Below the pieces are notes generated by a model. The model did no database searches and was not told where the DNA came from. It worked only from the letters and a program-made list of their open reading frames with translations. A stretch of DNA of 64,000 nt, taken from positions 822,443 to 886,442 of the forward strand of contig NZ_CP094288.1 in the NCBI RefSeq assembly GCF_022693705.1, given 5' to 3'. The DNA comes from Infirmifilum sp. NZ. Lineage in GTDB: Archaea; Thermoproteota; Thermoprotei; Thermofilales; Thermofilaceae. A program made the translations under genes and the position numbers. Shown in pieces: positions 1 through 64,000 of the stretch (its first letter is position 1; each line of letters begins with the position of its first letter).

Positions 1-20
1 AGCCTAGCGAGGCGAGCCGT

Positions 21-494
21 ATGAGCGGCAAAATAGGAGTGAAGATGGTGGACATAACGGAGAAACCTGAAGTCTACAGAGAGGCTACTGCTAGCGGCTT
101 CATTCGACTGAAGAAAGAAACGGTAAAAGCTATACTGGAGGGGAAGGTTCCAAAAGGCGACGTGCTGAACGTGGCGCGCGTGGCAGCGATACTTGCAGTG
201 AAGAAAACTTGGGAGATACTCCCGCTCTGCCACCCAATTCCAATAACCGGCGTAGAGGTCGACTTCGATTTAACAGAGGATGGTGTGGAGGCAACGGTCA
301 CGGTTAAAACCACCTCAAAGACGGGAGTCGAAATGGAGGCTTTGACGGGCGTTACCGTGGCGCTCTTGACGGTGTGGGATATGGTAAAATCCCTGGAGAA
401 AGACAGTAGAGGCCAGTATCCTTACACCTTGATAAAAGAAGTACGCGTGTTGGAGAAAGTTAAACAGGCCTCAAAGGACGATAAACCCATCTGA
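21..494 (+). CDS. moaC: Cyclic pyranopterin monophosphate synthase MoaC
   Basis: Second step of molybdopterin biosynthesis: conversion of the GTP-derived 3',8-cyclo intermediate to cyclic pyranopterin monophosphate in the cytosol. The 157-residue product has the family length. It carries the CHPIPIT segment around residues 73-79 and the GVEMEALTGVTVALLTVWDM block at about 106-125, which forms the active-site region of MoaC. ATG at 21 is used; an in-frame ATG lies at 45 (MVDITEK), where many MoaC proteins effectively begin, so the first eight residues are uncertain. It is transcribed towards the moaD-moaE fusion, with a 63-bp gap between the two stop codons, so cofactor genes meet tail to tail. 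The archaeon presumably uses the pterin for tungsten or molybdenum enzymes (inference). Confidence 0.95.
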   Translation: MSGKIGVKMVDITEKPEVYREATASGFIRLKKETVKAILEGKVPKGDVLNVARVAAILAVKKTWEILPLCHPIPITGVEVDFDLTEDGVEATVTVKTTSKTGVEMEALTGVTVALLTVWDMVKSLEKDSRGQYPYTLIKEVRVLEKVKQASKDDKPI

Positions 495-557
495 CCTCAA
501 GGCTGATTCACCTCTACAAATCAGTTCACGTAGTTTTCAGGAGCACTTCACTAACCC

Positions 558-1247
558 CTAGCCTCTTGGCACCCTTTTTCTATCTTCCAGTATCCAGAAC
601 TCACCGTCTTCTCGTTTTTCAAGCTTCCAAACGTAGGCTTCATGCTTTACGCGCTCTAGGATCGCTCCCAAGGCGCTTAGAGCGTTTTCGCGACTCTCTG
701 AGGCTACACCTATGAACAGCACCGGCTCCCCGGGCTTGGCAGAGCCCTTTTTATGGTAGATTGTCGCATAGAGGAGCCCATGACCCAGCGACTCCTCCTC
801 ACCTATCTTCGCGAGTGCGGACGTCGACATCGGCTCAAAGGTCTCGTAGTAAAGCTCGCTTACCTTTTTCCCGTCGATTGAGCCCTTCACTCTTCCAATA
901 AAGACGGCCACGGCTCCTGCGCTGTCATCGAGGGCTTTAAGCATAGCATCAAGCAGCACGACCGGATCCACAGAGTCGACGAATGCATAGTGTGAGCCTC
1001 CAGAAATTGGGGGCATGAGTATGACCTCATCCCCTTCAACTACGATGTCGCCGAGCCCCGCGCTTTTGTTGTTTAGGAGAACAACGAACTCCCCGCTATT
1101 TACGTAGTCCTTCATTCTCGGATACTTTTCGGAAACAGTCGCTAAGATGTCAGCCACCTTAGCTTCGCTTTCAGGAATCTCAAAGATCTCCTCGCTGCAT
1201 TTCGTTAAATCTCTGAAGAAAGCCAAGTACCTAACCTTAACTTTCAA
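558..1247 (-). CDS. MoaD-MoaE fusion, molybdopterin synthase
   Basis: Molybdopterin synthase transfers sulfur from the MoaD C-terminal thiocarboxylate to cyclic pyranopterin monophosphate on MoaE. Here both subunits lie in one 229-residue chain. Residues 1-84 are a ubiquitin-like MoaD domain ending in the MPPISGG motif with Gly83-Gly84; residues from about 88 on are MoaE, with the conserved AVFIGRVKG and YETFEPMS segments and a C-terminal KHEAYVWKLE region. A free GG carboxy terminus is needed for activation, so proteolytic release or an alternative chemistry is implied. Similar fusions are known (mycobacterial MoaX, Deinococcus). The start overlaps the stop of the upstream M20 peptidase by 4 bp (ATGA), indicating translational coupling. 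Confidence 0.92.
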   Translation of the reverse strand: MKVKVRYLAFFRDLTKCSEEIFEIPESEAKVADILATVSEKYPRMKDYVNSGEFVVLLNNKSAGLGDIVVEGDEVILMPPISGGSHYAFVDSVDPVVLLDAMLKALDDSAGAVAVFIGRVKGSIDGKKVSELYYETFEPMSTSALAKIGEEESLGHGLLYATIYHKKGSAKPGEPVLFIGVASESRENALSALGAILERVKHEAYVWKLEKREDGEFWILEDRKRVPRG

Positions 1248-2482
1248 CGAGAATCCCCTAAAAGAATGTTTACCATAAAGCGCTTAAACATCTCTAGGTC
1301 TTCGATGTAGACGAACTCACCTTCGGAGTGAATGTTCGTCCCCTCGCGTATGGTTCCGAACGCCACGACGTCCATGCCGTAGAGATCAAAGTAAGTTCCA
1401 TCATTCCCTCCCAGCTCAGCAGCAACAGAAGGCTCGCCACGGAAGCCCATATCTCTGTAAGCTTTCCTTGCGGCCTCTATAACCTCTCTTACGAAGAGCT
1501 CGTTCTTCGCGTACCAACCCGGCTGACCCGTGATCACCTCAACTTTCGCGCTAATACCTAGTTTGGATACAGCTGACGAGAAGTATGCGTAGAGCTCGTG
1601 CAGAGCGTCTTCTACCCTTTCCTCCGGTATTAGCCTCATGTCAAATCCCGCCCACGCCTCGCCGGGTACCCTGTTGTGTTTCTCGGGTTCTGTTTCCGGG
1701 AGTTTAACCACAGTTACTGTAAAGCGTCCCCAAACCTGGGGCACCGGGCTACCTGGAGGAGAGGGGAGCTTCGACAGCTTCCCATGTCTGAGAGCCTTGT
1801 ACTCCCTTAGCTCCCACAATAGCTTCAATAAGTCCTCTACTGCGTTACGCGTCTCGTGAGGATAGCCTGCATGACCGGATTTTCCCCTCACCTTAATCCA
1901 TCCGTGAACAACGCCGCTTGCCCCAACCGAAACGTACTCGGAGCCCGAATCAACGATCACAACGCGATCCCACCTGTAACCCTGTTCCAGCAGGGCTTTA
2001 ACCCCGGTGCCGCCTACTTCTTCGTCCCCAGTAATCACCAGAAACGGAGCATAGCGCAACTTCTCCCCTGCACCTTTAAGAGAGACAAGCCCCGCCATGA
2101 CGGCTGCGATAGCCGATTTGTCGTCCGCGGCCCCTCTACCGTACACTTTACCGTCTCTCACGATCGGCTCGTAAGGATCCATCTGCTGCCCGTCCACAAC
2201 CCAGGGGCCTTTAGCTGGAACCACGTCATAGTGTGTGACAAACGCCATCGATGGTTTGTTCCTAGGAGCATCAGGGAGCCCTATCACGAGAGATGGTATA
2301 TCTCCGTTGAGGAGCTCCACACGCTCAACTGTTAGCCCGTTCTCAACGGCTGTTTTTTCGATGAGTGCGACAATCTCCGTGTAGTTACGCCTCACGATGG
2401 TGTTTCCTTGGTACCCCGACTCACTAGGAATTCTCACGAGCTCGAGCAGGAAGCTTACCATGTCAAAGCCTTCAGGCATCAC
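1244..2482 (-). CDS. M20 family metallopeptidase (ArgE/DapE type)
   Basis: Zinc-dependent deacylase or carboxypeptidase of the M20 family (412 residues, normal length). Visible metal ligands and catalytic residues include His84-x-Asp86 in the THYDVVP motif, Asp120 in GRGAADDK, and the Glu154-Glu155 pair in TGDEEVGG. A dimerisation (lid) domain interrupts the catalytic domain at about residues 195-320, as is usual. The substrate cannot be read from sequence; acetylornithine, succinyl-diaminopimelate, LysW-linked amino acids or dipeptides are all possible within the family. It is first in a two-gene operon with the moaD-moaE fusion (4-bp overlap), a pairing with no obvious metabolic logic. Divergent from nurA. 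Confidence 0.85.
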   Translation of the reverse strand: MMPEGFDMVSFLLELVRIPSESGYQGNTIVRRNYTEIVALIEKTAVENGLTVERVELLNGDIPSLVIGLPDAPRNKPSMAFVTHYDVVPAKGPWVVDGQQMDPYEPIVRDGKVYGRGAADDKSAIAAVMAGLVSLKGAGEKLRYAPFLVITGDEEVGGTGVKALLEQGYRWDRVVIVDSGSEYVSVGASGVVHGWIKVRGKSGHAGYPHETRNAVEDLLKLLWELREYKALRHGKLSKLPSPPGSPVPQVWGRFTVTVVKLPETEPEKHNRVPGEAWAGFDMRLIPEERVEDALHELYAYFSSAVSKLGISAKVEVITGQPGWYAKNELFVREVIEAARKAYRDMGFRGEPSVAAELGGNDGTYFDLYGMDVVAFGTIREGTNIHSEGEFVYIEDLEMFKRFMVNILLGDSR

Positions 2483-2549
2483 ATTTTTCAGGCGAAGGGG
2501 GAAATATACTTTTAGCCCTTAAGGGCCGAAAAGTTGTTGAAGTCTCATT

Positions 2550-3806
2550 ATGCACAAACTGGATAAATCAAGGCTGATTTGGGAAATCGAGGAAATCGTG
2601 TCCAGGGCAAAGAGCGAGCTCGAAGAGACTGACGAAATAAGAGGCCGGCCGTTAAGCAGCTCGTGGTTTATCGATGGGAGCTACGCGTTGAGCGAGAGGC
2701 AGGGGTCTTTCGTTTCCCTGCTCTCGCTGGCCTCTGTCGGAGTTGTCTCCAGGAGGCTAGTAGACGGCATGCCGGGGGCGCGGCACCCGTTACCTCACAT
2801 ACTCATTCCTAAGTTCCTTGGGGAGACGAGGGCTTCGCTGATCATGGGCTCGCTCGAGCTATTAGAGGGTATAAGGGCTGTTAGGAGGGGTGTCGAGCTG
2901 GTAGTTTTTGACGGAAGCTACTTGGCATCGCTCCTCGCTGGGTATGGTTCATCTTACGATGCTGTCACACAGGTGCACTCTGCTCTTAGAGCTCGGGGGG
3001 TGCCTCTACAGACCGTGCTGAAAGGTGTAGAGGATGAAGTGAACAGAGCTATCGATGGGTTGATTGAGGAGGCCGGTAAGGAGGAGGACGCGGCGAGGTT
3101 CCTGAAGGCTGTTGCCCGATTCTTGGCGACAATCTACGATCACGCCGAGTCTTTGTACGAGCCGCTGTCAGAACTAGGAGTTGAAGAGGGTCTCAGCAAG
3201 CAGATCCTCATAGATTTCAGCGTAGCGTACACTGAGGTTAACTTCTACTTGAGGCTACTGGGCGAGTTACTCTCTCAGGCCAAGGAAAGTGGAATCGCGC
3301 CTATATGGGTGGCGAAGGAGACGACGAGCCGCTTCTTATCCGAGGTGCTCGGCGTGCGGGGGTGGATCAGCGATGCAGTTCTGCTTAGTATCATCTGGCA
3401 TGCGAAGGAGCGCTCGTATCTTGTTTTACGGGAGGACGTGAAAGCAAGGTCGCTCAAACCCATTTCTCCCCCACGAGACCCAGTAGCGTCCCCGGATACG
3501 ATTAAGCGCGCGTATAGGTTCAACAGGTTCACCGTTGTGTACTTTAAGATCTCGAGGGCTGGACCCGTTCTTCAGGCATCCTTTCCCAGCGAGCTAGTGC
3601 CTAGGGACCGCTTGGAGGACGCGATGGCAACGCTCTCGGAGCTCGCCGATGAAAGAAGCGGGTACCCGCGCCCCCTTGCGGTTGTACACCACAAAGCGGT
3701 GCTTTCGCGAGAGCTTGCCGAGGCTTTTGCCACAAGGCTCTGGCGGGACTCCAGCGGGGCTTTAAAGAGTATCCTCTCGCCTATCGGTCGGGAAATCGCT
3801 CTTTAG
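2550..3806 (+). CDS. nurA: NurA 5'-3' nuclease
   Basis: Partner nuclease of the HerA translocase in archaeal DNA end resection during double-strand break repair. The 418-residue protein shows the two acidic motifs of the NurA fold: WFIDGSY (Asp42) and VVFDGSY (Asp121), both in beta-strand contexts, with further conserved segments WVAKETTSR at about 254-262 and VHHKAVLS near the C terminus (about residue 376-383). ATG at 2550 follows a short leader. herA starts 58 bp downstream in the same direction. In many archaea nurA and herA flank mre11-rad50; here those two genes are absent from the window and nurA precedes herA directly. Confidence 0.9.
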   Translation: MHKLDKSRLIWEIEEIVSRAKSELEETDEIRGRPLSSSWFIDGSYALSERQGSFVSLLSLASVGVVSRRLVDGMPGARHPLPHILIPKFLGETRASLIMGSLELLEGIRAVRRGVELVVFDGSYLASLLAGYGSSYDAVTQVHSALRARGVPLQTVLKGVEDEVNRAIDGLIEEAGKEEDAARFLKAVARFLATIYDHAESLYEPLSELGVEEGLSKQILIDFSVAYTEVNFYLRLLGELLSQAKESGIAPIWVAKETTSRFLSEVLGVRGWISDAVLLSIIWHAKERSYLVLREDVKARSLKPISPPRDPVASPDTIKRAYRFNRFTVVYFKISRAGPVLQASFPSELVPRDRLEDAMATLSELADERSGYPRPLAVVHHKAVLSRELAEAFATRLWRDSSGALKSILSPIGREIAL

Positions 3807-3864
3807 GGCCGAGCGCCGGTGATCGATTTATTTACGTAAACTCCATGCATGTAGTGAGTACGCC

Positions 3865-5556
3865 TTGAGTGGAGAAGTCGGCAAGATAGTGAACGTCTTT
3901 GGACGGAACGTGCTAAGAATAGCTGTTCCCGACGAAGCTTTCAGGCTAGTGTCCAGGCCTGGGACGTACGTGACCTTCCGTTCGAGCAGTGGAACCAAGC
4001 ACTTGGCGCTTATAGCCGGCTATCTTCTCACGGACGAGCTCTACAAGCGCGGGCGCGTCCTTGAGGAGCTCGAAGGGTATGAGGACGTAGTCGTCACAAG
4101 GAACGAGATAACGGCCGTTGTGGTAGGCTACGTGCGCGACGGGAAGGTTGTTAGAGGCGTGGAAAGCCTTCCAGCTCCTGGCGAGAGGGTTTTCCTAGCT
4201 GATGAAGACCAGCTTAAACCACTCTTGTCTTCCTATGATATTGATGTAGGCACTCTAGTTGCGGCTCCGGGCGTCAACTTCACGCTCGACCTAAACATGC
4301 TCGCCTCTAGGCATTTCGCTGTTCTAGCTATGACTGGCTCCGGGAAATCGAACACGGTTGCAGTGATCGTATCTAGAATCCTCGAAAGGTACGCTTCACC
4401 CCGCATCTTGCTTATAGACACTCATAGCGAGTACGTCCCCCTAGCGAAGCTGTTTCAAGGCAGAGTCAGGGTATTCTCCCCCAGTGGGGTTCTCCAGGAG
4501 ATGCTCAGAAGGAGGTACGGCATCGACCCACAGTCTCTCGAAGTACCATTGTGGAGCTTAGGCTTTGAGGAGATTGCGGAGCTTCTCAGGCTCGATAGCC
4601 GCGCGACGAAGCAACTCCTCCACCTGCGCGAGGCCCTACTAGCCGTTCGCCGCGAGAAGTGGGGAGAGGCCACTCCGGATGACCCAATATACTTCGAGCC
4701 AGGCGACCTTCTCAAGAAAATTGGGGGCCGCGATGATTCGGCTACAGACCTTAGGCTTAAGCTGGCAAGCTTGCTAGATGACCCAGAACTCTCTTTCATC
4801 ACCTCCCCTTCTGCAAGCAAGGAGATTTACGAGAGAGTAGCGGCAAGTGAACCAGAGAAGAGCGGGCAGGCCTACGCGCAGGTTTACAGGAGGCTCTTCG
4901 ACGAGGGGTTGACGATTGTAGCCCTTGGAGGCTTACCCAGCGAGGTTCAGATTACGACTACAGCGACTATTTTACGCGCCTTGTGGAGGGTTGTGTCAGC
5001 CCACGTTCAGGCAGGTGCCTCGCTACCGGTACTCGTGATAGTTGAGGAAGCGCACATCTACGCTCCTAAGGACCGTGAGATCCCCTCCCGCCAGATCCTC
5101 GAGAAAATAGCTAAAGAAGGCAGAAAGTTCGGAGTAGGGTTAGGTATCGTCAGCCAGAGGCCTAGAGAGCTAAGCCAGACCTTACTGGCTCAGTGCGGTA
5201 CACTCATAGCAATGAGAACCACAAACCCCGAAGACCAACGCCACATAATGCTGAGTGTAGAGGATATTACAGCCGAGCTTGTTCAGAGCCTCTCCAGCCT
5301 GACGGTCGGGCAGGCCCTGGTGTCTGGAGCCGCGGCTCCACTCCCTGCCATCGTGAACATCCATAGCTTCAGTGAGCTTTATGCAGTGGAGCTCGGCGGA
5401 AAGGACGTTGATTGGTCCAAAGCGTGGAGCGGAAGACAGGAGTTCCTCGACATTTCAAAACTACTGTTCTCCCATCGCGAAGCTAAGGCTAACTCGCTAG
5501 GGAGTGATCAGAAGAAGCCTGACAAAACAGCAAAGCTAGAGAACTTCTTCCAATAG
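3865..5556 (+). CDS. herA: HerA bipolar DNA helicase/translocase
   Basis: Hexameric FtsK-like ATPase that pumps DNA and works with NurA in end processing. 563 residues. The N-terminal HAS-barrel-like domain spans about 1-100, followed by the RecA-like core: Walker A MTGSGKSNT around Lys161, Walker B LVIVEEAH in the second half, and the downstream SQRPREL sensor/arginine-finger region. The start is TTG at 3865; no in-frame ATG precedes the conserved N terminus. The C-terminal 21 bp overlap convergently with prs. Context (nurA 58 bp upstream) supports the assignment over other FtsK/HerA-family ATPases. Confidence 0.92.
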   Translation: MSGEVGKIVNVFGRNVLRIAVPDEAFRLVSRPGTYVTFRSSSGTKHLALIAGYLLTDELYKRGRVLEELEGYEDVVVTRNEITAVVVGYVRDGKVVRGVESLPAPGERVFLADEDQLKPLLSSYDIDVGTLVAAPGVNFTLDLNMLASRHFAVLAMTGSGKSNTVAVIVSRILERYASPRILLIDTHSEYVPLAKLFQGRVRVFSPSGVLQEMLRRRYGIDPQSLEVPLWSLGFEEIAELLRLDSRATKQLLHLREALLAVRREKWGEATPDDPIYFEPGDLLKKIGGRDDSATDLRLKLASLLDDPELSFITSPSASKEIYERVAASEPEKSGQAYAQVYRRLFDEGLTIVALGGLPSEVQITTTATILRALWRVVSAHVQAGASLPVLVIVEEAHIYAPKDREIPSRQILEKIAKEGRKFGVGLGIVSQRPRELSQTLLAQCGTLIAMRTTNPEDQRHIMLSVEDITAELVQSLSSLTVGQALVSGAAAPLPAIVNIHSFSELYAVELGGKDVDWSKAWSGRQEFLDISKLLFSHREAKANSLGSDQKKPDKTAKLENFFQ

Positions 5557-6423
5557 GTCTTTAAGTGCCTCAACGGTTGCGGGTGTGACGGAAATCTTTG
5601 ATACTGGGGAGGGCACGGTGTCCGTGGCAACAACCTCTTGTATACCGGAGGACAGGAGAAGGTCCAACGCTCCCTTAACCATTACGGCATGCGTGCATGA
5701 GGCGTAAACGCTCCTGGCTCCTTGCGCGAGGACTGTCTTGGCCGCTAACGCCATAGTACCGCCAGTGCTTATGATGTCGTCCACGATGAGGATGTCCCTC
5801 CCAGTGACGCTAATCTCCTTTGTGGAGACCCTGACCTCCCCGGTTACTCTGTCCCGCTCCTTCACCAAGTGATCGTAATCTGCATTTAGTTGTTCTGCAA
5901 CTCTTTTAGCCCGCTCTAACGCCCCGGCGTCAGGTGCTAGAATCAGCGGGTTCGAAAGCTTGCCTTTGAAGTAGTCTGCTACCTGCTTGTCAACTAAGAC
6001 GTTTCGGTAAGGCTTTCCCCAGTACTCATCGAGGACTGCGGGCTTGTGTATGTCGACAACGATTAGGGCGTCGAGACCGAGCGTTTCGAGAGTTTTAAGC
6101 ACCACCTTCACGCTGATCGGCTCACCATCTAGAAACCTCCTATCCTGTCTCGCGTAAGCCATATAGGGCACTACTCCGATTACCACATCCTGCGTGATGG
6201 CCCTTAGAGCTTCAACCGCCATGAAGAGCTCGAAGATTCTCTTGTCGGTGTTGGGGTACAGGGAGGCAACAAGCACTGCAGGACCTTCTGGCCTCTGCTG
6301 TACTCTTATGTAGCTTTCACCGTCTGGGAAGAGCTTGTACTCTACCTGGACAAGCTTGTCTCCAATAGACCTTGCTATCCCAGCGGCTATGCCGTAAGAA
6401 TTTTCGAGAGCGTAGACGGTCAC
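5536..6423 (-). CDS. prs: Ribose-phosphate pyrophosphokinase
   Basis: Makes PRPP from ribose 5-phosphate and ATP for nucleotide, histidine and tryptophan synthesis. The 295-residue chain is typical of the short archaeal enzymes. It contains the FPDGESYIR ribose/ATP segment near residues 33-41, the metal-binding DIHKPAVLDEY region around 124-134, and the PRPP-binding loop DILIVDDIISTGGTM near 210-224. It overlaps herA convergently by 21 bp and starts within the last 4 bp of the upstream VTT membrane gene, so the two are probably cotranscribed. The substrate supplier RpiA is also in the window (13574). Confidence 0.95.
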   Translation of the reverse strand: MTVYALENSYGIAAGIARSIGDKLVQVEYKLFPDGESYIRVQQRPEGPAVLVASLYPNTDKRIFELFMAVEALRAITQDVVIGVVPYMAYARQDRRFLDGEPISVKVVLKTLETLGLDALIVVDIHKPAVLDEYWGKPYRNVLVDKQVADYFKGKLSNPLILAPDAGALERAKRVAEQLNADYDHLVKERDRVTGEVRVSTKEISVTGRDILIVDDIISTGGTMALAAKTVLAQGARSVYASCTHAVMVKGALDLLLSSGIQEVVATDTVPSPVSKISVTPATVEALKDLLEEVL

Positions 6424-7112
6424 GTTCTACTTTTGCCTAGCGATTCTTTATTTGTTTTTCTCGGGTAGAAAACCGCTCCGAGGCCTTTGTTTTTGACCTC
6501 CTCAAGCAGACCCTTAACACCTCTCTCTGCGAGAATTGTTAAAATGTTTTCCCAATTAATCAGAGAGATTATCAGCATAACAATCACGAATAAAATAATC
6601 GATGCTAGGAGCTCCATGAAGAACTCTCCTCCGGTGATCCTAGCGACAATAACACCCGTGTAGGCTACCAGAACGCTAATGACGATCTTGCCTGAAGCTA
6701 CCCCAAGGAAGAACTTAAGTGGATCATACCCCATCAACCCTAGGGGTATTATTATTGCATCATCAGGGCTCGGTGTAGCCGCGAAAAGAAAGACGGCGAC
6801 CGCACCCCATTTCCCCAACATGGAAGAGATTCGGGTGTACCTCTCACGGGTTTCCTTACTTATTATAAGGTATGAAGCCCCCCGGCTGGCCAAATAAACT
6901 AAGAGTTTGCCCAAGCCTGCTCCAACTCCGCTCACCACGCCGACTAGGAGGGGATTTGACCCTGGGATGAGCGCTGAGTAGAGGTACACGGCGACTAGGT
7001 ACGGTATGGGGATAAACGGAATTAAATTGCCGATTATCGAGATGACGAAGATGCCAAGATACCCGCCAACTCCGCTAGCTATCCGTAGTAGCCAGTCGAG
7101 TAATGGATGCAC
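6420..7112 (-). CDS. VTT-domain (DedA/SNARE-associated-like) membrane protein
   Basis: Integral membrane protein of 230 residues with about five or six hydrophobic segments. The pattern of a proline-rich re-entrant stretch (LIPFIPIPYLVAVYLYSA) followed by a small-residue segment (GVVSGVGAGLGKLLVYLASRG) is characteristic of the VTT/DedA superfamily, whose members act in lipid scrambling or undecaprenyl/polyprenyl phosphate recycling in other organisms; the specific role here is unknown. A long last hydrophobic segment (about 164-186) precedes a basic cytoplasmic tail. The stop overlaps the prs start by 4 bp. Divergent from the helicase at 7192. Confidence 0.7.
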   Translation of the reverse strand: MHPLLDWLLRIASGVGGYLGIFVISIIGNLIPFIPIPYLVAVYLYSALIPGSNPLLVGVVSGVGAGLGKLLVYLASRGASYLIISKETRERYTRISSMLGKWGAVAVFLFAATPSPDDAIIIPLGLMGYDPLKFFLGVASGKIVISVLVAYTGVIVARITGGEFFMELLASIILFVIVMLIISLINWENILTILAERGVKGLLEEVKNKGLGAVFYPRKTNKESLGKSRT

Positions 7113-7191
7113 ATGAGCGTATGACCAAACGCTTTATTAATGTTCTGGGTCCTGGTTAGGATTAGTCACTCCCTCGCATTGGGAAGAGTTC

Positions 7192-10100
7192 GTGATGATA
7201 ACTACGGAGGAGGTGTTCAAGAAGCTTGAAGTGGACTTCTACAGCTTCACCGAGCCTGGCGTAGAGCCGGAGACCGTAGAAGTCACCTTTGGTGAGATCA
7301 TTGAGTGTCCCCCGAGTTCGCCGAGGCTTTCCTACCTAGCCGGAAGGAGGCTCTACAAGCACCAGTACGTGGCCTTCCAGGAGCTCGTCCGTGGAAAAAA
7401 CGTGGTACTGAGGTCGGGCACAGGAAGTGGTAAAACGGAAGCATGGTGGCTCTACGTGGCTAAAGGACGGAAGAAGGCGCTCGCTGTTTACCCGACGCTG
7501 GCTTTGTCCTACGACCAGCTGTCGCGGCTTGAAGAGTACTCCTCAGCTGTGGGTTTAAAGGTCTACGCGGTGGATGCAACTACGAGGGCTAGTGCTTCTG
7601 GGAAAAGCTTCGGCCAGCTAAAGAGCGAAATAAGGAATGCCGACATTGTCGTGACTAACCCGGCTTTCCTTCTCATGGACGTTAAAAGGCTGGCCGTAAA
7701 GCCTTCGAGCAGCCTTCTGTTAGGCTTTATAAACGAGCTGGACCTCCTGGTCGTCGACGAGATCGACTTCTACAGCCCGCGGGAACTTTCACTACTCCTC
7801 TCACTCATCAGGATTCTCGCCGAAGTGAGAGGCACCTTGCAGGTGGCTGTTCTAACGGCTACCCTCTCCAATCCCGAGGACATGTGTTCCGTGCTGAAGG
7901 AGTACACGGGGAGGGACTGCGCGATCATCGAGGGTAAGCCTTTCAGGCGCGAGGACAGGGTGTACATAGCCCTCGGCAAGAATCTGCTTCAGGAATGGCT
8001 GAGGCTTAGGGAGTACAAAAGCCTCGTGGAAAGGCTCGGTGAGAGTAAGGAAGTTGCTGAAGCGCTCGAGAATTTCGACGCGTTTAAGAAGAACTACTTT
8101 AAGGTGGTGGAAGCCCTCCAGGCTTTGGGCGTCGAAGCCTCTCCATGGCGCCTAGACCCCACCGACCTCTTGCGTGAGTACGTCGACGACGAGTATGCTA
8201 CGCTGGTTTTCACTCGGAGCATAAACAGGGCTGAAGAGATCTACAGGAAACTGGTGGCTTCACTTCCGGATGAGAAGAAAGGCCTCGTGGCTTCCCATCA
8301 CCACTTGGTGAGTAAGGAAAAGCGGAAGGAGGTCGAGAACCTTATGAGGGAGGGAAAGGTGAAAGTTGTCATCTCCCCTCGAACCCTCACTCAGGGCATT
8401 GACATAGGAGCCGTGGCCAGAGTTGTGCACGTCGGTCTACCGGATGATGTTCGTGAATTTTGGCAACGAAACGGTAGAAAGGGGAGAAGGGAAACTATCC
8501 CGTACACCGAGACCGTGATTCTTCCGGGGGCTAGGTGGGACCGCGAGCTCCTAAGCAGAGGTGTTGAGGTTCTGAAGGCTTGGATCGAAAGCCCGATCGA
8601 GGTAACGTTGATCAACAAGGACAATAAGTACGGCCTACTCTTCTACACACTGTTTAAAGTCAAGTCTGGGCAGAGACCTTCAAGGCAGGAGGCAGAGTTT
8701 CTTGAGAAGCTGGGCCTCTACAGCAACGGCTCCCTCACGCGCCGAGGCGAGAGCACATGGTACAACATCAACTTCTACGAGTTCGCGCCCCCCTTCGGGA
8801 TCAAACGTGTCTTAGTCGATGACAGTGGTGAGAAATACCTAGAGGACATATCTTTCTCAGATCTCGTAGAGAAATTCCAGGTAGGCTGCTTAGATTACTC
8901 GTCAGATGGCATCGTAACCGCGATTCGAAAGGGAGGAGAAACTGGGAGATCCGTTAGGAAAGTAATAGTACAACCACTAAGCGAGAGCGTGCTATCGAGG
9001 AGCGATGCGCTCGCTTTCGCTCTTGAAGAGTACAGGAAGATTAAGGCAAAGTGGGGGGAGCGGGCGAGCATTCTGCACGATTACCTCCGGGGGCGCTTAC
9101 TTTCGGAGGCGATTAGCAACGTTATACCCCCAACAGAGGGCTTCGGGTTGTACCACAAGTACCCCTACAAGACGGTATGGATAATTGAGCGGGAGCGGGG
9201 GCGCCCCGTCGAGACGGAGAGCGGGACTATAATCGTGAGGGACAGGCGAGTTGTGGAAATACCAGCCCTTACTGCTGGCAAGTACCAGGACTACACGTAC
9301 GGCAGTTTAATCGAACTCGACTACCAGGAGGATTTAAGGAGAATCAGGCTTGGACTCGCCTTCCTCATGGTTTTCCTGCGAGAAGCGTACAGGCTCCCCC
9401 TCTTTACTTTCTCCTACTCGCTGTCAACACTTGGAGGACGGAAGACGCTGGTTCTCTGGGAGGAGGAGTGCGCTGGCCTGATAGAGAGGCTGGATTGGGA
9501 GAAAATCTACCGGGAGCTGGATGCTTACACCCCCAGTATAGTCGCAGAGGTTCTGCTCCTCGCGCGTGACGAGGAAGCTCACATCGAATGGATAGGCCTT
9601 GGAGGAAAATGGGATCTGGCGAGAGATTTGGCTAAGCGAGTCGTCGAATACATCCTCTCATCTCACAAGATAGCACTGCTCCTTCAGGGGAAGAAGCTTT
9701 ACGTCCCAAAGCCGGGCCGCCATCTCAAACTCGCCTCTCTCGATGTCCTCCTAGTACCGCTAGACGACAGGGGGGATCTAGTGTATGGCTATATCGCGAT
9801 ATTCGATGGCGAGGAAACTGTAGTAGAGAAGTTCGTCAAGGAGTTCTACAGGGTTAAGTCAACAGGCGAGGCCCAGAAAAGGCTTGAAGAGTTGCTTAAC
9901 AACAACTTCAAGTTAATCGTATCTGATGTAAACCGGGTCCGCGAAGAGCTCCACATGCTAGGACTCACCTACCACGCAGCGCTTCTCAGCGGGTTAATTC
10001 AGATGGGCCTCGTGGATGATGCGAAGCCGAGAATCAGGAAGTTCCTAGGGATGGATGTTACAGGGCTAGAGGAGCTTCAGCGCAACCTCTCGGAGGAGGC

Positions 10101-10293
10101 GCGGCAGACCTTCCAACTTAACGCTATAAGCCTAGCAGACGTCGAGCGAGAGCTTGTCAACAGTAGGAACTGGCTTGGAGACAGAATATACCGCGATCAC
10201 GAGAAAGGTACGAGATTCCTTGATAACGTTGCTAGAAAATATGTCGAGAATAGCGTAAAGCTCGTTTACCTTCTCGGGCTTCTTCAGACCTAA
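7192..10293 (+). CDS. Large DEAD/DEAH-type superfamily 2 helicase
   Basis: ATP-dependent nucleic-acid helicase of 1033 residues. Motif I is SGTGSGKT with Lys81; motif II is an unusual DEID (189-192); motif III is TATLSNP at about 222-228; the second RecA domain has TLTQGIDIGAVARVVHVGLP and motif VI QRNGRKGRR near residue 425. Residues beyond about 500 form a long C-terminal region without a domain I recognise and without the four-Cys tail of MrfA-type (DUF1998) helicases. GTG at 7192 is followed by an in-frame ATG at 7195; either could initiate. It stands alone, divergent from the VTT/prs operon, so context does not reveal whether DNA repair, RNA handling or defence is its role. Confidence 0.85.
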   Translation: MMITTEEVFKKLEVDFYSFTEPGVEPETVEVTFGEIIECPPSSPRLSYLAGRRLYKHQYVAFQELVRGKNVVLRSGTGSGKTEAWWLYVAKGRKKALAVYPTLALSYDQLSRLEEYSSAVGLKVYAVDATTRASASGKSFGQLKSEIRNADIVVTNPAFLLMDVKRLAVKPSSSLLLGFINELDLLVVDEIDFYSPRELSLLLSLIRILAEVRGTLQVAVLTATLSNPEDMCSVLKEYTGRDCAIIEGKPFRREDRVYIALGKNLLQEWLRLREYKSLVERLGESKEVAEALENFDAFKKNYFKVVEALQALGVEASPWRLDPTDLLREYVDDEYATLVFTRSINRAEEIYRKLVASLPDEKKGLVASHHHLVSKEKRKEVENLMREGKVKVVISPRTLTQGIDIGAVARVVHVGLPDDVREFWQRNGRKGRRETIPYTETVILPGARWDRELLSRGVEVLKAWIESPIEVTLINKDNKYGLLFYTLFKVKSGQRPSRQEAEFLEKLGLYSNGSLTRRGESTWYNINFYEFAPPFGIKRVLVDDSGEKYLEDISFSDLVEKFQVGCLDYSSDGIVTAIRKGGETGRSVRKVIVQPLSESVLSRSDALAFALEEYRKIKAKWGERASILHDYLRGRLLSEAISNVIPPTEGFGLYHKYPYKTVWIIERERGRPVETESGTIIVRDRRVVEIPALTAGKYQDYTYGSLIELDYQEDLRRIRLGLAFLMVFLREAYRLPLFTFSYSLSTLGGRKTLVLWEEECAGLIERLDWEKIYRELDAYTPSIVAEVLLLARDEEAHIEWIGLGGKWDLARDLAKRVVEYILSSHKIALLLQGKKLYVPKPGRHLKLASLDVLLVPLDDRGDLVYGYIAIFDGEETVVEKFVKEFYRVKSTGEAQKRLEELLNNNFKLIVSDVNRVREELHMLGLTYHAALLSGLIQMGLVDDAKPRIRKFLGMDVTGLEELQRNLSEEARQTFQLNAISLADVERELVNSRNWLGDRIYRDHEKGTRFLDNVARKYVENSVKLVYLLGLLQT

Positions 10294-10602
10294 CAATGAT
10301 ATCTTTCTCTGCTTCTTCCAATGCTCGACATACACCTTAACATCGCAAATTAGAGAAGGACATCAGGATGCTCGAGCGCCCCTAAGTCCAGCCGGTATAG
10401 AGTTACAGATGGCATCGATGGTAGTCCAGGGATGGAATACCGCCTAAGCACTTGTGAGGCTATGCTAAGCCGGCAAGCAAGGGGTCAGCCCCAGCATTGC
10501 TCAGATACAACGGTGAGAACATAGCTGTAGTAGTGCCGGCTGCTTGACGGATCTGAGATCAACTGTTAAATACTGAAGCAAGTTACAGGTTTTCGAGGTT
10601 CG
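10294..10602. other. Gene-free stretch with hairpin potential
   Basis: 309 bp between the helicase stop and pyk without a convincing gene. It has nested inverted repeats. An 8-bp outer stem pairs 10468-10475 with 10534-10541 (AGCCGGCA/TGCCGGCT). Inside it, AGCAAGGGG (10476-10484) can pair with CCCC (10489-10492) and, past a 4-nt bulge, TTGCT (10497-10501), closing a TCAG tetraloop. GCTATG at 10459-10464 could additionally pair with CATAGC at 10520-10525 as a pseudoknot. No C/D-box or SRP/RNase P core motif was recognised. One forward frame is stop-free from about 10358 to 10515 but resembles nothing I know. The A/T-rich segment just before 10603 is the probable pyk promoter. Confidence 0.4.
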
Positions 10603-11985
10603 ATGCAGACGAGAAAAACTAAGATAATTGTTACGCTGGGACCGTCTTCATGGGATGACACCACACTGAAGAGGCTGTTCTGGGAAGGCGTTGAGGGATT
10701 TCGATTCAATTTCTCGCATGCAGAGTATTCGGTCTTCAAGGAGCTTGTCCAGAAAATCAGAGCTTTGGAGACCCCTAGACGCCCAGCTACGCTCATCGCT
10801 GACCTACAGGGCCCGGTCGTCAGGCTCGGAAGCTTTGAGCCGAAGCCTGTGAAGCCCGGAGATAAAGTGGTGTTCTCGTTTGGTGAGACCGGAGAGGGTA
10901 TTCCTGTTCCGATGCGCATCCTCTTTGAGACCGCCTCCTTGGGGGACGTCCTCTATGTTGAGGGAGGTAGGCTGGCGTTCAGAGTGGAGGAAAACCTCGG
11001 CGACCGTTTAATCACTGTAGCCCTCATGGACGGGGAACTTAAGCCGCGGAAAACGGTAGCCGTTAGGGGTAAAGAGTACCCTCTACCCTCGCTAACGGAA
11101 AAAGACGTGAGCGACGTGAAGTTCGCGGTTGAAAACGGGTTTGACTCAGTGGCGCTGAGCTTCGTCCGGAGCGAGGATGACCTCAGAAGGCTTAAGGAGC
11201 TGCTCTTCGACCTCAAGGCTGAGGAGGTGAAGGTAATAGCGAAGATCGAAACCAAGAGCGCAGTTGAGAGGCTAGATTCGCTTCTTGCTCTAGCAGACAT
11301 GGTGCTTGTTGCTAGGGGGGACCTTGCAAACTTCTACAACCTTGAAGAGATATACCGAGTGCAGGAGGAAATACTCAGGAAGGCTAGGCTCCGAGGCAAA
11401 CCGAGCATAATAGCCACACAGCTACTGGAATCTATGGTGAACAACCCCGTCCCAACCCGTTCTGAGGTCGTCGACGTTATCACAGCAGTTAAGATGGATG
11501 CTGATGCTCTAATGCTCGCAGGAGAGACGGCAGCCGGAAAGTACCCTGTCGAAGCCGTGTCGTGGTTGAAGAGAATAATAATCGAGGCGGAGAGGTTAGA
11601 CACTAACCCTCAACGCCATGAGCCCGAAGACCACTACGAAGCGATAGCAAAGGGTGTAACTCTCCTCTCAGACATAATCGGAGGAAAGATCCTAGCCTTC
11701 TCTGAAAGAGGAAATACAGCGCGCAGGCTGGCTAAGTTCAGACCCTCACGGGAAGTGATAGTGTATACGAGCTCGCCAAACACTGCGCGTTACATTAACC
11801 TTCTAAAAGGCATTAAGGCGGTTTACGACCCCACGCTCAATAAGGGTTCTCCAAACCTGTTCTCAGAGCTACTCGCAAAGGCGACACGAGACGGTTACGT
11901 GGCGGTGGGCGATATAGTTATATTCACTGCTGGCAGGCGCAGAGAATCGACAGATCTCATCAGCGTTGAACGCGTGGGAACTTAG
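10603..11985 (+). CDS. pyk: Pyruvate kinase
   Basis: Final step of glycolysis, phosphoenolpyruvate plus ADP to pyruvate plus ATP. 460 residues, standard archaeal size. Clear family blocks: TKIIVTLGPSS (5-15), RFNFSHA (about 34-40), ADLQGPVVRLG (66-76), the AKIETKSAV active-site strand near 206-214, VARGDL, ATQLLESM, and the signature LAGETAAGKYPVEAV around 306-320. The lid (B) domain lies at about 75-160. The C-terminal domain is short, which suggests limited allosteric control as in other crenarchaeal enzymes (inference). Monocistronic. Confidence 0.95.
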   Translation: MQTRKTKIIVTLGPSSWDDTTLKRLFWEGVEGFRFNFSHAEYSVFKELVQKIRALETPRRPATLIADLQGPVVRLGSFEPKPVKPGDKVVFSFGETGEGIPVPMRILFETASLGDVLYVEGGRLAFRVEENLGDRLITVALMDGELKPRKTVAVRGKEYPLPSLTEKDVSDVKFAVENGFDSVALSFVRSEDDLRRLKELLFDLKAEEVKVIAKIETKSAVERLDSLLALADMVLVARGDLANFYNLEEIYRVQEEILRKARLRGKPSIIATQLLESMVNNPVPTRSEVVDVITAVKMDADALMLAGETAAGKYPVEAVSWLKRIIIEAERLDTNPQRHEPEDHYEAIAKGVTLLSDIIGGKILAFSERGNTARRLAKFRPSREVIVYTSSPNTARYINLLKGIKAVYDPTLNKGSPNLFSELLAKATRDGYVAVGDIVIFTAGRRRESTDLISVERVGT

Positions 11986-12399
11986 CAAATTTTATCTCGC
12001 TTCTTCCTGCAGCAATCTCTGCCTCTTTACCATTTTCCCTTTTAGGTTTAAGTGCAGGGACGTGCACCCTTTCGTGCCCAGCACTATGACCCTTACCATA
12101 CGCGAGAGACATGTTCGAATATTTCAGCTGAACTGGGATGAGAGATGCACAAAACACAGAGGAGGTCAGACTTGGAGTTCTTCGAGCCGGTGAGGGGCTT
12201 GGCGGAGAAGTAAGTGCGATGGCAGCAGGTGCCTTCTTCAACCTGTTGTTGGTAACATCAACAGTGGAGTATTTTGAGTGATTCTTGGTGAAAAAGGTGT
12301 TCCTGGTAGGCAACAGGCGGTTGGGGGGGTTCATGGGGTGCCGTAGCGCAGAAACTCTACACCCTGGGGATCTAGACAAGCAAGAGGGCTGGATGCAGA
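11986..12399. other. Intergenic region between pyk and the SFM1-like gene
   Basis: 414 bp between convergent genes, with no feature I can firmly support. A short forward frame (12138-12281, 47 codons, ATG) has a hydrophobic alanine/leucine-rich middle and ends in VEYFE. It resembles the tail of a longer protein more than a stand-alone gene, but I recognise no family. The several antisense open frames are low-complexity and proline/serine-rich and look non-coding. This may be decayed DNA. Confidence 0.35.
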
Positions 12400-13041
12400 C
12401 TAGCAGATAGATGGCAACACACCATCTCTTATGGCTCTAGCCTCATCCTCTTCGAGCTCCCCTAATAGATACCTGACCTCCTCTTCGGACACTATTACAC
12501 GACCGTTCTCCACTGGATAAGTATAGGGCAAGCGTACTTCCACACCGCCATCTGAAAGGTAAAGGCCTCTTTGAACAGCTATCGATTCCAGCGGAACCCC
12601 CCTTGAGACTTTATAGGCGACGTAGATGGCACCGTCGATGGTGAACTGTCCAGGACCTATTCTCCGCTTCAAGGGCACTTGTCCTAACCTGTCAGTTAAA
12701 TCCCTCTTCGTTCGGCCTCGTGGAGGGTGGTCGCCCATTATACCCCCAACAACGACGAGGACTCTTCCCTTGAAGTCCTGAGGGCTAAGGTCCACTTCGG
12801 CGGAGGGGTCCAACACGACTATAGTGAAGCTTTGGCTGACTTCTCCAATAAATGCTGCTATGCTTTCGCGCCCAACACGTGACGCGATTTCTCCGAGTAG
12901 CTGTCGCTCGCACTCCTTCGCGACGTTGAATACCCAGAACTTCTCTCTCCCGACGATCCTTGACGCGTGAGATAGCTCGATGAACATCCACTTGCTTATG
13001 AATGGTTCCAAAACCTCCACGGCGAAGACGGTCTCGGGCAT
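12400..13041 (-). CDS. SFM1-like (DUF431) SPOUT methyltransferase
   Basis: 213 residues belonging to the SFM1-like family: the diagnostic block is the glycine-rich GGIMGDHPPRGRT segment at about 98-110, matching the LGDHPPR...T knot region that forms the SAM site. Yeast Sfm1 methylates an arginine of ribosomal protein S3; archaeal members are often annotated as predicted RNA methylases, so the substrate here is open. The QFTIDGAIYVAYKV stretch at about 132-145 continues the knot fold. Starts at ATG 13041; a small unidentified gene lies 60 bp upstream on the same strand and may be cotranscribed. Confidence 0.75.
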   Translation of the reverse strand: MPETVFAVEVLEPFISKWMFIELSHASRIVGREKFWVFNVAKECERQLLGEIASRVGRESIAAFIGEVSQSFTIVVLDPSAEVDLSPQDFKGRVLVVVGGIMGDHPPRGRTKRDLTDRLGQVPLKRRIGPGQFTIDGAIYVAYKVSRGVPLESIAVQRGLYLSDGGVEVRLPYTYPVENGRVIVSEEEVRYLLGELEEDEARAIRDGVLPSIC

Positions 13042-13101
13042 AGTTCCTCAGCAGGGTTCGACTCTTCACGCGTCTGCCCTTACAAGGTTCATCATTGCCG
13101 C

Positions 13102-13446
13102 CTAAACTATCTCAAGCTCTGTTATAAAGTATTTTTTGCCAAGCTTGTCCATCATCAGGGATAGCCAAGCCTTAACTTCTAGACCACCCTGCTTGTCCAG
13201 GGTAAGCACAACTCTCTTACCACCGAGGGGATCGTCCTTCACCCTTACGATGGGGGATAGTTTGACTACATGCTTCTCGATCGTCTTCTTGTAAAGAGAG
13301 TGAGGGAAGTTAAAGTAAACATGGCTTTCATCTTCCACTACGAGTATTTCCTCCTCCATTAGAGGCCAGTTAGGGATGTTTTCCTCCACGTTAGACCAAA
13401 AGTGCGAGGTTGAGATATTTGAAAAACGTTTAGAAATCTCACCCAT
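13102..13446 (-). CDS. Conserved-looking small hypothetical protein
   Basis: 114 residues, no family recognised. Predicted as a soluble alpha/beta protein (MGEISKRF at the start, LTLDKQGGLEVKAWLSLMMDKLG near the end). The frame stays open upstream to 13680, but that part would overlap the divergent rpiA gene and has a composition unlike the rest, so I choose the internal ATG at 13446. It is preceded on its own strand by an AGGAAGG ribosome-binding site five bases away. Located 60 bp upstream of the SFM1-like gene on the same strand. The function is unknown. Confidence 0.6.
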   Translation of the reverse strand: MGEISKRFSNISTSHFWSNVEENIPNWPLMEEEILVVEDESHVYFNFPHSLYKKTIEKHVVKLSPIVRVKDDPLGGKRVVLTLDKQGGLEVKAWLSLMMDKLGKKYFITELEIV

Positions 13447-13573
13447 GTGTCCTTCCTCTGCTGTTAGTTTGGAGACCCCAATTCTCACCCCCTGACGATG
13501 CGAAGAAAGCAGACAAGCCGAGCACAGCTGTAGAAAGCCAAGTTTAATTAGGAAAAACGCTTGTCTCATATCC

Positions 13574-14263
13574 GTGGAGGTGGCTACGCTCAGGCTCATA
13601 GCGGTAGAGGAAGCTCTAAAACTCGTTAAGGACGGTATGCTTATAGGGCTTGGAAGCGGTAGCACCATCAGGCTTTTCATAGAGAGGCTGGCAGAAAAGG
13701 TGAAGAGGGAGGGGTTGGAGGTATATTTCGTTTCAACATCTTACGACACGAGTTTCCTAGCTGGAAAGCTTGGCCTGATCGAGAGGCCCCTGCTCGACGA
13801 GAGACCCGATGTATCTTTTGACGGGGCCGACGCCGTTTTCCCAGAGAGGTGGGTTATAAAGGGTGCTGGTGGCGCGCTGTTCAGGGAGAAAATCGTGGAC
13901 TACTATTCCAAGGAGTATATCATTATAGTGGATGAAGGCAAGCTCGCCGGCAGACAAAAGGTCCAGGTTGTTCCTGTTGAGGTGCACCCGCTAGCCGTCC
14001 ATCAGGTCATTGAAGAGCTTAAGAGCTTTAGGGGCGTAGCGGCCACAACCCTTAGGCTCGCTGAGAAAGGTAAGCTGGGCCCTGTGGTGTCTGATAACGG
14101 CAACTTCCTCATCGACGTATCATTCCAGGAGATAAGCGATCCTGAAAGCCTAGAAAAAGAGCTTATGACACTCCCAGGTGTAGTCGCGAACGGCATCTTC
14201 GCAATCAAAAAGCCATCCAAGATCTATATCGGTACTTCGAGCGGAGTTAAAGTGATTTCTTAA
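13574..14263 (+). CDS. rpiA: Ribose-5-phosphate isomerase A
   Basis: Interconverts ribulose 5-phosphate and ribose 5-phosphate, feeding PRPP synthesis. 229 residues, normal size. Conserved segments visible: GLGSGSTIRLFIERL (residues 22-36), SFDGADAV near 78-85, KGAGGALFREKIVDYYS near 96-112, and DEGKLAG around 120-126; these form the phosphate-binding and catalytic (Asp/Lys/Glu) regions. The start is taken as GTG at 13574; a second GTG at 13580 is possible. In this lineage ribose phosphates are probably made through the ribulose-monophosphate route, and an HPS-like gene is at 62612 (inference). Confidence 0.94.
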   Translation: MEVATLRLIAVEEALKLVKDGMLIGLGSGSTIRLFIERLAEKVKREGLEVYFVSTSYDTSFLAGKLGLIERPLLDERPDVSFDGADAVFPERWVIKGAGGALFREKIVDYYSKEYIIIVDEGKLAGRQKVQVVPVEVHPLAVHQVIEELKSFRGVAATTLRLAEKGKLGPVVSDNGNFLIDVSFQEISDPESLEKELMTLPGVVANGIFAIKKPSKIYIGTSSGVKVIS

Positions 14264-14493
14264 GGTTTTTCGGGAAACACAGCTTCCTCACTCTCCTTAA
14301 TGTCCCCATCCTTGAACCCTTCTCTCGTCATTCCCTGCTAGCCTAAGCTACTCGCGTAGCTGCAACCTGTCTAAGAAACGTTTGACAGTTTACGAAAAAG
14401 GTAACTACAGGCGAGCAGCGGACAGGAGTGATTTTAGGCGCGGTCAGCGCTACAAAAGCTTAAAAACCACGCCTAGATAGAGGTTGAGGTACT
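14264..14493. promoter_or_regulatory. Intergenic region with TATA-like box before the PDO gene
   Basis: 230 bp without an ORF of interest. The A/T run AAAAGCTTAAAAACC at about 14453-14467 lies 27-40 bp before the PDO ATG at 14494 and is a good archaeal promoter candidate. The upstream part holds pyrimidine-rich sequence after rpiA that may terminate transcription; no stable hairpin was noticed. Confidence 0.4.
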
Positions 14494-15243
14494 ATGCCTG
14501 TTGAATACGATGAGGAGTTGGTGGGCGAGCTCACGAGGATGTTCGCAAAGCTGGATAACCCAGTTACCATAAGGTACTTTAGAGACCCTGAAGCTGAGTG
14601 CATGTACTGCGATGACACGGAGCAGATTTTGGAGCTGATAAATAAAACCTCCGGCGGGAAAGTAAGGATCGAGAAGCACTCAAGCAAAGACCCTGAGGTT
14701 AAGAAGTACAACATCCCCATGTTCCCAGCGATACTGATACACGGGGTTGATGAGTGGAACATAAGGTACTTCGGCATACCTGCAGGCTACGAGTTTGGAG
14801 CCTTTGTTGAGGACATACTCGACGCGTCTACGGGTAAACCGGAAATCGACCCCAAGCTGGCCGATCTACTGAAGAAGTACGTTACCAAGCCAACTAGGAT
14901 CATGGTCTTCGTAACTCCGACATGCCCCTACTGCCCGCTAGCCGTGAGGGCCTCGCACAGGTTCGCTATGGTCAATAAGAACATCTACGGCGACATGATA
15001 GAGGCCTTGGAGTTCAGCGACCTAGCAGATAGCTATGGTGTCTACGCTGTTCCGAAGAACGTGATACAGATTAACGGCGAGGATAAGGTGGAGTTCGAGG
15101 GGGCGGCTCCAGACCCCTACTTCGTGGCCAAGATACTCGAGGCGTACGGCGCCGAAATCCCACAGGATATTCGGGAGGCGATCGCCGGGATAGGCGTAGA
15201 GGAGACATTGACGGACGTGGAGGACGAGCATCACCACCACTAA
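14494..15243 (+). CDS. Protein disulfide oxidoreductase (PDO), two-thioredoxin-fold
   Basis: Cytosolic redox protein of hyperthermophiles that forms, reduces or shuffles disulfides. 249 residues contain two thioredoxin-like halves, each with a CXXC centre: CMYC (Cys36/Cys39) and CPYC (Cys144/Cys147). The latter is the glutaredoxin-type motif usually most active. cis-Pro segments IPMFPAIL (about 74-81) and YAVPKNV follow each. Unusual is the natural C terminus EDEHHHH, a four-His acidic tail that could bind metal. Such proteins accompany disulfide-rich intracellular proteomes; the Cys-ladder protein at 19877 is a conceivable client (inference). Confidence 0.9.
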   Translation: MPVEYDEELVGELTRMFAKLDNPVTIRYFRDPEAECMYCDDTEQILELINKTSGGKVRIEKHSSKDPEVKKYNIPMFPAILIHGVDEWNIRYFGIPAGYEFGAFVEDILDASTGKPEIDPKLADLLKKYVTKPTRIMVFVTPTCPYCPLAVRASHRFAMVNKNIYGDMIEALEFSDLADSYGVYAVPKNVIQINGEDKVEFEGAAPDPYFVAKILEAYGAEIPQDIREAIAGIGVEETLTDVEDEHHHH

Positions 15244-15277
15244 GGGAAAAATCTCGCGGATATCCGAGAGGGAGGAT

Positions 15278-15290
15278 TAAGTTTTTATTC
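15278..15290 (+). promoter_or_regulatory. TATA-like promoter of valS
   Basis: The A/T-rich segment TAAGTTTTTATT, centred near 15285, is 31 bp before the ATG at 15316. This spacing predicts transcription start at about 15311, giving an almost leaderless mRNA. It argues for ATG 15316 over the in-frame TTG at 15304. Confidence 0.5.
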
Positions 15291-15315
15291 CCTAGTTTGT
15301 TGGTTGTACGATACA

Positions 15316-17745
15316 ATGGCCGAGACTCTCCCTAAGACTTACGATTTCAAAGCCATCGAGAGTAAATGGCAAAGATTCTGGGAAGAGAGGGGCCTCTATA
15401 GGTTCGACCGAAACGACAAGAGCAGAAAAACCTACAGTATTGACACGCCTCCACCCTACCCGAGCGGTGAACTCCATGTAGGGAACGCGCTTAACTTCTC
15501 CTACATCGACTTCGTTGCCAGGTATAAAAGGAAGCGTGGATACAATGTTTTCTTCCCCCAAGGGTGGGACTGCCACGGGTTGCCAACCGAGGTTAGAGTT
15601 GAGAGAATAACAGGTAAGAGGAAGAGCGAATTCGAGCCTCAACAGTTCATTGCACTATGCAAGAAGTACACCTTAGAGTGGATTGACTCCATGAGGAAGG
15701 CGCTGAAAGGTCTTGGACTAAGCATAGACTGGAGCACCGAGTACATGACCATGGATCCGGACTACTGGCGCCGAACCCAGCTGAGTTTCATCGAAATGTA
15801 CAGGAAAGGCCTCATCTACAGGGGTGAGCACCCGGTCATATGGTGCCCTCGATGCGAGACGGCGATCGCGGAGGCTGAGGTTGAGTACGTTGAGAAAGAC
15901 AGGCCCCTCTACTTCTTCAAGTTCAAGGTCAAGGAAACGGGGGAAGATCTGGTTATCGCGTCAACCCGCCCGGAGCTTCTCGCCTCATGCGTTGCCGTTG
16001 TGGTGAACCCGAAGGACGAGCGATACGCGAGGCTCGTGGGTTCGCACGCAATCGTGCCAATCTACGAAAGGGAGGTTCCCATAATTGCCGATGAGGCCGT
16101 GGACCCCAATTTCGGAAGTGGAGCAGTCATGATCTGCACGTATGGGGACAAAACGGATGTTAAGTGGCAGAAAAAGTACTCACTCCCCGTTATAATCTCC
16201 ATATCAGACAACGGAACGATGAACGAGAATGCCGGGCCACTTAAAGGACTGCATGTTGAAGAGGCAAGGAGGAAGATCGTCGATCTCCTCAAAAGCCAGG
16301 GGTTGCTCGTAAAGGTGGAGAGCATCAGAACCAGCGTTGGGACATGCTGGCGATGCCATACCCCCGTGGAGATAATACCGAAGAAGCAGTGGTTCGTGAA
16401 ATCCACCGCCCTCGACAAGGCTGTTTTAGAGGAGGGCTCCAAGATTCGCTGGGTCCCACCTCACATGTACAAGCGGCTCGAGAACTGGGTGCTTAGCCTC
16501 GACTGGGATTGGGTCATTTCGCGTCAGAGACTTTTTGCGACGCCGATACCTGTTTACTACTGCAAGGACTGCGGCCACGAGATCGTCGTAGGCCCGGAGC
16601 ACCTCCCGATAGACCCTAGGTTCGATAAACCGCCTATCGAGAAGTGTCCCCGGTGCGGCTCAACCAACCTGGTCGGTGAAAAAGACGTGATGGACACGTG
16701 GATGGACTCGAGCATAACCGCCGCCGTTCACGCCGGTTGGCCGGACAACCTTGACGAGAGACTCTTCCCGGCGGACCTGCAACCCAACGGCTACGATATT
16801 ATAAGGACGTGGGACTACTACCTGATTTTACGCGGTGTAGCTCTCTTCGGCAAAGCTCAGTTCAAGACCGCGCTGATTAACGGCATGGTCAGGGGCACCG
16901 ACGGGAGGATGATGCACAAAAGCTACGGCAACTACGTTGCGGTCAATGAAGTCCTGGAGAAGTACGGTGCGGACAGCTTCCGACTGTGGGTAGCAACTGC
17001 TGCCTCAACCGGACAAGATGTCAGGTTCTCGTGGGAGGGCGTCGACTACGCACACCGCTTTCTGGTTAAGGTGTGGAACGCGTCCCGGCTTCTTCACCCA
17101 TACTTGAGGAACTACAAGCCCGAGGAAAGCCACGCCGAAAAATTAACCCCCGTCGACCACTGGATGATGCGTGAGGCTTCAGAGATGATCAACGGAGCCG
17201 AAAAAGCCCTAGAGGACTTCGACTTCCAGAGAGCTGCACAGCTAATCGTAGACACAGTGTGGCATAAATTCTGTGACCACTACCTAGAGGCTATTAAGTA
17301 CCGTCTATCTCAGGGGGACCCCGGAGCCCTTTACACCTCCTACAAGGTTCTCCTGAGCTCTTTAAACCTCCTCTCTGTTTTCGCTCCACACATAAGCGAG
17401 GAAATCTACAGTGTAATCTACAGCTCGCGCGAAGGGTACGAAAGCATAACAACAGCACCCTGGCCCGCCGCGTTCAATTTCGATGAAGAGAAGGCAAGGA
17501 TAGGCGACATGATAGTAGCCACCATCGCGGAGGCGAGGAGAGCTAAGCACGATGCCCGCATAGCCCTCGGCGCTCCCGTAAAGGCAATACACCTTCACTC
17601 TGAGAAGTACTATGAGGTACTACCTCTGTTCGTCGCAGATGTCAAAGGCACGCTGAGAGCCCTCGACGTGATAATACACAGAGACTATTCGGGGGCTCGA
17701 AAAGTTCCCGAGTACCCGGACATATCGATAGATATCGAGAACTAG
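15316..17745 (+). CDS. valS: Valyl-tRNA synthetase
   Basis: Class I synthetase charging tRNA-Val, with an editing domain that removes mischarged threonine. About 809 residues. The HIGH motif appears as HVGN (residues 54-57) in PPYPSGELHVGNALN; the CP1 editing domain contains TRPELLASC near 217; the KMSKS motif is MMHKS near residue 532. Zinc-knuckle Cys pairs (CPRCETA, CKDCGHE, CPRCGS) are present. An in-frame TTG at 15304 would add four residues, but the promoter spacing favours ATG 15316. The following ASCH gene begins on the base after the stop codon. Confidence 0.95.
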   Translation: MAETLPKTYDFKAIESKWQRFWEERGLYRFDRNDKSRKTYSIDTPPPYPSGELHVGNALNFSYIDFVARYKRKRGYNVFFPQGWDCHGLPTEVRVERITGKRKSEFEPQQFIALCKKYTLEWIDSMRKALKGLGLSIDWSTEYMTMDPDYWRRTQLSFIEMYRKGLIYRGEHPVIWCPRCETAIAEAEVEYVEKDRPLYFFKFKVKETGEDLVIASTRPELLASCVAVVVNPKDERYARLVGSHAIVPIYEREVPIIADEAVDPNFGSGAVMICTYGDKTDVKWQKKYSLPVIISISDNGTMNENAGPLKGLHVEEARRKIVDLLKSQGLLVKVESIRTSVGTCWRCHTPVEIIPKKQWFVKSTALDKAVLEEGSKIRWVPPHMYKRLENWVLSLDWDWVISRQRLFATPIPVYYCKDCGHEIVVGPEHLPIDPRFDKPPIEKCPRCGSTNLVGEKDVMDTWMDSSITAAVHAGWPDNLDERLFPADLQPNGYDIIRTWDYYLILRGVALFGKAQFKTALINGMVRGTDGRMMHKSYGNYVAVNEVLEKYGADSFRLWVATAASTGQDVRFSWEGVDYAHRFLVKVWNASRLLHPYLRNYKPEESHAEKLTPVDHWMMREASEMINGAEKALEDFDFQRAAQLIVDTVWHKFCDHYLEAIKYRLSQGDPGALYTSYKVLLSSLNLLSVFAPHISEEIYSVIYSSREGYESITTAPWPAAFNFDEEKARIGDMIVATIAEARRAKHDARIALGAPVKAIHLHSEKYYEVLPLFVADVKGTLRALDVIIHRDYSGARKVPEYPDISIDIEN

Positions 17746-18327
17746 ATGATGAAGCACTTAATGTTCTCTAAGTCTTATATCCCCCTGCTTTTACATGGGA
17801 AGAAGACCGCCACGATTAGGGCTAAACATCCGGGGGTTAAACCAGGGGAAGAGGTTATCGTTCACGCCGGTGGTAAAATTATCGGCAAGGCGAAGGTGCT
17901 TGAGGTGCGCAGGCTCAGGCTGGACGAGATCACCGACGAGGTTGCGCGTTTGGACGGTTTTAACAGCTCAGAGGAGCTGAGAGCCGCTCTGCGCAAGCAC
18001 TACCCGAATTTAGGGTCACGCGATACCGTATATCTCGTCATTTTTGAGCTGGTCGAAAAGTACGAAAACTTTATTAATGAGCATTTAGAGGCATGGCCTT
18101 ACAGTGAGTCGCCACAGGAGGTTGCGGTACTCGCGCTGACGCACCTGAACCTGGACCGCGATCAGCGGAAAATACTGAGCCTGGTCGCGAGGGAGGGGAG
18201 CATACGTCGTGCCGCTGCGAAGCTCGGTGACATTAGGCTCAGGCACGTGGTTCGAGGGGTACTGCGCCAAGCTGCAAAAATGCTCGAAGAGAAAGGTCTT
18301 CTGACTAGGATTGGGAGCCGAGAGTAG
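17746..18327 (+). CDS. ASCH-domain protein with C-terminal helical/HTH-like region
   Basis: 193 residues. Residues 1-110 match the PUA-like ASCH fold (GKKTATIRAKHPGVKPGEEVIVHAGGKIIGKAKV), which binds RNA or nucleotides and is linked to translation or RNA modification. The remaining 80 residues are helical, with a segment (LVAREGSIRRAAAKLGDIRLRHVVRGVLRQAAKML) resembling a helix-turn-helix. The start codon ATG at 17746 directly abuts the valS TAG, so the two are translated from one mRNA and a link to aminoacylation or tRNA is suggested. The molecular role is unknown. Confidence 0.75.
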   Translation: MMKHLMFSKSYIPLLLHGKKTATIRAKHPGVKPGEEVIVHAGGKIIGKAKVLEVRRLRLDEITDEVARLDGFNSSEELRAALRKHYPNLGSRDTVYLVIFELVEKYENFINEHLEAWPYSESPQEVAVLALTHLNLDRDQRKILSLVAREGSIRRAAAKLGDIRLRHVVRGVLRQAAKMLEEKGLLTRIGSRE

Positions 18328-18414
18328 CGTGTGCTCTCGTGCTTCTCTACAACGCTCGGGCTGGAAGACGGGGACGAGAAGGTATAAAGCTTGAGGCTCA
18401 AAGTGTAGTTTGAG

Positions 18415-19848
18415 ATGCTTCGAACACCCCTCTACCTCGGGAAGACACCTCACTTGGCCGTTGGAGTCAGGATACCTGAAGTGTTTCTGGATGGCATACT
18501 CGATGGTTTCAAGGACGAGAGAGCTGCCGGCGGGGTTATGCTTTCATACCACCGTGAAACCGCACCAGAGTACGTGATAAACGCGCCGCCGGGGGCCTAC
18601 GAGATTACAAGGGGCCACACTGGAACCTCCATACGTAGGTACATAGAGTTGAGCGTGGCTAAGGCTAAGGAGAAGGAGGTTGCCATCGAGGTCGAGGCCG
18701 ACCACGTTTCTGTGACAGCCTCTGCTACCGACGCCGTTAGGAGGATCACGGGAGGACGAGCGGTGACCAAGCTCTCGGATAGGGAAGTTGAAAAGGTCCT
18801 GGAGTACATTCGGGATGAGGTGCGAGAGGCTGCGAGCACGCGCAACATCTACTTCTTCACAATAGATACCTGTGAGTTGATAAATCACGCAGCCGACCAA
18901 GCGACCAATGATGAGGTGAGCGCCCTCTTTAAAGACCAGGTGGGTGACAGTGGCCTCCTCAACAGATACTTGGGGGTAGACGTGAGTCTTGGAGGTCTCC
19001 GCTTGAAGTTTGATCAGCTTGAGGTTAAGCGGATTGCGTTGAAGCTTTATAGGAGTGTGGAAGTGCTTGAGCGCATTTACAGGATCATCCGAGAGGAGGT
19101 TCCCTGGGAGTTTGGAGTCGAGATTGCCTTCGATGAGACGCCGAATATCACAGACCCGAAAGAATTGTTCTTCATTCTGAGAGAAACAACTGAGCGTGGG
19201 GTGCCTGTGGACTTCGTTGCACCTAACGTTGGTTTCCAGAAAAGAGAGGATTACGCAGGGAGTTTAGAGGAACTCTACAGCAGGGTCAAGGTCTACTCGG
19301 GCATCTCATCTCTCTTCAGCGTGCTCCTTTCATTCCACAGCGGTAGCGGCCGCACACCGTTCTCTATGAAGGGCCCCGGGGTTCACGATACGATTAGAAG
19401 AGCGACTGGGGGTCTCTTCAAGTACAAGGTCTCTGGCGTGTACTTTGAGCTCCTCATGCACCTGATGGCCAGCCACAAATCTAGCCGTGTCAGGAGGTTC
19501 TTCGAGGAGATCTACGACGAGGTCCTCGCGTTCCTTGAGGAGCAGGTTAGCGTCAGAGGAGAGCTTTACGACGAAAACCTTGCGAGACTCCTAGAAGAGC
19601 ATATAAGGCTCAGCGGAAACCAGGGTAGGTACCTTGTGGACACACCCCTTTTCCGGCACTATTCCTTCATAGCCCTTAACATGCGAAGAGACGGTAAGCG
19701 GTTTATTAGAGAGGGGGTCGTCCAACTTTACGAGGAAGAGCCCGAGTTCAAAGCAAGCGTTGACAGAGAAGTTCGTCGACTGACTTCAATGCTGGTGGAA
19801 AGCCTGGGTTTCACGGGCAATGCCGCCTCGGTGCGCAGGAACATATAA
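18415..19848 (+). CDS. UxaE-like (tagaturonate epimerase family) protein
   Basis: 477 residues matching, from memory of the Thermotoga enzyme, the order of UxaE blocks: EADHVSV (about 101), FFTIDTCE (about 146-153), YLGVDVSLGGLRLKFD, EIAFDETPNITDP near 240, then SFHSGSGR and TGGLFKYKVSGVYFELL near 300-345. Characterised UxaE epimerises D-tagaturonate to D-fructuronate in uronate catabolism. Differences are evident: the family's HSGSDKFS is HSGSGRTPFS here and the KTAGTSYLEA block is KVSGVYFELL, so substrate preference may have shifted. Monocistronic, with a promoter for the next small gene lying over its stop codon. Confidence 0.75.
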   Translation: MLRTPLYLGKTPHLAVGVRIPEVFLDGILDGFKDERAAGGVMLSYHRETAPEYVINAPPGAYEITRGHTGTSIRRYIELSVAKAKEKEVAIEVEADHVSVTASATDAVRRITGGRAVTKLSDREVEKVLEYIRDEVREAASTRNIYFFTIDTCELINHAADQATNDEVSALFKDQVGDSGLLNRYLGVDVSLGGLRLKFDQLEVKRIALKLYRSVEVLERIYRIIREEVPWEFGVEIAFDETPNITDPKELFFILRETTERGVPVDFVAPNVGFQKREDYAGSLEELYSRVKVYSGISSLFSVLLSFHSGSGRTPFSMKGPGVHDTIRRATGGLFKYKVSGVYFELLMHLMASHKSSRVRRFFEEIYDEVLAFLEEQVSVRGELYDENLARLLEEHIRLSGNQGRYLVDTPLFRHYSFIALNMRRDGKRFIREGVVQLYEEEPEFKASVDREVRRLTSMLVESLGFTGNAASVRRNI

Positions 19849-19850
19849 AA
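19842..19850 (+). promoter_or_regulatory. TATA box of the Cys-ladder gene
   Basis: CATATAAAA centred at about 19847 lies 30 bp upstream of the ATG at 19877, overlapping the last codons and stop of the UxaE-like gene. It is a near-consensus archaeal TATA element and predicts an mRNA with a leader of only a few bases. It supports independent transcription of the small gene. Confidence 0.6.
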
Positions 19851-19876
19851 GCATGTTGCGTAGTCAAGAGTAAGCA

Positions 19877-20110
19877 ATGGCCCGACGTGAAGATTGCTTA
19901 CTGGCATGCGAGGAGATGGTTGAGGAGTGTACCAGTAGGTGCGAAAGGTTATTGGCCGAGTGTATAGAGGAGTGCGAGGGCCAAGAGCAGACAGGTTGCA
20001 CGGAGGCATGCGAGGAACTCTGCAACAAATACGGAGATGGATGCAACCAGGTATGTAATGCTATTGATTCGAGATGCCATGATTTATGTGAAGATCTGAG
20101 TAAAAGATGA
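19877..20110 (+). CDS. Cysteine-ladder small protein (CX3C every 11 residues)
   Basis: 77 residues with 13 cysteines at 7, 11, 18, 22, 29, 33, 41, 45, 49, 56, 60, 67 and 71. They form CX3C pairs repeating with an 11-residue period: 7/11, 18/22, 29/33 in the first half and 45/49, 56/60, 67/71 in the second. Between the cysteines the sequence is Glu-rich and helix-compatible, so cysteines would line one face of long helices, as in twin-CX3C hairpins or Cys-lined metal-storage bundles. No signal peptide. The gene has its own strong TATA box and probably a nearly leaderless mRNA. I do not recognise a family; metal storage, Fe-S or disulfide-stabilised scaffold are possibilities. Confidence 0.75.
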   Translation: MARREDCLLACEEMVEECTSRCERLLAECIEECEGQEQTGCTEACEELCNKYGDGCNQVCNAIDSRCHDLCEDLSKR

Positions 20111-20161
20111 GCGTAAAATTTTTTCCTCACGGTCTGCTACTAAAAGACCGGGTGAAACCCG

Positions 20162-20413
20162 ATGAGAGGGTGGATACTGTCTTTCAGGCTCGGTAGGAAG
20201 CGTTACTATCCTAGGCAGGTGATAATAGAGGTTGAAGGGAAAACGGCAACCCACCTAGTGATCGGCAGGAAAGTCGTGTGGACGCACCCCAATGGGAAGA
20301 AATTTATCGGAAAGATCGTGCGAAAGCACGGGGCTAGGGGCAACAACTTCATTGCCTATTTTAGGCGGCAGCTTCCCGGCATCGCGCTCGGATCTGAGGT
20401 AACGATCCTGTAG
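20162..20413 (+). CDS. rpl35ae: Ribosomal protein L35Ae
   Basis: Large-subunit protein shared by eukaryotes and some archaea. 83 residues, normal for archaeal L35Ae. The family signature VRKHGARGNNFIAYFRRQLPG (about 53-73) and the terminal ALGSEVTIL are plain. ATG at 20162 follows GGGTGAAACCCG, which includes a short ribosome-binding-like GGGTGA. A T-rich run (AAAATTTTTT, 20115-20124) between the upstream gene and this one may act as terminator or promoter. Patchy distribution of L35Ae in archaea makes it a useful lineage marker. Confidence 0.92.
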   Translation: MRGWILSFRLGRKRYYPRQVIIEVEGKTATHLVIGRKVVWTHPNGKKFIGKIVRKHGARGNNFIAYFRRQLPGIALGSEVTIL

Positions 20414-20502
20414 AGCGCTCAGCAGCGACGGCCCCAGTCACTAGATAACTCGAATCGGGTTCAAGTCATCATTGCGTTTCTGAAAACAATGCCGAAGCCT
20501 AA

Positions 20503-22776
20503 TTAAGCTATCCCCTCAAGCTGCGCATAGTACGCCTGACCCGCTGAAACCCCTCCATCTCCAGGCGGGAGCTTTCTCTGCACGAGAACGTTCTCCTTAC
20601 CCATAACCGACCTCATACCTTTCAACAAAATTGAATTAACCGCAGCTCCACCTGTCACGTAGACTGTCCTCGCGCCCTGCTCGAGCGCGACTTCCGCAAG
20701 AGACCTTCCCAGTTCGAATTGCACGGTGTAAGCCACATCCTGGGCTCTCTCCCCATTAAAGCGACCGTTGAGGACGTAGTCGAAAAAGAAGTCTTTTGTA
20801 TGGATAATGCTTCCGGCGCGCTCAAACCTGTAGTTCAACAATCTGCCGCCCCAGCTGAACTCCTCGAGCGTTATAGCCGGCTCTCCCTCGTAGGTCCTTT
20901 CCCATGAGACATGCAACAGCGCGGAGACGGCGTCCAGGAATCGCCCAACGCTAGAGCACTTAATGCTTCTGCTTGACTGAGCGACAGCAACCGAGGCTTC
21001 CCTCATTCCACCTGGGAGCTGCCTATCCAGCCCTAGTTTAGCCACTAGTTTCAGCGTCTCTTCCACGCTCAGCTTCTCGGCTAAAACCCCGATTACGATC
21101 CGAGACGGGTAGATCGTCGATCTGTCCCCGCCGGGCATAGGAAGGTACTCAAGCGCCCCTACGCGACTGTAGCCTCCCTCCTGCAGGTGCATAACTTCTC
21201 CCCCCCAAATTGCACCATCATCGCCGTAACCTACACCGTCTATCGCGATCCCGAACCCCTCTCGCACCTTGTACTCGAGAAGAGCGGCACCCACGTGGGC
21301 CACGTGATGCTGAACTTCGAGGAGTTCTGCCCCATACTCTTCCACTAACTCCCGAGCGAGCACCCTGTTCAAGAAGCCTGGGTGCTTATCTACTACAATG
21401 ACGGCATCGCGGAGTGACATAGCGTACGTCCTTATAAAGAAATAAAGGGCCTCTCTCAGAAAGTTGAGCGTCTCAATGTTCTCTAAGTCCCCTATGTGCT
21501 GAGTCGGCACGACGTACTCCTGCAGGCCAACCGCCCCTGTGTTGTTCAGCATTGCCCCCAAGGCTACTACCGGCCTCTTGAAGCCTCGAGGCGCTCTAAG
21601 CCACCTGGGAGCGTAGCCTCTTGATCTCCGCAGGAAAACAGGCTCACCGTCCGCGAACCTCAAGACGCTGTCGTCAACCCTGTTCACAATCTCTCGGTTG
21701 TGCAACAGGAAGTAGTCGGCTACACCTCTTAGCTTCTCCAGCGCTTCCTCGTTGTCCTTTATTATCGGCTCGCCGCTCTCATTACCGCTCGTCATTACTG
21801 CGAAGCGATCCTCCGTCCCGGCTAGTAGGAGGTAGTGTAGAGGTGTGTAAGCCAGCATGACCCCGACGGTTTTAAGGCCGGGTGCGACCTCGGGTGAAAC
21901 CACGTCACGCCTAGGGAGTATGAGTATGGGTCTAGCCGGGCTCAGGAGGATTTGCTCCGCTTGGCTGTCCACAACAGCTACCCTTCTAGCCGTTTCAATG
22001 TCGAGAGCCATCACCGCGAAGGGTTTTCGGCCTCTTCTTTTTCTCCTCCTCAGCTCCCTGAGCGCGCGATCGTCGGAAGCGCGGGCCGCAAGGTGGAAGC
22101 CGCCTATGCCTTTCACGGCCACAATGAATCCCTCGTCGATCAGCTTAGCGGCTTCCAGTATGGGGTCCTTTACGCGAAGGGGGCTTCCATCCGAGCCCAC
22201 AAGGTAAACCTGGGGGCCGCACTCAGGGCATGAAATGCCCTGAATGTGGAATCTCCTTGTGTTGTGGGGGTCTGAGTACTCCTCCCTGCACCTCCTGCAG
22301 AGTGGGAAGGCCGCCATTGACGTGTTTTCGCGGTCATAGGGGATGCTTCTGATGATGGTGAAGCGTGGCCCGCACCACGCGCAGCTGTGAAAGGGGTAAC
22401 GGTACCACCTTGAAGTCGGGTCCAGGATCTCCCTCTTGCAGTCATCGCACATACCGAAATCCGGCGGAATCATCGAGATCTTCGTGAGTTCCCGCCCGCT
22501 TTTCCTGATCTCGAAGTTCATGAATCCAGCAGGGTTAACCTCCTCAATGACGATCTCCTCGATCTCGGCCGACCGAGGAGTCTCACTCCTTAAGGCCGCT
22601 GGGAAAAGGTTTACAGCTTTCTCGTCTCCCTCAACCCAGATTTCAACCTCAGACCCGCCTAAGTTAACCACGTATCCCGAAAGGCCTAGACGCCTGGCTA
22701 ATCTAAACACGTGTGGCCTGAATCCCACCCCTTGCACTATGCCTGCCACGCGCAGTCTAAGGGCCTTTTTGGGCAT
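20503..22776 (-). CDS. hypF: Carbamoyltransferase HypF, [NiFe]-hydrogenase maturation
   Basis: Activates carbamoyl phosphate and transfers the carbamoyl group to HypE for CN ligand synthesis of [NiFe] hydrogenases. 757 residues with all expected domains: acylphosphatase-like at 1-90 (VQGVGFRPH), two zinc-finger-like Cys pairs (CDDCKRE, CAWCG, CRRCREE, CPECG) at about 108-190, a YrdC-like nucleotide domain at 205-390, and a Kae1/TsaD-like C-terminal domain with VQHHVAHVGAAL near residue 487. No other hyp or hydrogenase gene is nearby, so it is a lone maturation gene in this segment. It implies a hydrogenase elsewhere in the genome. Confidence 0.95.
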   Translation of the reverse strand: MPKKALRLRVAGIVQGVGFRPHVFRLARRLGLSGYVVNLGGSEVEIWVEGDEKAVNLFPAALRSETPRSAEIEEIVIEEVNPAGFMNFEIRKSGRELTKISMIPPDFGMCDDCKREILDPTSRWYRYPFHSCAWCGPRFTIIRSIPYDRENTSMAAFPLCRRCREEYSDPHNTRRFHIQGISCPECGPQVYLVGSDGSPLRVKDPILEAAKLIDEGFIVAVKGIGGFHLAARASDDRALRELRRRKRRGRKPFAVMALDIETARRVAVVDSQAEQILLSPARPILILPRRDVVSPEVAPGLKTVGVMLAYTPLHYLLLAGTEDRFAVMTSGNESGEPIIKDNEEALEKLRGVADYFLLHNREIVNRVDDSVLRFADGEPVFLRRSRGYAPRWLRAPRGFKRPVVALGAMLNNTGAVGLQEYVVPTQHIGDLENIETLNFLREALYFFIRTYAMSLRDAVIVVDKHPGFLNRVLARELVEEYGAELLEVQHHVAHVGAALLEYKVREGFGIAIDGVGYGDDGAIWGGEVMHLQEGGYSRVGALEYLPMPGGDRSTIYPSRIVIGVLAEKLSVEETLKLVAKLGLDRQLPGGMREASVAVAQSSRSIKCSSVGRFLDAVSALLHVSWERTYEGEPAITLEEFSWGGRLLNYRFERAGSIIHTKDFFFDYVLNGRFNGERAQDVAYTVQFELGRSLAEVALEQGARTVYVTGGAAVNSILLKGMRSVMGKENVLVQRKLPPGDGGVSAGQAYYAQLEGIA

Positions 22777-22819
22777 CTGTCAGAAAGCTAATTAGAGGGG
22801 GTTAAATACTGATGAGTCA

Positions 22820-24073
22820 ATGTTCAACTACGACTACGCTTACGGGCTGGCCGTGCGTTTATCGCGGAGCCCACGCTTCACCGGTACCGGGGGCGAGGCA
22901 GAGGCCAGGGGCTTGATCTTGGAGGAGCTTACCCGTAGCGGGTACGCGCCTAAGCTCGAGGAGTTCAACGTGAAGGTTTACGAGGTTCACCGGGCAGAAC
23001 TATCCGTCCTGAGCCCATTCGAGGAAGAGGTCCGGGCGAGTCCTATTGGGTTCAGCGGCGAGACAAGGGGGGTCGAGGCTAGGCTCGTGTACATCGAGAA
23101 CTCAGACAGAGCGCTGTTACCAAGTGACGGTGGATGGGTGGGGCTGGCCACTGGGAGGCCTTCGGCTGAGAGCTGGAGGCTCCTAGCTAAGAGGGCCTCT
23201 GGTCTCGTAGTTGCCGAGGGCACGCCGTACCGTGACCTGAGTCGGGTTTCTGTCCCGTGGGAGTGGAGGGAGAAGTTCGGAAATCTGCCCGCTGTGTACG
23301 TGAGCTACAGGGACGCTGTAAAGCTACTGGCCGCCGAAAGAGTTAGGCTGGTTCTGGAGCAGACGTATAGGGATACGTTAAGCTACAACATCGTAGCTGA
23401 GAAAAACGGCTACAAGTACCCTGAGGAGATCATTCTCGTAACAGCCCACTACGATAGCGTGCTGGGCGTCCCGGGCGCAACCGACAACGCGGGCGGTGCA
23501 GCTCTCGCTGTCGCGCTGGCTAAAAGCCTATCCGATCGAGCTCTAAAGAGGACAGTAAGGTTTGTGCTTTTCGGGGCCGAGGAACTTGGACTTAGAGGTT
23601 CGCAGGCTTATGCTGAGAAGCACAAGGATGAGCAAAAGAAAACGGTCCTCGTCGTTAATCTAGACGTTCACGGGGGCGCGCTGGGCTCGTCTGCGTCGAT
23701 CGTGAGCGGCTCGAAATCCCTGCGGAGCTACGTGGAATCAAAGGCGAAAGAGATGGGGGTGAACCTGAGCGTCACAGAGGATGTCATGAGTAGCGATAGC
23801 ACGTCCTTTGTCTGGAAGTGGAAGGTGCCTGCAGTGAACATTTTCCGCGCTAGCGGTAGTGGTGCCGACATACACACCGTGAGAGATAGCGTGGAGCACC
23901 TCCACCCAGTCGCATTCAGGTTGATCGGCGAGTTTACGTTCAGATTTCTGCTCGACCTAGCAAACTCCGAGGAGGTTCCTTTCGAGAAAGCGGTCCCGGA
24001 TGATATATGGAGGAAAGCAGATGAGTACTTCAGGAAACGTTTGGCGCTTCTCGAAGATGAGACTTCCTCTTAA
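22820..24073 (+). CDS. M28 family aminopeptidase/carboxypeptidase
   Basis: Two-zinc peptidase of 417 residues. Metal-ligand motifs: TAHYDSV (His about 213), GATDNAGG (Asp about 222), FGAEELGLRG (Glu-Glu about 254-255), VNLDVHG (Asp about 277) and a C-terminal ADIHTVRD (His about 353). A PA-domain-like insert at about 60-180 precedes the catalytic core. There is no signal peptide at the start, so a cytosolic role in peptide turnover is likely. Its 3' end overlaps thiI convergently by 44 bp. Divergent from hypF. Confidence 0.85.
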   Translation: MFNYDYAYGLAVRLSRSPRFTGTGGEAEARGLILEELTRSGYAPKLEEFNVKVYEVHRAELSVLSPFEEEVRASPIGFSGETRGVEARLVYIENSDRALLPSDGGWVGLATGRPSAESWRLLAKRASGLVVAEGTPYRDLSRVSVPWEWREKFGNLPAVYVSYRDAVKLLAAERVRLVLEQTYRDTLSYNIVAEKNGYKYPEEIILVTAHYDSVLGVPGATDNAGGAALAVALAKSLSDRALKRTVRFVLFGAEELGLRGSQAYAEKHKDEQKKTVLVVNLDVHGGALGSSASIVSGSKSLRSYVESKAKEMGVNLSVTEDVMSSDSTSFVWKWKVPAVNIFRASGSGADIHTVRDSVEHLHPVAFRLIGEFTFRFLLDLANSEEVPFEKAVPDDIWRKADEYFRKRLALLEDETSS

Positions 24074-25508
24074 AGCCTCGTATGCCTCCTTTCAAGCTGT
24101 AGGCATTGTACCCGAGGGTTCGGAGGCGGTAAGCCGCTTCCCTGCTTAACCCCCCCTCGTCGCATACGATGATGTACGTTTTGTCGCGCCCCATGCGACT
24201 AACCGCTTCCTCTACACTCCAGTAATCCACGTTCACGCTCCCGGGAATGTGCTCTAGCTTGAACTTCTCGGCTGGCCTCACGTCCAACACTGTGGCTCCC
24301 TCGGGTATGTGGTCGATGTCAAGGTCGGCGAAGTTTCCGCTCCAGAGATCCTCGATCCTGGTTCGGCGGACGTCGATTACTTCAACTCGCTCAAGAGTTT
24401 CCCTGAACACGCTCTCCTCGATCTTCTCCTCCTCCCGTCGCACCTCCTCTATCTCTGAGGCCGTTTTAGGGTGCACCGAGTACACACCGCATATTTCCTT
24501 AACGGTGCTCGAAGCCTCGTAGGTCCCGATTTCCATTGCGAGGCTAACGATCTCGTCTTTGTCCAAACAGAGGACGGGTCGAAGGACGACGAGCTCTGAC
24601 GCCTTGTCTATGACGTTTAGATTGCTGAGAGTTTGAGAGGAGACTTGGCCTAGGTTTTCCCCTGTAACTATGCCGCCAGCACCCACTTTCCTTGCAAAGA
24701 TGTTAGCCGCCCTGTACATGTACCTCTTAAGCACGACTCCTAGAAGCCCTGGGTTTACCTTTGAACGCAGTTCCCTGATGAATTCCGAGAAGTCCACGAT
24801 GAACAGCCTGGGATAGTAGCCGTAGCACCACTTATCCGCTAGCGTTTTCACCGCTCTCGTGACGTAGTATTTCGAGACCTGGCCGCCCATGTTGAGGTAC
24901 AAGAACTCGACTTCTGCACCTCTCTTTAGGGCCATCCACGCAGCTACAAGTGAGTCGAAACCCCCGGAGACGAGAGCTACTACTTTCCCCTCGCTTCCTA
25001 TGGGGAGGCCACCGTATGCCTTGACTATTTCCGTAAAGAAGTAAGCTTTCTTGTCCCTGACCTCAACGTAGGCTTCAACCTCTGGGGTTTCGAGGTCTAC
25101 TTTCCTCGCGTACTTCAGCAACCTTTCTCCGAGGAGCTTGTTAACGTCCATCGAGGTAAATGGATGGTCCCCGGTCCGCCTTGCTCTGACCGCAAAGCTT
25201 TTGCCGCGAACTTTCTCCTTAAAGTACTCTTCACCTTTGCCTATCAGATCCTCGAGGTCCCGGAACTCGACCTCTACAGCTGGGGATAGAGACTTTACGC
25301 CGAAGACCCTGCGCAGGACACTAACCGACTCTGGGGGACCGTAGACGTAAAAGCGCCCGTAACCTTTCCTTACTTCCGCCTGGAGGCCCTCTGAGCGAAG
25401 TGCATCCTCCATGTTCCTCACGAGAAGCGACTCAAAGCGCTTCCTCGTCTCGTGACCCTTTACGGTGAGCTCGCCTGGCCGGACGAGTATCACGTTTTTC
25501 AGAGACAC
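24030..25508 (-). CDS. thiI: tRNA 4-thiouridine/thiamine sulfurtransferase ThiI with rhodanese domain
   Basis: Adenylates and thiolates U8 of tRNA and donates sulfur for thiazole synthesis. 492 residues. The THUMP domain at about 60-165 is followed by the PP-loop SGGFDS (181-186), KEICGVYSVHP with Cys340, and a C-terminal rhodanese domain whose catalytic cysteine is Cys449 in YIIVCDEGG. Both cysteines used by the E. coli enzyme have counterparts, so full sulfur transfer chemistry is plausible; many archaeal ThiI proteins lack the rhodanese part. 44-bp convergent overlap with the M28 gene. Confidence 0.93.
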   Translation of the reverse strand: MSLKNVILVRPGELTVKGHETRKRFESLLVRNMEDALRSEGLQAEVRKGYGRFYVYGPPESVSVLRRVFGVKSLSPAVEVEFRDLEDLIGKGEEYFKEKVRGKSFAVRARRTGDHPFTSMDVNKLLGERLLKYARKVDLETPEVEAYVEVRDKKAYFFTEIVKAYGGLPIGSEGKVVALVSGGFDSLVAAWMALKRGAEVEFLYLNMGGQVSKYYVTRAVKTLADKWCYGYYPRLFIVDFSEFIRELRSKVNPGLLGVVLKRYMYRAANIFARKVGAGGIVTGENLGQVSSQTLSNLNVIDKASELVVLRPVLCLDKDEIVSLAMEIGTYEASSTVKEICGVYSVHPKTASEIEEVRREEEKIEESVFRETLERVEVIDVRRTRIEDLWSGNFADLDIDHIPEGATVLDVRPAEKFKLEHIPGSVNVDYWSVEEAVSRMGRDKTYIIVCDEGGLSREAAYRLRTLGYNAYSLKGGIRGFKRKSHLREAPNVS

Positions 25509-25564
25509 GGAATTATACCACCCCTAGTTTAAACGAGGATGTGGCAGAAATAGTATTAGGTGTG

Positions 25565-25711
25565 ATGGACTTCATAGCTCTCGTTGTCGGAGCGATAACT
25601 CTAGTAGTGTTGATAGTGATCCTGGCAATCGAGTATCACTACTGGCGGATGAGGCGGGAGTTGAAGAAAATCATCGTGAGACCCGTAGAGTCACGTGGAA
25701 ATCAACACTAA
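25565..25711 (+). CDS. Single-pass small membrane protein
   Basis: 48 residues: one hydrophobic helix (about 3-22, FIALVVGAITLVVLIVILAI) followed by a Tyr/Trp interface and a basic tail (WRMRRELKKIIVRP). ATG at 25565 follows AGGTG in the preceding bases; GTG at 25562 is an alternative. It lies between thiI (divergent) and the DMT transporter, overlapping the latter's 3' end by 21 bp on the opposite strand. No family is recognised. Topology with a positively charged cytoplasmic tail is predicted. It could be a genuine microprotein or chance coding. Confidence 0.45.
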   Translation: MDFIALVVGAITLVVLIVILAIEYHYWRMRRELKKIIVRPVESRGNQH

Positions 25712-26116
25712 CGCGACGAGCACAAGCCCTGCGGCAACCGCCTTTTTAACGGTGATTTCCTCGCCGAGAACTAAAGCGGCGAGGACAATGATGAAAAGTA
25801 TGCTGGATCTGTCGACCACCGCGACGTTCACCGCTTTGCCGTACTGCAGCGCAACGAAGTAGAGAAGCCAGGAGAGAGCGCCCGCCACCCCGCTCAGAAT
25901 TATGAATAGGGTCTCGCGGGTTGTCAGGCTTGTTATGAGGGCTTTGTCTCTTATCAACAGCATTACAGAAACCGTGAAAACCATCATTACTATCGAGCGG
26001 AGGCCTGTGGCGACCACAGGATCAACCCGAGACAAGCCCATTTTAGCGAAAATTGTGGCTAAAGCCGCGAAGAGGGCGTCGAGCAACGCGTAAACAAGCC
26101 ACGCTATATCGCTCAC
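25691..26116 (-). CDS. Half-size DMT/EamA-type transporter
   Basis: 141 residues with about five hydrophobic helices, corresponding to one EamA repeat (most DMT exporters have two repeats and ten helices). Recognisable features are the N-terminal LLDALFAALATIFAKMGL and the C-terminal VVDRSSILFIIVLAALVLGEEITVKKAVAAGLVLVALVLI, which matches the conserved end of EamA units. A dimeric assembly is expected. The substrate is unknown. ATG at 26116 is used. Divergent from the small Cys protein at 26206. Confidence 0.75.
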   Translation of the reverse strand: MSDIAWLVYALLDALFAALATIFAKMGLSRVDPVVATGLRSIVMMVFTVSVMLLIRDKALITSLTTRETLFIILSGVAGALSWLLYFVALQYGKAVNVAVVDRSSILFIIVLAALVLGEEITVKKAVAAGLVLVALVLIST

Positions 26117-26205
26117 AGCTAGTCTGGTAATGGCTCCGATTTATAGTTAACCTTAGGGGCAAGCACACGACAGAAATATTTAGACTGCCTGGTAAGGGTG
26201 CGTGT

Positions 26206-26472
26206 ATGGCTTCAAAGGACTATAGATACGAGGTCCCGGTAGTAAAGCTCGAGAGAGCTATGCGCGTTGAAAAAGCCCTCGTTGAACAGCTCGAGAAAGC
26301 TGTATCGAAGAAGATGCTGAGCGAGATGAAGAAGGAAGCTGTAGACTGCCCGGTTCTCAAGAGACGGGTATCCTTCCTTCAGTGCTATTCATGCCCGAAC
26401 TTTATCCGCAGGGTTAGAGGAGTGGTGTACTGTAGAGGGCTGGCGCTAGAGGGAGGCAGCGAAGGTGCCTGA
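26206..26472 (+). CDS. Small four-Cys protein upstream of PPP phosphatase
   Basis: 88 residues. The N-terminal half is a charged helix (about 12-47); the C-terminal half holds four cysteines, Cys48, Cys60, Cys63 and Cys76, in a CX11CX2CX12C arrangement that includes CYSCPNF. Zinc or Fe-S binding is likely. The CPxL, FLxC and CPN elements also occur, in a different order, in the Fe-S domain of the TFE-beta-like protein at 61345. A promoter-like A/T stretch (AAATATTTAGA) precedes it. It overlaps the phosphatase start by 8 bp, suggesting coupling, perhaps as a regulator or substrate. Function unknown. Confidence 0.7.
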   Translation: MASKDYRYEVPVVKLERAMRVEKALVEQLEKAVSKKMLSEMKKEAVDCPVLKRRVSFLQCYSCPNFIRRVRGVVYCRGLALEGGSEGA

Positions 26473-27295
26473 CTACAGCAGGATTCTGGAGGAATTCATC
26501 CGAAAACCTGGCGTGCTTCCTGAGAGTCTACTGCTTGAGCTGATCGACGACGTTAAGGGCATTTTAAGGTCTGAGAGCCAGCTACTCGTAGTCGAGGAGG
26601 ATGACGTGTTTTTTGTGGGGGATACTCACGGCGACGTCGAATCCACGGTCAATGCTCTGAGGAGCGACGCCAAGGTGAAGGTGTTCCTTGGAGACTACGT
26701 TGACAGAGGCCCTTACCAGATCGAGAACATCGAGCTACTCTTGCTTGCCAAAGCCTCCACCCCTGACAGGGTTTTCCTACTTCGGGGAAATCACGAGACC
26801 AGGGAGATGAACATGGAGTACGGCTTCTACTCAACAGTAGCAATGACCTATGGTTACGCTACCTACAGGGACTTCGAGGAACTGTTCTCTTATCTGAGCT
26901 TGGCCGCAGTCGTGAACGGAGAGATTTTTGCCGTGCATGGCGGAATAGCAAAGGGCCTAACGAAGCCTGCGCAGGTGCTTAGCATACCAAGGGGGCAATT
27001 AAACGATGTCGCGTTTCAGATGCTCTGGAACGACCCCAGTGAAGACGTAGACGACTTTGCTCCTAGCATCAGGGGATGGGGGGTGTACGTTTTCGGCCGA
27101 GGCCCCGTTGAACGTTTCCTTCAGGAAAGCGGCCTCAAGCTAATAGTTAGGGCTCACGAGCCATTTCCAGAGGGCTACCGATGGTTTTTCGACGGGAAAC
27201 TACTGAGCATCTTCAGCTGTAGGTTCTACCCTATAGAGAAGCCTGTAGGCGCGAGGATGAGGAGAAAAGGGGTAGAAGTAGAGTCTCTCCTGTAG
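26465..27295 (+). CDS. PPP-family serine/threonine protein phosphatase
   Basis: Metal-dependent phosphatase of the PP1/PP2A type. 276 residues with all signature motifs: GDTHG (52-56), GDYVDRG (76-82), GNHE (108-111), VHGG at about 156-159, and RAHEPFPEGY near 226-235 for the last histidine. The start is GTG at 26465, inside the end of the upstream four-Cys gene. Crenarchaea usually encode one such enzyme; together with the COG2112-type kinase at 58683 it indicates protein phosphorylation. 3 bp separate its stop from that of the convergent nrdD. Confidence 0.93.
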   Translation: MPDYSRILEEFIRKPGVLPESLLLELIDDVKGILRSESQLLVVEEDDVFFVGDTHGDVESTVNALRSDAKVKVFLGDYVDRGPYQIENIELLLLAKASTPDRVFLLRGNHETREMNMEYGFYSTVAMTYGYATYRDFEELFSYLSLAAVVNGEIFAVHGGIAKGLTKPAQVLSIPRGQLNDVAFQMLWNDPSEDVDDFAPSIRGWGVYVFGRGPVERFLQESGLKLIVRAHEPFPEGYRWFFDGKLLSIFSCRFYPIEKPVGARMRRKGVEVESLL

Positions 27296-27298
27296 GGA

Positions 27299-29212
27299 TT
27301 AGTAAGTTACCCTCAGCTTGAACTCTGCTTTCTTGCCCGGGTTCCAGTTGCTGACGGGGCGGTAGTAGCCGACGATGCGGCTCCAGTGCTCCAGCTCGTT
27401 GCTCCCGCAGTGTGGGCAGGCCTCGAGGTAGCCGGTTACGCTCCTCCCGCACCTTTTGCAGACGGTGATTGTCGGGGTTATGCTGAAGTACACGACCTTC
27501 GTGTTCGTCGCAATGCGGTGGACGAGGTTCCTAAGGGCCTTAGGGTCGGGCTGCTCGTGGAGGAAGAGGTGCATCATCACGCCGCCCGTGAACTCCTGCT
27601 GAACCTCTCCCTCCCAGGTCGCGCGCTGGTAGATGGGCACGTCGGCGTAGTACGGCACTATGCTGTTGCTGTAGAACGGGCTCTGACCGTCTGAGGGTAT
27701 CAGGAGCTCGCCGCGCCTGTATTCCTCCTTGAACGCCTCGGCGTCCAGCTTAGCCAGCTTGTAGCCCGTGCTCTCGCCCGGGATCTCCTCGACGTTGTAG
27801 AGGTAGCCGTCCTTCTCCTCGAACTCCTCCGCGTACTTCCTGACCAGTGAGACCATCTTCTTCTCTACCTCCACGGCCTCGGCCATCTCCCTTTGGGAGC
27901 CCTCCAGCCACACCTTGGGGTTCTTCATGAAGTTGGCGGCTGCCTCCGGGAGGCCTATTATCCCGATCGTGTTGAAGTGGTGGTCGAGGTGTCCTAGGTA
28001 GGTCTTCGTGAGCGGCATGAGCCCGGCTTTCAGCGTCTGAGCGTATCTCCTGCGCCACGTGAGGAGGACGCTCCTTGCGCTCTCGAGGAGGGATGCGAGG
28101 AGCTCCTCGAAGACCCCCCACTCGCCCCGGCTGAGGAAGGCGAGCCTGGGCATGTTGAGGGTGACCACGCCGATGCTGCCCGTCGCGTCTGGCAGGGCCC
28201 AGATGCCGTACGTCCTCGAGTTCTCCCTGGATTTGAGGAACCTCTCTAGGGCGTCTTCCTGTGACGCCTTGTCGAGTCGGAGTGTGAAGGTTCCGTTGCT
28301 CTTGGAGACCACGTGGTTCACGTCGATGGTCAGCCTACAGCACATCGCGTATAGTGCCTCAACGTTGCTCGCGTAGCCGTTGAGCAGGTACGCTGACCCC
28401 TTCCTGGCGAGGGCCTCGAAGATGAGGTCCGTGAGGTCGCCCCACCTCCTGCCGTTCCAGTCGAAGTTCTTGGTGAGCATTAGGGTGGGTATGGGGAACG
28501 TGAAGGGCTGTCCCAGGGCGTCGCCCTCGGAGTAGAGCTGGAAGAGGGCCTTGTCCACCGCGATCGCCTCGTCGACGTAGTCGCCGAGGTTTCCGACCTT
28601 CCTGCCGCCGACTAGGGCCTCTCCCTCGAGCATGTCTTTGCTCGTGTCCAAGACGAGGGTTATGTTCGTGAAGGGGCTCTGGTAGCCGGCCCTTGCGGGA
28701 TAGTTGAGCTCGAAGAGCATTCCCTGCAGGGTCTGCTTCACCCTGGTGAAGTCGGCTCCGTCGTGCCTCACAAAGGGGGCGACGTAGAGGTCGAACGCGC
28801 TGACAGCCTGGGCCCCCGTCCACTCCTGGGCACCCATGAAGAAGAAGTTTGTCAGATGGGCCACAGCCGTGTCGAGGTGCTTGGCAGGCGCGGAGACTAT
28901 GGTAGGTGTCTTGAGCCCGAGCTGGAGTATCTTCTTGAAGCTCCAGCCGGCGCAGTAGGGGATCCAGAGGCTGTCGGGGAGCTTGTGTATGTGGATATCA
29001 CCCCGGTGGTGCTGCTCGACGGCTCGCGGCGGCAGGTAGTCCCTCAGCACCTCAGGGGTCTCGACGAGCTTCTCGAAGATGTAGTTCCTGAAGTTGCTGT
29101 AGCTGACGTTGTGGTTGGCGTTCTCATGCTTCTCCCAGTCAAGGTCTTCAAGGTACTTCTCCTCGAGCCTCCTTACCTCGTTCACACGTTTCGCAGATAC
29201 GGGAGTAACCAT
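27299..29212 (-). CDS. nrdD: Anaerobic ribonucleoside-triphosphate reductase (class III)
   Basis: Glycyl-radical enzyme making deoxynucleotides without oxygen. The catalytic barrel carries IPYCAGWSF (about residue 90) and AMCCRLTIDVNHV near 295; a zinc module CKRCG...CPHCGS sits near 585-603, followed by the radical loop with glycine in RIVGYY and the terminal NWNPGKKAEF. No N-terminal ATP-cone is visible, so activity may not respond to dATP in the usual way. ATG at 29212 is chosen: a TATA-like AAATATAAAC lies 33-42 bases upstream; GTG at 29227 would add five residues. The activase NrdG is not in the window. Base composition is clearly more GC-rich than that of the neighbours. Confidence 0.92.
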   Translation of the reverse strand: MVTPVSAKRVNEVRRLEEKYLEDLDWEKHENANHNVSYSNFRNYIFEKLVETPEVLRDYLPPRAVEQHHRGDIHIHKLPDSLWIPYCAGWSFKKILQLGLKTPTIVSAPAKHLDTAVAHLTNFFFMGAQEWTGAQAVSAFDLYVAPFVRHDGADFTRVKQTLQGMLFELNYPARAGYQSPFTNITLVLDTSKDMLEGEALVGGRKVGNLGDYVDEAIAVDKALFQLYSEGDALGQPFTFPIPTLMLTKNFDWNGRRWGDLTDLIFEALARKGSAYLLNGYASNVEALYAMCCRLTIDVNHVVSKSNGTFTLRLDKASQEDALERFLKSRENSRTYGIWALPDATGSIGVVTLNMPRLAFLSRGEWGVFEELLASLLESARSVLLTWRRRYAQTLKAGLMPLTKTYLGHLDHHFNTIGIIGLPEAAANFMKNPKVWLEGSQREMAEAVEVEKKMVSLVRKYAEEFEEKDGYLYNVEEIPGESTGYKLAKLDAEAFKEEYRRGELLIPSDGQSPFYSNSIVPYYADVPIYQRATWEGEVQQEFTGGVMMHLFLHEQPDPKALRNLVHRIATNTKVVYFSITPTITVCKRCGRSVTGYLEACPHCGSNELEHWSRIVGYYRPVSNWNPGKKAEFKLRVTY

Positions 29213-29466
29213 GAAGTGTCTATACACAGCTCCTCTAAGTGCGTTTATATTTGAACCATAGAGTACACCGAAAGTGATTCTTTTGAAAAACTGCGAATAT
29301 CTATTTTAAATCTAAAAAATAATACTATTTCTTATGAGATTTAAGGTGAATCACATATGTGAATTTTTATTTAGTATCTTGTACCTCCGAGAATCTTTGA
29401 AAAATATCTAATGTGTTAGTTATTTCGTTTGCCAAAATAAATATCTTTTAATTTTAGGTGAGAGAG
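29213..29466. promoter_or_regulatory. AT-rich divergent promoter region with palindrome
   Basis: About 250 bp, strongly A/T-rich compared with the rest, between divergent nrdD and the acyl-CoA synthetase subunit. It holds a TATA-like AAATATAAAC for nrdD (minus strand, 29245-29254) and an A/T block ending at about 29455 for the forward gene. A perfect 12-bp palindrome TCACATATGTGA occupies 29351-29362 near the middle, a possible repressor site shared by both genes. Confidence 0.55.
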
Positions 29467-30981
29467 TTGAGCGAGCATTACATGATCAGCAACATGAAAC
29501 CGTTTTTTGAACCCAGTGGAGTGGCCGTGATCGGTGCGTCGCGCGAGGAGGATAAACCTGGGCACGTGATACTAAGGCTCCTACTGGAGAACCGCGCAAA
29601 AGGCGTCCTTAAAGCCCCCGTGTATCCCGTAAACCCGAACGCCGATACGATTCTTGGAGTAAAGGTCTACAAGAGCATTAGTGAATTACCCCCGGACGTG
29701 GATCTCGCTGTGATCGTCGTGCCTGCTCGGCTTGTTCCGCAGGTTATGAGGGAGCTAGGCGAAAAGGGGGTAAAGGCGACGGTGATAATCTCCTCGGGTT
29801 TCAGCGAGATCGGTAGGTTTGACTTAGAGGAGGAAGTCAAGCGTGAAGCTAGGAAAAGCGGCATCAGAATACTCGGGCCTAATTGCGTTGGGATATTTTC
29901 TCCGTGGAGCGGTGTTGACATGATATTCCTGCCATACTACAAGGAGCTGAGAGATGGGCGAAAAGTGCTGAGCGCTCCTAGACCTGCGCGTGGACACGTG
30001 GCTTTGATCTCGCAGAGTGGCGCCGTCGGAACCGCCGCCTTGGACTACATGTACGGTGAGGGAATAGGGCTGTCGTACTTTTTCAGTGTAGGAAACAAAG
30101 CCGACGTCGACGAGGTCGAGCTTCTACAAGCCCTCAAGGATGAAGGCAACACGTGGGTTATCCTCCTCTACCTCGAGAGTATTAAAAGAGGTAGGGAGTT
30201 CATTAAAGTCGCAGAAGAAGTTGCCCAGAAGAAGCCTATCATAGCGCTGAAGGCTGGCCGCACCCAAGCTGGCAGGCGCGCCGCGGCGTCTCACACCGCC
30301 TCGCTCGCCGGGACAGACGAAGTCTACGAGGCTGCCTTCAGGCGGGCTGGGGTAATACGGGCCTACGATATTGAAGAGCTCTTCGACTTTGCTAAAATCT
30401 TCGTAAGCCAACCGCCTCCAGCAGGTCCGAGGCTCGCAATAGTGACCGACGGGGGAGGTGCCGGAGTCATGGCCACTGACATGGCTGAGATCCTCGGCTT
30501 ACAGGTCCCCGAACTAACCGGAGACACGCGAGCCAGGCTTGAAGAAATGAGGAAGAAAGGCCTTCTACCTGAGTTCTCACAGGTTTCGAACCCCGTAGAC
30601 ATAACTGGGTCTGCTACCAGCGAGATGTTTATAGCTACCACGAGGGTGCTCCTGGAGAGCGATGAGGTTGACGCAGTAGCTGTGCTAGCTCTCCACCAGG
30701 TTCCGGGTATTCCTGACCCCGTCGAGCTGGCGCGCGAGCTGGCTAAGATCGCTAGCGGGTTCTCGAAGCCTGTCGTAGCAGTTGACACCGGCTGGAGCGA
30801 GGCCGCCATCCTGGAGCGCAGAGAGTTTGATAAAGGCGGTGTGCCCTCTTACCCGACTCCCGAGAGAGCCGTGAAGGCGTTATGGGCCTTATATAAGTAC
30901 GGGGAGTTCTTGAGGAAAAAAGGCAAGTATCGGGAGTACGTTGAGGAGTTCCTGAGCAGGAGATCAAAAGGGAATATCTGA
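29467..30981 (+). CDS. acdA: ADP-forming acetate/acyl-CoA synthetase, alpha subunit
   Basis: Converts acyl-CoA plus ADP and phosphate to acid plus ATP, the main substrate-level energy step of peptide and sugar fermentation in archaea. About 504 residues: CoA-binding Rossmann domain (VAVIGASREEDKPGHV from about residue 17), ligase-CoA domains, and the phosphohistidine loop AASHTASLAGTDEVYEAAF near 272-290. The ATP-grasp beta subunit is not adjacent and must be elsewhere if the enzyme is the two-subunit type. I choose TTG at 29467 because AGGTGAG at 29456-29462 is placed as its ribosome-binding site; GTG at 29458 would lie inside that site. Confidence 0.85.
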   Translation: MSEHYMISNMKPFFEPSGVAVIGASREEDKPGHVILRLLLENRAKGVLKAPVYPVNPNADTILGVKVYKSISELPPDVDLAVIVVPARLVPQVMRELGEKGVKATVIISSGFSEIGRFDLEEEVKREARKSGIRILGPNCVGIFSPWSGVDMIFLPYYKELRDGRKVLSAPRPARGHVALISQSGAVGTAALDYMYGEGIGLSYFFSVGNKADVDEVELLQALKDEGNTWVILLYLESIKRGREFIKVAEEVAQKKPIIALKAGRTQAGRRAAASHTASLAGTDEVYEAAFRRAGVIRAYDIEELFDFAKIFVSQPPPAGPRLAIVTDGGGAGVMATDMAEILGLQVPELTGDTRARLEEMRKKGLLPEFSQVSNPVDITGSATSEMFIATTRVLLESDEVDAVAVLALHQVPGIPDPVELARELAKIASGFSKPVVAVDTGWSEAAILERREFDKGGVPSYPTPERAVKALWALYKYGEFLRKKGKYREYVEEFLSRRSKGNI

Positions 30982-31056
30982 GTATTTCATTCTTTTTACA
31001 TATACCCTAAATAGTTTTATATTACGAGGTATCCAAAACTAGTTCTGGGATGAAGC

Positions 31057-33882
31057 TTGATTGTGCCAGAAGCTGTCCAGAGGTTCAGGATCGCCGTCCC
31101 CTCAGAGTACGAGGTTAACCTTCTAGATGCTCTAACGGCAGTTGGAAGCGTTCACCTAGAACCTACTATCGAGGCTAGAGGCGTGCTCCCCCCTCTCCTC
31201 GTAGACGTTCTCGAGGGCAAGATCACACCGCAGACCCTGAACATTGAAGAGGCTCTCGAGGTCTCGAGAAAAGTGTTAAGGCGCGACGATATTCTGCTAA
31301 GGCGAGTTGAGGAGAAGGTTGAAGGCCTCTACTACGTCCAGAAACTTAAAAGGCTTGCAGAGAGGCTGTATGAGATAGGAGTCTCGCCGGAGGACATAGG
31401 TAAGGAAAAGCAGGGGCTTGTAACCGACTTGATTTTCGTTGCCGACGAAAACCTCAGCGACGCGATGTCCTCCCTCCTTTCCCTCGGGGTCATCGTCCGC
31501 AGAGGGAGAGTCTCGAGCTTCGAGCACGCTTTACTGCTGATCTACAGGAGAGAGCTTCAGAGCAAAGTTGAGGAGGTAAAAAGATTGTACTCTATAAAGC
31601 TCGACCTACCAAAATGGTTCTTCGACAAGCCAGAGACCGTCCTCAGGAGAATTGAGGAGGAGGAGGCGAGGCTCAGAAAAGATTTGTACGATTTGCTCCT
31701 CGAGGTGGCAGGCGTTCTTCGAGACGCCGTTGAGTTCGAGAGGGCTTCCAGGTTGGAGGTGATAGGTAACGCATATAGAGCTGTTAGAGAGCTTCGCCAG
31801 AAGAGGGAGCTCCTAGAGGACGTGGTTTACGCTATTGCCTCGCTTAAGCTAGCGCACAAGGCATGTAAAGAGGGCGCGTTCCAACAGTCTAAGATTGGTC
31901 TGGGTAAGGAGTACTGTTCCTTTATTCAGAATATACTCAAAGAAACCGTAGTGCCACAGCGCGATATAGAAAAAGCCCTGTCTTCGCTTCCTGCGAAAAA
32001 AGAGGCTAGTGCGATTATGGAAGATGTCCAGATGTTTTACAAATACCTGGGAGTTAAGGCTCTATTGATAAAAGCTTTGGACAGACTGGAGGCGGGTTGT
32101 GATACGCTTCTCGCCGCTTACGGGGAAGATGCGCTCCAAGAGTTCTGTAAGGCTGATGCCTGCAGTGTTTACGGAGCCAGTATTCTAGCATCGGAAAGCA
32201 TAGGTTGGGGTTTCGGGTGCGTCTTAGCAGTACCAGCCACAGTTTCCGAGAGCCTGGCCAGCGCTCTACGGGCTCGCTACAAAGCGCTAGCTTACACCTC
32301 CGTGTGCAGCCCAGAGAAGATCAAAGAGATGCTGCAAGACACCGAGCGGCGGGGGCGATCTTTGAGGAATTCGATAGTGGCAAGAACCATTATGATGGCT
32401 TTGAAGCACCACAATGTGAGCCTTGAGAAAGTGGCCGAGCATCTAAACGACACTGATTTAAAGGAGCTTGCTGATTTGCTCAAAGCCGCTTTCTCGGAGA
32501 CCCCCCCTAGGCCTCTACCAGACGAGGAAAGGTTCGCATTCCTCCGAAGCCTAATAAGTAGCGTTGACGCTACTGAGGAGGAAATCAGGCACCTAAGCGA
32601 GGGTCTGAGGAACGCCCTGGAGCTACCCTCCGAAGAGATGCTAGCTAAGCTGAGCGCTCAGCTTGTAGTGCTGAAAGACGTTCTGGGAAAGGTGAGGGAG
32701 TACCTATCGTACGAGCAGACCTTGGAGGCGATGTACCGCGCTCAGCCCCTGCTCAGCCAGGTGAGAGTGTTCCGGAGCAGGAGGATCACGGTCGTAGAGG
32801 GCTACGTGCCTGCCAAGTTCAGCGTCACCTTAAGAGAGGAGCTGACCCGGCGAGTCCCAAGGATACTTTACATGAAGTTTGAAGACGTGCCGAGAAGGGA
32901 GAACGCTCCTACGTACGTGGAGACTAGAGGTATTCGAGGGCTTCTCTACAAGCTCACTTCCATGCGCGGCACTCCTGCCTACTGGGAGATAGACCCGACA
33001 CTGATCTTCACGGCTCTCTTCACGGTAATGTACGGGATGATGTTCGGTGACGTTGGGCAGGGGCTTATACTGGTGCTATTCGGCCTGTGGTTGCTCAGAA
33101 CAAAGTACCCCCTGCTGGGGATTAAACGAGAAAGCGCCGGCACGCTAGGTGCCCTAGCTACCCTCGCGGGGGCTTCGAGCATGGTTTTCGGGGTGCTTTA
33201 CGGCTTCATGTTTTTCCTGAAGCAACTGGGAACGCCGCTGATAAGCCCCATACACGATGTATACGAGATTATCTCGATCGCGCTGTGGTTTGGCGTGATA
33301 CAGTTGATGCTTGCCATGACTTTGAATATTGTGAACCTCGTTAGGTTCGGCGATGTAGTTGGGGCAGTGTTCAGCGGAATGGGGGGAATGGGCATACTGT
33401 TCTACGCGTCCGGCGTCATGATAGCCTACAAGCTAGCCTCAAGCGGCTTCAACTTCGCCGTCCTCAGCTCACCCGACGTGGCAGTACTCCTTTGGCTCGT
33501 AGCGGGAGCTTTAATCGGTGTTTTAGGCTTCGGCTTTTACGAGGCGAAGTTCACTGGACATAAAGAAAGGTTGATGCACGCAATGTCAGAGGTTATCGAG
33601 ATGATCATCGCGTTTCCAGCTAATTCACTCTCCTATATACGTCTAGCCGCCTTCGCAATGGCCCACGAGGCCTTCGGGATACTGGCTGAAAACATGGCGC
33701 CGTTTGCAGGCGAGACTGTCAGCTTCCTTGTGGCAAACTTCCTGGTGCTGGCTATTGAGGCCCTAGCGGTCGGAATTCAGGCGATGAGGCTAACCTACTA
33801 TGAGTTTTCCACGAAGTTCTTCAAAGGAGAAGGGATCGAGTTTAAACCGATAGCTACAACTGCAGAAATGGTAAGGGAATAA
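31057..33882 (+). CDS. atpI: A/V-type ATP synthase subunit I (a), enlarged
   Basis: Membrane stator subunit forming the ion half-channels against the K ring. 941 residues, roughly 250 more than the 640-700 usual in archaea. The N terminus (VPEAVQRFRIAVPSEYEVNLLDAL) and the membrane part from about residue 645 (PTLIFTALFTVMYGMMFGDVGQG; conserved SLSYIRLAAFAMAHEAFG with the essential Arg) are canonical. The excess lies in the cytoplasmic domain at about 240-540 and contains eight cysteines, including EFCKADACSVYG. TTG at 31057 is used; a TATA-like TTTTATATTA at 31014-31023 precedes it. Followed by atpK. Confidence 0.92.
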   Translation: MIVPEAVQRFRIAVPSEYEVNLLDALTAVGSVHLEPTIEARGVLPPLLVDVLEGKITPQTLNIEEALEVSRKVLRRDDILLRRVEEKVEGLYYVQKLKRLAERLYEIGVSPEDIGKEKQGLVTDLIFVADENLSDAMSSLLSLGVIVRRGRVSSFEHALLLIYRRELQSKVEEVKRLYSIKLDLPKWFFDKPETVLRRIEEEEARLRKDLYDLLLEVAGVLRDAVEFERASRLEVIGNAYRAVRELRQKRELLEDVVYAIASLKLAHKACKEGAFQQSKIGLGKEYCSFIQNILKETVVPQRDIEKALSSLPAKKEASAIMEDVQMFYKYLGVKALLIKALDRLEAGCDTLLAAYGEDALQEFCKADACSVYGASILASESIGWGFGCVLAVPATVSESLASALRARYKALAYTSVCSPEKIKEMLQDTERRGRSLRNSIVARTIMMALKHHNVSLEKVAEHLNDTDLKELADLLKAAFSETPPRPLPDEERFAFLRSLISSVDATEEEIRHLSEGLRNALELPSEEMLAKLSAQLVVLKDVLGKVREYLSYEQTLEAMYRAQPLLSQVRVFRSRRITVVEGYVPAKFSVTLREELTRRVPRILYMKFEDVPRRENAPTYVETRGIRGLLYKLTSMRGTPAYWEIDPTLIFTALFTVMYGMMFGDVGQGLILVLFGLWLLRTKYPLLGIKRESAGTLGALATLAGASSMVFGVLYGFMFFLKQLGTPLISPIHDVYEIISIALWFGVIQLMLAMTLNIVNLVRFGDVVGAVFSGMGGMGILFYASGVMIAYKLASSGFNFAVLSSPDVAVLLWLVAGALIGVLGFGFYEAKFTGHKERLMHAMSEVIEMIIAFPANSLSYIRLAAFAMAHEAFGILAENMAPFAGETVSFLVANFLVLAIEALAVGIQAMRLTYYEFSTKFFKGEGIEFKPIATTAEMVRE

Positions 33883-33884
33883 CA

Positions 33885-33895
33885 TTTTTATATAT
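33885..33895 (+). promoter_or_regulatory. TATA box before atpK
   Basis: TTTTTATATAT centred at 33890, immediately after the atpI stop, lies 27 bp before ATG 33917. This fits a leaderless transcript for atpK beginning at that ATG rather than at the upstream ATG 33905. An extra promoter would give the excess K subunits needed for the rotor ring. Confidence 0.5.
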
Positions 33896-33916
33896 GATTA
33901 AAAAATGTGGCTTGCT

Positions 33917-34270
33917 ATGAAGAGCAAGAAGATAGCTCTGGTATTGCTCGCGGTGAACATGGCTGTTCTGGTAGCATCGATATCCGTGCTTGCCTCGGCT
34001 TCAACGAAAATCCTTCAGCCAGGTCTACCAGCCCAGGAAGCACGCCCACTAGACCTACCAGCAGCTTTAGCCATGCTGGCAAGTGCATTAGCTGTAATAG
34101 GATCTACTATAGCTTCTGGTATGGCTCTGAAAAGCGTGGCTACAGCGGGCTTCGCCGCGGCCGCTGAAAAGCCTGAACTTTCAACATGGATACTTATCAT
34201 GGGCGGCTTAGCCGAAGGTATCGCGATCTACGGCCTACTAGTAGCTATACTGATTCTAGGAAAAATATAG
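33917..34270 (+). CDS. atpK: A/V-type ATP synthase subunit K (proteolipid)
   Basis: Rotor-ring subunit. About 117 residues with three hydrophobic segments: an N-terminal one (about 6-29, possibly a cleaved signal or extra helix), then a two-helix hairpin. The second hairpin helix contains the ion-binding glutamate in GGLAEGIAIYGLLVAIL; glycine/alanine-rich helix faces (ALAVIGSTIASGMALKSVATAGFAAAAE) are typical. ATG 33917 is favoured by TATA spacing; ATG 33905 would add MWLA. Follows atpI by 34 bp and faces atpC tail to tail, 9 bp apart. Confidence 0.93.
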   Translation: MKSKKIALVLLAVNMAVLVASISVLASASTKILQPGLPAQEARPLDLPAALAMLASALAVIGSTIASGMALKSVATAGFAAAAEKPELSTWILIMGGLAEGIAIYGLLVAILILGKI

Positions 34271-34279
34271 GGATAGAAC

Positions 34280-35173
34280 TTAAACGACAATGACTAGGTT
34301 TCTTTGAATTACCTCCTCTGGGAGTCTTATCTCTTTCCCCAGGAGAATTCGTTCGAGGTTATTCGCCTCCGCAAGAGCTAGGTGGTTGAAGTAGTATATG
34401 TACGCGATGTCTAATGAATGCTTCATGGCTAGCTGCTCAGCTCTGGAGATGACTGTTCTCTGGACGTGAAGAAGTAGCTCCGTAAGCTTCATCGAGCTCC
34501 ACTCCTCTGGGAGTTGAGGGGACATGATTCCGTAACCCTTGAGGTATCCTTGAGCGAGCTTTTCGACGATGCTTTGGCTAAGCGTCCTGGACCACACGAC
34601 CATCTTTAGGGATGCTTCCTCTCTTATGAGAGCTTCCAGGTCTTCCTTCTCTTCCTTGTTTACGGGGAGTTCTTTGAGCATGTTTAGCAGGTACTTGTAA
34701 TACAGCAGTTCCAGCAACGCCTCGCGCTCCGCCTCGAGGCCGCTTGAGAAGCTCGGAGTGCTTGGGGCTTGAAGGGGCGTCTTCGACAGCTCCTCCCATA
34801 GACCCCCCTCTGTTCTAATCTGAGAGAGTCTCGCGGGGCCTATGTGCCGCCCGTATGGGTAGTATATGACGGGCCTTTGGGCGCCTCGTATGTACCTTAG
34901 GTGGATCTTGGCGTTCTCGACCTCTAGTCGGTCTAAGAGGGCGTAGGCGAACTGCCCCAGGACTCTGTCGGGCTTCGCGAGCGTTTCAATCCTCTGAACG
35001 TAAACCCTGTATATCTTCTCGAGGGCTTCTTCCAGAGAGTCCCGATCGGATATCAGGGCGTAGTCCCTTAGCTCGTAGAGCTTCTTCTCGCCGCTCAGGA
35101 TGGCTTCATAGTCCTGTCTTTTGAGTAGCCTTGACTTCAAGCCGTGAGCTCTGACGGCTATGTACGACTCCAC
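34280..35173 (-). CDS. atpC: A/V-type ATP synthase subunit C (AC39/d-like)
   Basis: Central-stalk socket linking the rotor ring to subunits D/F. 297 residues, mostly helical. It contains LLKRQDYEAIL (about 16-26), AKIHLRYIRGA near 88-98, and the family-typical C terminus YYFNHLALAEANNLERILLGKEIRLPEEVIQRNLVIV. Last gene of the minus-strand block A-B-D-C; separated from the atpD stop by 2 bp. The conserved YxxxKExExxNL-type end appears with LALAEANNL here, a moderate divergence. Assignment also rests on position. Confidence 0.88.
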   Translation of the reverse strand: MESYIAVRAHGLKSRLLKRQDYEAILSGEKKLYELRDYALISDRDSLEEALEKIYRVYVQRIETLAKPDRVLGQFAYALLDRLEVENAKIHLRYIRGAQRPVIYYPYGRHIGPARLSQIRTEGGLWEELSKTPLQAPSTPSFSSGLEAEREALLELLYYKYLLNMLKELPVNKEEKEDLEALIREEASLKMVVWSRTLSQSIVEKLAQGYLKGYGIMSPQLPEEWSSMKLTELLLHVQRTVISRAEQLAMKHSLDIAYIYYFNHLALAEANNLERILLGKEIRLPEEVIQRNLVIVV

Positions 35174-35175
35174 TC

Positions 35176-35775
35176 CTAGCCACCCCCTAGGATTTTTACC
35201 CGGACGAAGTCTTCAAGCTCTTCCTCAATGACCCGCTCCTCTATTCTTCTCAGGACGTCGGTGAGGGCTGGAATGAGGTTCTTCTCGAGGCTGTTCACGA
35301 CTCTGTTTATGTAGAGGAGCTGGTCGCTTATCTTCTCAACGGCGAGCTCCTTGTTGGCGACGTCGATCATCATCTTGACGGCGTTCCACAGGTGCTCGAT
35401 AGCCTCCCGGTAGTCCGGGTCTGTTATCTGCGAGAAGTCAGGGTCCTCGGCGATCCTGGCCTGGGGCACAGGTATGCCCTGGTAGCTGACTATGATGCTT
35501 GTTATCTTTGGTGGTCGAACGAGCGACGCGGTGGATCTGAAGTCATACTCGCCGCGAGCCATCCTCATAATGGCAACTCGGCGGGACGCCTCTATGAACT
35601 CGTGCTCTGCCTGTGGTCTTTTCTGCAGCTCGTCCATTATACCAAGTAGCTCTTTAGCGAGCTGGTCTCTCCTCATCTGTAAAACATCTTTACCCCTTTT
35701 TACTAGCTCCAACCTCCGCCGCAGCACCTGGAGGGTTCCTCTGGAGGCAGGTAGAAAAGCAAGCTCGCTAAGCAT
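35176..35775 (-). CDS. atpD: A/V-type ATP synthase subunit D
   Basis: Rotor axle inside the A3B3 hexamer. About 199 residues, two long coiled-coil helices. The signature TLQVLRRRLELVKRGKDVLQMRRDQLAKELL begins about 13 residues after the start, and the C-terminal helix has RRVVNSLEKNLIPALTDVLRRIEERVIEE-like periodicity. The frame remains open upstream to 35877 within atpB, but family alignment puts the start at ATG 35775, 11 bp after the atpB stop. Cotranscribed with A, B and C. Confidence 0.92.
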   Translation of the reverse strand: MLSELAFLPASRGTLQVLRRRLELVKRGKDVLQMRRDQLAKELLGIMDELQKRPQAEHEFIEASRRVAIMRMARGEYDFRSTASLVRPPKITSIIVSYQGIPVPQARIAEDPDFSQITDPDYREAIEHLWNAVKMMIDVANKELAVEKISDQLLYINRVVNSLEKNLIPALTDVLRRIEERVIEEELEDFVRVKILGGG

Positions 35776-35786
35776 TTCCGATACCC

Positions 35787-37202
35787 TCAGCTCCTGTAAG
35801 CGGGGTGATATTTCTCGATGAGCCTCCTTGGGATCCTGACGAGCTCCTCCTCCGGGAGCACTGAAAGCACCTTCCACCCTCTGTCCAGAGTCTCTTCTAC
35901 ACTCCTGTTCTCGTTGAAGGACTGGCTCACGAAATGGTTCTCGAACTCCTCTGCAAACTTCAGGAATCTTCTCATCCTCTCACTGAGCCCGATTTCACCG
36001 ATTATCCTGGCTAGGTCCCTAGCCCTCACACCTCTTGAGTACGCGTCGTAGAGCTGATCCGCGAGGTACCTGTGATCCTCTCGGGTCTTGCCCTCGCCTA
36101 TCCCAGCCTTCATCAGCCTGCTGAGGCTCGGCAAAACGTTCACTGGTGGGTATACGCCTTGAGCATAGAGTTCCTGGCTTAGGAAAATCTGCCCCTCAGT
36201 GATGTAGCCGGTGAGGTCCGGGATTGGGTGTCTCAGATCCCCTCCCGGCATAGTGAGTATCGGGAAGAGCGTGATGCTGCCTTTCTTGCCCTTTATTATG
36301 CCCGCTCTCTCGTAGATCGTCGCGAGGTCGCTGTACATGTATCCTGGGTAACCCATCCTGCCAGGGATCTCGCCCCTTGCGGAACTTACCTCCCGAAGAG
36401 CTTCGCAGTAGTTAGTCATATCGGACATTATTACCAGCACATGCATGTCGAGGTCGAAGGCCAGGAACTCCGCCACCGTGAGGGCAATGCGCGGGGTCAT
36501 AAGGCGCTCTACTGCTGGGTCGTCAGCCATGTTAAGGACAGCTACCAGCCTCTCGATGGCCCCGGTTTCGCGGAACTGCTCCATGAAGAACTCGGCTTCC
36601 GTCTTCCTTAGACCAATGCCGGCGAAAACCACAGCAAATCGCTCACCTTCGCCTCTAACAGTCGCCTGTCTAGCAACCTGCGCCGCGAGTAGGTTGTGAG
36701 GCAGACCTGAGACACTGAATATTGGGAGCTTCTGACCACGCACCAGGCTGAAGAGACCGTCGATCGCCGAGACGCCGGTCTGGATGAAGTCGTGAGGGTA
36801 CTCCCTCGCGACCGGGTTGATCGGTTCGCCGGTTATCTCCCTCATCTCACCCGTCATGACGGGAGGTAGCCCGTCGATCGGCTCGAATCTACCATTAAAG
36901 ATTCTGCCTAAAACGTCTTCAGAGACTCTGATCTTGAACGTGGATCCTGTGAATTTCACTAGAGTGTCTGTCTCGAGGCCTTCCCGGTCTCCGAGAACCT
37001 GGACCACAGCGTTACCTATGCTCGTTTCCAGGACCCTCCCGAACCTCTCCCTATGGTCTCTACCGTATATTTTCACGACCTCGTCGTAAGCAGCATCCTC
37101 GACGCCCTCCACGATGAGCAGGCTACCGCGTATCTCTCGCACGCCTCGGTAGATTTTTCCGGGATAGCGTTCGATAATGGTAGTGAGGATCTCCTCAGGC
37201 AC
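35787..37202 (-). CDS. atpB: A/V-type ATP synthase subunit B
   Basis: Non-catalytic nucleotide-binding subunit of the hexamer. 471 residues, normal length. Conserved stretches: [105 protein letters not shown], and the [11 protein letters not shown] segment. The degenerate P-loop (SVSGLPHN in place of GxxxxGKT) marks it as B rather than A. Its start overlaps the end of atpA by 8 bp, indicating coupled translation. Confidence 0.96.
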
Positions 37203-39003
37203 TAGCCACCACCCCGCTTTCAGCCGTTATTTGAACACCATGCCGTTGTGCGATCTCGTCTAGTTTAGCCATTACTCGGTTATATAGCTCTTTCACGGCC
37301 TCCAAGCCTCTCTCGTCTTCTTTCACGCGCATCATCTCGTACACTTCGGGGAGCTTCGTTATCTCCTCTATCGATACTCTCTTCTTAATCAGCTCATATG
37401 CTTTGTCGAAGAAGTCTATCATCATTTTGAGGAGCCAGTACTGCTTCTCAGGCTTGCAGAAGATGTCTTCCCCCGAGAGAGCCGTTTGCCTCAGGAAGCC
37501 CTCTTTTATTATCTCCGACGTCAGAAGTATCAGCCTCTGGTCGTCCGGCAGCGCCCCCTCTCCCACCACCGAAGCTATGGCTTCTATCTCGCTAGCAACA
37601 GTCATGAGCCGCAGGGCTCTCCGCCTGTACTGCGGGAACTCTGGTGAAACGTTTTTAACCCACCACCGCTCAACTATGTCCGCGTACTGGCTAAAGCTTC
37701 TCAGCCAGTTTATAGCCGGGAAGTGCCTCCTGTAGGCCAGGTCAGTGTCCAGAGCCCACATGACCCCGACAAACCTCAAAGTGTGTATCGTTACCGGTTC
37801 GTTGTAGTCACCTCCCGGCGGCGACACGGCCCCCAGTACAGTCACAGAGCCGCTTCTCTCGGGTGAGCCTAGGGGTTTTACTCGACCACCTCGCTCGTAG
37901 AACTCCGCTATTTTATCGGGAAGGTAGGCCGGGTATCCTCTCTCGACAGGGAGCTCTCCGAGCCTTCCGGCTATCTCGCGCAAGGCCTCAGCCCACCTGC
38001 TTGTCGAGTCCGCTATGAGCGTTACGTCGTATCCCTGATCCCGATAGTATTCTGCCAGCGTGATGCCCATGTAGATCGATGCTTCCCTAGCGGAGACGGG
38101 CATGTTAGAGGTGTTAGCTATCACTATTGATCTCTCAATGATGGGGCGACCAGATTTCGGGTCGGTGAGCCTCGGGAACTCCATGAGCATCTCTGCGATC
38201 TCATTACCGCGCTCACCGCAGCCGATGTAGATGACTATTTGGGAGTCGCTGTACATCGCGACCTTGTGAAGCGTAACCGTCTTCCCAGTGCCGAAGCCCC
38301 CAGGTATAGCGCCGGCGCCGCCCTTGGCTATCGGGAAGAACGTGTCTATCACTCGCTGCCCTATCAAAAGGGGCACCTCGCTCGTCAACCTCTCCTTGTA
38401 CGGCCTCGCCTGCCTCACAGGCCACTCCTGCTTCATTGTTAGCTCGTATGTCCTACCGTCCGACTCAACGACAGCGACGACGTCTTCGATGGTGTAGTCG
38501 CCCTCAGGAGCTATTTCACGTAGCCTGCCCTCAATACCCACAGGGATCATTATCCTGTGCTCTATGAGGGACGTTTCCTGTACGGTGCCGATGATGTCTC
38601 CGGAGCCTACCTTGACGCCTTTCTCGACCATTGGTACAAAGTGCCACTTCTTATTCCTAGGAAGGGGGTTGACCTTGACACCTCTCTTCACGAAGGGCCC
38701 TACGAGCTCCTTTATACTCTCTAGCGGTCTCTGGACTCCGTCGAACACGCTTGACATGAGCCCTGGGCCGAGCTCAGCTACCAACAGCTTTCCTGTACCC
38801 GTGATAGGTTCGCGAGGGCGTAGCCCACTTGTGTCCTCATAAACCTGTGCCGCGAAGTAATCCTGACCCACCCTGACGACTTCACCTAGGAGGCCCTCGT
38901 TACCCACGTACACGACTTCGCCGAGCTTGATGTTGCTGATACCCTTTCCTATTACAACGGGTCCCGAGATCTTCGCGATGTAGCCTTTCCGGTCACCAGA
39001 CAT
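37195..39003 (-). CDS. atpA: A/V-type ATP synthase catalytic subunit A
   Basis: Catalytic subunit. 602 residues, including the A-specific non-homologous region at about 110-200 ([19 protein letters not shown]). The P-loop is GGFGTGKT (235-242), where most archaeal A subunits have GAFGSGKT or GPFGSGKT. The catalytic region around [16 protein letters not shown] and the [27 protein letters not shown] segment are intact. No intein is present. First gene of the A-B-D-C block; about 126 bp separate it from the histone gene upstream on the same strand. Subunits E and F are not in the window. Confidence 0.96.
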
Positions 39004-39129
39004 AGCTTTCTGCCAACCGGTGAAGTTTTGTAAATATGTTGCATTAATGTTTTACCATTCGCACATGTATTCTCAGGGCTTTCCGCATATTCTAGACGCA
39101 AGAAGTTTTCGAGTGAGCGGCTGAGGTTT

Positions 39130-39384
39130 TTAGACAACAATGTGGGAGCAGAGGATTCTTTGAAGCCTGCTTATAGCAAACTTCACGTCTTCTTCATTTA
39201 CTGTTTTTCGCTCCGCGTGTTTTGAGGCATCTATAGCTTCACGGGCAATCTCCCGCGCCAGTTTCTCTATGAAGTCTCTCAAAAGTAGGGTAGCCTCTTC
39301 GCTTACCCGCTCAGCTCCTTCCTGGTGGAGAATCCTGTCTATAGGTGCTAGCGGTATTTCGTGCTCTTTCTTCTTTGCCGACAT
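39130..39384 (-). CDS. Archaeal histone
   Basis: 84-residue histone-fold protein. The core runs from LAPIDRILHQEGAERVSEEATLLLRDFIEKLAREIAREAIDASKHAERKTVNEEDVKFAIS-like segments in the standard helix pattern alpha1-L1-alpha2-L2-alpha3; the RKTV L2 motif and the paired acidic/basic dimer residues are recognisable. A lysine-rich N-terminal extension (MSAKKKEHE) and a C-terminal tail (about RLQRILCSHIVV) extend the usual 66-69-residue core; the tail includes a cysteine. Histones are uncommon among Thermoproteota but occur in Thermofilales-like lineages. A TATA-like element (39419-39429, minus strand) and flanking inverted repeats sit upstream. Confidence 0.92.
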   Translation of the reverse strand: MSAKKKEHEIPLAPIDRILHQEGAERVSEEATLLLRDFIEKLAREIAREAIDASKHAERKTVNEEDVKFAISRLQRILCSHIVV

Positions 39385-39552
39385 ACCGAAACACTTTTGA
39401 TAGATTACATGGTCACGTAATTTAAAAATTTATTCACTGTTAGGGCGTAAAGAGATTTTACCAAAAGTGTTCCTCTTAGGCTATTACCGAGCGGACGCTT
39501 AGCAAGGAAATGTATTTAAACGCGCCTCAAGGTATCCGAAAAAGGGTGCTGG
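39385..39552. promoter_or_regulatory. Divergent histone/S17e promoter with inverted repeat
   Basis: AACACTTTTG at 39390-39399 and its exact reverse complement CAAAAGTGTT at 39462-39471 flank the histone TATA-like box (about 39419-39429). The left copy ends six bases before the histone ATG. For rps17e the element ATGTATTTAAACG at about 39508-39520 is the likely TATA box. The repeat arrangement suggests binding of a regulator at the histone promoter (inference). Confidence 0.5.
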
Positions 39553-39822
39553 ATGGGAAACGTCAGGATAAAACTGGTTAAGAGGACAGCTCGAATGCTT
39601 GTGGAAAAATTCGGTGACAGCTTTACAACAGACTTCGAGTACAACAAGGCTAAAGTGGCCGAACTACTTCACGTACCTTCAAAGAAGCTACGGAACCAGA
39701 TCGCAGGCTATGTTACGAGGCAGATAAAGCGCAAGAAGATGATTGAGGCCCAGCTCAGTCTGAGGCAGGAGATAACAACGACTGACGAGGAGGAGTACAT
39801 CAGACAAATAGAGGGCATGTGA
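39553..39822 (+). CDS. rps17e: Ribosomal protein S17e
   Basis: Small-subunit protein of archaea and eukaryotes. 89 residues. The family block MGNVRIKLVKRTARMLVEKF (1-20), TTDFEYNKAKV and SKKLRNQIAGYVTRQIKRK near 44-62 identify it, followed by a charged C-terminal tail (TTTDEEEYIRQIEGM). ATG at 39553 follows GGTGCTGG, a plausible ribosome-binding site. Lies 168 bp from the divergent histone and 59 bp before tRNA-Leu. Confidence 0.95.
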   Translation: MGNVRIKLVKRTARMLVEKFGDSFTTDFEYNKAKVAELLHVPSKKLRNQIAGYVTRQIKRKKMIEAQLSLRQEITTTDEEEYIRQIEGM

Positions 39823-39881
39823 CCTAAGGACCGGTGCGTGGAAAAGTATTTTACTTCCTCTAAAGAATTGTTGCTCGATGC

Positions 39882-39985
39882 GCGGGGGTGCCCGAGCTAG
39901 GACAAAGGGGGCGGACTTAGGATCCCACAAAGGATAAGACCTCCGCTGGCGTCGGCCTGCCCGGGTTCGAATCCCGGCCCCCGCA
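39882..39985 (+). tRNA. tRNA-Leu (anticodon UAG) with 19-nt anticodon-loop intron
   Basis: Seven-base acceptor stem GCGGGGG (39882-39888) pairs with CCCCCGC (39978-39984), discriminator A at 39985. The T arm is CCGGG-TTCGAAT-CCCGG. The long variable arm (TGGCGTCGGCCTGC) is of the Leu type. The anticodon stem GCGGA (39911-39915) pairs with TCCGC (39942-39946), with the anticodon TAG at 39918-39920. Between position 37 and the 3' stem are 19 extra bases (about 39922-39940), giving an 85-nt mature tRNA. The insert can form an ATCC/GGAT helix around CACAAA, but a perfect bulge-helix-bulge is not obvious. No encoded CCA. A promoter-like A/T stretch lies near 39843-39852. Confidence 0.88.
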
Positions 39986-40060
39986 CCTTCTCACTATCTT
40001 AAGGGTTGCCTATAGAAAACGTTATAAATTGAAGTGTGGCTTGTGAGAAGGGGTTGATGG

Positions 40061-40384
40061 ATGAGGCACTCTCACGGGTATAGGACACGAAGCAGGAAAA
40101 TGTTCAGGCACACACCAAGAACCAGGGGCTATAGGGGTCTGAGCCGGCTAATGCGCGAATACAGTCAAGGAGAATTAGTTGTCATAGACGTTAATCCCAC
40201 TTTTATCGAGACGGCGCCCCACCGTAGGTATCAGGGAAAAGTTGGTAAGGTCGTGGAGCAGAGGGGAAGAGCGTACGTCATCGAAGTGCAGGTTGGCGGG
40301 AAGACTAAGAAAATCATTACGACTCCAGAGCACATTGTGCCGTTCTTAGGGAGAGCCGAGGAGGCAAAAACCGGGAGCACTTAA
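40061..40384 (+). CDS. rpl21e: Ribosomal protein L21e
   Basis: Large-subunit protein. 107 residues (archaeal norm about 95-100). The basic N terminus MRHSHGYRTRSRKMFRHTPRTRG and the segment VVIDVNPTFIETAPHRRYQGKVGKV (about 41-65) with the terminal ITTPEHIVPF are diagnostic. TTATAAATT around 40021-40029 is the TATA box, and GGGGTTGATGG precedes the ATG. In many archaea L21e neighbours rpoF and DUF655; here the same genes are grouped but the block is convergent, with pus10 facing it. Confidence 0.95.
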   Translation: MRHSHGYRTRSRKMFRHTPRTRGYRGLSRLMREYSQGELVVIDVNPTFIETAPHRRYQGKVGKVVEQRGRAYVIEVQVGGKTKKIITTPEHIVPFLGRAEEAKTGST

Positions 40385-40400
40385 AGGGAATAATTCACCA

Positions 40401-41678
40401 TTAATCAATATCTATTACGTCAAGCTCGATTCTTTCAACGTTTTTGCCTATAAGTCCCGCAATGCTCGGGTTTGTCCTCCCTTGATCACCGTGAATAAAC
40501 TCTTTTATGTAAAAGCCACCCTGGGCCTCGATTATTATCTCCACGTCGTGTTCGGAAAGCTTTCTTGCTACTACCTTGTAAACTACCTTCCTCCTCAGCC
40601 TATCCGCTCTCCTATGAAGCACCCTGAGAGGTGTACGCTGCTCAACCACCGTTTCTTTGAAAGCTGCATTTATTCTCTCAATGTCCTCATCCGTAACGGG
40701 TTCCATAAAGGTGACGATAGCCCTGTAGACTTTTCTGGCAACCTCCGCGAGGCCTTTTAGCTTCTTGACACTGTCCTTATCGCAGTAGCTCAGAGCATGC
40801 ACTTCTATGAGGGATTGTGCCGAGGAGTTTATGATTTCCTCGAGCTTCCTGAGGTCCACGAAGCGTTTTTTAGGTTTGCGGACCTCTAAAACGAAGGGCC
40901 GACCCTTACCAAGCGTCCTCACATCGATGTCCTCACGACCGGCTGCGTGAAACTTAGCGTCATGAGCCTCGAATAGCGATAGCGTGGGCTTCGCGATCAG
41001 CTCTTCTATCGATGTGTTGAATTTTATCCTTTCATCGGAGAATGGCCAGGGATTCTGGGGGAGCCCTCGCACAAGCTTCCGATATCTTCCGCATATAAAG
41101 ACCGGCCTGGGGTGTACTTCAATTCCGTCGCCCTCGAGGTCTATGATTAGAAGGATGTCGGGTCTCTCCGGATCGTATTGCTTCCCCGTTTTTTTGGAGA
41201 AAATCTTACCAACTTCCCTACTGATTTCGTTTTTCAGGGACTCGGCGTCTCTTAGCTCGAAGCGACGCCACAGTTCCTCTTCCTTTTTGATCAACCGGTA
41301 GGGCAGGCGGACGCCCACAAGAAACGTCGAGAACTCGTACTCGCCGGCTACATTATAAGCGCGCTCTGCTAGTTCTTCGTACCTGGACGAGACTCCTCCA
41401 CATAAATAACACTGCGAATGAGAAGGAGCCTCCAGCCCTAGGCTAGCGAGAGCGTTGCGGGCCGGCTCGTACCCGCTTTCAGCAAGTGCCCTCAGAAGAT
41501 TCACGTCTACTTCGCGGGGTGAGCTCTTGTAAGCCTCCATGAATAAAAGCGTCTTTATTGCACGGCCTCTGTCTGCATTGCTTATGCCGGAGCCCCTAAG
41601 CCCGAAAAGCCGACCTAGGCACCAGTCGCAAAGGACGTAGCCATTCTCCAGCATCTGGCGGGCTTTATCGATTACCAT
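40401..41678 (-). CDS. pus10: tRNA pseudouridine synthase Pus10
   Basis: Forms pseudouridine 54 (and 55 in archaea) in the T arm of tRNA. 425 residues. N-terminal zinc/THUMP-type region: CDWCLGRLF (17-25) and CYLCG (about 90-94). The catalytic domain has AAGREDIDVRTLGKGRPFVLE, in which the Asp of DIDVR is the nucleophile, and the C-terminal AQGGFYIKEFIHGDQGRTNPS block. Third gene of the minus-strand rpoF-DUF655-pus10 group (25-bp gap from DUF655). It would modify the tRNAs charged and matured by other products of this window. Confidence 0.93.
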   Translation of the reverse strand: MVIDKARQMLENGYVLCDWCLGRLFGLRGSGISNADRGRAIKTLLFMEAYKSSPREVDVNLLRALAESGYEPARNALASLGLEAPSHSQCYLCGGVSSRYEELAERAYNVAGEYEFSTFLVGVRLPYRLIKKEEELWRRFELRDAESLKNEISREVGKIFSKKTGKQYDPERPDILLIIDLEGDGIEVHPRPVFICGRYRKLVRGLPQNPWPFSDERIKFNTSIEELIAKPTLSLFEAHDAKFHAAGREDIDVRTLGKGRPFVLEVRKPKKRFVDLRKLEEIINSSAQSLIEVHALSYCDKDSVKKLKGLAEVARKVYRAIVTFMEPVTDEDIERINAAFKETVVEQRTPLRVLHRRADRLRRKVVYKVVARKLSEHDVEIIIEAQGGFYIKEFIHGDQGRTNPSIAGLIGKNVERIELDVIDID

Positions 41679-41703
41679 AACTCTTCGTTACCGGCTACGT
41701 TAG

Positions 41704-42342
41704 TTAAAAAGGCTTGTAACGCTCCCGCCTTTGCAGCGCATCACCGACACGAGCGGGACCATATGGCGGATTCACAAAGAGATAGTGTGTTTGAGGCTCG
41801 CTGATTTCCTCTAGGATCCTGTTAACGATCAGTTCAACGGGTTTTATCCCAACCCTCTTTTCAATTTCCGCAAAGGAGTCGAAAGGCTTTCTGCTACGCT
41901 CCTCGAGTATCTTCCAGAGAGTTTTCTTCCCAATACCCTTCAAGAGCTCCAACTCGTGGGCTTTCTTCGAGAGCGGCTGAGCTCTGTTAAAGAATTCTAC
42001 GAAGACTTTTTCTTTGCTAAGCACTATACTTGTGACAACGTCCTTCAGTATGGCCTTAGCATTACCAGTGAGATCCTCGTACCTTATTACTCGAAGGAAG
42101 TGAACGACCTTGGCCTCAACACCCGTAGCCAGGTCCAGCTTCTCACCAGGTCGTAAACTTGAAAGCACGCCGATTTCCGGTCTCAGTTCAATGAGCAGAA
42201 ACTTTTCATCCCCTATGCTCTGAACCAAGGGATGGGAGATCCCCCGTACGGGATCCCCATAGGGTAAGACATCCAGTATATAGACTTGATTCTCTGGTGG
42301 TTTGAGGGGTTTTCGAAAATCACGCCCAGACACGTGCTTCAC
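41704..42342 (-). CDS. DUF655 helix-hairpin-helix nucleic acid-binding protein
   Basis: 212 residues. An N-terminal OB-like portion (QVYILDVLPYGDPVRG...SIGDEKFLLIELRP) is followed by a helix-hairpin-helix motif ELLKGIGKKTLWKILEER at about 133-150 and the end VNPPYGPARVGDALQRRERY, a hallmark of the DUF655 family. The family is restricted to archaea and is conserved beside rpoF and rpl21e, often with ksgA, suggesting a role in RNA metabolism or ribosome biogenesis. Exact activity is unknown. Lies 22 bp after rpoF. Confidence 0.85.
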   Translation of the reverse strand: MKHVSGRDFRKPLKPPENQVYILDVLPYGDPVRGISHPLVQSIGDEKFLLIELRPEIGVLSSLRPGEKLDLATGVEAKVVHFLRVIRYEDLTGNAKAILKDVVTSIVLSKEKVFVEFFNRAQPLSKKAHELELLKGIGKKTLWKILEERSRKPFDSFAEIEKRVGIKPVELIVNRILEEISEPQTHYLFVNPPYGPARVGDALQRRERYKPF

Positions 42343-42364
42343 ACCGCTCTAAAAACGCCTTAAA

Positions 42365-42703
42365 CTACTCATTGACCATCTCAATGATTCGCCTGTAATC
42401 TTCCTCCGAGAACAGTTTATTAAGCGGGGAAAGCACTAGACGAACCTCACCCGGATCCCTTGGCTTGATATTCACTAGCTGCACTGCAATGTCCTCCGGA
42501 AGGTCGAAGGTCTTCATCAGCTCCTCCACTACCCGGCGCGATTTAGCGGGATCCTCGATTTTGGCGAATTTCCTGGCGTACTCCACCGTGTATCGCTCAA
42601 GGCCCGTGAGCTCCCTTGTCTGCTCAACCTTCTCAAGCAGTTCCCGCAGCTCAGCGAGCGTCAAGTTCTTCTCAGAGAGCACTCTCGGCACTGAGGCCTT
42701 CAC
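42365..42703 (-). CDS. rpoF: DNA-directed RNA polymerase subunit F (Rpo4/Rpb4)
   Basis: Stalk subunit that pairs with Rpo7/E and contacts emerging RNA. 112 residues. The N-terminal strand (PRVLSEKNLTLAELRELL) and HRDC-like C-terminal helices with LPEDIAVQLVNIKPRDPGEVRLVLSPLNKLFSEED (about 72-104) are the Rpb4 family pattern. Gene order rpoF-DUF655 on the same strand is the standard archaeal arrangement and confirms the call. Upstream is a gene-free 345 bp before tRNA-Asn. Confidence 0.93.
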   Translation of the reverse strand: MKASVPRVLSEKNLTLAELRELLEKVEQTRELTGLERYTVEYARKFAKIEDPAKSRRVVEELMKTFDLPEDIAVQLVNIKPRDPGEVRLVLSPLNKLFSEEDYRRIIEMVNE

Positions 42704-43048
42704 CCCTGTTTCCTCTTTTAAAAACTAACTAATATCTCTTCCGCACCCCCACAAGAATTCAATAGCAATACGATCTCGGGTTCTAAGCCTTCATTATATC
42801 TTAACAGCTTGAAATCCCTATTCCCGCCGAGCACTACAATCAACTGTGCCTAAGCCGCGGCTCTTTCCCAGTTAGCCCTAACTTGAAGAAAAGCCGAAGG
42901 CAACAGCAGCGCAAACCTCCGGGACGAGTGATCTGCGATAACCTGTTAGACGGGCGACTATTCTCCTGCGCAGGTAGGCGTTTCTCGAGAATCTGACTTC
43001 CCCAGAGAAAATTTATTTAAATAGAAGGTCGTTGAAGCTATAGTCTGA
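42704..43048. other. Intergenic region upstream of tRNA-Asn
   Basis: 345 bp without a supportable gene. Two 10-bp palindromes lie close together: CCTGCGCAGG at 42965-42974 and TTCTCGAGAA at 42982-42991. The A/T-rich AAATTTATTTAAATA (43009-43023) is the probable tRNA-Asn promoter, about 26-40 bp before the tRNA. The rest shows no tRNA-like, C/D-box or coding signal that I can recognise. Confidence 0.4.
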
Positions 43049-43122
43049 GCCGGGGTAGCTCAGCCAGGTGGAGCGCCCGGCTGTTAACCGGGCGGTCCCG
43101 GGTTCAAATCCCGGCCCCGGCG
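43049..43122 (+). tRNA. tRNA-Asn (anticodon GUU)
   Basis: Acceptor stem GCCGGGG (43049-43055) pairs with CCCCGGC (43115-43121), discriminator G at 43122. The D arm begins TAGCTCAGCCAGGTGGAGC, the anticodon stem-loop is CCCGG-CTGTTAA-CCGGG with GTT at 43083-43085, and the T arm is CCGGG-TTCAAAT-CCCGG. 74 nt, no intron and no encoded CCA. Charging may involve direct AsnRS; the GatDE genes of this window act on Gln-tRNA instead. Confidence 0.95.
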
Positions 43123-43317
43123 CTTCGCTCCTAGGGCACATTTGTGAGACAATTTTAAAATAAAGGGCGGGTTCCGGCTCGCTAGTTGTTGCCCCGCACC
43201 CTGCCACCGCCCAGAGAGGTGAAGATCACCGTGGATAATACAAACGTAAGAAAAAGGTCTTTGTGGAATTCTACTGCTAAAGATTGTCTGAACCTTAAAT
43301 TTGAAGGATATGGTAGG

Positions 43318-45234
43318 ATGTTTGTTCGAGACAGCATGAGAATAGTCGGGGTCATGTTACTGCTACTGCTGGCTCTTAACGTTGCACTTGTAGCACTCGC
43401 AGATAAAGGTAGTCAAGTCTTCTACGTCAAGCTTGATTACATACTTAGGACGGAAGAAGGTGCCGAGCTGGATTTCGGGAGCAAAAGCGTTATAACGCTC
43501 TCAAGCACCGCCACTCCCCCAGGCTACGTCCTCGAGTCCTTCAGCGTGATTTTCGAGGGGAAGGCGCCTCCACAGATAGTTCCCGTAAAGTACGATAAGG
43601 TCAGCGAGAGCATGGGCAGACTGACGTCCGTGACTTCCTACTCCGGAGAAGTAGTCCTCGGCTCCAACGGCTTTAACGGTACGGTGAAGGCTCGGCTCGT
43701 CACAGTCTTTAGGAAAACAACGTGGATGCCCTTACAGGACAACATCACCGTGGATACAAGCGAATTCAAAGACACTGGGCTCAGTGTTTCGGTTAGGGTA
43801 ACTATAGACAACTACGCACCGTATGCAGTTAAGACCGTGATCGACCCCTTCGGGAACGATTTGACCCAAATAGACGTTCAGGCAGCCGTCCCCGCTGGGG
43901 CTTTCAAGGTCGATCCGAAGCATGTTGAGATAGATGTCTCTTCGATTGGGTATGGCAAATACACGATCGAGTTTTCGCAGGGTGAGGAGTACAAGCTTCC
44001 CAACGCCTTCCTAGTCATAGAGGACCGCTTCACGGAGACCACTATCCCGGCAAAGACATTCAAGAGCTACTCTATAAGGGGCAAGGCCGGGTGGAATCCG
44101 CTCGGTTTCATAGTTGTGCTGTACTCCGTTGCCCCTGGTCCTCTCACGAATAGCGCTACCGTTGAGGGAAATCTTATCGACCTCGCCTTCGAGAGAAGCG
44201 AGGAGTTCGAGGTTCGGGGCGCCTCACTGCTGATACCGCCGTTCCTGATGCACTACTGGATCAAAGCTTTCATCGTCTACGGAACTACCGCCAAGATAGT
44301 CAACAACGAGGGTCATGACATCCAGGCTATGATAATTCCTGTCTACTACCGGGAAGTAGGGACGTGGACACCTAGAGGTCTCACTGCTACCATCAATAAG
44401 AAGGATATCGCGGATGCCTACGCAGCTTACCTGGTGGTCCAGGTGCCCCCAATAGCCACGATTACCTCGGTCACAGTCCCCAGCGGTCAGAAGTTCGATG
44501 ATATCGAAAACTACACAGCAGACTGGCTCGGCACATGGAGGACCATCGTGCTTGAGAAGAACGAGGCTGCCGTCCAGGTGAAGAACGGAGATAGCGTTGA
44601 GGAGGGTGAATACTTCATCTCCATAGCTTGGAAACCCATAAAGATGATCTTCAAAGATCCCAAGGGCAACCCTGTGCCGGGCGTCCAGGTCTCCATGTCT
44701 GGTCCCTTGAGCATCAACGCTGTGAGCGGGGCTGACGGCTCAGCCCAGCTTAACGTCTACGCTCCAGGAGTGTACTCGGTATCCGCTGCATTCAAGGGCG
44801 CGACGCTGACGGCCTTCACTCTGGGAACCCTAATGGACACAGAGTTCAACATCGAGTGCAAAGTCTACACAATGACTGTGCACGTTAAGAATGCCCTGGG
44901 GGGTCCTGTCGCGGGAGCTGTAGTCACGGTGAGCAACGGGAACTACTCGCAAAGCCTCGAGAGTGACGCTTCGGGAAGCGCGGTATTCACACAACTCCCA
45001 AGGGGTACATACACGGTAACGGCACAGTACAAGAGAATCACAAGCACAGTAAAGGTCACCCTTGACGGAGACCAGGCAGTGGACCTCAACACTGGCATAC
45101 TGCTTGACCTCCCATTCGTCGGGCCTGTGACCGCAACAGAGGTAGCAGCAGTGTCTGCCGCAACTGCAGTGACGGCCGCGCTCTTCTTCCGACCTAGAAA
45201 GGAGAAAGACACGGCAGAGATAGAGATAGGCTGA
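43318..45234 (+). CDS. Secreted, membrane-anchored beta-rich surface protein
   Basis: About 638 residues. An N-terminal signal/anchor helix (VGVMLLLLLALNVALVALA) is followed by a long extracellular beta-rich region with many Thr/Ser/Asn and then two tandem carboxypeptidase-regulatory-like (Ig-fold) repeats: KMIFKDPKGNPVPGVQVSM and MTVHVKNALGGPVAGAVVTVS, each followed by a Gly-rich turn (ADGSAQL, ASGSAVF). A C-terminal hydrophobic helix (VAAVSAATAVTAALFF) and basic RPRKEK tail end it. The frame is open upstream to TTG 43186, but ATG 43318 gives a normal signal peptide; ATG 43336 is another option. Role unknown: cell-envelope or S-layer-associated. Confidence 0.7.
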   Translation: MFVRDSMRIVGVMLLLLLALNVALVALADKGSQVFYVKLDYILRTEEGAELDFGSKSVITLSSTATPPGYVLESFSVIFEGKAPPQIVPVKYDKVSESMGRLTSVTSYSGEVVLGSNGFNGTVKARLVTVFRKTTWMPLQDNITVDTSEFKDTGLSVSVRVTIDNYAPYAVKTVIDPFGNDLTQIDVQAAVPAGAFKVDPKHVEIDVSSIGYGKYTIEFSQGEEYKLPNAFLVIEDRFTETTIPAKTFKSYSIRGKAGWNPLGFIVVLYSVAPGPLTNSATVEGNLIDLAFERSEEFEVRGASLLIPPFLMHYWIKAFIVYGTTAKIVNNEGHDIQAMIIPVYYREVGTWTPRGLTATINKKDIADAYAAYLVVQVPPIATITSVTVPSGQKFDDIENYTADWLGTWRTIVLEKNEAAVQVKNGDSVEEGEYFISIAWKPIKMIFKDPKGNPVPGVQVSMSGPLSINAVSGADGSAQLNVYAPGVYSVSAAFKGATLTAFTLGTLMDTEFNIECKVYTMTVHVKNALGGPVAGAVVTVSNGNYSQSLESDASGSAVFTQLPRGTYTVTAQYKRITSTVKVTLDGDQAVDLNTGILLDLPFVGPVTATEVAAVSAATAVTAALFFRPRKEKDTAEIEIG

Positions 45235-45253
45235 GACTTTCCCGGAGAAGATA

Positions 45254-46507
45254 ATGAGCCGGCACTGGAATAAATGCATATTATTCTTTATCCCTCTCAT
45301 CTGTCTTGATGAGGATTTTTCTGTCGCTGACTTTGTAACAGCTGTCAAGCAGGTAGGCTACAGCGTTGAAAGAGAAGGGGAGAATGGATTTCGCGCCGAG
45401 AAAGCTGCTAGAGAGGTTTTCATCGAGTACAGTGGAGGCGCCGTTGAGGCCTGCTCGGAGAGCCTTGACGCCGTGATGGAATTTAAGAACAGAATGCTCG
45501 GATACTTCGCCTCGAAGTGTAATCCAGTTCCAGAGGTCGTGCTTTTGCTCACAGACGGGGAACAGCTCCCCATTAGCCCAGATGTGTTGGGCAAGGGATT
45601 GCTTCAAAGGCTGAGGAGCTGGGCTCTGGCAGTTTACCTATTCATAACTACACTCACGCCTCTCTTCCTCATGCTTCTAGGAATTAAAAGCCTCTTTGAG
45701 GTCAGCCTCATCACCATCCTGGTTACATTCACGATGCTGCTTTTTGCTCCTCTTTTGAGCCTCCGGGTTAGATGCCTTGAAATCCCTAAGTGCTGCCGGC
45801 GAGTTACGCTTCTACGCGTGGTAGTCGAAGAGATCAGAGAAGAAGATCTTCTGACAATAGCGGTAGTCAAGCACATTCTCACGAAGAGCGCTGACTTATC
45901 CGTCGACACTGCAGAACGCGTGCTCCACGACGTTGGCATAGATTTCAAGAGGATAAGCTTAAAGGAGCTCAACCTGGGGGCAATTCTCTCTCGCCTTCGT
46001 GAAAAGTACGGCTTTAAGGTTAAACTCTGCGTCACACCGTCGGGTAGCAGAAACGCTTACACTTTAGGCTTCTTACCCTCCTTTTCGAAAGTCTATGTCA
46101 CTGCAGGACTGCTTTTGGACTTGAACGAACGCGAGCTTGAAGCGGTGCTCGCCCACGAGCTGGCTCACCTAAAGCATAAAGACTCTCTCAAGCTATTTAC
46201 AGTAGCGAGTTTAGAGTACATCTTCAGATCGTACTTGCTGTCCGTAGCGCAACTTCCAATTGGAGTATTGCTAGCCTACCTCGCGTTTTTTACGGCTGTT
46301 TTCTTAAAGCTTTTACACAACGCTGAGTTATCAGCAGACGTAGAGGCCGCGCGCCGCACATCAGCTCACGATGTTATTAGTGCACTTGTAAAACTCGAAT
46401 ACCCCGAGCTGGCCAGGTCGGGCAAATATAGGACGTTAAGGATAGTGCCGTCTATACACCCCCCAGCCATCTATAGGGTAACCAATCTTCTCAAGCTGAG
46501 GCGCTAG
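45254..46507 (+). CDS. M48-family membrane metalloprotease (HtpX-like)
   Basis: 417 residues. An N-terminal cytosolic region (about 1-118) is followed by two hydrophobic helices (122-142, 149-170), then the M48 peptidase domain with HELAH (His301-Glu302-His305) and the third ligand in NAELSADVEAARR (Glu358, Asp362). A hydrophobic stretch (about 316-352) follows the HEXXH. The start ATG 45254 is preceded by CGGAGAAG as a ribosome-binding site. The N-terminal extension is unlike short HtpX. Possibly involved in quality control or processing of envelope proteins, given its position 19 bp after the surface protein gene. Confidence 0.85.
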   Translation: MSRHWNKCILFFIPLICLDEDFSVADFVTAVKQVGYSVEREGENGFRAEKAAREVFIEYSGGAVEACSESLDAVMEFKNRMLGYFASKCNPVPEVVLLLTDGEQLPISPDVLGKGLLQRLRSWALAVYLFITTLTPLFLMLLGIKSLFEVSLITILVTFTMLLFAPLLSLRVRCLEIPKCCRRVTLLRVVVEEIREEDLLTIAVVKHILTKSADLSVDTAERVLHDVGIDFKRISLKELNLGAILSRLREKYGFKVKLCVTPSGSRNAYTLGFLPSFSKVYVTAGLLLDLNERELEAVLAHELAHLKHKDSLKLFTVASLEYIFRSYLLSVAQLPIGVLLAYLAFFTAVFLKLLHNAELSADVEAARRTSAHDVISALVKLEYPELARSGKYRTLRIVPSIHPPAIYRVTNLLKLRR

Positions 46508-46651
46508 TTACACGTTTGCGGTCAACGCCTCGGAGCGCTTAGGTTCCGTAGGGGAAGTAATACGTCTGTGTGATTTCCGTATGAGGGTCGAAGCTCATCC
46601 CCCGAGCTAGGTTTCACGTTTTGTAGCACTGTTAGAGAGATTTTGTACTGT

Positions 46652-46987
46652 ATGAGGTCTCACGTCATAAAAGCCCTTGAGATTGTGGAGGACCTACTCA
46701 GCAGTAGCGAGTTGAGCGAGGGGCAGAAGAAAGCACTCCTGCAGGTTCAGAAGCACCTGCTGGACGCCTTAGACTCGGTGGTCGATGTTAAGAGCAAAGT
46801 GCGGGACATAGCCTACACGCTTCAAGAACTTGCCGATGCACTTGGGCTGGAGGTGAAGCTCTCCTCCCCCAGGTTAGTATTAGACGATGAGGACATCTTG
46901 AAAACCATAGCCGAAAGCACAATGGCTGAAATAGAGATCGAGGGTGAGCAAGCAGTCGTGAAGAGGCTTTTAGCCGCACAACATTAA
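46652..46987 (+). CDS. Small helical hypothetical protein
   Basis: 111 residues, no family recognised. The first 70 residues are predicted amphipathic helices with heptad-like leucines (ALEIVEDLLSSSELSEGQKKALLQVQKHLLDALDSVVDVKSK), the last 40 more strand-like and acidic (LDDEDILKTIAESTMAEIEIEGE). ATG at 46652 is preferred over an in-frame TTG three codons earlier. It is 32 bp upstream of the two-TM zinc-ribbon gene in the same direction and likely cotranscribed. No Cys and no membrane helix. Confidence 0.6.
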   Translation: MRSHVIKALEIVEDLLSSSELSEGQKKALLQVQKHLLDALDSVVDVKSKVRDIAYTLQELADALGLEVKLSSPRLVLDDEDILKTIAESTMAEIEIEGEQAVVKRLLAAQH

Positions 46988-47019
46988 TAGCCGTAATACC
47001 CCTTCCACAGTGAGCAAGC

Positions 47020-47652
47020 TTGCCAAAACAGAGCAAGCAGGTAAAACAGAAAACAGTCGACCCTGTCGACGCGGAGTTCAGCAAGAAAAAGATGCTAGCT
47101 TATATAGCGGGCGTATTCGCAATAGTGGCACCACTCATTGCAGCAGCTTTGGTGTTCTTAAAAGTAGGAGGGGATAACGTTCAGGCTGTTTTTATCTTGC
47201 TCTCTACTTCCGCTTCAGCTGCAGGACTGTTCCTCGCTATCATTTTTCTAGAGGAGGCTTACGCGTTTAAGCTCTACATGAGACTTAGCGGTTTGGTACG
47301 GCAGAGCCCACCCACTCCCCAGGTTGGAGCCGTTCAGCCCCAAGCCCCTGTTGCACAAGCGTATCAGCCTAAAGCTACCCGCCCCGTCCAGGTACAGGAG
47401 GCCCAGCCCTCATCCCCAATCCTTCGTCCGCCTCAGGTTGTGAGAGCCCAGGCTCCTCCTGTGACCCGGCAACCTAGAGCAGTGGTACCCGCTCCAGCCC
47501 CAATCGCCGCCGCGCAGCCACGAGCAGTAGAGCTTCAAGCTACGCCACCCGTCGCTCAGGCTGATGTGAAAAGATGCCCCAAGTGCGGCCGCGAGCTACC
47601 TTATGGCGACCTGCACATAATATGTCCGTTCTGCGGCACCCCACTCAAGTAG
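47020..47652 (+). CDS. Two-TM protein with Pro/Gln-rich linker and zinc ribbon
   Basis: 210 residues in three parts: a basic N terminus and two hydrophobic helices (about 25-48 and 53-77); a low-complexity Pro/Ala/Gln/Val linker at about 92-184 with repeated PQ, APV and RAV motifs; and a C-terminal zinc ribbon CPKCG...CPFCG (about 187-206). The start is TTG at 47020. Soluble linker and ribbon are likely cytoplasmic. Overlaps the transglutaminase-like gene convergently by 8 bp. Unknown function; the architecture recalls archaeal membrane adaptor proteins. Confidence 0.65.
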   Translation: MPKQSKQVKQKTVDPVDAEFSKKKMLAYIAGVFAIVAPLIAAALVFLKVGGDNVQAVFILLSTSASAAGLFLAIIFLEEAYAFKLYMRLSGLVRQSPPTPQVGAVQPQAPVAQAYQPKATRPVQVQEAQPSSPILRPPQVVRAQAPPVTRQPRAVVPAPAPIAAAQPRAVELQATPPVAQADVKRCPKCGRELPYGDLHIICPFCGTPLK

Positions 47653-48712
47653 ACTTTTCTTTCCTTAGCGCCAGTGCCACCGCTAACAAAACTGCCAGGA
47701 GCAGCAAGACGTTATCTCCGAGGCTTAGGCTCTCGCGTGCTACTCTGAACGCCAAGCTTATCTTGCTTGCTCCCGTCGGCGCCGGTATCGCGAGGAAGTC
47801 GTTGGGATCCCCCCGCTTAATCCAAGCTAGAACTATCAGCGAGTCAAGCTGATTTACTGCGGAACCTCTCACGAGCCTCCGGGGGTCGTTCTCTGTATTG
47901 GCAGTTAAGTCGACTGGGAAGCTTTCTCCGCGAGATTCTACCATGCTGAAAATGTGCGGCTCGGCTCCTCTCAATTGATAAAACCACTTACCTTCTCTTA
48001 TTGTTAAGTTAGCTTGTGGGGAGTATACAAGCGCGTAAGCGAGGTAAGAGTTTATCCCTTTAATCCTCAGTAAAGCCGTGAAAAGAGCGTGTAAGTCGCC
48101 GCACGCTCCCTCTAAGGTCGACAGAGTTTCTGCTGGGCATTTAACCCCTCCCCGTGTATCCGAAGTATATTTTACGTTTCTGCGAATCCAGTCCGCCGCG
48201 TTTATGATGAAGTCTCTGCCAGAAGCAGAAGAGGAGCCCAGGCTCTTGGCGAGGCTTACTACATCGGCGAATTTCTTCAATGAGGAGTTGCAACCCCAGA
48301 ATTGCGACTTAGCCGTCTCGCTTAGCGATGGAGCTACAACATCCACAACTTCTGGCAGATCCGCTATACGGCGGAAAGGGGGGCTTGCAACTTCTACCTC
48401 TTGAACAAGTGTTATGTTTATGCTTCCTGAGTACTCGAGGTCGCCAGGGTACGCGTAGATGTTTCCCTGAGGGTCCCGCTCGAGGGTGAAGCTGGTTTTC
48501 CTTGAGTCGACGTAGAGCGTAGCTGACGATAGGTTCTGCCATCCAGGTATGGACAGGGCAATAAGGAAGACGCGTGAGAACACTTCTCGATCCACAACAC
48601 CTTGCCCTTCAACGTACAGGCTCGTCACGAGCAAGTACTTTACACTCAGAATAGGCTGGGAAAATGCCAGAGCCCCTACCAGTGTTACTAGCAGAGCGTA
48701 CCTTAAGTGCAT
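47645..48712 (-). CDS. Secreted transglutaminase-like domain protein
   Basis: 355 residues with an N-terminal signal helix (LRYALLVTLVGALAFSQP), an extracellular domain and a C-terminal membrane helix (NVLLLLAVLLAVALAL) before a short basic end. The transglutaminase core triad is visible: Cys204 in LEGACGDLHALFTALLR, His253 in EPHIFS and Asp268 in FPVDLT. Archaeal members are generally taken to act as thiol proteases or peptide-modifying enzymes on the cell surface. It faces the zinc-ribbon gene tail to tail and may belong functionally with the envelope cluster at 43-47 kb. Confidence 0.8.
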   Translation of the reverse strand: MHLRYALLVTLVGALAFSQPILSVKYLLVTSLYVEGQGVVDREVFSRVFLIALSIPGWQNLSSATLYVDSRKTSFTLERDPQGNIYAYPGDLEYSGSINITLVQEVEVASPPFRRIADLPEVVDVVAPSLSETAKSQFWGCNSSLKKFADVVSLAKSLGSSSASGRDFIINAADWIRRNVKYTSDTRGGVKCPAETLSTLEGACGDLHALFTALLRIKGINSYLAYALVYSPQANLTIREGKWFYQLRGAEPHIFSMVESRGESFPVDLTANTENDPRRLVRGSAVNQLDSLIVLAWIKRGDPNDFLAIPAPTGASKISLAFRVARESLSLGDNVLLLLAVLLAVALALRKEKST

Positions 48713-48732
48713 ACTACCCTCAGGTGTCCGAG

Positions 48733-49017
48733 CTAGACGCGAACGTTTTTCAGCAACTCCTCTAAACTTCGGAAGGTCTGCTGGGTATCCCCGCGTCTAA
48801 GGCTCACTTGCTTAACCTTGAACGTGTCAAAGAGGTCTGAGAGCTTTTTCGTCCCGAAAGCTCTAGCCCAAGGTACTATGTTTCCACCGGGGTCAACGGC
48901 TCTAAACATTCTATCTATCCTCAGCCTGTAACCGGTTTCCTGAAAGTAGACATCTATCACGGCGTTATTCGAGCGGGTCCACTCTAATAGTGCCTCAAGC
49001 ACCTTTACGTCAACCAT
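48733..49017 (-). CDS. Small hypothetical protein
   Basis: 94 residues, soluble, mixed alpha/beta (LEALLEWTRSNNAVIDVYFQETGYRLRIDR at the start; FRSLEELLKNVRV at the end). No motif is recognised. It lies 20 bp upstream of the transglutaminase-like gene on the same strand and is probably cotranscribed. ATG at 49017 is the natural start. Confidence 0.55.
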   Translation of the reverse strand: MVDVKVLEALLEWTRSNNAVIDVYFQETGYRLRIDRMFRAVDPGGNIVPWARAFGTKKLSDLFDTFKVKQVSLRRGDTQQTFRSLEELLKNVRV

Positions 49018-49170
49018 AGAGCAGCCGCGTCACCATATGCTCCCGTTTCACCACCTTATATTTATTGTTCCTCGGTTAACAGCCGAGCTGAGAGTTTACA
49101 GGTAAGCCTTGTCTAGGCACGAAGCCTGCATGACCTTGTGCTCAGACTTAAAAAAAGAGAGCTGCTGCCT

Positions 49171-49530
49171 TTATCCCTTTGGAAACCTTAGCTTGATGTA
49201 GACTTTGCTACCCACGCCAGCCGTATCTTTGGCAATACTCTCTGGAAAAACGACTTGTAAGCCGCCGGCGGAGGCGAGAAGAGCATTTTGCGGCTCTTGT
49301 CTAGAGTACACTTCTGCACCTAGCACTATGTCCCAGCTCTCGATGTCAGAGGGCGTAGCGTCGACTCTCAATTCAACCTGCATACCCTGGGCCGGTTCAA
49401 CACCGGCTTCCCTCAAAATTTTCACAGGCAACTCTACTACGGCTAAGCCCTCTGCCGCCTCGATTTTTATGCGAACAACGTCCGCATACTTGAGCGATTC
49501 GATGCCCGCAATTGTGCCGAGCACAACCAT
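49171..49530 (-). CDS. rpoG: Probable RNA polymerase subunit G (Rpo8/Rpb8-like)
   Basis: 119 residues if started at ATG 49530. The arrangement GTIAGIESLKYADVVRIKIEA near the start, then DIVLGAEVYSRQE and LLASAGGLQVVFPE, then KVYIKLRF at the end, parallels eukaryotic Rpb8 (YGTAYKF..., YYSFGGLLMRL..., AYLLIRR) and its short crenarchaeal orthologues. The SAGGL in place of SFGGL and overall beta-barrel pattern support the family but the similarity is remote. The frame stays open to TTG 49617; the shorter form matches family size. If right, this is one of three RNA polymerase subunits in the window (with F and L). Confidence 0.55.
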   Translation of the reverse strand: MVVLGTIAGIESLKYADVVRIKIEAAEGLAVVELPVKILREAGVEPAQGMQVELRVDATPSDIESWDIVLGAEVYSRQEPQNALLASAGGLQVVFPESIAKDTAGVGSKVYIKLRFPKG

Positions 49531-49617
49531 CAACACGATGTGTAGTTTTAAAGGTTTGCGCCCTTCTTCGCGTAATGACTCCCAGATTACCTTACTGCTC
49601 CCCTCTTTTCTGCCCAA

Positions 49618-49939
49618 ATCATTTTTATAAACTTCCTACCTCGTCGCCACCTCGAACCACCCTAAGCCAATGCAATAAAACCCGGGTGAGCGCTTGATGC
49701 CTGCCCAACGCTCTATAGTAGCCGTACTCTTCATTCCCCGACAATCTGGAGAAGCGTTTCTACCACACAGCCTACAGCCTTTCAATGCTCAGAGTGAGAA
49801 AGTGTGGAAGGCTATGCCTACGAGCACGTGCTACGTGGGTGTTAAAGCATTTTCGCAAGCCTGCTCGACGGCTTGGCCTTCGCCGTTGCGCGAGGGGGGG
49901 AATGTTATAATTTAGGCCCTGTTTTCTGATTGAGAACAC
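49618..49939. other. Intergenic region upstream of tgtA
   Basis: About 320 bp. Contains an A/T element (TTTTTATAAACTTCC, about 49623-49637), which is a plausible promoter for the minus-strand gene to its left. A short open frame at 49694-49915 shows no family resemblance. Just before tgtA, GGAATGTTATAATTTAGG (49899-49916) is a good TATA-like promoter about 30 bp before the GTG start. Confidence 0.4.
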
Positions 49940-51598
49940 GTGGTCTGGTCTGAGGTCTTCGAGATAGAAGAGATAGACCTGATGGGGCGTAAGGGTAAGC
50001 TTCACACGAGGAAAGGTGTAGTGGAGACGCCGACCCTGGCACCCGTGATTAACCCTGGGAAGCAGCTCGTACCGCCTAAGGATATCGTGGAGATGGGGTT
50101 CCCACTGCTGATAACAAATGCTTACATAATCAAGAGAAACTATGGTGAGCTAGCCAAGGAGCTTACGGTCCACGGCATACTCGGGGTGGACGGCCCGGTG
50201 TACACTGACTCGGGAGCCTACCAGCTACTTGTGTACGGAAGAGTGGACGTAGATCCCTTGGAGATCTTCACATACCAAGTTGAGATAGGCTCCGACATCG
50301 GGGTCATTCTCGACATACCTACTAGGCGCGACACGCCCTACACTCAGGCCCGCGAGGAGGTCGAGGAGACTCTTAGGAGGCTCCGGGAGGCCTCAAAGGT
50401 CGACCGAAAGGGTATGCTTCTCGTCGCCCCGATACAGGGTGGTATTCACGCCAGCATCGTCGCGTACTCGGCGTCTCAGGCTTCACGAGAAGACGCGGAC
50501 ATTTTTGCCGTTGGAGGCCCCACGCAGTTCATGGAGCAATACGAGTACTCAGAGGTTGCTAAGCTTGTCATGACTGCTAGGCTCAACTTGCCTTGGAGCG
50601 CCCCGCTTCACTTATTCGGGGCAGGACACCCTATCATTATGCCGCTTGCCGTGGCCATGGGTGTTGACATCTTTGACTCAGCGTCCTACGCGCTGTACGC
50701 GCGAAACGATAGGCTCCTCACCCCAAGAGGCACGCTCAGGCTAGAGGAAGTCGATGAGCTCCCCTGCACGTGCCCTGTGTGCTCCAAATACACCGCAGAG
50801 GAGCTAAAAGAGATGCCGAAACAGGAACGTGTAAGGTTGATTGCAGAGCATAACCTCTACGTCATCCAGCTTGAACTGAAGAGAATAAGGCAAGCTATCC
50901 ATGAGGGCAGGCTCTGGGAGCTCGTAGAAGAGAAGTCTCGGAGCCACCCGGCCCTTGCTGATGCCTTCAAGACGTACATCAAGTATAGCGAGTTTATAAC
51001 TAAAGTTCACCCCGTTACACGCTCCCATGTGCAGGGCATATTCTTCTACGACAGAACCAGCAGGTACAGACCTGAGGTAGTGCGTCACATCAACAGGTTA
51101 AAGTACAGATTTAGAGGTAGAAGCGATGTACTTCTTCTATTCGAGGAAACACCTCACAAACCCTTCACGAGGTTCGGGCTCGTAAAGGAGATTCTAAACG
51201 ATAAGCCGGAGCTATTCGCACAATGCGACATTGCCGTGCTCTCCGGCGCGTTCTCGATAATCCCGATCGAACTCGATGGTTTTTACCCGTTGTCTCAGTA
51301 CGAAGCCAGTAGCATGGTGTTCGAGGAAGCTGAGGGAGAGATTAGAGAGGATGTGGTTTGGTTCATTCTGAACAACGAGTATCGGGGGCTCGTCCTAGTC
51401 TACCACTCCTTGCCGCAGAGCTTCGTGTCGAAGCTCGCTGCGAGACTATCTGGGGAGAATGTGATAACGATGCCTGTCAAGTTAAAGGACTACTATTCCG
51501 CACTTAGGGACCATGTGAGAACCTCTGAGAATGTGGAGAAGTCCGTAAAAACTGTGAAAACCCTTATACGTAGTAGTGTGGAGGCTCCCTCTCTTTAG
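49940..51598 (+). CDS. tgtA: Archaeosine tRNA-guanine transglycosylase
   Basis: Replaces guanine-15 of archaeal tRNA by preQ0 as the first step to archaeosine. 552 residues. The TIM-barrel has TDSGAYQLLVYGRV (about 93-106), SDIGVILDIPT with the nucleophilic Asp (about 117-127), and IQGGIH; zinc ligands are CTCPVC near 276-281 with a downstream histidine. The C-terminal 180 residues hold the archaea-specific domain; the usual PUA end (roughly 75 residues) is not obvious, so it may be short or encoded elsewhere. GTG at 49940 is the start. 35-bp convergent overlap with the PAC2 gene. Confidence 0.93.
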   Translation: MVWSEVFEIEEIDLMGRKGKLHTRKGVVETPTLAPVINPGKQLVPPKDIVEMGFPLLITNAYIIKRNYGELAKELTVHGILGVDGPVYTDSGAYQLLVYGRVDVDPLEIFTYQVEIGSDIGVILDIPTRRDTPYTQAREEVEETLRRLREASKVDRKGMLLVAPIQGGIHASIVAYSASQASREDADIFAVGGPTQFMEQYEYSEVAKLVMTARLNLPWSAPLHLFGAGHPIIMPLAVAMGVDIFDSASYALYARNDRLLTPRGTLRLEEVDELPCTCPVCSKYTAEELKEMPKQERVRLIAEHNLYVIQLELKRIRQAIHEGRLWELVEEKSRSHPALADAFKTYIKYSEFITKVHPVTRSHVQGIFFYDRTSRYRPEVVRHINRLKYRFRGRSDVLLLFEETPHKPFTRFGLVKEILNDKPELFAQCDIAVLSGAFSIIPIELDGFYPLSQYEASSMVFEEAEGEIREDVVWFILNNEYRGLVLVYHSLPQSFVSKLAARLSGENVITMPVKLKDYYSALRDHVRTSENVEKSVKTVKTLIRSSVEAPSL

Positions 51599-52301
51599 CC
51601 ATCTGCTTAATCTTATTCTCCAGCTCTTCCAGCTCTCGCTCCACGAGCTCACCCTCCCTTATAAGTTCCTCGACACTCACTGCGCTGTTGAAGAGCTCGC
51701 TGTAGGCTCTTAACGCCTCAGCCGCAGCCCTTGGGTCAGGTCTATCCGGGGCGGCATAGGGGAGAATAGCGACAGCAGGTAGCTCGCGGGACTCAAATAT
51801 GGATAGAATTATCGCGAGTGGTCCTACTACGCCTAGGCCCTCTTCCATCAACCTGTACTTTTGCCCGAGGAACAGTTCCTTTCGAGCCTCATAGAACGCT
51901 GTGGTAGGTGCGAGCCTTATGCTGTCGTCTTGCTTGAACCTGTTATCGAGGCCTCCGAAAAGTACAGCTTCGGTGACACCGTTCTCGATGACCTCCTCAG
52001 ACAGCGTTCGCGTAACCAAACTAACGTCCTTGTCACTTAGTGGTACATTCGGGAGAAAGTACAGGGTTTCCCCAGCGACATAGAGCTCGTACGGGGTTCT
52101 TATACCGTTTTTCACCGAGACGAACGGCTGCATATAAGGCGAGATAACGTGCCCTACTCTTACGGCTCCAGCCTTCTCCACAAGGTGCTTTACCGCTATC
52201 CAGCCAACATGCCCTATGCCATGGAAGCCCGTTATGAGCCTAGACGCTTTGAACTCTCTGTTGAGGACTATCTGGACTCTTCCGCGAGTAGTTATTCTCA
52301 T
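51564..52301 (-). CDS. PAC2-family protein (proteasome assembly chaperone-like)
   Basis: 245 residues. Signature LITGFHGIGHVGWIAVKHLVEK (about 22-43) and EAVLFGGLDNRF near 111-122, with EGLGVVGPLAIILSIFESRELPAVAILPYAAP (about 155-186), match the archaeal PAC2/COG2047 family. Family members are thought to assist proteasome assembly in eukaryotes and are of uncertain role in archaea. C-terminal helices are coiled-coil-like (VEELIREGELVERELEELENKIKQ). The start is ATG 52301. Confidence 0.85.
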   Translation of the reverse strand: MRITTRGRVQIVLNREFKASRLITGFHGIGHVGWIAVKHLVEKAGAVRVGHVISPYMQPFVSVKNGIRTPYELYVAGETLYFLPNVPLSDKDVSLVTRTLSEEVIENGVTEAVLFGGLDNRFKQDDSIRLAPTTAFYEARKELFLGQKYRLMEEGLGVVGPLAIILSIFESRELPAVAILPYAAPDRPDPRAAAEALRAYSELFNSAVSVEELIREGELVERELEELENKIKQMAKEREPPHYYV

Positions 52302-52496
52302 AAAGCACTAGCCACCCGGGGTAAGTAGCGCCGCCACCTTAAAAAGTTGACCTGGTTGTCAGCGGTCATCAACGTCGTAGCATAAAGTTGACCGATGCGG
52401 CAAGCTTCACAGGGACTTTTTCGATATATCATGAAGAGCGTGTCAATGAGCTAGAAAGGCTTAAAAAGTGCTCAGAGTAGTGTAGAGGGGAAAGGC

Positions 52497-52889
52497 ATGG
52501 GGGTATACCACGGCAACGATCTCAGAAAGATAAGTGGAGGACTTAAGGGTAAGCACGTGAAGGTAAAAAGAAAATACCTGAGCGGCCGCTATCCCCTAAA
52601 TCCAACCGTCAGTGAAGTAACGGAAGTCAAGATTGTGCGCGCGAGGGGCGGTAACTGCAAATTAAAGGTTAAAACGGTGAGTGTCGCCAACGTCTACATC
52701 CCTAGCCAAAAGAAGACTGCTAGGGTTAAAGTCCTTAAAGTAATAGACAACCCGTCCAACAGGAACCTCGCCAGGAGAGGTGTAATAACGCGGGGAGCAA
52801 TCATTCAGACAGAGTTGGGTAAAGCTATAGTCACGTCACGCCCGGGCCAGGACGGTGTAGTAAACGCCGTTCTCGTTGAAGGCTCATGA
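52497..52889 (+). CDS. rps8e: Ribosomal protein S8e
   Basis: Small-subunit protein. 130 residues, archaeal length. MGVYHGNDLRKISGGLKGKH at the N terminus, the NVYIPSQKK and IDNPSNRNLARRGVITRGAIIQTELGKAIVTSRPGQDGVVNAVL segments identify S8e. A TATA-like GCTTAAAAAGTG (52457-52468) lies about 35 bp upstream and GAGGGGAAAGGC just before the ATG. It overlaps srp19 by 4 bp (ATGA), forming an operon. Confidence 0.95.
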   Translation: MGVYHGNDLRKISGGLKGKHVKVKRKYLSGRYPLNPTVSEVTEVKIVRARGGNCKLKVKTVSVANVYIPSQKKTARVKVLKVIDNPSNRNLARRGVITRGAIIQTELGKAIVTSRPGQDGVVNAVLVEGS

Positions 52890-53188
52890 GGAAAAAAGAG
52901 GGAAAAATTATCTGGGCGGCCTACTTCGACTCAGCGTTGCCCCGTGACAAGGGTCGGCGCGTACCCAAGAGCCTTTCCGTGGAGAAGCCCCGTTTGGAGG
53001 AGATCGCTCGGGCTGCTGAAAGAGCCGGCTTCAGCGTAGTCTCGATCGACCAAGACGCGAAATTCCCAGCTTTTTGGTTTGAGAGCGGAGGTAGGGTGAT
53101 CGTAAAAACATCCGAAAGGAAAAGTGTCGTCATTAAGAAAATCGCTGAAAAACTAAAGGAACTTAGGGGAGAGATTAAGAAGAGATAA
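52886..53188 (+). CDS. srp19: Signal recognition particle protein SRP19
   Basis: Binds helices 6 and 8 of 7S RNA and promotes SRP54 binding. 100 residues. The order IIWAAYFDSALPRDKGRRVPKSLSVEKPRLEEIARAAERAGF (about 8-49) is the SRP19 pattern, followed by a basic C terminus. Starts within the end of rps8e (4-bp overlap) and ends in a 14-bp convergent overlap with gatE. SRP RNA itself was not found in this window. Confidence 0.92.
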   Translation: MRKKEGKIIWAAYFDSALPRDKGRRVPKSLSVEKPRLEEIARAAERAGFSVVSIDQDAKFPAFWFESGGRVIVKTSERKSVVIKKIAEKLKELRGEIKKR

Positions 53189-55076
53189 CATCCTGCAATT
53201 TCTTCCTAACGACCTCGGCTACCAGCTTACCATCTATTCTGCCCCTGACCTTCCCCATAACCTCGCCCATTATCGGGCTGAAGGCCCTTTCGCCTTTCTC
53301 TCGGATTAATGGCATCTTCTCAGAGATCACCTGATCAACGAGCTTCTCGAGTTCCTTTACCGTTAACGAGTGTAGTGAAAGCTTTTCAACAACTGCATCG
53401 AAGCTGAGCTCAGGGTTCTCGGCAATAGCTCTCAAGATATCTGGTATCGCCTCTTTAGCAACTTTGCCCTCTGCAACAGCCTTCATCAATTGTAGAATAT
53501 GGTCCTCGTCGATGTTTTCCACCTGAACTCCCTCCCTCCTAAGGCTTCGTAGCGTATTTGTCAGAACTGTTGCAACCAGAACTGGGGGGGCTCCCGTCTT
53601 CTTTACAAGCTCCTCGAAGAGGAATAGGTGTTCCGAGTCAAATAATTGCTGCGCGAGATCCTCTGAGAGACGATACTCTCTTTTCAATCTCTCAAGTGTC
53701 TTCTCCGGAGGCTCGGGCAGCTCTTCTGCCAACTGCGAAAGTAGCTCTCTTGGAATCCTGATCGGCCTCACATCGGTTTCTGGATACATCCGGGCTTTCC
53801 CGGGCCTAGGTCTCATGAACCTTGTCGTGCCATCTGGATTCGCAGCCCGAGTCTCCTCGGGAACTCCTTGAAACGCCTCAAGTATTCTAGCGTAAACCGC
53901 CTCTAACGCTTTGTATGCCTTCTCTTTCTCGTCAAAAATGAGCACAAATGCGTCCTCATCACCGGCTCCCAGAGCTCTCTTTACCTCCTCCACTTCCTCC
54001 TTCGTTATACCGTACGCTGGAAGCTCATCGCTGTGGAATATACCCCCGACTTTACCCCAGTAGCGCGCCCTGTCTGCTAGCTCCGTGCCGAAGCGCCTAC
54101 CGGGCTGGATCTCGGTCCCAAGTATGCCTTTAAAGCCTTTCAGCTTCAATGCGAGAGCAACACCACCTTTCTCAAGCGCGCTCCTAGCAACCTTCGACTT
54201 AGTGTTTTTGAAAACTCCTGTAACGTCTACTGGGGAGAAAAGTATATCATCCTCTGACAAACCTCTTCTCTTTAATTCGTCCCTGATCTCCAGGAGCTTT
54301 TTCTGCCGCTGCGCCTCGTTCGCGACAACTATTGGAATCAGGTCGAGATACTGAACACCTTTAATCTCAACCCTGGCTCCTCCTTCGATGGAGATGTTAA
54401 GGTCCTGCCTTATTGTTCCCAGCCCCCTCTTTACGCGGCCCAGCGACCTGAGCAAAAGTCCTATGTAGTGCGCCACTTCCCTAGCCTCCTCCGGCGTCTC
54501 GATAACTGGTCCTGTTGCTACCTCTATTAGCGGTATTCCAAGCCGATCTAACCTATAGGTCACTGTCCTGCGGGCGGGATCCTCCTCCATTTTCCTCGCG
54601 GCATCCTCTTCGAGGCATATGGTCTCTATCGGCACCTCTTTACCGTTAACGCTTATGTGCCCGTCGACCGCTACGAGCATTGTCCGCTGGAAGCCCGTCG
54701 TGTTAGAGCCGTCGATCACAATCTTCCTCATAACGTGAATCTCATCCACTACATGGGCTCTCACGAGCAGGGCGAACTTGAGGGCTAGCTCCAGAGCTTC
54801 CCAGTTAGGCTGATGGGGCGGCTCTTCGTCCATCTCAACGAGACATGTGTTCTCGTGATACCCTTCATAAACAAAGCTTAGACCCTTTTCGAATTCGAAC
54901 AGCGCTGCGGGGTCTACTTCACCTATCTCGCTTCGCGCGAGCCGCAGTCTGCGGACAAAGCTGTAGTCTGCTTTCTCTTTCTTGACCACTGTGGGGCACG
55001 CGCAGAAGAGTTTTCTTTCCGTATCGAGCATTTGGTGTATTTCTATGCCGCACTTGATGCGAGGGAGGCTTGCCAT
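53175..55076 (-). CDS. gatE: Glu-tRNA(Gln) amidotransferase subunit E
   Basis: tRNA-binding kinase/transamidase subunit that works with GatD to turn Glu-tRNA(Gln) into Gln-tRNA(Gln) in archaea. About 633 residues. KCGIEIHQML near the start, GxTGFQRTMLVA, and ETICLEEDAARK segments of the cradle domain are visible, followed by an AspRS-like insertion at about 260-370 and a C-terminal YqeY-like tail (PIMGEVMGKVRGRIDGKLV). ATG at 55076 follows the gatD stop and a GGTGGT ribosome-binding site; the open frame begins with GTG at 55088. Confidence 0.94.
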   Translation of the reverse strand: MASLPRIKCGIEIHQMLDTERKLFCACPTVVKKEKADYSFVRRLRLARSEIGEVDPAALFEFEKGLSFVYEGYHENTCLVEMDEEPPHQPNWEALELALKFALLVRAHVVDEIHVMRKIVIDGSNTTGFQRTMLVAVDGHISVNGKEVPIETICLEEDAARKMEEDPARRTVTYRLDRLGIPLIEVATGPVIETPEEAREVAHYIGLLLRSLGRVKRGLGTIRQDLNISIEGGARVEIKGVQYLDLIPIVVANEAQRQKKLLEIRDELKRRGLSEDDILFSPVDVTGVFKNTKSKVARSALEKGGVALALKLKGFKGILGTEIQPGRRFGTELADRARYWGKVGGIFHSDELPAYGITKEEVEEVKRALGAGDEDAFVLIFDEKEKAYKALEAVYARILEAFQGVPEETRAANPDGTTRFMRPRPGKARMYPETDVRPIRIPRELLSQLAEELPEPPEKTLERLKREYRLSEDLAQQLFDSEHLFLFEELVKKTGAPPVLVATVLTNTLRSLRREGVQVENIDEDHILQLMKAVAEGKVAKEAIPDILRAIAENPELSFDAVVEKLSLHSLTVKELEKLVDQVISEKMPLIREKGERAFSPIMGEVMGKVRGRIDGKLVAEVVRKKLQDVISS

Positions 55077-55078
55077 AC

Positions 55079-56425
55079 TTACCACCACCCCATCGCCCCT
55101 GGGTAGTGCCTGTACTCGTTCCTCTCGGAGAACTCGTATGCTATCCTCGTTTTGAAGAGTCTTTGGGCTTCTTCAAGGTCGCTTGTTTGGCCGAAAATCC
55201 AGCTAAGCTTAACGTAGGCCGTTTCAGGTAGCATGTTCCCAGCCGGTACCACTCCCGCTTTCAGAAGCTCCACACCAGTCCTGTAGACGTTAAGGTTCAC
55301 CGACCCCCAGAGGCACTGAGACGCCATTACCACCATCACCCCGTCCTTCACGAGAGAGCGTATGGTGTCGATGAGTTTGCTGTTTACGTGACCCAATCCC
55401 GTGCCTTCGATCACCAGACCTACGTAGCCTTCTTCTCTGTAGAACTCGAGCAGAGAGGATGACATTCCAGGGTAGAACTTCACCAACGCTACCTTCTCGC
55501 TGAACTCGGGGTAGACTTCGACCTCCTCTGCCCGCTTTTTGTACTCGGGTTGAAGAACATCGATCTCCCTTGTGAACGGGTTAACTTTGGCTAAAGGTAG
55601 GCTGTTCACGCTTATGAAGGCGTCTCTTCTACTTGTGTGCATTTTCCTAGCCCTCACGCCTCTATGAACAAGAAGCACTTCGTCGCTCACGGACCCATGC
55701 ATCACCAGCACTGACTCCGCGAAGGGGGCTTTAACGGCGGTAATTGCCGCTCCTATCACGTTGAGTGCGGAGTCGCTTGATGGCCTGTCCGAAGATCTTT
55801 GAGCGCCTGTAAACACTATCGGTCCCGGTGCCTTCTGAACGGCGAATGCCATAGCCGATGAGGAGTAGTGCATGGTGTCTGTTCCATGAGCAACAACTAC
55901 ACCCGAGGGTGATTTCGAGGCGAAGGCTTCGCCTATCTTCTTAGCTAGCTCCGACCAGTGATGAGGGGTCATATCTTCGCTGAAAATGCTGAAAATTGTT
56001 TCGCTCGTCACCACAGCTATGTCCGCGAGCTCCGGTATCATCGCGTACAGATCCTCGGCAGAGAAATACGGGTAAACAGCACCGGTGGCATAGTCGACCC
56101 TCGACGCTATGGTGCCGCCGGTGCCTATAAAGTGTACCTTTCCCTCAGCTTTAGTCTCCCGTGTAACCTTTTCCGCTGTGAGCCCTACTCTGCCGCTCGT
56201 CTCAATTAACTTCACCTCAGTTATACGATCTGCGGCAATTCCGATATTATACCCATTGTCAAGCTTTAAAACGAGAAAGTCTTGTTCTCCCACTTGAGGA
56301 CGAGGAAGGACGATGCCTCTAAACGTGACGCCGTCTTTTAGCCTAACGAGAACTACGTCGAAGATACCTGCTCCTGCGCTGGCGAGGAGCTCACTGACCC
56401 TCCGACCGTAGCCAGCTACTGCCAT
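55079..56425 (-). CDS. gatD: Glu-tRNA(Gln) amidotransferase subunit D (asparaginase-like)
   Basis: Provides ammonia from asparagine or glutamine for GatE. 448 residues. A small N-terminal beta-barrel domain (about 1-90) precedes the asparaginase fold: GTGGTIASRVDY near 100-111 with the nucleophilic Thr, TSETIFSIFSEDMTPHHW, VVAHGTDTMHYSSSAMAF near 179-196, and GTGLGHV at about 348-354. Directly followed by gatE with 2 bp between stop and start. No GlnRS is present in the window, as expected for the indirect pathway. Confidence 0.95.
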   Translation of the reverse strand: MAVAGYGRRVSELLASAGAGIFDVVLVRLKDGVTFRGIVLPRPQVGEQDFLVLKLDNGYNIGIAADRITEVKLIETSGRVGLTAEKVTRETKAEGKVHFIGTGGTIASRVDYATGAVYPYFSAEDLYAMIPELADIAVVTSETIFSIFSEDMTPHHWSELAKKIGEAFASKSPSGVVVAHGTDTMHYSSSAMAFAVQKAPGPIVFTGAQRSSDRPSSDSALNVIGAAITAVKAPFAESVLVMHGSVSDEVLLVHRGVRARKMHTSRRDAFISVNSLPLAKVNPFTREIDVLQPEYKKRAEEVEVYPEFSEKVALVKFYPGMSSSLLEFYREEGYVGLVIEGTGLGHVNSKLIDTIRSLVKDGVMVVMASQCLWGSVNLNVYRTGVELLKAGVVPAGNMLPETAYVKLSWIFGQTSDLEEAQRLFKTRIAYEFSERNEYRHYPGAMGWW

Positions 56426-56579
56426 GAGGACTCTGCATCAACGAAGACAGCTTCCCAGTTAAAAGGTTTCACTCGATGGTGTCTCATATGTAGCTCTTCA
56501 AACGCTGTCGCTTGAGCTCGTGCCTGCCTAGTGGAAACGCTTATATTTGTCGATAGCTTTGACTGAGCTGGGTAGGGTT

Positions 56580-56738
56580 ATGCCATCTCACGGTAGCCTC
56601 ACTAAGGCTGGAAAAGTCAGAAACGCTACTCCGAAGATACCTCCAAAACCAAAGAAGAACCTCATACCGAGGAGGAGGAACCTCAGGAACTATAAAAGGA
56701 GGGTGCTTTACTCAGCCTCTGCTCAGGCAAGCGCTTAG
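56580..56738 (+). CDS. rps30e: Ribosomal protein S30e
   Basis: Short basic protein of 52 residues. MPSHGSLTKAGKVRNATPKI, then PRRRNLRNYKRR, is the S30e pattern. ATG at 56580 is preceded by GGGTAGGGTT as ribosome-binding site and by a TATA box (CTTATATTTG, about 56540-56549). A longer frame from 56547 adds residues alien to the family. It overlaps the 3' end of the RNase III-like gene on the opposite strand by 27 bp. Confidence 0.92.
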   Translation: MPSHGSLTKAGKVRNATPKIPPKPKKNLIPRRRNLRNYKRRVLYSASAQASA

Positions 56739-57068
56739 GGCTCGATCGATCAGCAGAGCTATAGCTACCTCTAGGGCTTTACCTGAAGTTAAAGCTTTAT
56801 ACAGGAACTCCACAGCCTGCTCACTTGACAAGCAGTTGTTTAACCATGCATAGCTCAGCAGCGCTTCCACGCTCTCTGCAGGGTCCCAGTCGTGTGGTAA
56901 CTTGATGTTGGTCAGTGCTGAGAGCTTATAGGCCTCTCTAAGCGTTTTTCTTGGGGTCTTGATTCCCTGGGCTTTCCCAGATGCTAGGGATAGAGCCGCA
57001 GATGTTACGAAGTTTATAAACGCGTCGCCTAGTTTAGCCAGATCCTTGTCTGTCAGGATCCTTCTCAG
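56712..57068 (-). CDS. RNase III-like family protein with CTG start (hidden gene)
   Basis: A 118-codon frame without stop, read directly from the minus strand. It lacks ATG, GTG or TTG in its first 67 codons. The only plausible start is CTG at 57066-57068, which overlaps the rpoL stop as CTGA, in the position where ATGA coupling is common. The product begins RRILTDKDLAKLGDAFINF, then VTSAALSLASGKAQGIKTPRK, and closely resembles the archaeal RNase III-like family (Ribonucleas_3_2 type) in which DKxLAKLGDAxxNF is the metal-binding helix. Other features: WDPAESVEALLSYAW, and a helical C terminus. Either a genuine CTG start or an ATG mutated in this strain. Confidence 0.7.
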   Translation of the reverse strand: MRRILTDKDLAKLGDAFINFVTSAALSLASGKAQGIKTPRKTLREAYKLSALTNIKLPHDWDPAESVEALLSYAWLNNCLSSEQAVEFLYKALTSGKALEVAIALLIDRALSACLSRG

Positions 57069-57352
57069 CTTGTCTGAGCCCGTATCTGCTCACGCATCGC
57101 TTCGAGCTTCTTTCTCAATGAATCTACAGCCACTCGGAGGGCGTCTAAGGGGGTAAGAGTTCCGTCGGTTCTTATAAGGAGATGCGCCACCCCGAGTAGT
57201 GGGTGGTCCACTCTGTATGATGCAGTAACATGAGGGTTTCTGTTTAGCTCATCCACTAGCATGTTAAGCAAAGTATGCCCCTCGCCCGAGACCCTGACTT
57301 CTAGCGTAGTCTGAGACATGTTTTCAATCGAAATCGAGAGCTCCTCGGGCAT
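57065..57352 (-). CDS. rpoL: DNA-directed RNA polymerase subunit L (Rpo11)
   Basis: Partner of Rpo3/D in polymerase assembly. 95 residues from ATG 57352. The block VSGEGHTLLNMLVDELNRNPHVTASYRVDHPLLGVAHLLIRTDG (about 22-65) is the Rpb11/RpoL signature, ending in the helix TPLDALRVAVDSLRKKLEAMREQI. The open frame extends to 57409, but that would overlap the methyltransferase by 53 bp, and the family start fits 57352, four bases after the upstream stop. Its stop overlaps the RNase III-like start. Confidence 0.93.
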   Translation of the reverse strand: MPEELSISIENMSQTTLEVRVSGEGHTLLNMLVDELNRNPHVTASYRVDHPLLGVAHLLIRTDGTLTPLDALRVAVDSLRKKLEAMREQIRAQTS

Positions 57353-57356
57353 GAGG

Positions 57357-57857
57357 TTACCGCCTACTTTCACCGACAATGTAGTAGTAAATTTTATGCG
57401 TTCTGCCACCTTCCTCGACGGTGATGCTCTCTACAGGCTTCCATCCAGTTACTTCAAAGTCATGCGAGACTATGCGCGTGTTTGGCTTCAGCTCGCGCTC
57501 GAGCTTTGGACGTAGGCGCTCATTAACGGATGTTAAAAGGTACAGAAAAACGACGTCTGCCTGGGGAAATTTAACGTCGTAAAAGCTCCCATGGATGAGG
57601 AGTACTCTGTCCTGCACTCCAGCCGCGATAATATTCCTCATAGCAGTCTCAAGCAGATCTTTCCTGATCTCGATGCCCACGCCTCTCGCTCCAAACTCTT
57701 TTGTAGCAATAACTAGCGAGCGCCCGTCTCCGCACCCCGGGTCTAATACGAGCTCACCAGGCTTCAGTTTGGCTATCTCAAAAGCCTTTCTTATAACTTC
57801 TACCGGGCTTGGAACAAACGGTACTGTAACGCTCACGGTGTAGAGGAGGATCATCAT
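57357..57857 (-). CDS. aKMT-like protein-lysine methyltransferase
   Basis: Class I SAM-dependent enzyme, about 166 residues. The Sulfolobus aKMT (Dot1-like, broad lysine methyltransferase) pattern is followed closely: VPFVPSPVEVIRKAFEIAK, the SAM motif LDPGCGDGRSLVIAT, GVGIEIRKDLLETA, VFLYLLTSVNERLRPKLERELKPNTRIVSHDFEVTGWKP. Extensive lysine methylation of chromatin and RNA polymerase proteins is known in crenarchaea, and this gene sits 4 bp upstream of rpoL. The start is uncertain: ATG 57857 is chosen, with ATG 57854 or 57875 possible. Confidence 0.85.
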   Translation of the reverse strand: MMILLYTVSVTVPFVPSPVEVIRKAFEIAKLKPGELVLDPGCGDGRSLVIATKEFGARGVGIEIRKDLLETAMRNIIAAGVQDRVLLIHGSFYDVKFPQADVVFLYLLTSVNERLRPKLERELKPNTRIVSHDFEVTGWKPVESITVEEGGRTHKIYYYIVGESRR

Positions 57858-58013
57858 GGATAAAAAATTATTCATTCAGGGACGGACCCGGGTATTATTG
57901 ATTAGCTACATTGTAGTTCGAGAGTTCCAATATTTAAAAATAGAAATACCCCCGCTTACCTCACACCCCACACGCGAGTGATTTAGATTACCATATGAGA
58001 CGTTTGTAAAAAT

Positions 58014-58037
58014 GATGTAAAGAATATATTTTACATC
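58014..58037. promoter_or_regulatory. Palindromic operator over the Lrp-like promoter
   Basis: GATGTAAA (58014-58021) and its exact reverse complement TTTACATC (58030-58037) surround the 8-bp A/T core GAATATAT, which is also the TATA element of the regulator gene. A third half-site, GATGTGAG, lies at 58050-58057 across the GTG start. Position and form suggest autoregulation by the Lrp-family protein. Confidence 0.6.
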
Positions 58038-58052
58038 TACACAAGATTAGAT

Positions 58053-58517
58053 GTGAGTTCAAAAACACTGAGCGAGAAACAAATTGAACTATTGAGATAT
58101 TTGTTTAAAAAAAGTAAACCTCTTAGGGTTTTCACAGTCACAGATACCCAGAGTAGCATTGCAAAGGAGCTCGGTATCTCTAGGCAGGCTTTGAACATGC
58201 ACCTTAAAAAGCTCCGAGAACTGGGGTTTCTGCGAACAGGGCGAGGCTTTATAGATCTAACCGAAAGAGCGGTGCAACTGCTGGGGAGGCAAAGCGGCGA
58301 GGCCATCATTGTACTAAGGATAGAGCCGTCGAAGAGGCTACACATCTACTCTGCTCTCAGCAACCTTCCCGTTGAAAAAGTCTACAGAGTTACAGGCGAC
58401 GTTGACGTAATCATTCATGTATCACAACCACTCCTCGAAGAGGTTCTCAACAGGATAAACACACTTGAGGGGGTGCGCGAGACGCGAACCTACGTCGTTA
58501 TAGAGACAATCAAGTAG
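58053..58517 (+). CDS. Lrp/AsnC-family-like transcription regulator
   Basis: 154 residues. N-terminal winged HTH (SSIAKELGISRQALNMHLKKLRELGFLRTGRGFIDLTERA, about 34-73) and a C-terminal ligand-type domain (LRIEPSKRLHIYSALSNLPVEKVYRVTGDVDVIIHVSQPLLEEVLNRI, about 87-134) like the RAM domain of Lrp proteins. The HTH spacing is a little atypical (MarR-like). The GTG start at 58053 lies about 26 bp from the TATA centre, so the mRNA is probably leaderless. The palindrome over its promoter fits autoregulation. Confidence 0.82.
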   Translation: MSSKTLSEKQIELLRYLFKKSKPLRVFTVTDTQSSIAKELGISRQALNMHLKKLRELGFLRTGRGFIDLTERAVQLLGRQSGEAIIVLRIEPSKRLHIYSALSNLPVEKVYRVTGDVDVIIHVSQPLLEEVLNRINTLEGVRETRTYVVIETIK

Positions 58518-58682
58518 AGGTTACATAATCGGGAACCGCCTCCGGCAACTCCCCCTCAAGTGTGTTTCAAGGGGATAAAAGCGGTAGTGGCAATTTAGGC
58601 CTCTCGCTTAACCTGGGTTGCAGAGCGGTTCAGAGTCGCCCTTCTCTTGAGCTGGAGCTGGAAAGAGGAGGTAAGTCAGTGG

Positions 58683-59423
58683 CTAGAGCCTGAGTAGGTT
58701 GAGAATATCTTCAACCCCCGCAGTTCCCTTTTTGTAACATCGTAGGACCTCGATGAGTTCATCCCGCTTTGTACTGAAGGATAACTTAGATAAAACGATC
58801 TCAGCTATCTTTGACTTTTCATTCAAAAGGAAGCTGAGAAATTGAGGCAGATTTGAGTGATACTTACCCGTAGTCGCCGACTCGAAATCCACTATGACGG
58901 GAGTTCCGTTTTTCCCAACAAGTATGTGGTCTTTGAACCTCGAAAGCTCATTGTGAGATACTCCTATTGTGTCGAGCCTCCATAGCTGCTCTAGAACGAG
59001 CCTCATAACCCTCCTAAGTTCAGAGACGGACGCGGTAACCACCCACTCGTCAAGAGGTATACCGTCCACGTAGTCCCAGACGAGAAAATTCCTGGAGAAC
59101 GCTCTGAGCAGTGGACCGACTTTTACGCTGTTCACCAATTGAAGTATCCGTGCCTCCTTCAGTAAGGTTTCACGCGAAGCATCGGTTCTCCTTATCTTTA
59201 CGGCGACGTAAAAGCCTCCTGAAAAAACCGCTTTCACTACGATGCCTACTGTTCCCTTTCCCAGCACTTTTTTACCGAAAATGTCCACACGACCCTCCTC
59301 TATGAGGCGCCGCACGCCCAGTAGTTTCATCTCTACAACTCTTCGCACTATTGCATCTGCATCAAGGGAGGGGTACACTAGAACTCGGCTCCAGCCATGC
59401 ACCTCTTTAAGCACAGAATCCAA
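58683..59423 (-). CDS. COG2112-type serine/threonine protein kinase
   Basis: 246 residues with an eukaryotic-like kinase fold. Gly-rich loop VLGKGTVGIVVKA (about 53-65), Lys in VAVKIRR (about 73-79), the catalytic-loop-like GVSHNELSRFKDHILV (His-Asn in place of His-Arg-Asp), and metal-binding VIVDFESATTG (about 176-186). Archaeal family with few characterised members. It overlaps cca by 46 bp and follows it in the same operon. With the PPP phosphatase of 26465 it could set a phosphorylation cycle, but targets are unknown. Confidence 0.85.
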   Translation of the reverse strand: MDSVLKEVHGWSRVLVYPSLDADAIVRRVVEMKLLGVRRLIEEGRVDIFGKKVLGKGTVGIVVKAVFSGGFYVAVKIRRTDASRETLLKEARILQLVNSVKVGPLLRAFSRNFLVWDYVDGIPLDEWVVTASVSELRRVMRLVLEQLWRLDTIGVSHNELSRFKDHILVGKNGTPVIVDFESATTGKYHSNLPQFLSFLLNEKSKIAEIVLSKLSFSTKRDELIEVLRCYKKGTAGVEDILNLLRL

Positions 59424-60772
59424 GGCTCATACCCCGCCAAGCGCTTTAGTAATTCACGCTTTTCTGGCATTGGAAGCTTCTGTATGTAGTCGCATGCTTT
59501 ACTAATCTCCCACTCGAACCCCTTATATACCTTCAATACCTCCTTTATAATCTCAATAGCATTACGGTTCTTCCTAGGCGCTACTGCAACGACCCTATCG
59601 CCCTCTATGAAGGGCGCTGGCTTATTGGACGCCCACTTTTCCAGGAATCTTAACACGTTCTCATGCCATACCGGCGGCCCGACCTTCTTCTCCCATAGGG
59701 GTAGCTCCAGGGATTCAAGTTGCAAAACTAGCAGATGCTTTTCATTCAGCTTCAGGTGAAGCTTTCTCAGAACGCTGAACCCGTTCCTTCTCAGTGTGTT
59801 GGTGACAGCATCGAGCACTCTGTTTAATTTCCCGGCCAGGGCGTCAGGCGCGAGAGTCGGGTGCTTAACTAGCTGCAACACTATGCTGTTTTCATCAGGA
59901 GCATACTCTGCTTCTTCCTCGACGCCCTCCAGTACACAACACAAGATGGCAGGGCAGTGCTTGAAGACGTTTGCGAACAAAATAAGCTTTGAGAGCTGAT
60001 CTACTCCGACTGCGGCAGCGGCGTTACGACGGGGATCTACTGGATCTAGTACGACTAACGGTGCGGTGCCGCGCAGTCTGTAAGCCGTCTCTGGGATCAC
60101 GACCCTCCAAGGAATCCACTTAGAGGCCGCGCACAAGAGAGGAATAAGTCCCCCGTAGTGCACTATAAGAACTTCTGCGAGGTATCCGGAAAATCCCTTA
60201 ACTTCGATTTCCGCGCCGTAGATGTTCAAGCGCCGCAGTAAAGCTTTAAACAAGCGAATATCCCTTTTAAGGGCAGGATTTCTTGATATCTGTGAGATGA
60301 TGTACTCTGTGTGGAAGGGCGTCCTGTCTACTGCTGATTTGATCCTCTGAGGGCTTTCTACCTTATAGGCCGGTACAAGCTCCAGCTCTACCCCCCGGTA
60401 TTTGATGATGAAGTACGGGTGCGAGGCGAAACGGACTTCTAGCTCAGCCCCTAGTCTCTGGGCAAGCTCAGTGCTCAGGGTCTCAACGGATTTATGCAAC
60501 TCTTCAAGACCCAGGCTTTCGTCAAAAAGAACAAACACGTCGACGTCGGTGTCCTCGGGTAGCCACGTGTCCCTGGCAAAAGATCCATGTATTGAAATCT
60601 CACGCACGAGCGGCTTAAGACCCGATTCTTCAACCACATGATGTAATTCTCTCACAGCGCGCTCTACTAGCCTCGAGATTCTTTCTTTCTGCTCCTCTGA
60701 TGGTTCAAGCCTCGATAAGTGTTTTGACAGGCAAGCCACTTCGCTGCTGTCGATACACAACTCGTGACCCAT
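59378..60772 (-). CDS. cca: CCA-adding enzyme (archaeal class I tRNA nucleotidyltransferase)
   Basis: Adds the 3' CCA to tRNAs; neither tRNA gene in the window encodes CCA, so it is needed. About 464 residues. The nucleotidyltransferase signature HGSFARDTWLPEDTDVDVFVLF (about 61-82) contains the GS and the DxD metal carboxylates; further blocks ELVPAYKVE, TPFHTEYI, and RLNIYGAEIEVKGFSGYLAEVLIVHYG match the archaeal class. ATG 60772 leaves a 4-bp gap after thpR; the open frame extends to 60844 within that gene and is rejected. Confidence 0.93.
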   Translation of the reverse strand: MGHELCIDSSEVACLSKHLSRLEPSEEQKERISRLVERAVRELHHVVEESGLKPLVREISIHGSFARDTWLPEDTDVDVFVLFDESLGLEELHKSVETLSTELAQRLGAELEVRFASHPYFIIKYRGVELELVPAYKVESPQRIKSAVDRTPFHTEYIISQISRNPALKRDIRLFKALLRRLNIYGAEIEVKGFSGYLAEVLIVHYGGLIPLLCAASKWIPWRVVIPETAYRLRGTAPLVVLDPVDPRRNAAAAVGVDQLSKLILFANVFKHCPAILCCVLEGVEEEAEYAPDENSIVLQLVKHPTLAPDALAGKLNRVLDAVTNTLRRNGFSVLRKLHLKLNEKHLLVLQLESLELPLWEKKVGPPVWHENVLRFLEKWASNKPAPFIEGDRVVAVAPRKNRNAIEIIKEVLKVYKGFEWEISKACDYIQKLPMPEKRELLKRLAGYEPWILCLKRCMAGAEF

Positions 60773-60776
60773 TCTG

Positions 60777-61352
60777 TTAATACACCGGGAGAAGCTGGAA
60801 TTCGGCCAGATCAGTGTATACGGGACCTCTCGGGGTGAGGACACTTTTGATCAGGTAGAACTTTGTCACATCCTGCTCGCCGAAAAACATAGATGAGTTC
60901 TTTTCGATTATTTTTCGAACCTCACCGCCTAGTGGTGCCTTAACTCTAGCTATTGTAAGGTGTGGCTGGAAGTCCTCCCTCTCAAGCTTAACGCCGGCAG
61001 CGGTAACGGCTTTATAAACTTCTTGAGCAAGCCTTGAGAGCTCTTCTGACCCTCTCCCTACTCCGATCCAGATGACCCTCGGATTCTTGGGGTTTGGGAA
61101 AGCCCCCACGCCTTGGAGCTCCATCGAGAAAGAGCTTGCTTTAACCTCCCTAAGTTTACTCTCGATGCCTTGAACCTTTTCGCGAGGAATCTCTCCGATA
61201 AATTGTAGAGTTATGTGCAGGTTTTCCGTTTCAACAAACTTGGCTTTCAGCCCAGCTCTCTCCAGCTCCTCTTGAAAGCTCTTTACACGCGAGACTAGCT
61301 CGGGTCTGGTGATCTTTACGGCGACGAAGATCCTTAAAAACCGTTCAGCCAT
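60777..61352 (-). CDS. thpR: RNA 2',3'-cyclic phosphodiesterase ThpR (LigT)
   Basis: 2H phosphoesterase acting on RNA ends, formerly called 2'-5' RNA ligase. 191 residues, normal. Both HxTx motifs are present: HITLQFIGE (about 46-54) and HLTIARVKAP (about 132-141). Placed between the TFE-beta-like gene (8-bp overlap) and cca (4-bp gap), suggesting a tRNA-processing operon, e.g. relating to intron splicing ends or repair of tRNA 3' ends (inference). Confidence 0.9.
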   Translation of the reverse strand: MAERFLRIFVAVKITRPELVSRVKSFQEELERAGLKAKFVETENLHITLQFIGEIPREKVQGIESKLREVKASSFSMELQGVGAFPNPKNPRVIWIGVGRGSEELSRLAQEVYKAVTAAGVKLEREDFQPHLTIARVKAPLGGEVRKIIEKNSSMFFGEQDVTKFYLIKSVLTPRGPVYTDLAEFQLLPVY

Positions 61353-61758
61353 TAGTCAGCCACCTCCTGAGGATTGGGCACTCGAGGAAATCTACTTCAC
61401 CGCTCGCACACTTTGCCAGGTTTGGGCAGAAAAAGCAGGGAATTTCGTCGAGAAAGTCCGGTAGTGTAGTCTCCTTTTGAAGCAAGGTAGCAGGTCTGAT
61501 GACATACGTTTTCCTCCCACGTAGAACGACCTGCTCTCTCAGGATTAAGCCCTGCTCTTCGAGTTTTCGAACAATCTTGAGACCCTTCCTACTGTCCAAA
61601 CCCAGCTTCTTCCAAAGGTCTTTTTGAAGCACTCCCTTCTCTCCGGCCTCTCTCACGATCTCCAGAGTTTTTCTCTCCAATACTTCAAACTGCACCGACG
61701 ACTCTTCCATTTTTTCGATGTTCTCCTCGCTCAGTGAAATCTTTGACCTCGATGGCAT
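61345..61758 (-). CDS. TFE-beta / RPC34-like transcription factor with Fe-S cysteines
   Basis: 137 residues. A winged-helix domain at about 23-90 (LQKDLWKKLGLDSRKGLKIVRKLEEQGLI is the recognition part) is followed by a C-terminal four-Cys motif: Cys108, Cys111, Cys117 and Cys127 (CX2CX5CX9C). This matches archaeal TFE-beta, the homologue of the pol III subunit RPC39, which carries a 4Fe-4S cluster and partners TFE-alpha in open-complex formation. First gene of the operon thpR-cca-kinase; divergent from the GPN GTPase. Confidence 0.75.
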   Translation of the reverse strand: MPSRSKISLSEENIEKMEESSVQFEVLERKTLEIVREAGEKGVLQKDLWKKLGLDSRKGLKIVRKLEEQGLILREQVVLRGRKTYVIRPATLLQKETTLPDFLDEIPCFFCPNLAKCASGEVDFLECPILRRWLTNG

Positions 61759-61832
61759 TAATCAACTCGCCCTAATCACATAGGGCGAAAAACCTGAATT
61801 TATTACTTGCCCGTTTTTAAAGCTTGAAAAGC

Positions 61833-62615
61833 ATGCAGATGCTAGTCTTTATAATTGGACCTGCAGGATCCGGTAAATCCACCTTCACAGCCAGTTTTCG
61901 AGACTGGCTGCAAAGCCAAGGAGCGCCAGTCACAATCGTCAATTTAGACCCAGCGGTCGAAAATTTAGAGTACGTTCCGGACGTAGACATAAGGGAACAT
62001 GTTTTCGTGCGGGAAGTTTTAGAGGAGTATGGACTTGGTCCCAACGGAGCTATTATCGCCGCGGTCGATATGTCTATAGAGCATCTTCCTTCACTGGACA
62101 GGAGCATAGACGATGCTCCGGAGGGCTACGTTCTCATAGACACGCCGGGTCAAATGGAGCTCTTCACATTCCGGCAAAGCGGTGGTATAATCATTAACTC
62201 CCTTTGTAAGCCTAGCCGGAGGTGCGCTTCGGTATTCATTTTAGACGCCTCCCTTTCTTCGGATCCTTACAACCTAGTATCTCAGATATTTCTCGCTGCT
62301 TCTGCATTCTACCGCTTAAGACTACCACTCGTAGTTCTGCTAAACAAGATGGACGTGCTTAGCGATGCCGATAGACAGAGAGTCTCCGAGTGGCTCTCGA
62401 ATCCGGAGATGCTTGAAGAGGAAATTTCCAGGATGCCCAGGGATTACGACGCGCACTTCTCAAGGAGCGTTACTCGCTTGCTCCTAGACTTCCTCGACAT
62501 TATTCCCGTAGTGATGGTTTCTGCGAAGAAAAGCCAAAACTTCGAAGAAGTTTACTTCCACCTACAGCAAATATACATGGGTGGTGAAGATTTCGAGTTA
62601 ACCGTTAGGGATTAG
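61833..62615 (+). CDS. GPN-loop GTPase
   Basis: About 260 residues. P-loop GPAGSGKST near residues 9-17, the family-defining GLGPNGA (GPN loop, about 69-75), DTPGQMELFTFR and NKMD (about 172-175). Eukaryotic homologues assist nuclear import and assembly of RNA polymerase; the archaeal enzyme is a homodimeric GTPase with less defined role. ATG at 61833 is chosen over TTG 61824; a TATA-like GAATTTATTA lies at 61796-61805. Ends in a 4-bp convergent overlap with the HUMPS-family gene. Confidence 0.92.
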   Translation: MQMLVFIIGPAGSGKSTFTASFRDWLQSQGAPVTIVNLDPAVENLEYVPDVDIREHVFVREVLEEYGLGPNGAIIAAVDMSIEHLPSLDRSIDDAPEGYVLIDTPGQMELFTFRQSGGIIINSLCKPSRRCASVFILDASLSSDPYNLVSQIFLAASAFYRLRLPLVVLLNKMDVLSDADRQRVSEWLSNPEMLEEEISRMPRDYDAHFSRSVTRLLLDFLDIIPVVMVSAKKSQNFEEVYFHLQQIYMGGEDFELTVRD

Positions 62616-63310
62616 TCAAAAAATTCAAGGATGCGCTCTAGTGAGGGGTTCGACGTAATGTATCTACCTACAACGTAGATATCAGCGTCGATTAATGCTC
62701 TGACTTCTCGCACGAGTTGCGGGGTTAAGCCTCCTGCAACGGCCACCTTAGAAGCCGGTAGAATCCCCCTAATGTACTCCACCACACCCACTATATCCTT
62801 GAAGAACTCCTCAGCCGACCTCCCCCTTTCTTCGTCAATGCCCCGGTGGAACTCGAACACAAGCTTATCCTCCGGGAAAGATAAGTTACGCACAAGCGAC
62901 GTAACTACATCGGCACGCGCTTTTAGGTCTGTGACACCTATAAAATCGACGACGACGCTCTTGCTACGCTCCATAGCGACTTCTAAAACGGACCTAATGG
63001 TGGATCTTGGAGCCATAGCGAGAACCGACACGCTGTCGGCAAAGAAGTCAAAGGCCAAAGAGGCCTCTAGCCTTCCCACGTCAGCTATTTTCAAGTCAGC
63101 CATCAAATGGGTGCCTGGAGATGAGAGCTTCAGCTTCGGGAGTATGGACAGCCCAAAAAGTTTAACAAGAGGGGTTCCTGCCTCGACTATTAGCCTCTCA
63201 CAGCTGAGAGCTCCACTACGGCAAGCACTGTTCACGGTGCTTGCAATTTTTAGAGCCTGAGCTTCGTCTGTAACGTCGATAGCGATTTGCAAGGAGTATG
63301 GTTTTGCCAT
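62612..63310 (-). CDS. HUMPS-family decarboxylase/synthase (3-hexulose-6-phosphate synthase-like)
   Basis: 232 residues with the TIM-barrel of the orotidine-5'-phosphate decarboxylase suprafamily. Diagnostic elements: QIAIDVTD at the first strand (about 8-15), the DxKxxD motif in MADLKIADVG (about 70-79), VVVDFIGV (about 119-126) and the phosphate-binding VAVAGGLTP near 189-197. This fits 3-hexulose-6-phosphate synthase, which in archaea supplies ribulose 5-phosphate for RpiA (13574). OMP decarboxylase or a related KGPDC-like activity is not excluded. Partner PHI domain is absent here. Confidence 0.7.
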   Translation of the reverse strand: MAKPYSLQIAIDVTDEAQALKIASTVNSACRSGALSCERLIVEAGTPLVKLFGLSILPKLKLSSPGTHLMADLKIADVGRLEASLAFDFFADSVSVLAMAPRSTIRSVLEVAMERSKSVVVDFIGVTDLKARADVVTSLVRNLSFPEDKLVFEFHRGIDEERGRSAEEFFKDIVGVVEYIRGILPASKVAVAGGLTPQLVREVRALIDADIYVVGRYITSNPSLERILEFFD

Positions 63311-63506
63311 ACAAAAGGAGTTGCCCCTACGCTGAAAAATTAACGTTGCGGCTTTTGAGTGCTGACTAGAAGTCAGATAAACAATTATGATATGATTGAA
63401 TCAGACAAGCACCGCTCCGGCACTCTCACAGCTTTGGGCCCACAATTCAGAGTTAGGTTCAGAGAGCTTGAGTGGAGACAGGAAAACTAGTAAGAATTTG
63501 AAGGCA
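63311..63506. other. Intergenic region
   Basis: 196 bp upstream of the HUMPS-family gene and downstream of the coiled-coil gene. No ORF, RNA or clear repeat recognised; an A/T-rich stretch around 63377-63396 is the only promoter-like part. Confidence 0.3.
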
Positions 63507-63965
63507 TCACTGCTCCTGTAAGTTGCGGTTCAGCATATTAAACTCGAAGAGGAGTTTAAACTCATCCAAGGATAGCGCTTCTCCTCTCTTGTACTTTTCG
63601 TAAGCCTCTAAGGCCTTTCCATAGAGCAGTTTCTTACGCTCCTCCAGGTGCTGTGAAAGCTCCTTAGCTTTCAGTAGCACTGAGACTCTCTCCAGCTCCT
63701 CGCGTACCGCTCTCTCTTCTTGGAGGAGCGTTAGAAGCTCCTGGTGGTAAGCGTTTGCTTTCTCCCTAATGCTGTCTCTCTCCTGGCGAAGGTTTTGAAT
63801 CTTCTGGAACAGCTCATCGCGCTGAGCTTTCAGCTTCTGCACCTCCTCCTTCACCTTCAGATACTCTGACACGATCTGTTTAAGCTGCTCGCTAACCTGC
63901 GCTATCTGCTCTTTCAGTTGAGGAATGCGTTGCCTAGTTTCCTCAATCTTTGCCCTAAGTTCATT
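63507..63965 (-). CDS. Coiled-coil protein of unknown function
   Basis: 152 residues from ATG 63965, which I read directly (an internal GTG at 63872 would give a 121-residue product). Nearly the whole chain is heptad-rich coiled coil: MKLRAKIEETRQRIPQLKEQ, through ELFQKIQNLRQERDSIREKANAYHQE, to a C-terminal helical head (about 120-152, YEKYKRGEALSLDEFKLLFEF). It resembles short archaeal coiled-coil proteins of the COG1340 type in overall character, but no firm family is claimed. An in-frame TAA lies four codons before the ATG, so the gene is complete in the window. Confidence 0.65.
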   Translation of the reverse strand, partial: NELRAKIEETRQRIPQLKEQIAQVSEQLKQIVSEYLKVKEEVQKLKAQRDELFQKIQNLRQERDSIREKANAYHQELLTLLQEERAVREELERVSVLLKAKELSQHLEERKKLLYGKALEAYEKYKRGEALSLDEFKLLFEFNMLNRNLQEQ

Positions 63966-64000
63966 GAGGTGTTTTACATTAACGTAAATGGATTCCAGGC

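Follow-up and report, generated by a model that had tools for sequence, protein, structure and literature searches.

What fold, and what chemistry, could a 77-residue archaeal protein adopt when thirteen of its residues are cysteines set at a strictly regular spacing? The question is raised by a small gene of Infirmifilum sp. NZ, found in a stretch of 64,000 nucleotides (the window, the whole stretch of DNA that was analysed) that belongs to a 1.83-Mb single-contig genome.

The gene and its cysteine pattern

The gene and the two parts of its cysteine pattern are located as follows.
19877..20110, plus strand: gene for a 77-residue, 13-cysteine acidic protein (pI about 4.3), recognised as an open reading frame whose orthologues hold 12 invariant cysteines
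19895..19975, plus strand: first run, C7-X3-C11-X6-C18-X3-C22-X6-C29-X3-C33, within predicted helix 1 (residues 2-34)
20009..20089, plus strand: second run, C45-X3-C49-X6-C56-X3-C60-X6-C67-X3-C71, within predicted helix 2 (residues 39-76)

The cysteines occupy positions 7, 11, 18, 22, 29, 33, 41, 45, 49, 56, 60, 67 and 71, and the preliminary description was correct in reading the open reading frame at 19877-20110 as 13 cysteines in 77 residues, with two triple CX3C runs at an exact 11-residue spacing. Two such triples appeared in one of 300,000 random placements of 13 cysteines (3e-6), while the DNA pattern of a single run is present at two places in the window, each inside this reading frame, and in none of 100 shuffles. 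Cysteine accounts for 17% of the protein, as against 0.66% in the window genes of at least 100 amino acids.

Orthologues are encoded in four other Thermofilum genomes, namely NZ13 (a MAG; 95% identity), G005 (57%), G004 (37%) and G003 (36%), and the gene is also carried by G212, a genome conspecific with that of the window. The 12 cysteines invariant across the five sequences are exactly the six CX3C pairs of the two runs, so that the 11-residue spacing, whose conservation had been named at the outset as a point to check, is kept in the homologues. C41 is variable and is absent from the G003 orthologue, whose linker joining the two runs is also shorter by one residue. The cysteine total is odd (13) in three of the five sequences, so that in each of them one thiol would stay free or take part in a bond to another molecule. 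The cysteine codons swap between TGC and TGT from species to species, and selection on the residue is therefore indicated. Judged from the orthologues with invariant cysteines, the codon switching and a TATA box kept in five genomes, the open reading frame at 19877-20110 is a real gene. A dN/dS comparison with NZ13 was set aside as uninformative, being based on only six changes.

When 398 genomes of the phylum were searched with a profile, only members of the genus were returned, plus two weak matches, in G296 and G311. On inspection one of these proved to be a longer protein of no relation and the other a regulator of the PadR type, and both were rejected as relatives. The search of genome contigs matched NZ13 alone, and viral contigs, plasmids and phages gave no match to the protein. 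By the genomes searched, the protein appears to be restricted to one Thermofilum clade. Scans for the cysteine pattern in the phylum and in viral contigs were discarded, the matches listed being mostly low-complexity TGC/TGT repeats. Two loci in other genomes of the phylum, L042 (G262:C2:153318-153557) and L041 (G334:C12:64334-64447), contain dense CEVSCTTCETVCQ-type cysteine repeats of mixed CX3C/CX2C spacing, which are unlike the 77-residue protein.

Promoter, neighbouring genes and origin

The surroundings of the gene comprise the following features.
14494..15243, plus strand: gene whose product resembles protein disulfide oxidoreductase (PDO) and contains two CX2C motifs, from sequence features
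18415..19848, plus strand: upstream neighbour, UxaE-like (tagaturonate epimerase family; PF16257, E 5e-26)
19842..19851, plus strand: TATA box (CATATAAAAG), about 30 nt 5' of the ATG and overlapping the 3' end of the upstream gene
20119..20124, plus strand: six-T run just 3' of the stop codon, a possible though weak archaeal terminator, from the sequence
20162..20413, plus strand: downstream neighbour, ribosomal protein L35ae (NF003326 above cut-off; synteny)

The TATA box that had been assigned to the gene is indeed present and fits a leaderless transcript; each of the five genomes has one some 30 nt ahead of the start codon, even where the upstream neighbour is a different gene. Since it stands at a similar distance despite the differing upstream genes, a leaderless transcript belonging to the cysteine-rich gene itself is suggested. 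A scan for bacterial sigma-70 consensus promoters was disregarded as having no bearing on an archaeal gene. The PF16257 match to the UxaE-like protein of this hyperthermophilic archaeon covers part of its length.

L35ae adjoins the cysteine-rich gene in four of the five carrier genomes. In the near-complete G004 (a 1,611,988-bp single contig; L011), protein and Pfam searches did not detect L35ae, although the cysteine-rich gene stays at its locus there; the search for L35ae in G015 was likewise negative. The corresponding site in G007, G012 and G001 consists of the UxaE-like gene followed by L35ae, with a gap of about 50-130 bp and without a cysteine-rich frame, and a PDO tree groups the five carriers with a support of 86. 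The simplest reading would be a single gain of the gene at the site between the UxaE-like and L35ae genes, loss in the sister species being less simple. The cysteine-rich gene is a favourable example of a young gene, in that sister species still show the site unoccupied.

The PDO-like gene lies about 4.6 kb upstream of the cysteine-rich gene and within about 5.3 kb of it in all five carriers. We take the product of 14494..15243 to be PDO-like from its sequence features. PDO and its neighbourhood are equally present in species without the cysteine-rich gene, where PDO is found beside LeuRS, and the linkage was for this reason dropped as functional evidence.

Predicted fold and helix geometry

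AlphaFold2 predicted for the window protein two helices (residues 2-34 and 39-76) joined by a loop at 35-38, with a mean pLDDT of 92.7, and the run led by the G003 orthologue gave the same two helices (pLDDT 83.9); the alignments were shallow, with five rows, and low pLDDT was found mainly at the termini. The cysteine-lined helical hairpin anticipated in the preliminary description was hence predicted both from the window protein and from its most distant orthologue. As two helices connected by a short loop and each bearing CX3C motifs, the predicted structure has the make-up of a CX3C/CX3C helical hairpin, and the protein may be regarded as a variant of this class with three CX3C motifs per helix.

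How the two cysteine stripes could face each other was derived, rather than from the AlphaFold2 model, from a model of our own in which two ideal alpha helices run antiparallel and residue i is paired with residue 78-i. At a period of 11, all six Cb-Cb distances come to 3.8 Å without clash (cost 0.00-0.01), whereas among the other periods 7 is likewise satisfactory (0.07), 14 fits badly (4.0), and 9, 10, 12 and 13 fail (48-70). The interaxial distance of the period-11 model is about 8 Å, and the distance from CA34 to CA39 (12.4 Å) can be closed by the AlphaFold2 loop 35-38. The invariant cysteines form an even set of 12, symmetric about residue 39. In the four distinct sequences, positions 15/63 are hydrophobic throughout (V/I, V/I, V/V, V/L), and positions 26/52 vary jointly in size (L/Y, T/S, V/M, A/S; only four distinct sequences being available for this pattern); judged from these four sequences, both pairs seem to behave as contacts in the i + j = 78 register. 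Cross-helix disulfides of constant i + j are sterically possible in the ideal-helix model for all six pairs. The same geometry also nearly fits three four-cysteine metal sites, so that it does not discriminate between disulfide and metal.

Relation to known cysteine-rich helical proteins

Scans of curated families gave no family above cut-off, the window protein matching no Pfam family at E ≤ 10; over all five members the Pfam scan at E ≤ 10 gave DUF326 and TF_AP-2 only, with no match to the small Tim families (Tim8/9/10/12/13). TIGR04117 (Cys-Xaa-Xaa-Xaa repeat radical SAM target) was rejected at 9.9 bits (E 0.74) against a cut-off of 50 bits, and sequence matches in the PDB (scorpion toxins, PA2107) were at noise level. 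Foldseek against PDB and BFVD returned nothing at E ≤ 0.001. The best PDB fold match, the saposin fold of 4ddj (E 0.13, TM about 0.5, 14% identity), is not significant; this fold is likewise a short cysteine-containing helical chain of similar length and differs in topology and cysteine pattern.

Two known types of CX3C hairpin come nearest in architecture. The alpha-hairpinins, the closest documented of all, are helix-loop-helix peptides with the motif CX3C-X4-20-CX3C or CX3CX3C-X4-20-CX3CX3C, and the CX3C-Xn-CX3C form has two disulfides (PMC11591084). They resemble the present protein in their helix-loop-helix build with CX3C on both helices, and their disulfides link the two helices in the way that is proposed here; they are, however, plant defence peptides with one CX3C per helix (CX3CX3C in the 6C class), whereas the present protein is archaeal and carries three on each helix, repeating every 11 residues with X6 between them. 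Membership in this family was not accepted, neither the family motif nor a plant origin being found. The mitochondrial small Tim proteins are also helical hairpins with CX3C on each arm (PMC3759932), but they have two cross-helix disulfides as compared with six possible ones, act as hexameric chaperones of membrane proteins and show no sequence match to the protein. The open-licence literature searched yielded no description of helices that each bear three CX3C pairs repeating every 11 residues. With a two-helix CX3C hairpin predicted, the twin-CX3C hairpin, one of the two analogies first put forward, proves to be the better one.

The other analogy was copper storage. In such a reading, which we consider unlikely, two hairpins would associate as a four-helix bundle, and free thiols lining its core would load Cu(I), in the manner of Csp3, whose bundles are lined with helix-borne cysteines and bind Cu(I) through single-helix CXXXC motifs (PMC5171941). 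The likeness in cysteine lining and CXXXC motifs speaks for it, as do the 19.8 bits scored by the G003 orthologue against DUF326 (PF03860; cut-off 20.4) and the noise-level match to the cysteine-rich helical PDB entry PA2107. In the Pfam scan at E ≤ 10, however, neither the window protein nor the remaining three orthologues match DUF326, and the G003 score, which covers 15 positions of a 21-position model, may reflect shared cysteine spacing only. Csp proteins are four-helix-bundle monomers with free thiols, whereas the present chain is shorter, amounts to half a Csp bundle with its two predicted helices, follows an 11-residue period and has no conserved histidine in the alignment of the window protein with its four orthologues; the lack of a structural match at E ≤ 0.001 points the same way. 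Membership in Csp/DUF326 was rejected on the below-cut-off score and the two-helix prediction, and the copper-storage analogy is correspondingly weak. The window genome, moreover, has no copper ATPase above cut-off. At cut-off this ATPase was not found in G000, G003 or G004 and was found in G005 as well as in the non-carriers G001 and G002, and as it occurs in non-carriers and was not found in G003 and G004, its presence does not track the cysteine-rich gene.

A putative cystine ladder and its alternatives

A cystine ladder is favoured over Csp-like copper storage because the period-11 cross-helix pairs reach disulfide distance without clash. We give about even credence to a state of the hairpin with six interhelix disulfides forming a three-rung ladder. 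The small protein, in which no signal peptide is seen by eye, would reside in the cytosol and fold into a hairpin of two antiparallel helices, with three CX3C pairs aligned in a straight stripe along each helix and the two stripes facing each other. The six pairs C7-C71, C11-C67, C18-C60, C22-C56, C29-C49 and C33-C45 would then zip into interhelix disulfides, making three double rungs in a disulfide-permissive cytosol, and the ladder would replace most of the hydrophobic core to give a rigid, heat-stable and very acidic rod. The oxidant would probably be PDO; we infer both this use of PDO and the oxidation state of the protein. According to a published report, an abundance of disulfides inside the cell is universal among Crenarchaea, and PDO is presumed to catalyse their formation (PMC3177088). 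The nearby PDO-like gene, present also where the cysteine-rich gene is missing, would be a permissive condition only. As to function, an adaptor or binding role for the rod is a guess, which lies outside the confidence placed in the ladder.

The invariant cysteines can also be counted as three sets of four, and the main rival to the ladder, possible if clearly less probable, is that each layer of two CX3C motifs (four cysteines) holds one ion, for example Zn(II), so that three sites would follow one another at intervals of about 17 Å. The metal would serve as the structural core, or the protein as a metal buffer. The ideal helices approach the four-cysteine arrangement in three layers simultaneously, and a precedent exists in the small Tim CX3C hairpins, which can be disulfide-bonded or zinc-bound: their reduced form binds zinc 1:1 through all four cysteines of the twin CX3C, while the oxidised form is disulfide-bonded (PMC3759932). 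The four-cysteine fit is, however, slightly worse (cost 1.8; diagonals of 7.6-7.7 Å against a set limit of 7.2 Å), the adjacent genes are only UxaE-like, L35ae and HypF, with no metal-transport or metal-regulator gene, and the cytosol of such organisms is reported to favour disulfides (PMC3177088). An extension that we regard as highly improbable is a metallo-rod, in which three stacked four-cysteine layers about 17 Å apart would each carry a metal centre, possibly an iron-sulfur cluster. Together these would make up a self-contained array in one dimension, comparable to an electron wire in miniature, that would have originated within one archaeal clade.

The cystine ladder might alternatively be reduced and oxidised reversibly, so that the protein would act as a redox reservoir exchanging up to 12 electrons with PDO. 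Six possible close-packed cystines per 8.7 kDa and the proximity of the PDO-like gene in all five genomes are in keeping with this idea. Hairpins with multiple staples are normally hard to reduce, though, the PDO neighbourhood exists without the cysteine-rich gene too, and a redox partner is neither fused nor directly adjacent, which makes such a role very unlikely.

If the six-disulfide ladder is true, the 11-residue period would provide a simple code by which two straight helices are stapled together through an extendable row of disulfides, with little hydrophobic core, which would be of use for the design of very stable proteins and for understanding how disulfides are employed in hyperthermophile cytosols.

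On the opposite strand, a frame of 88 codons (19864-20130 of the window, minus strand) is open over the cysteine-rich gene and is probably a by-product of that gene's codon make-up.
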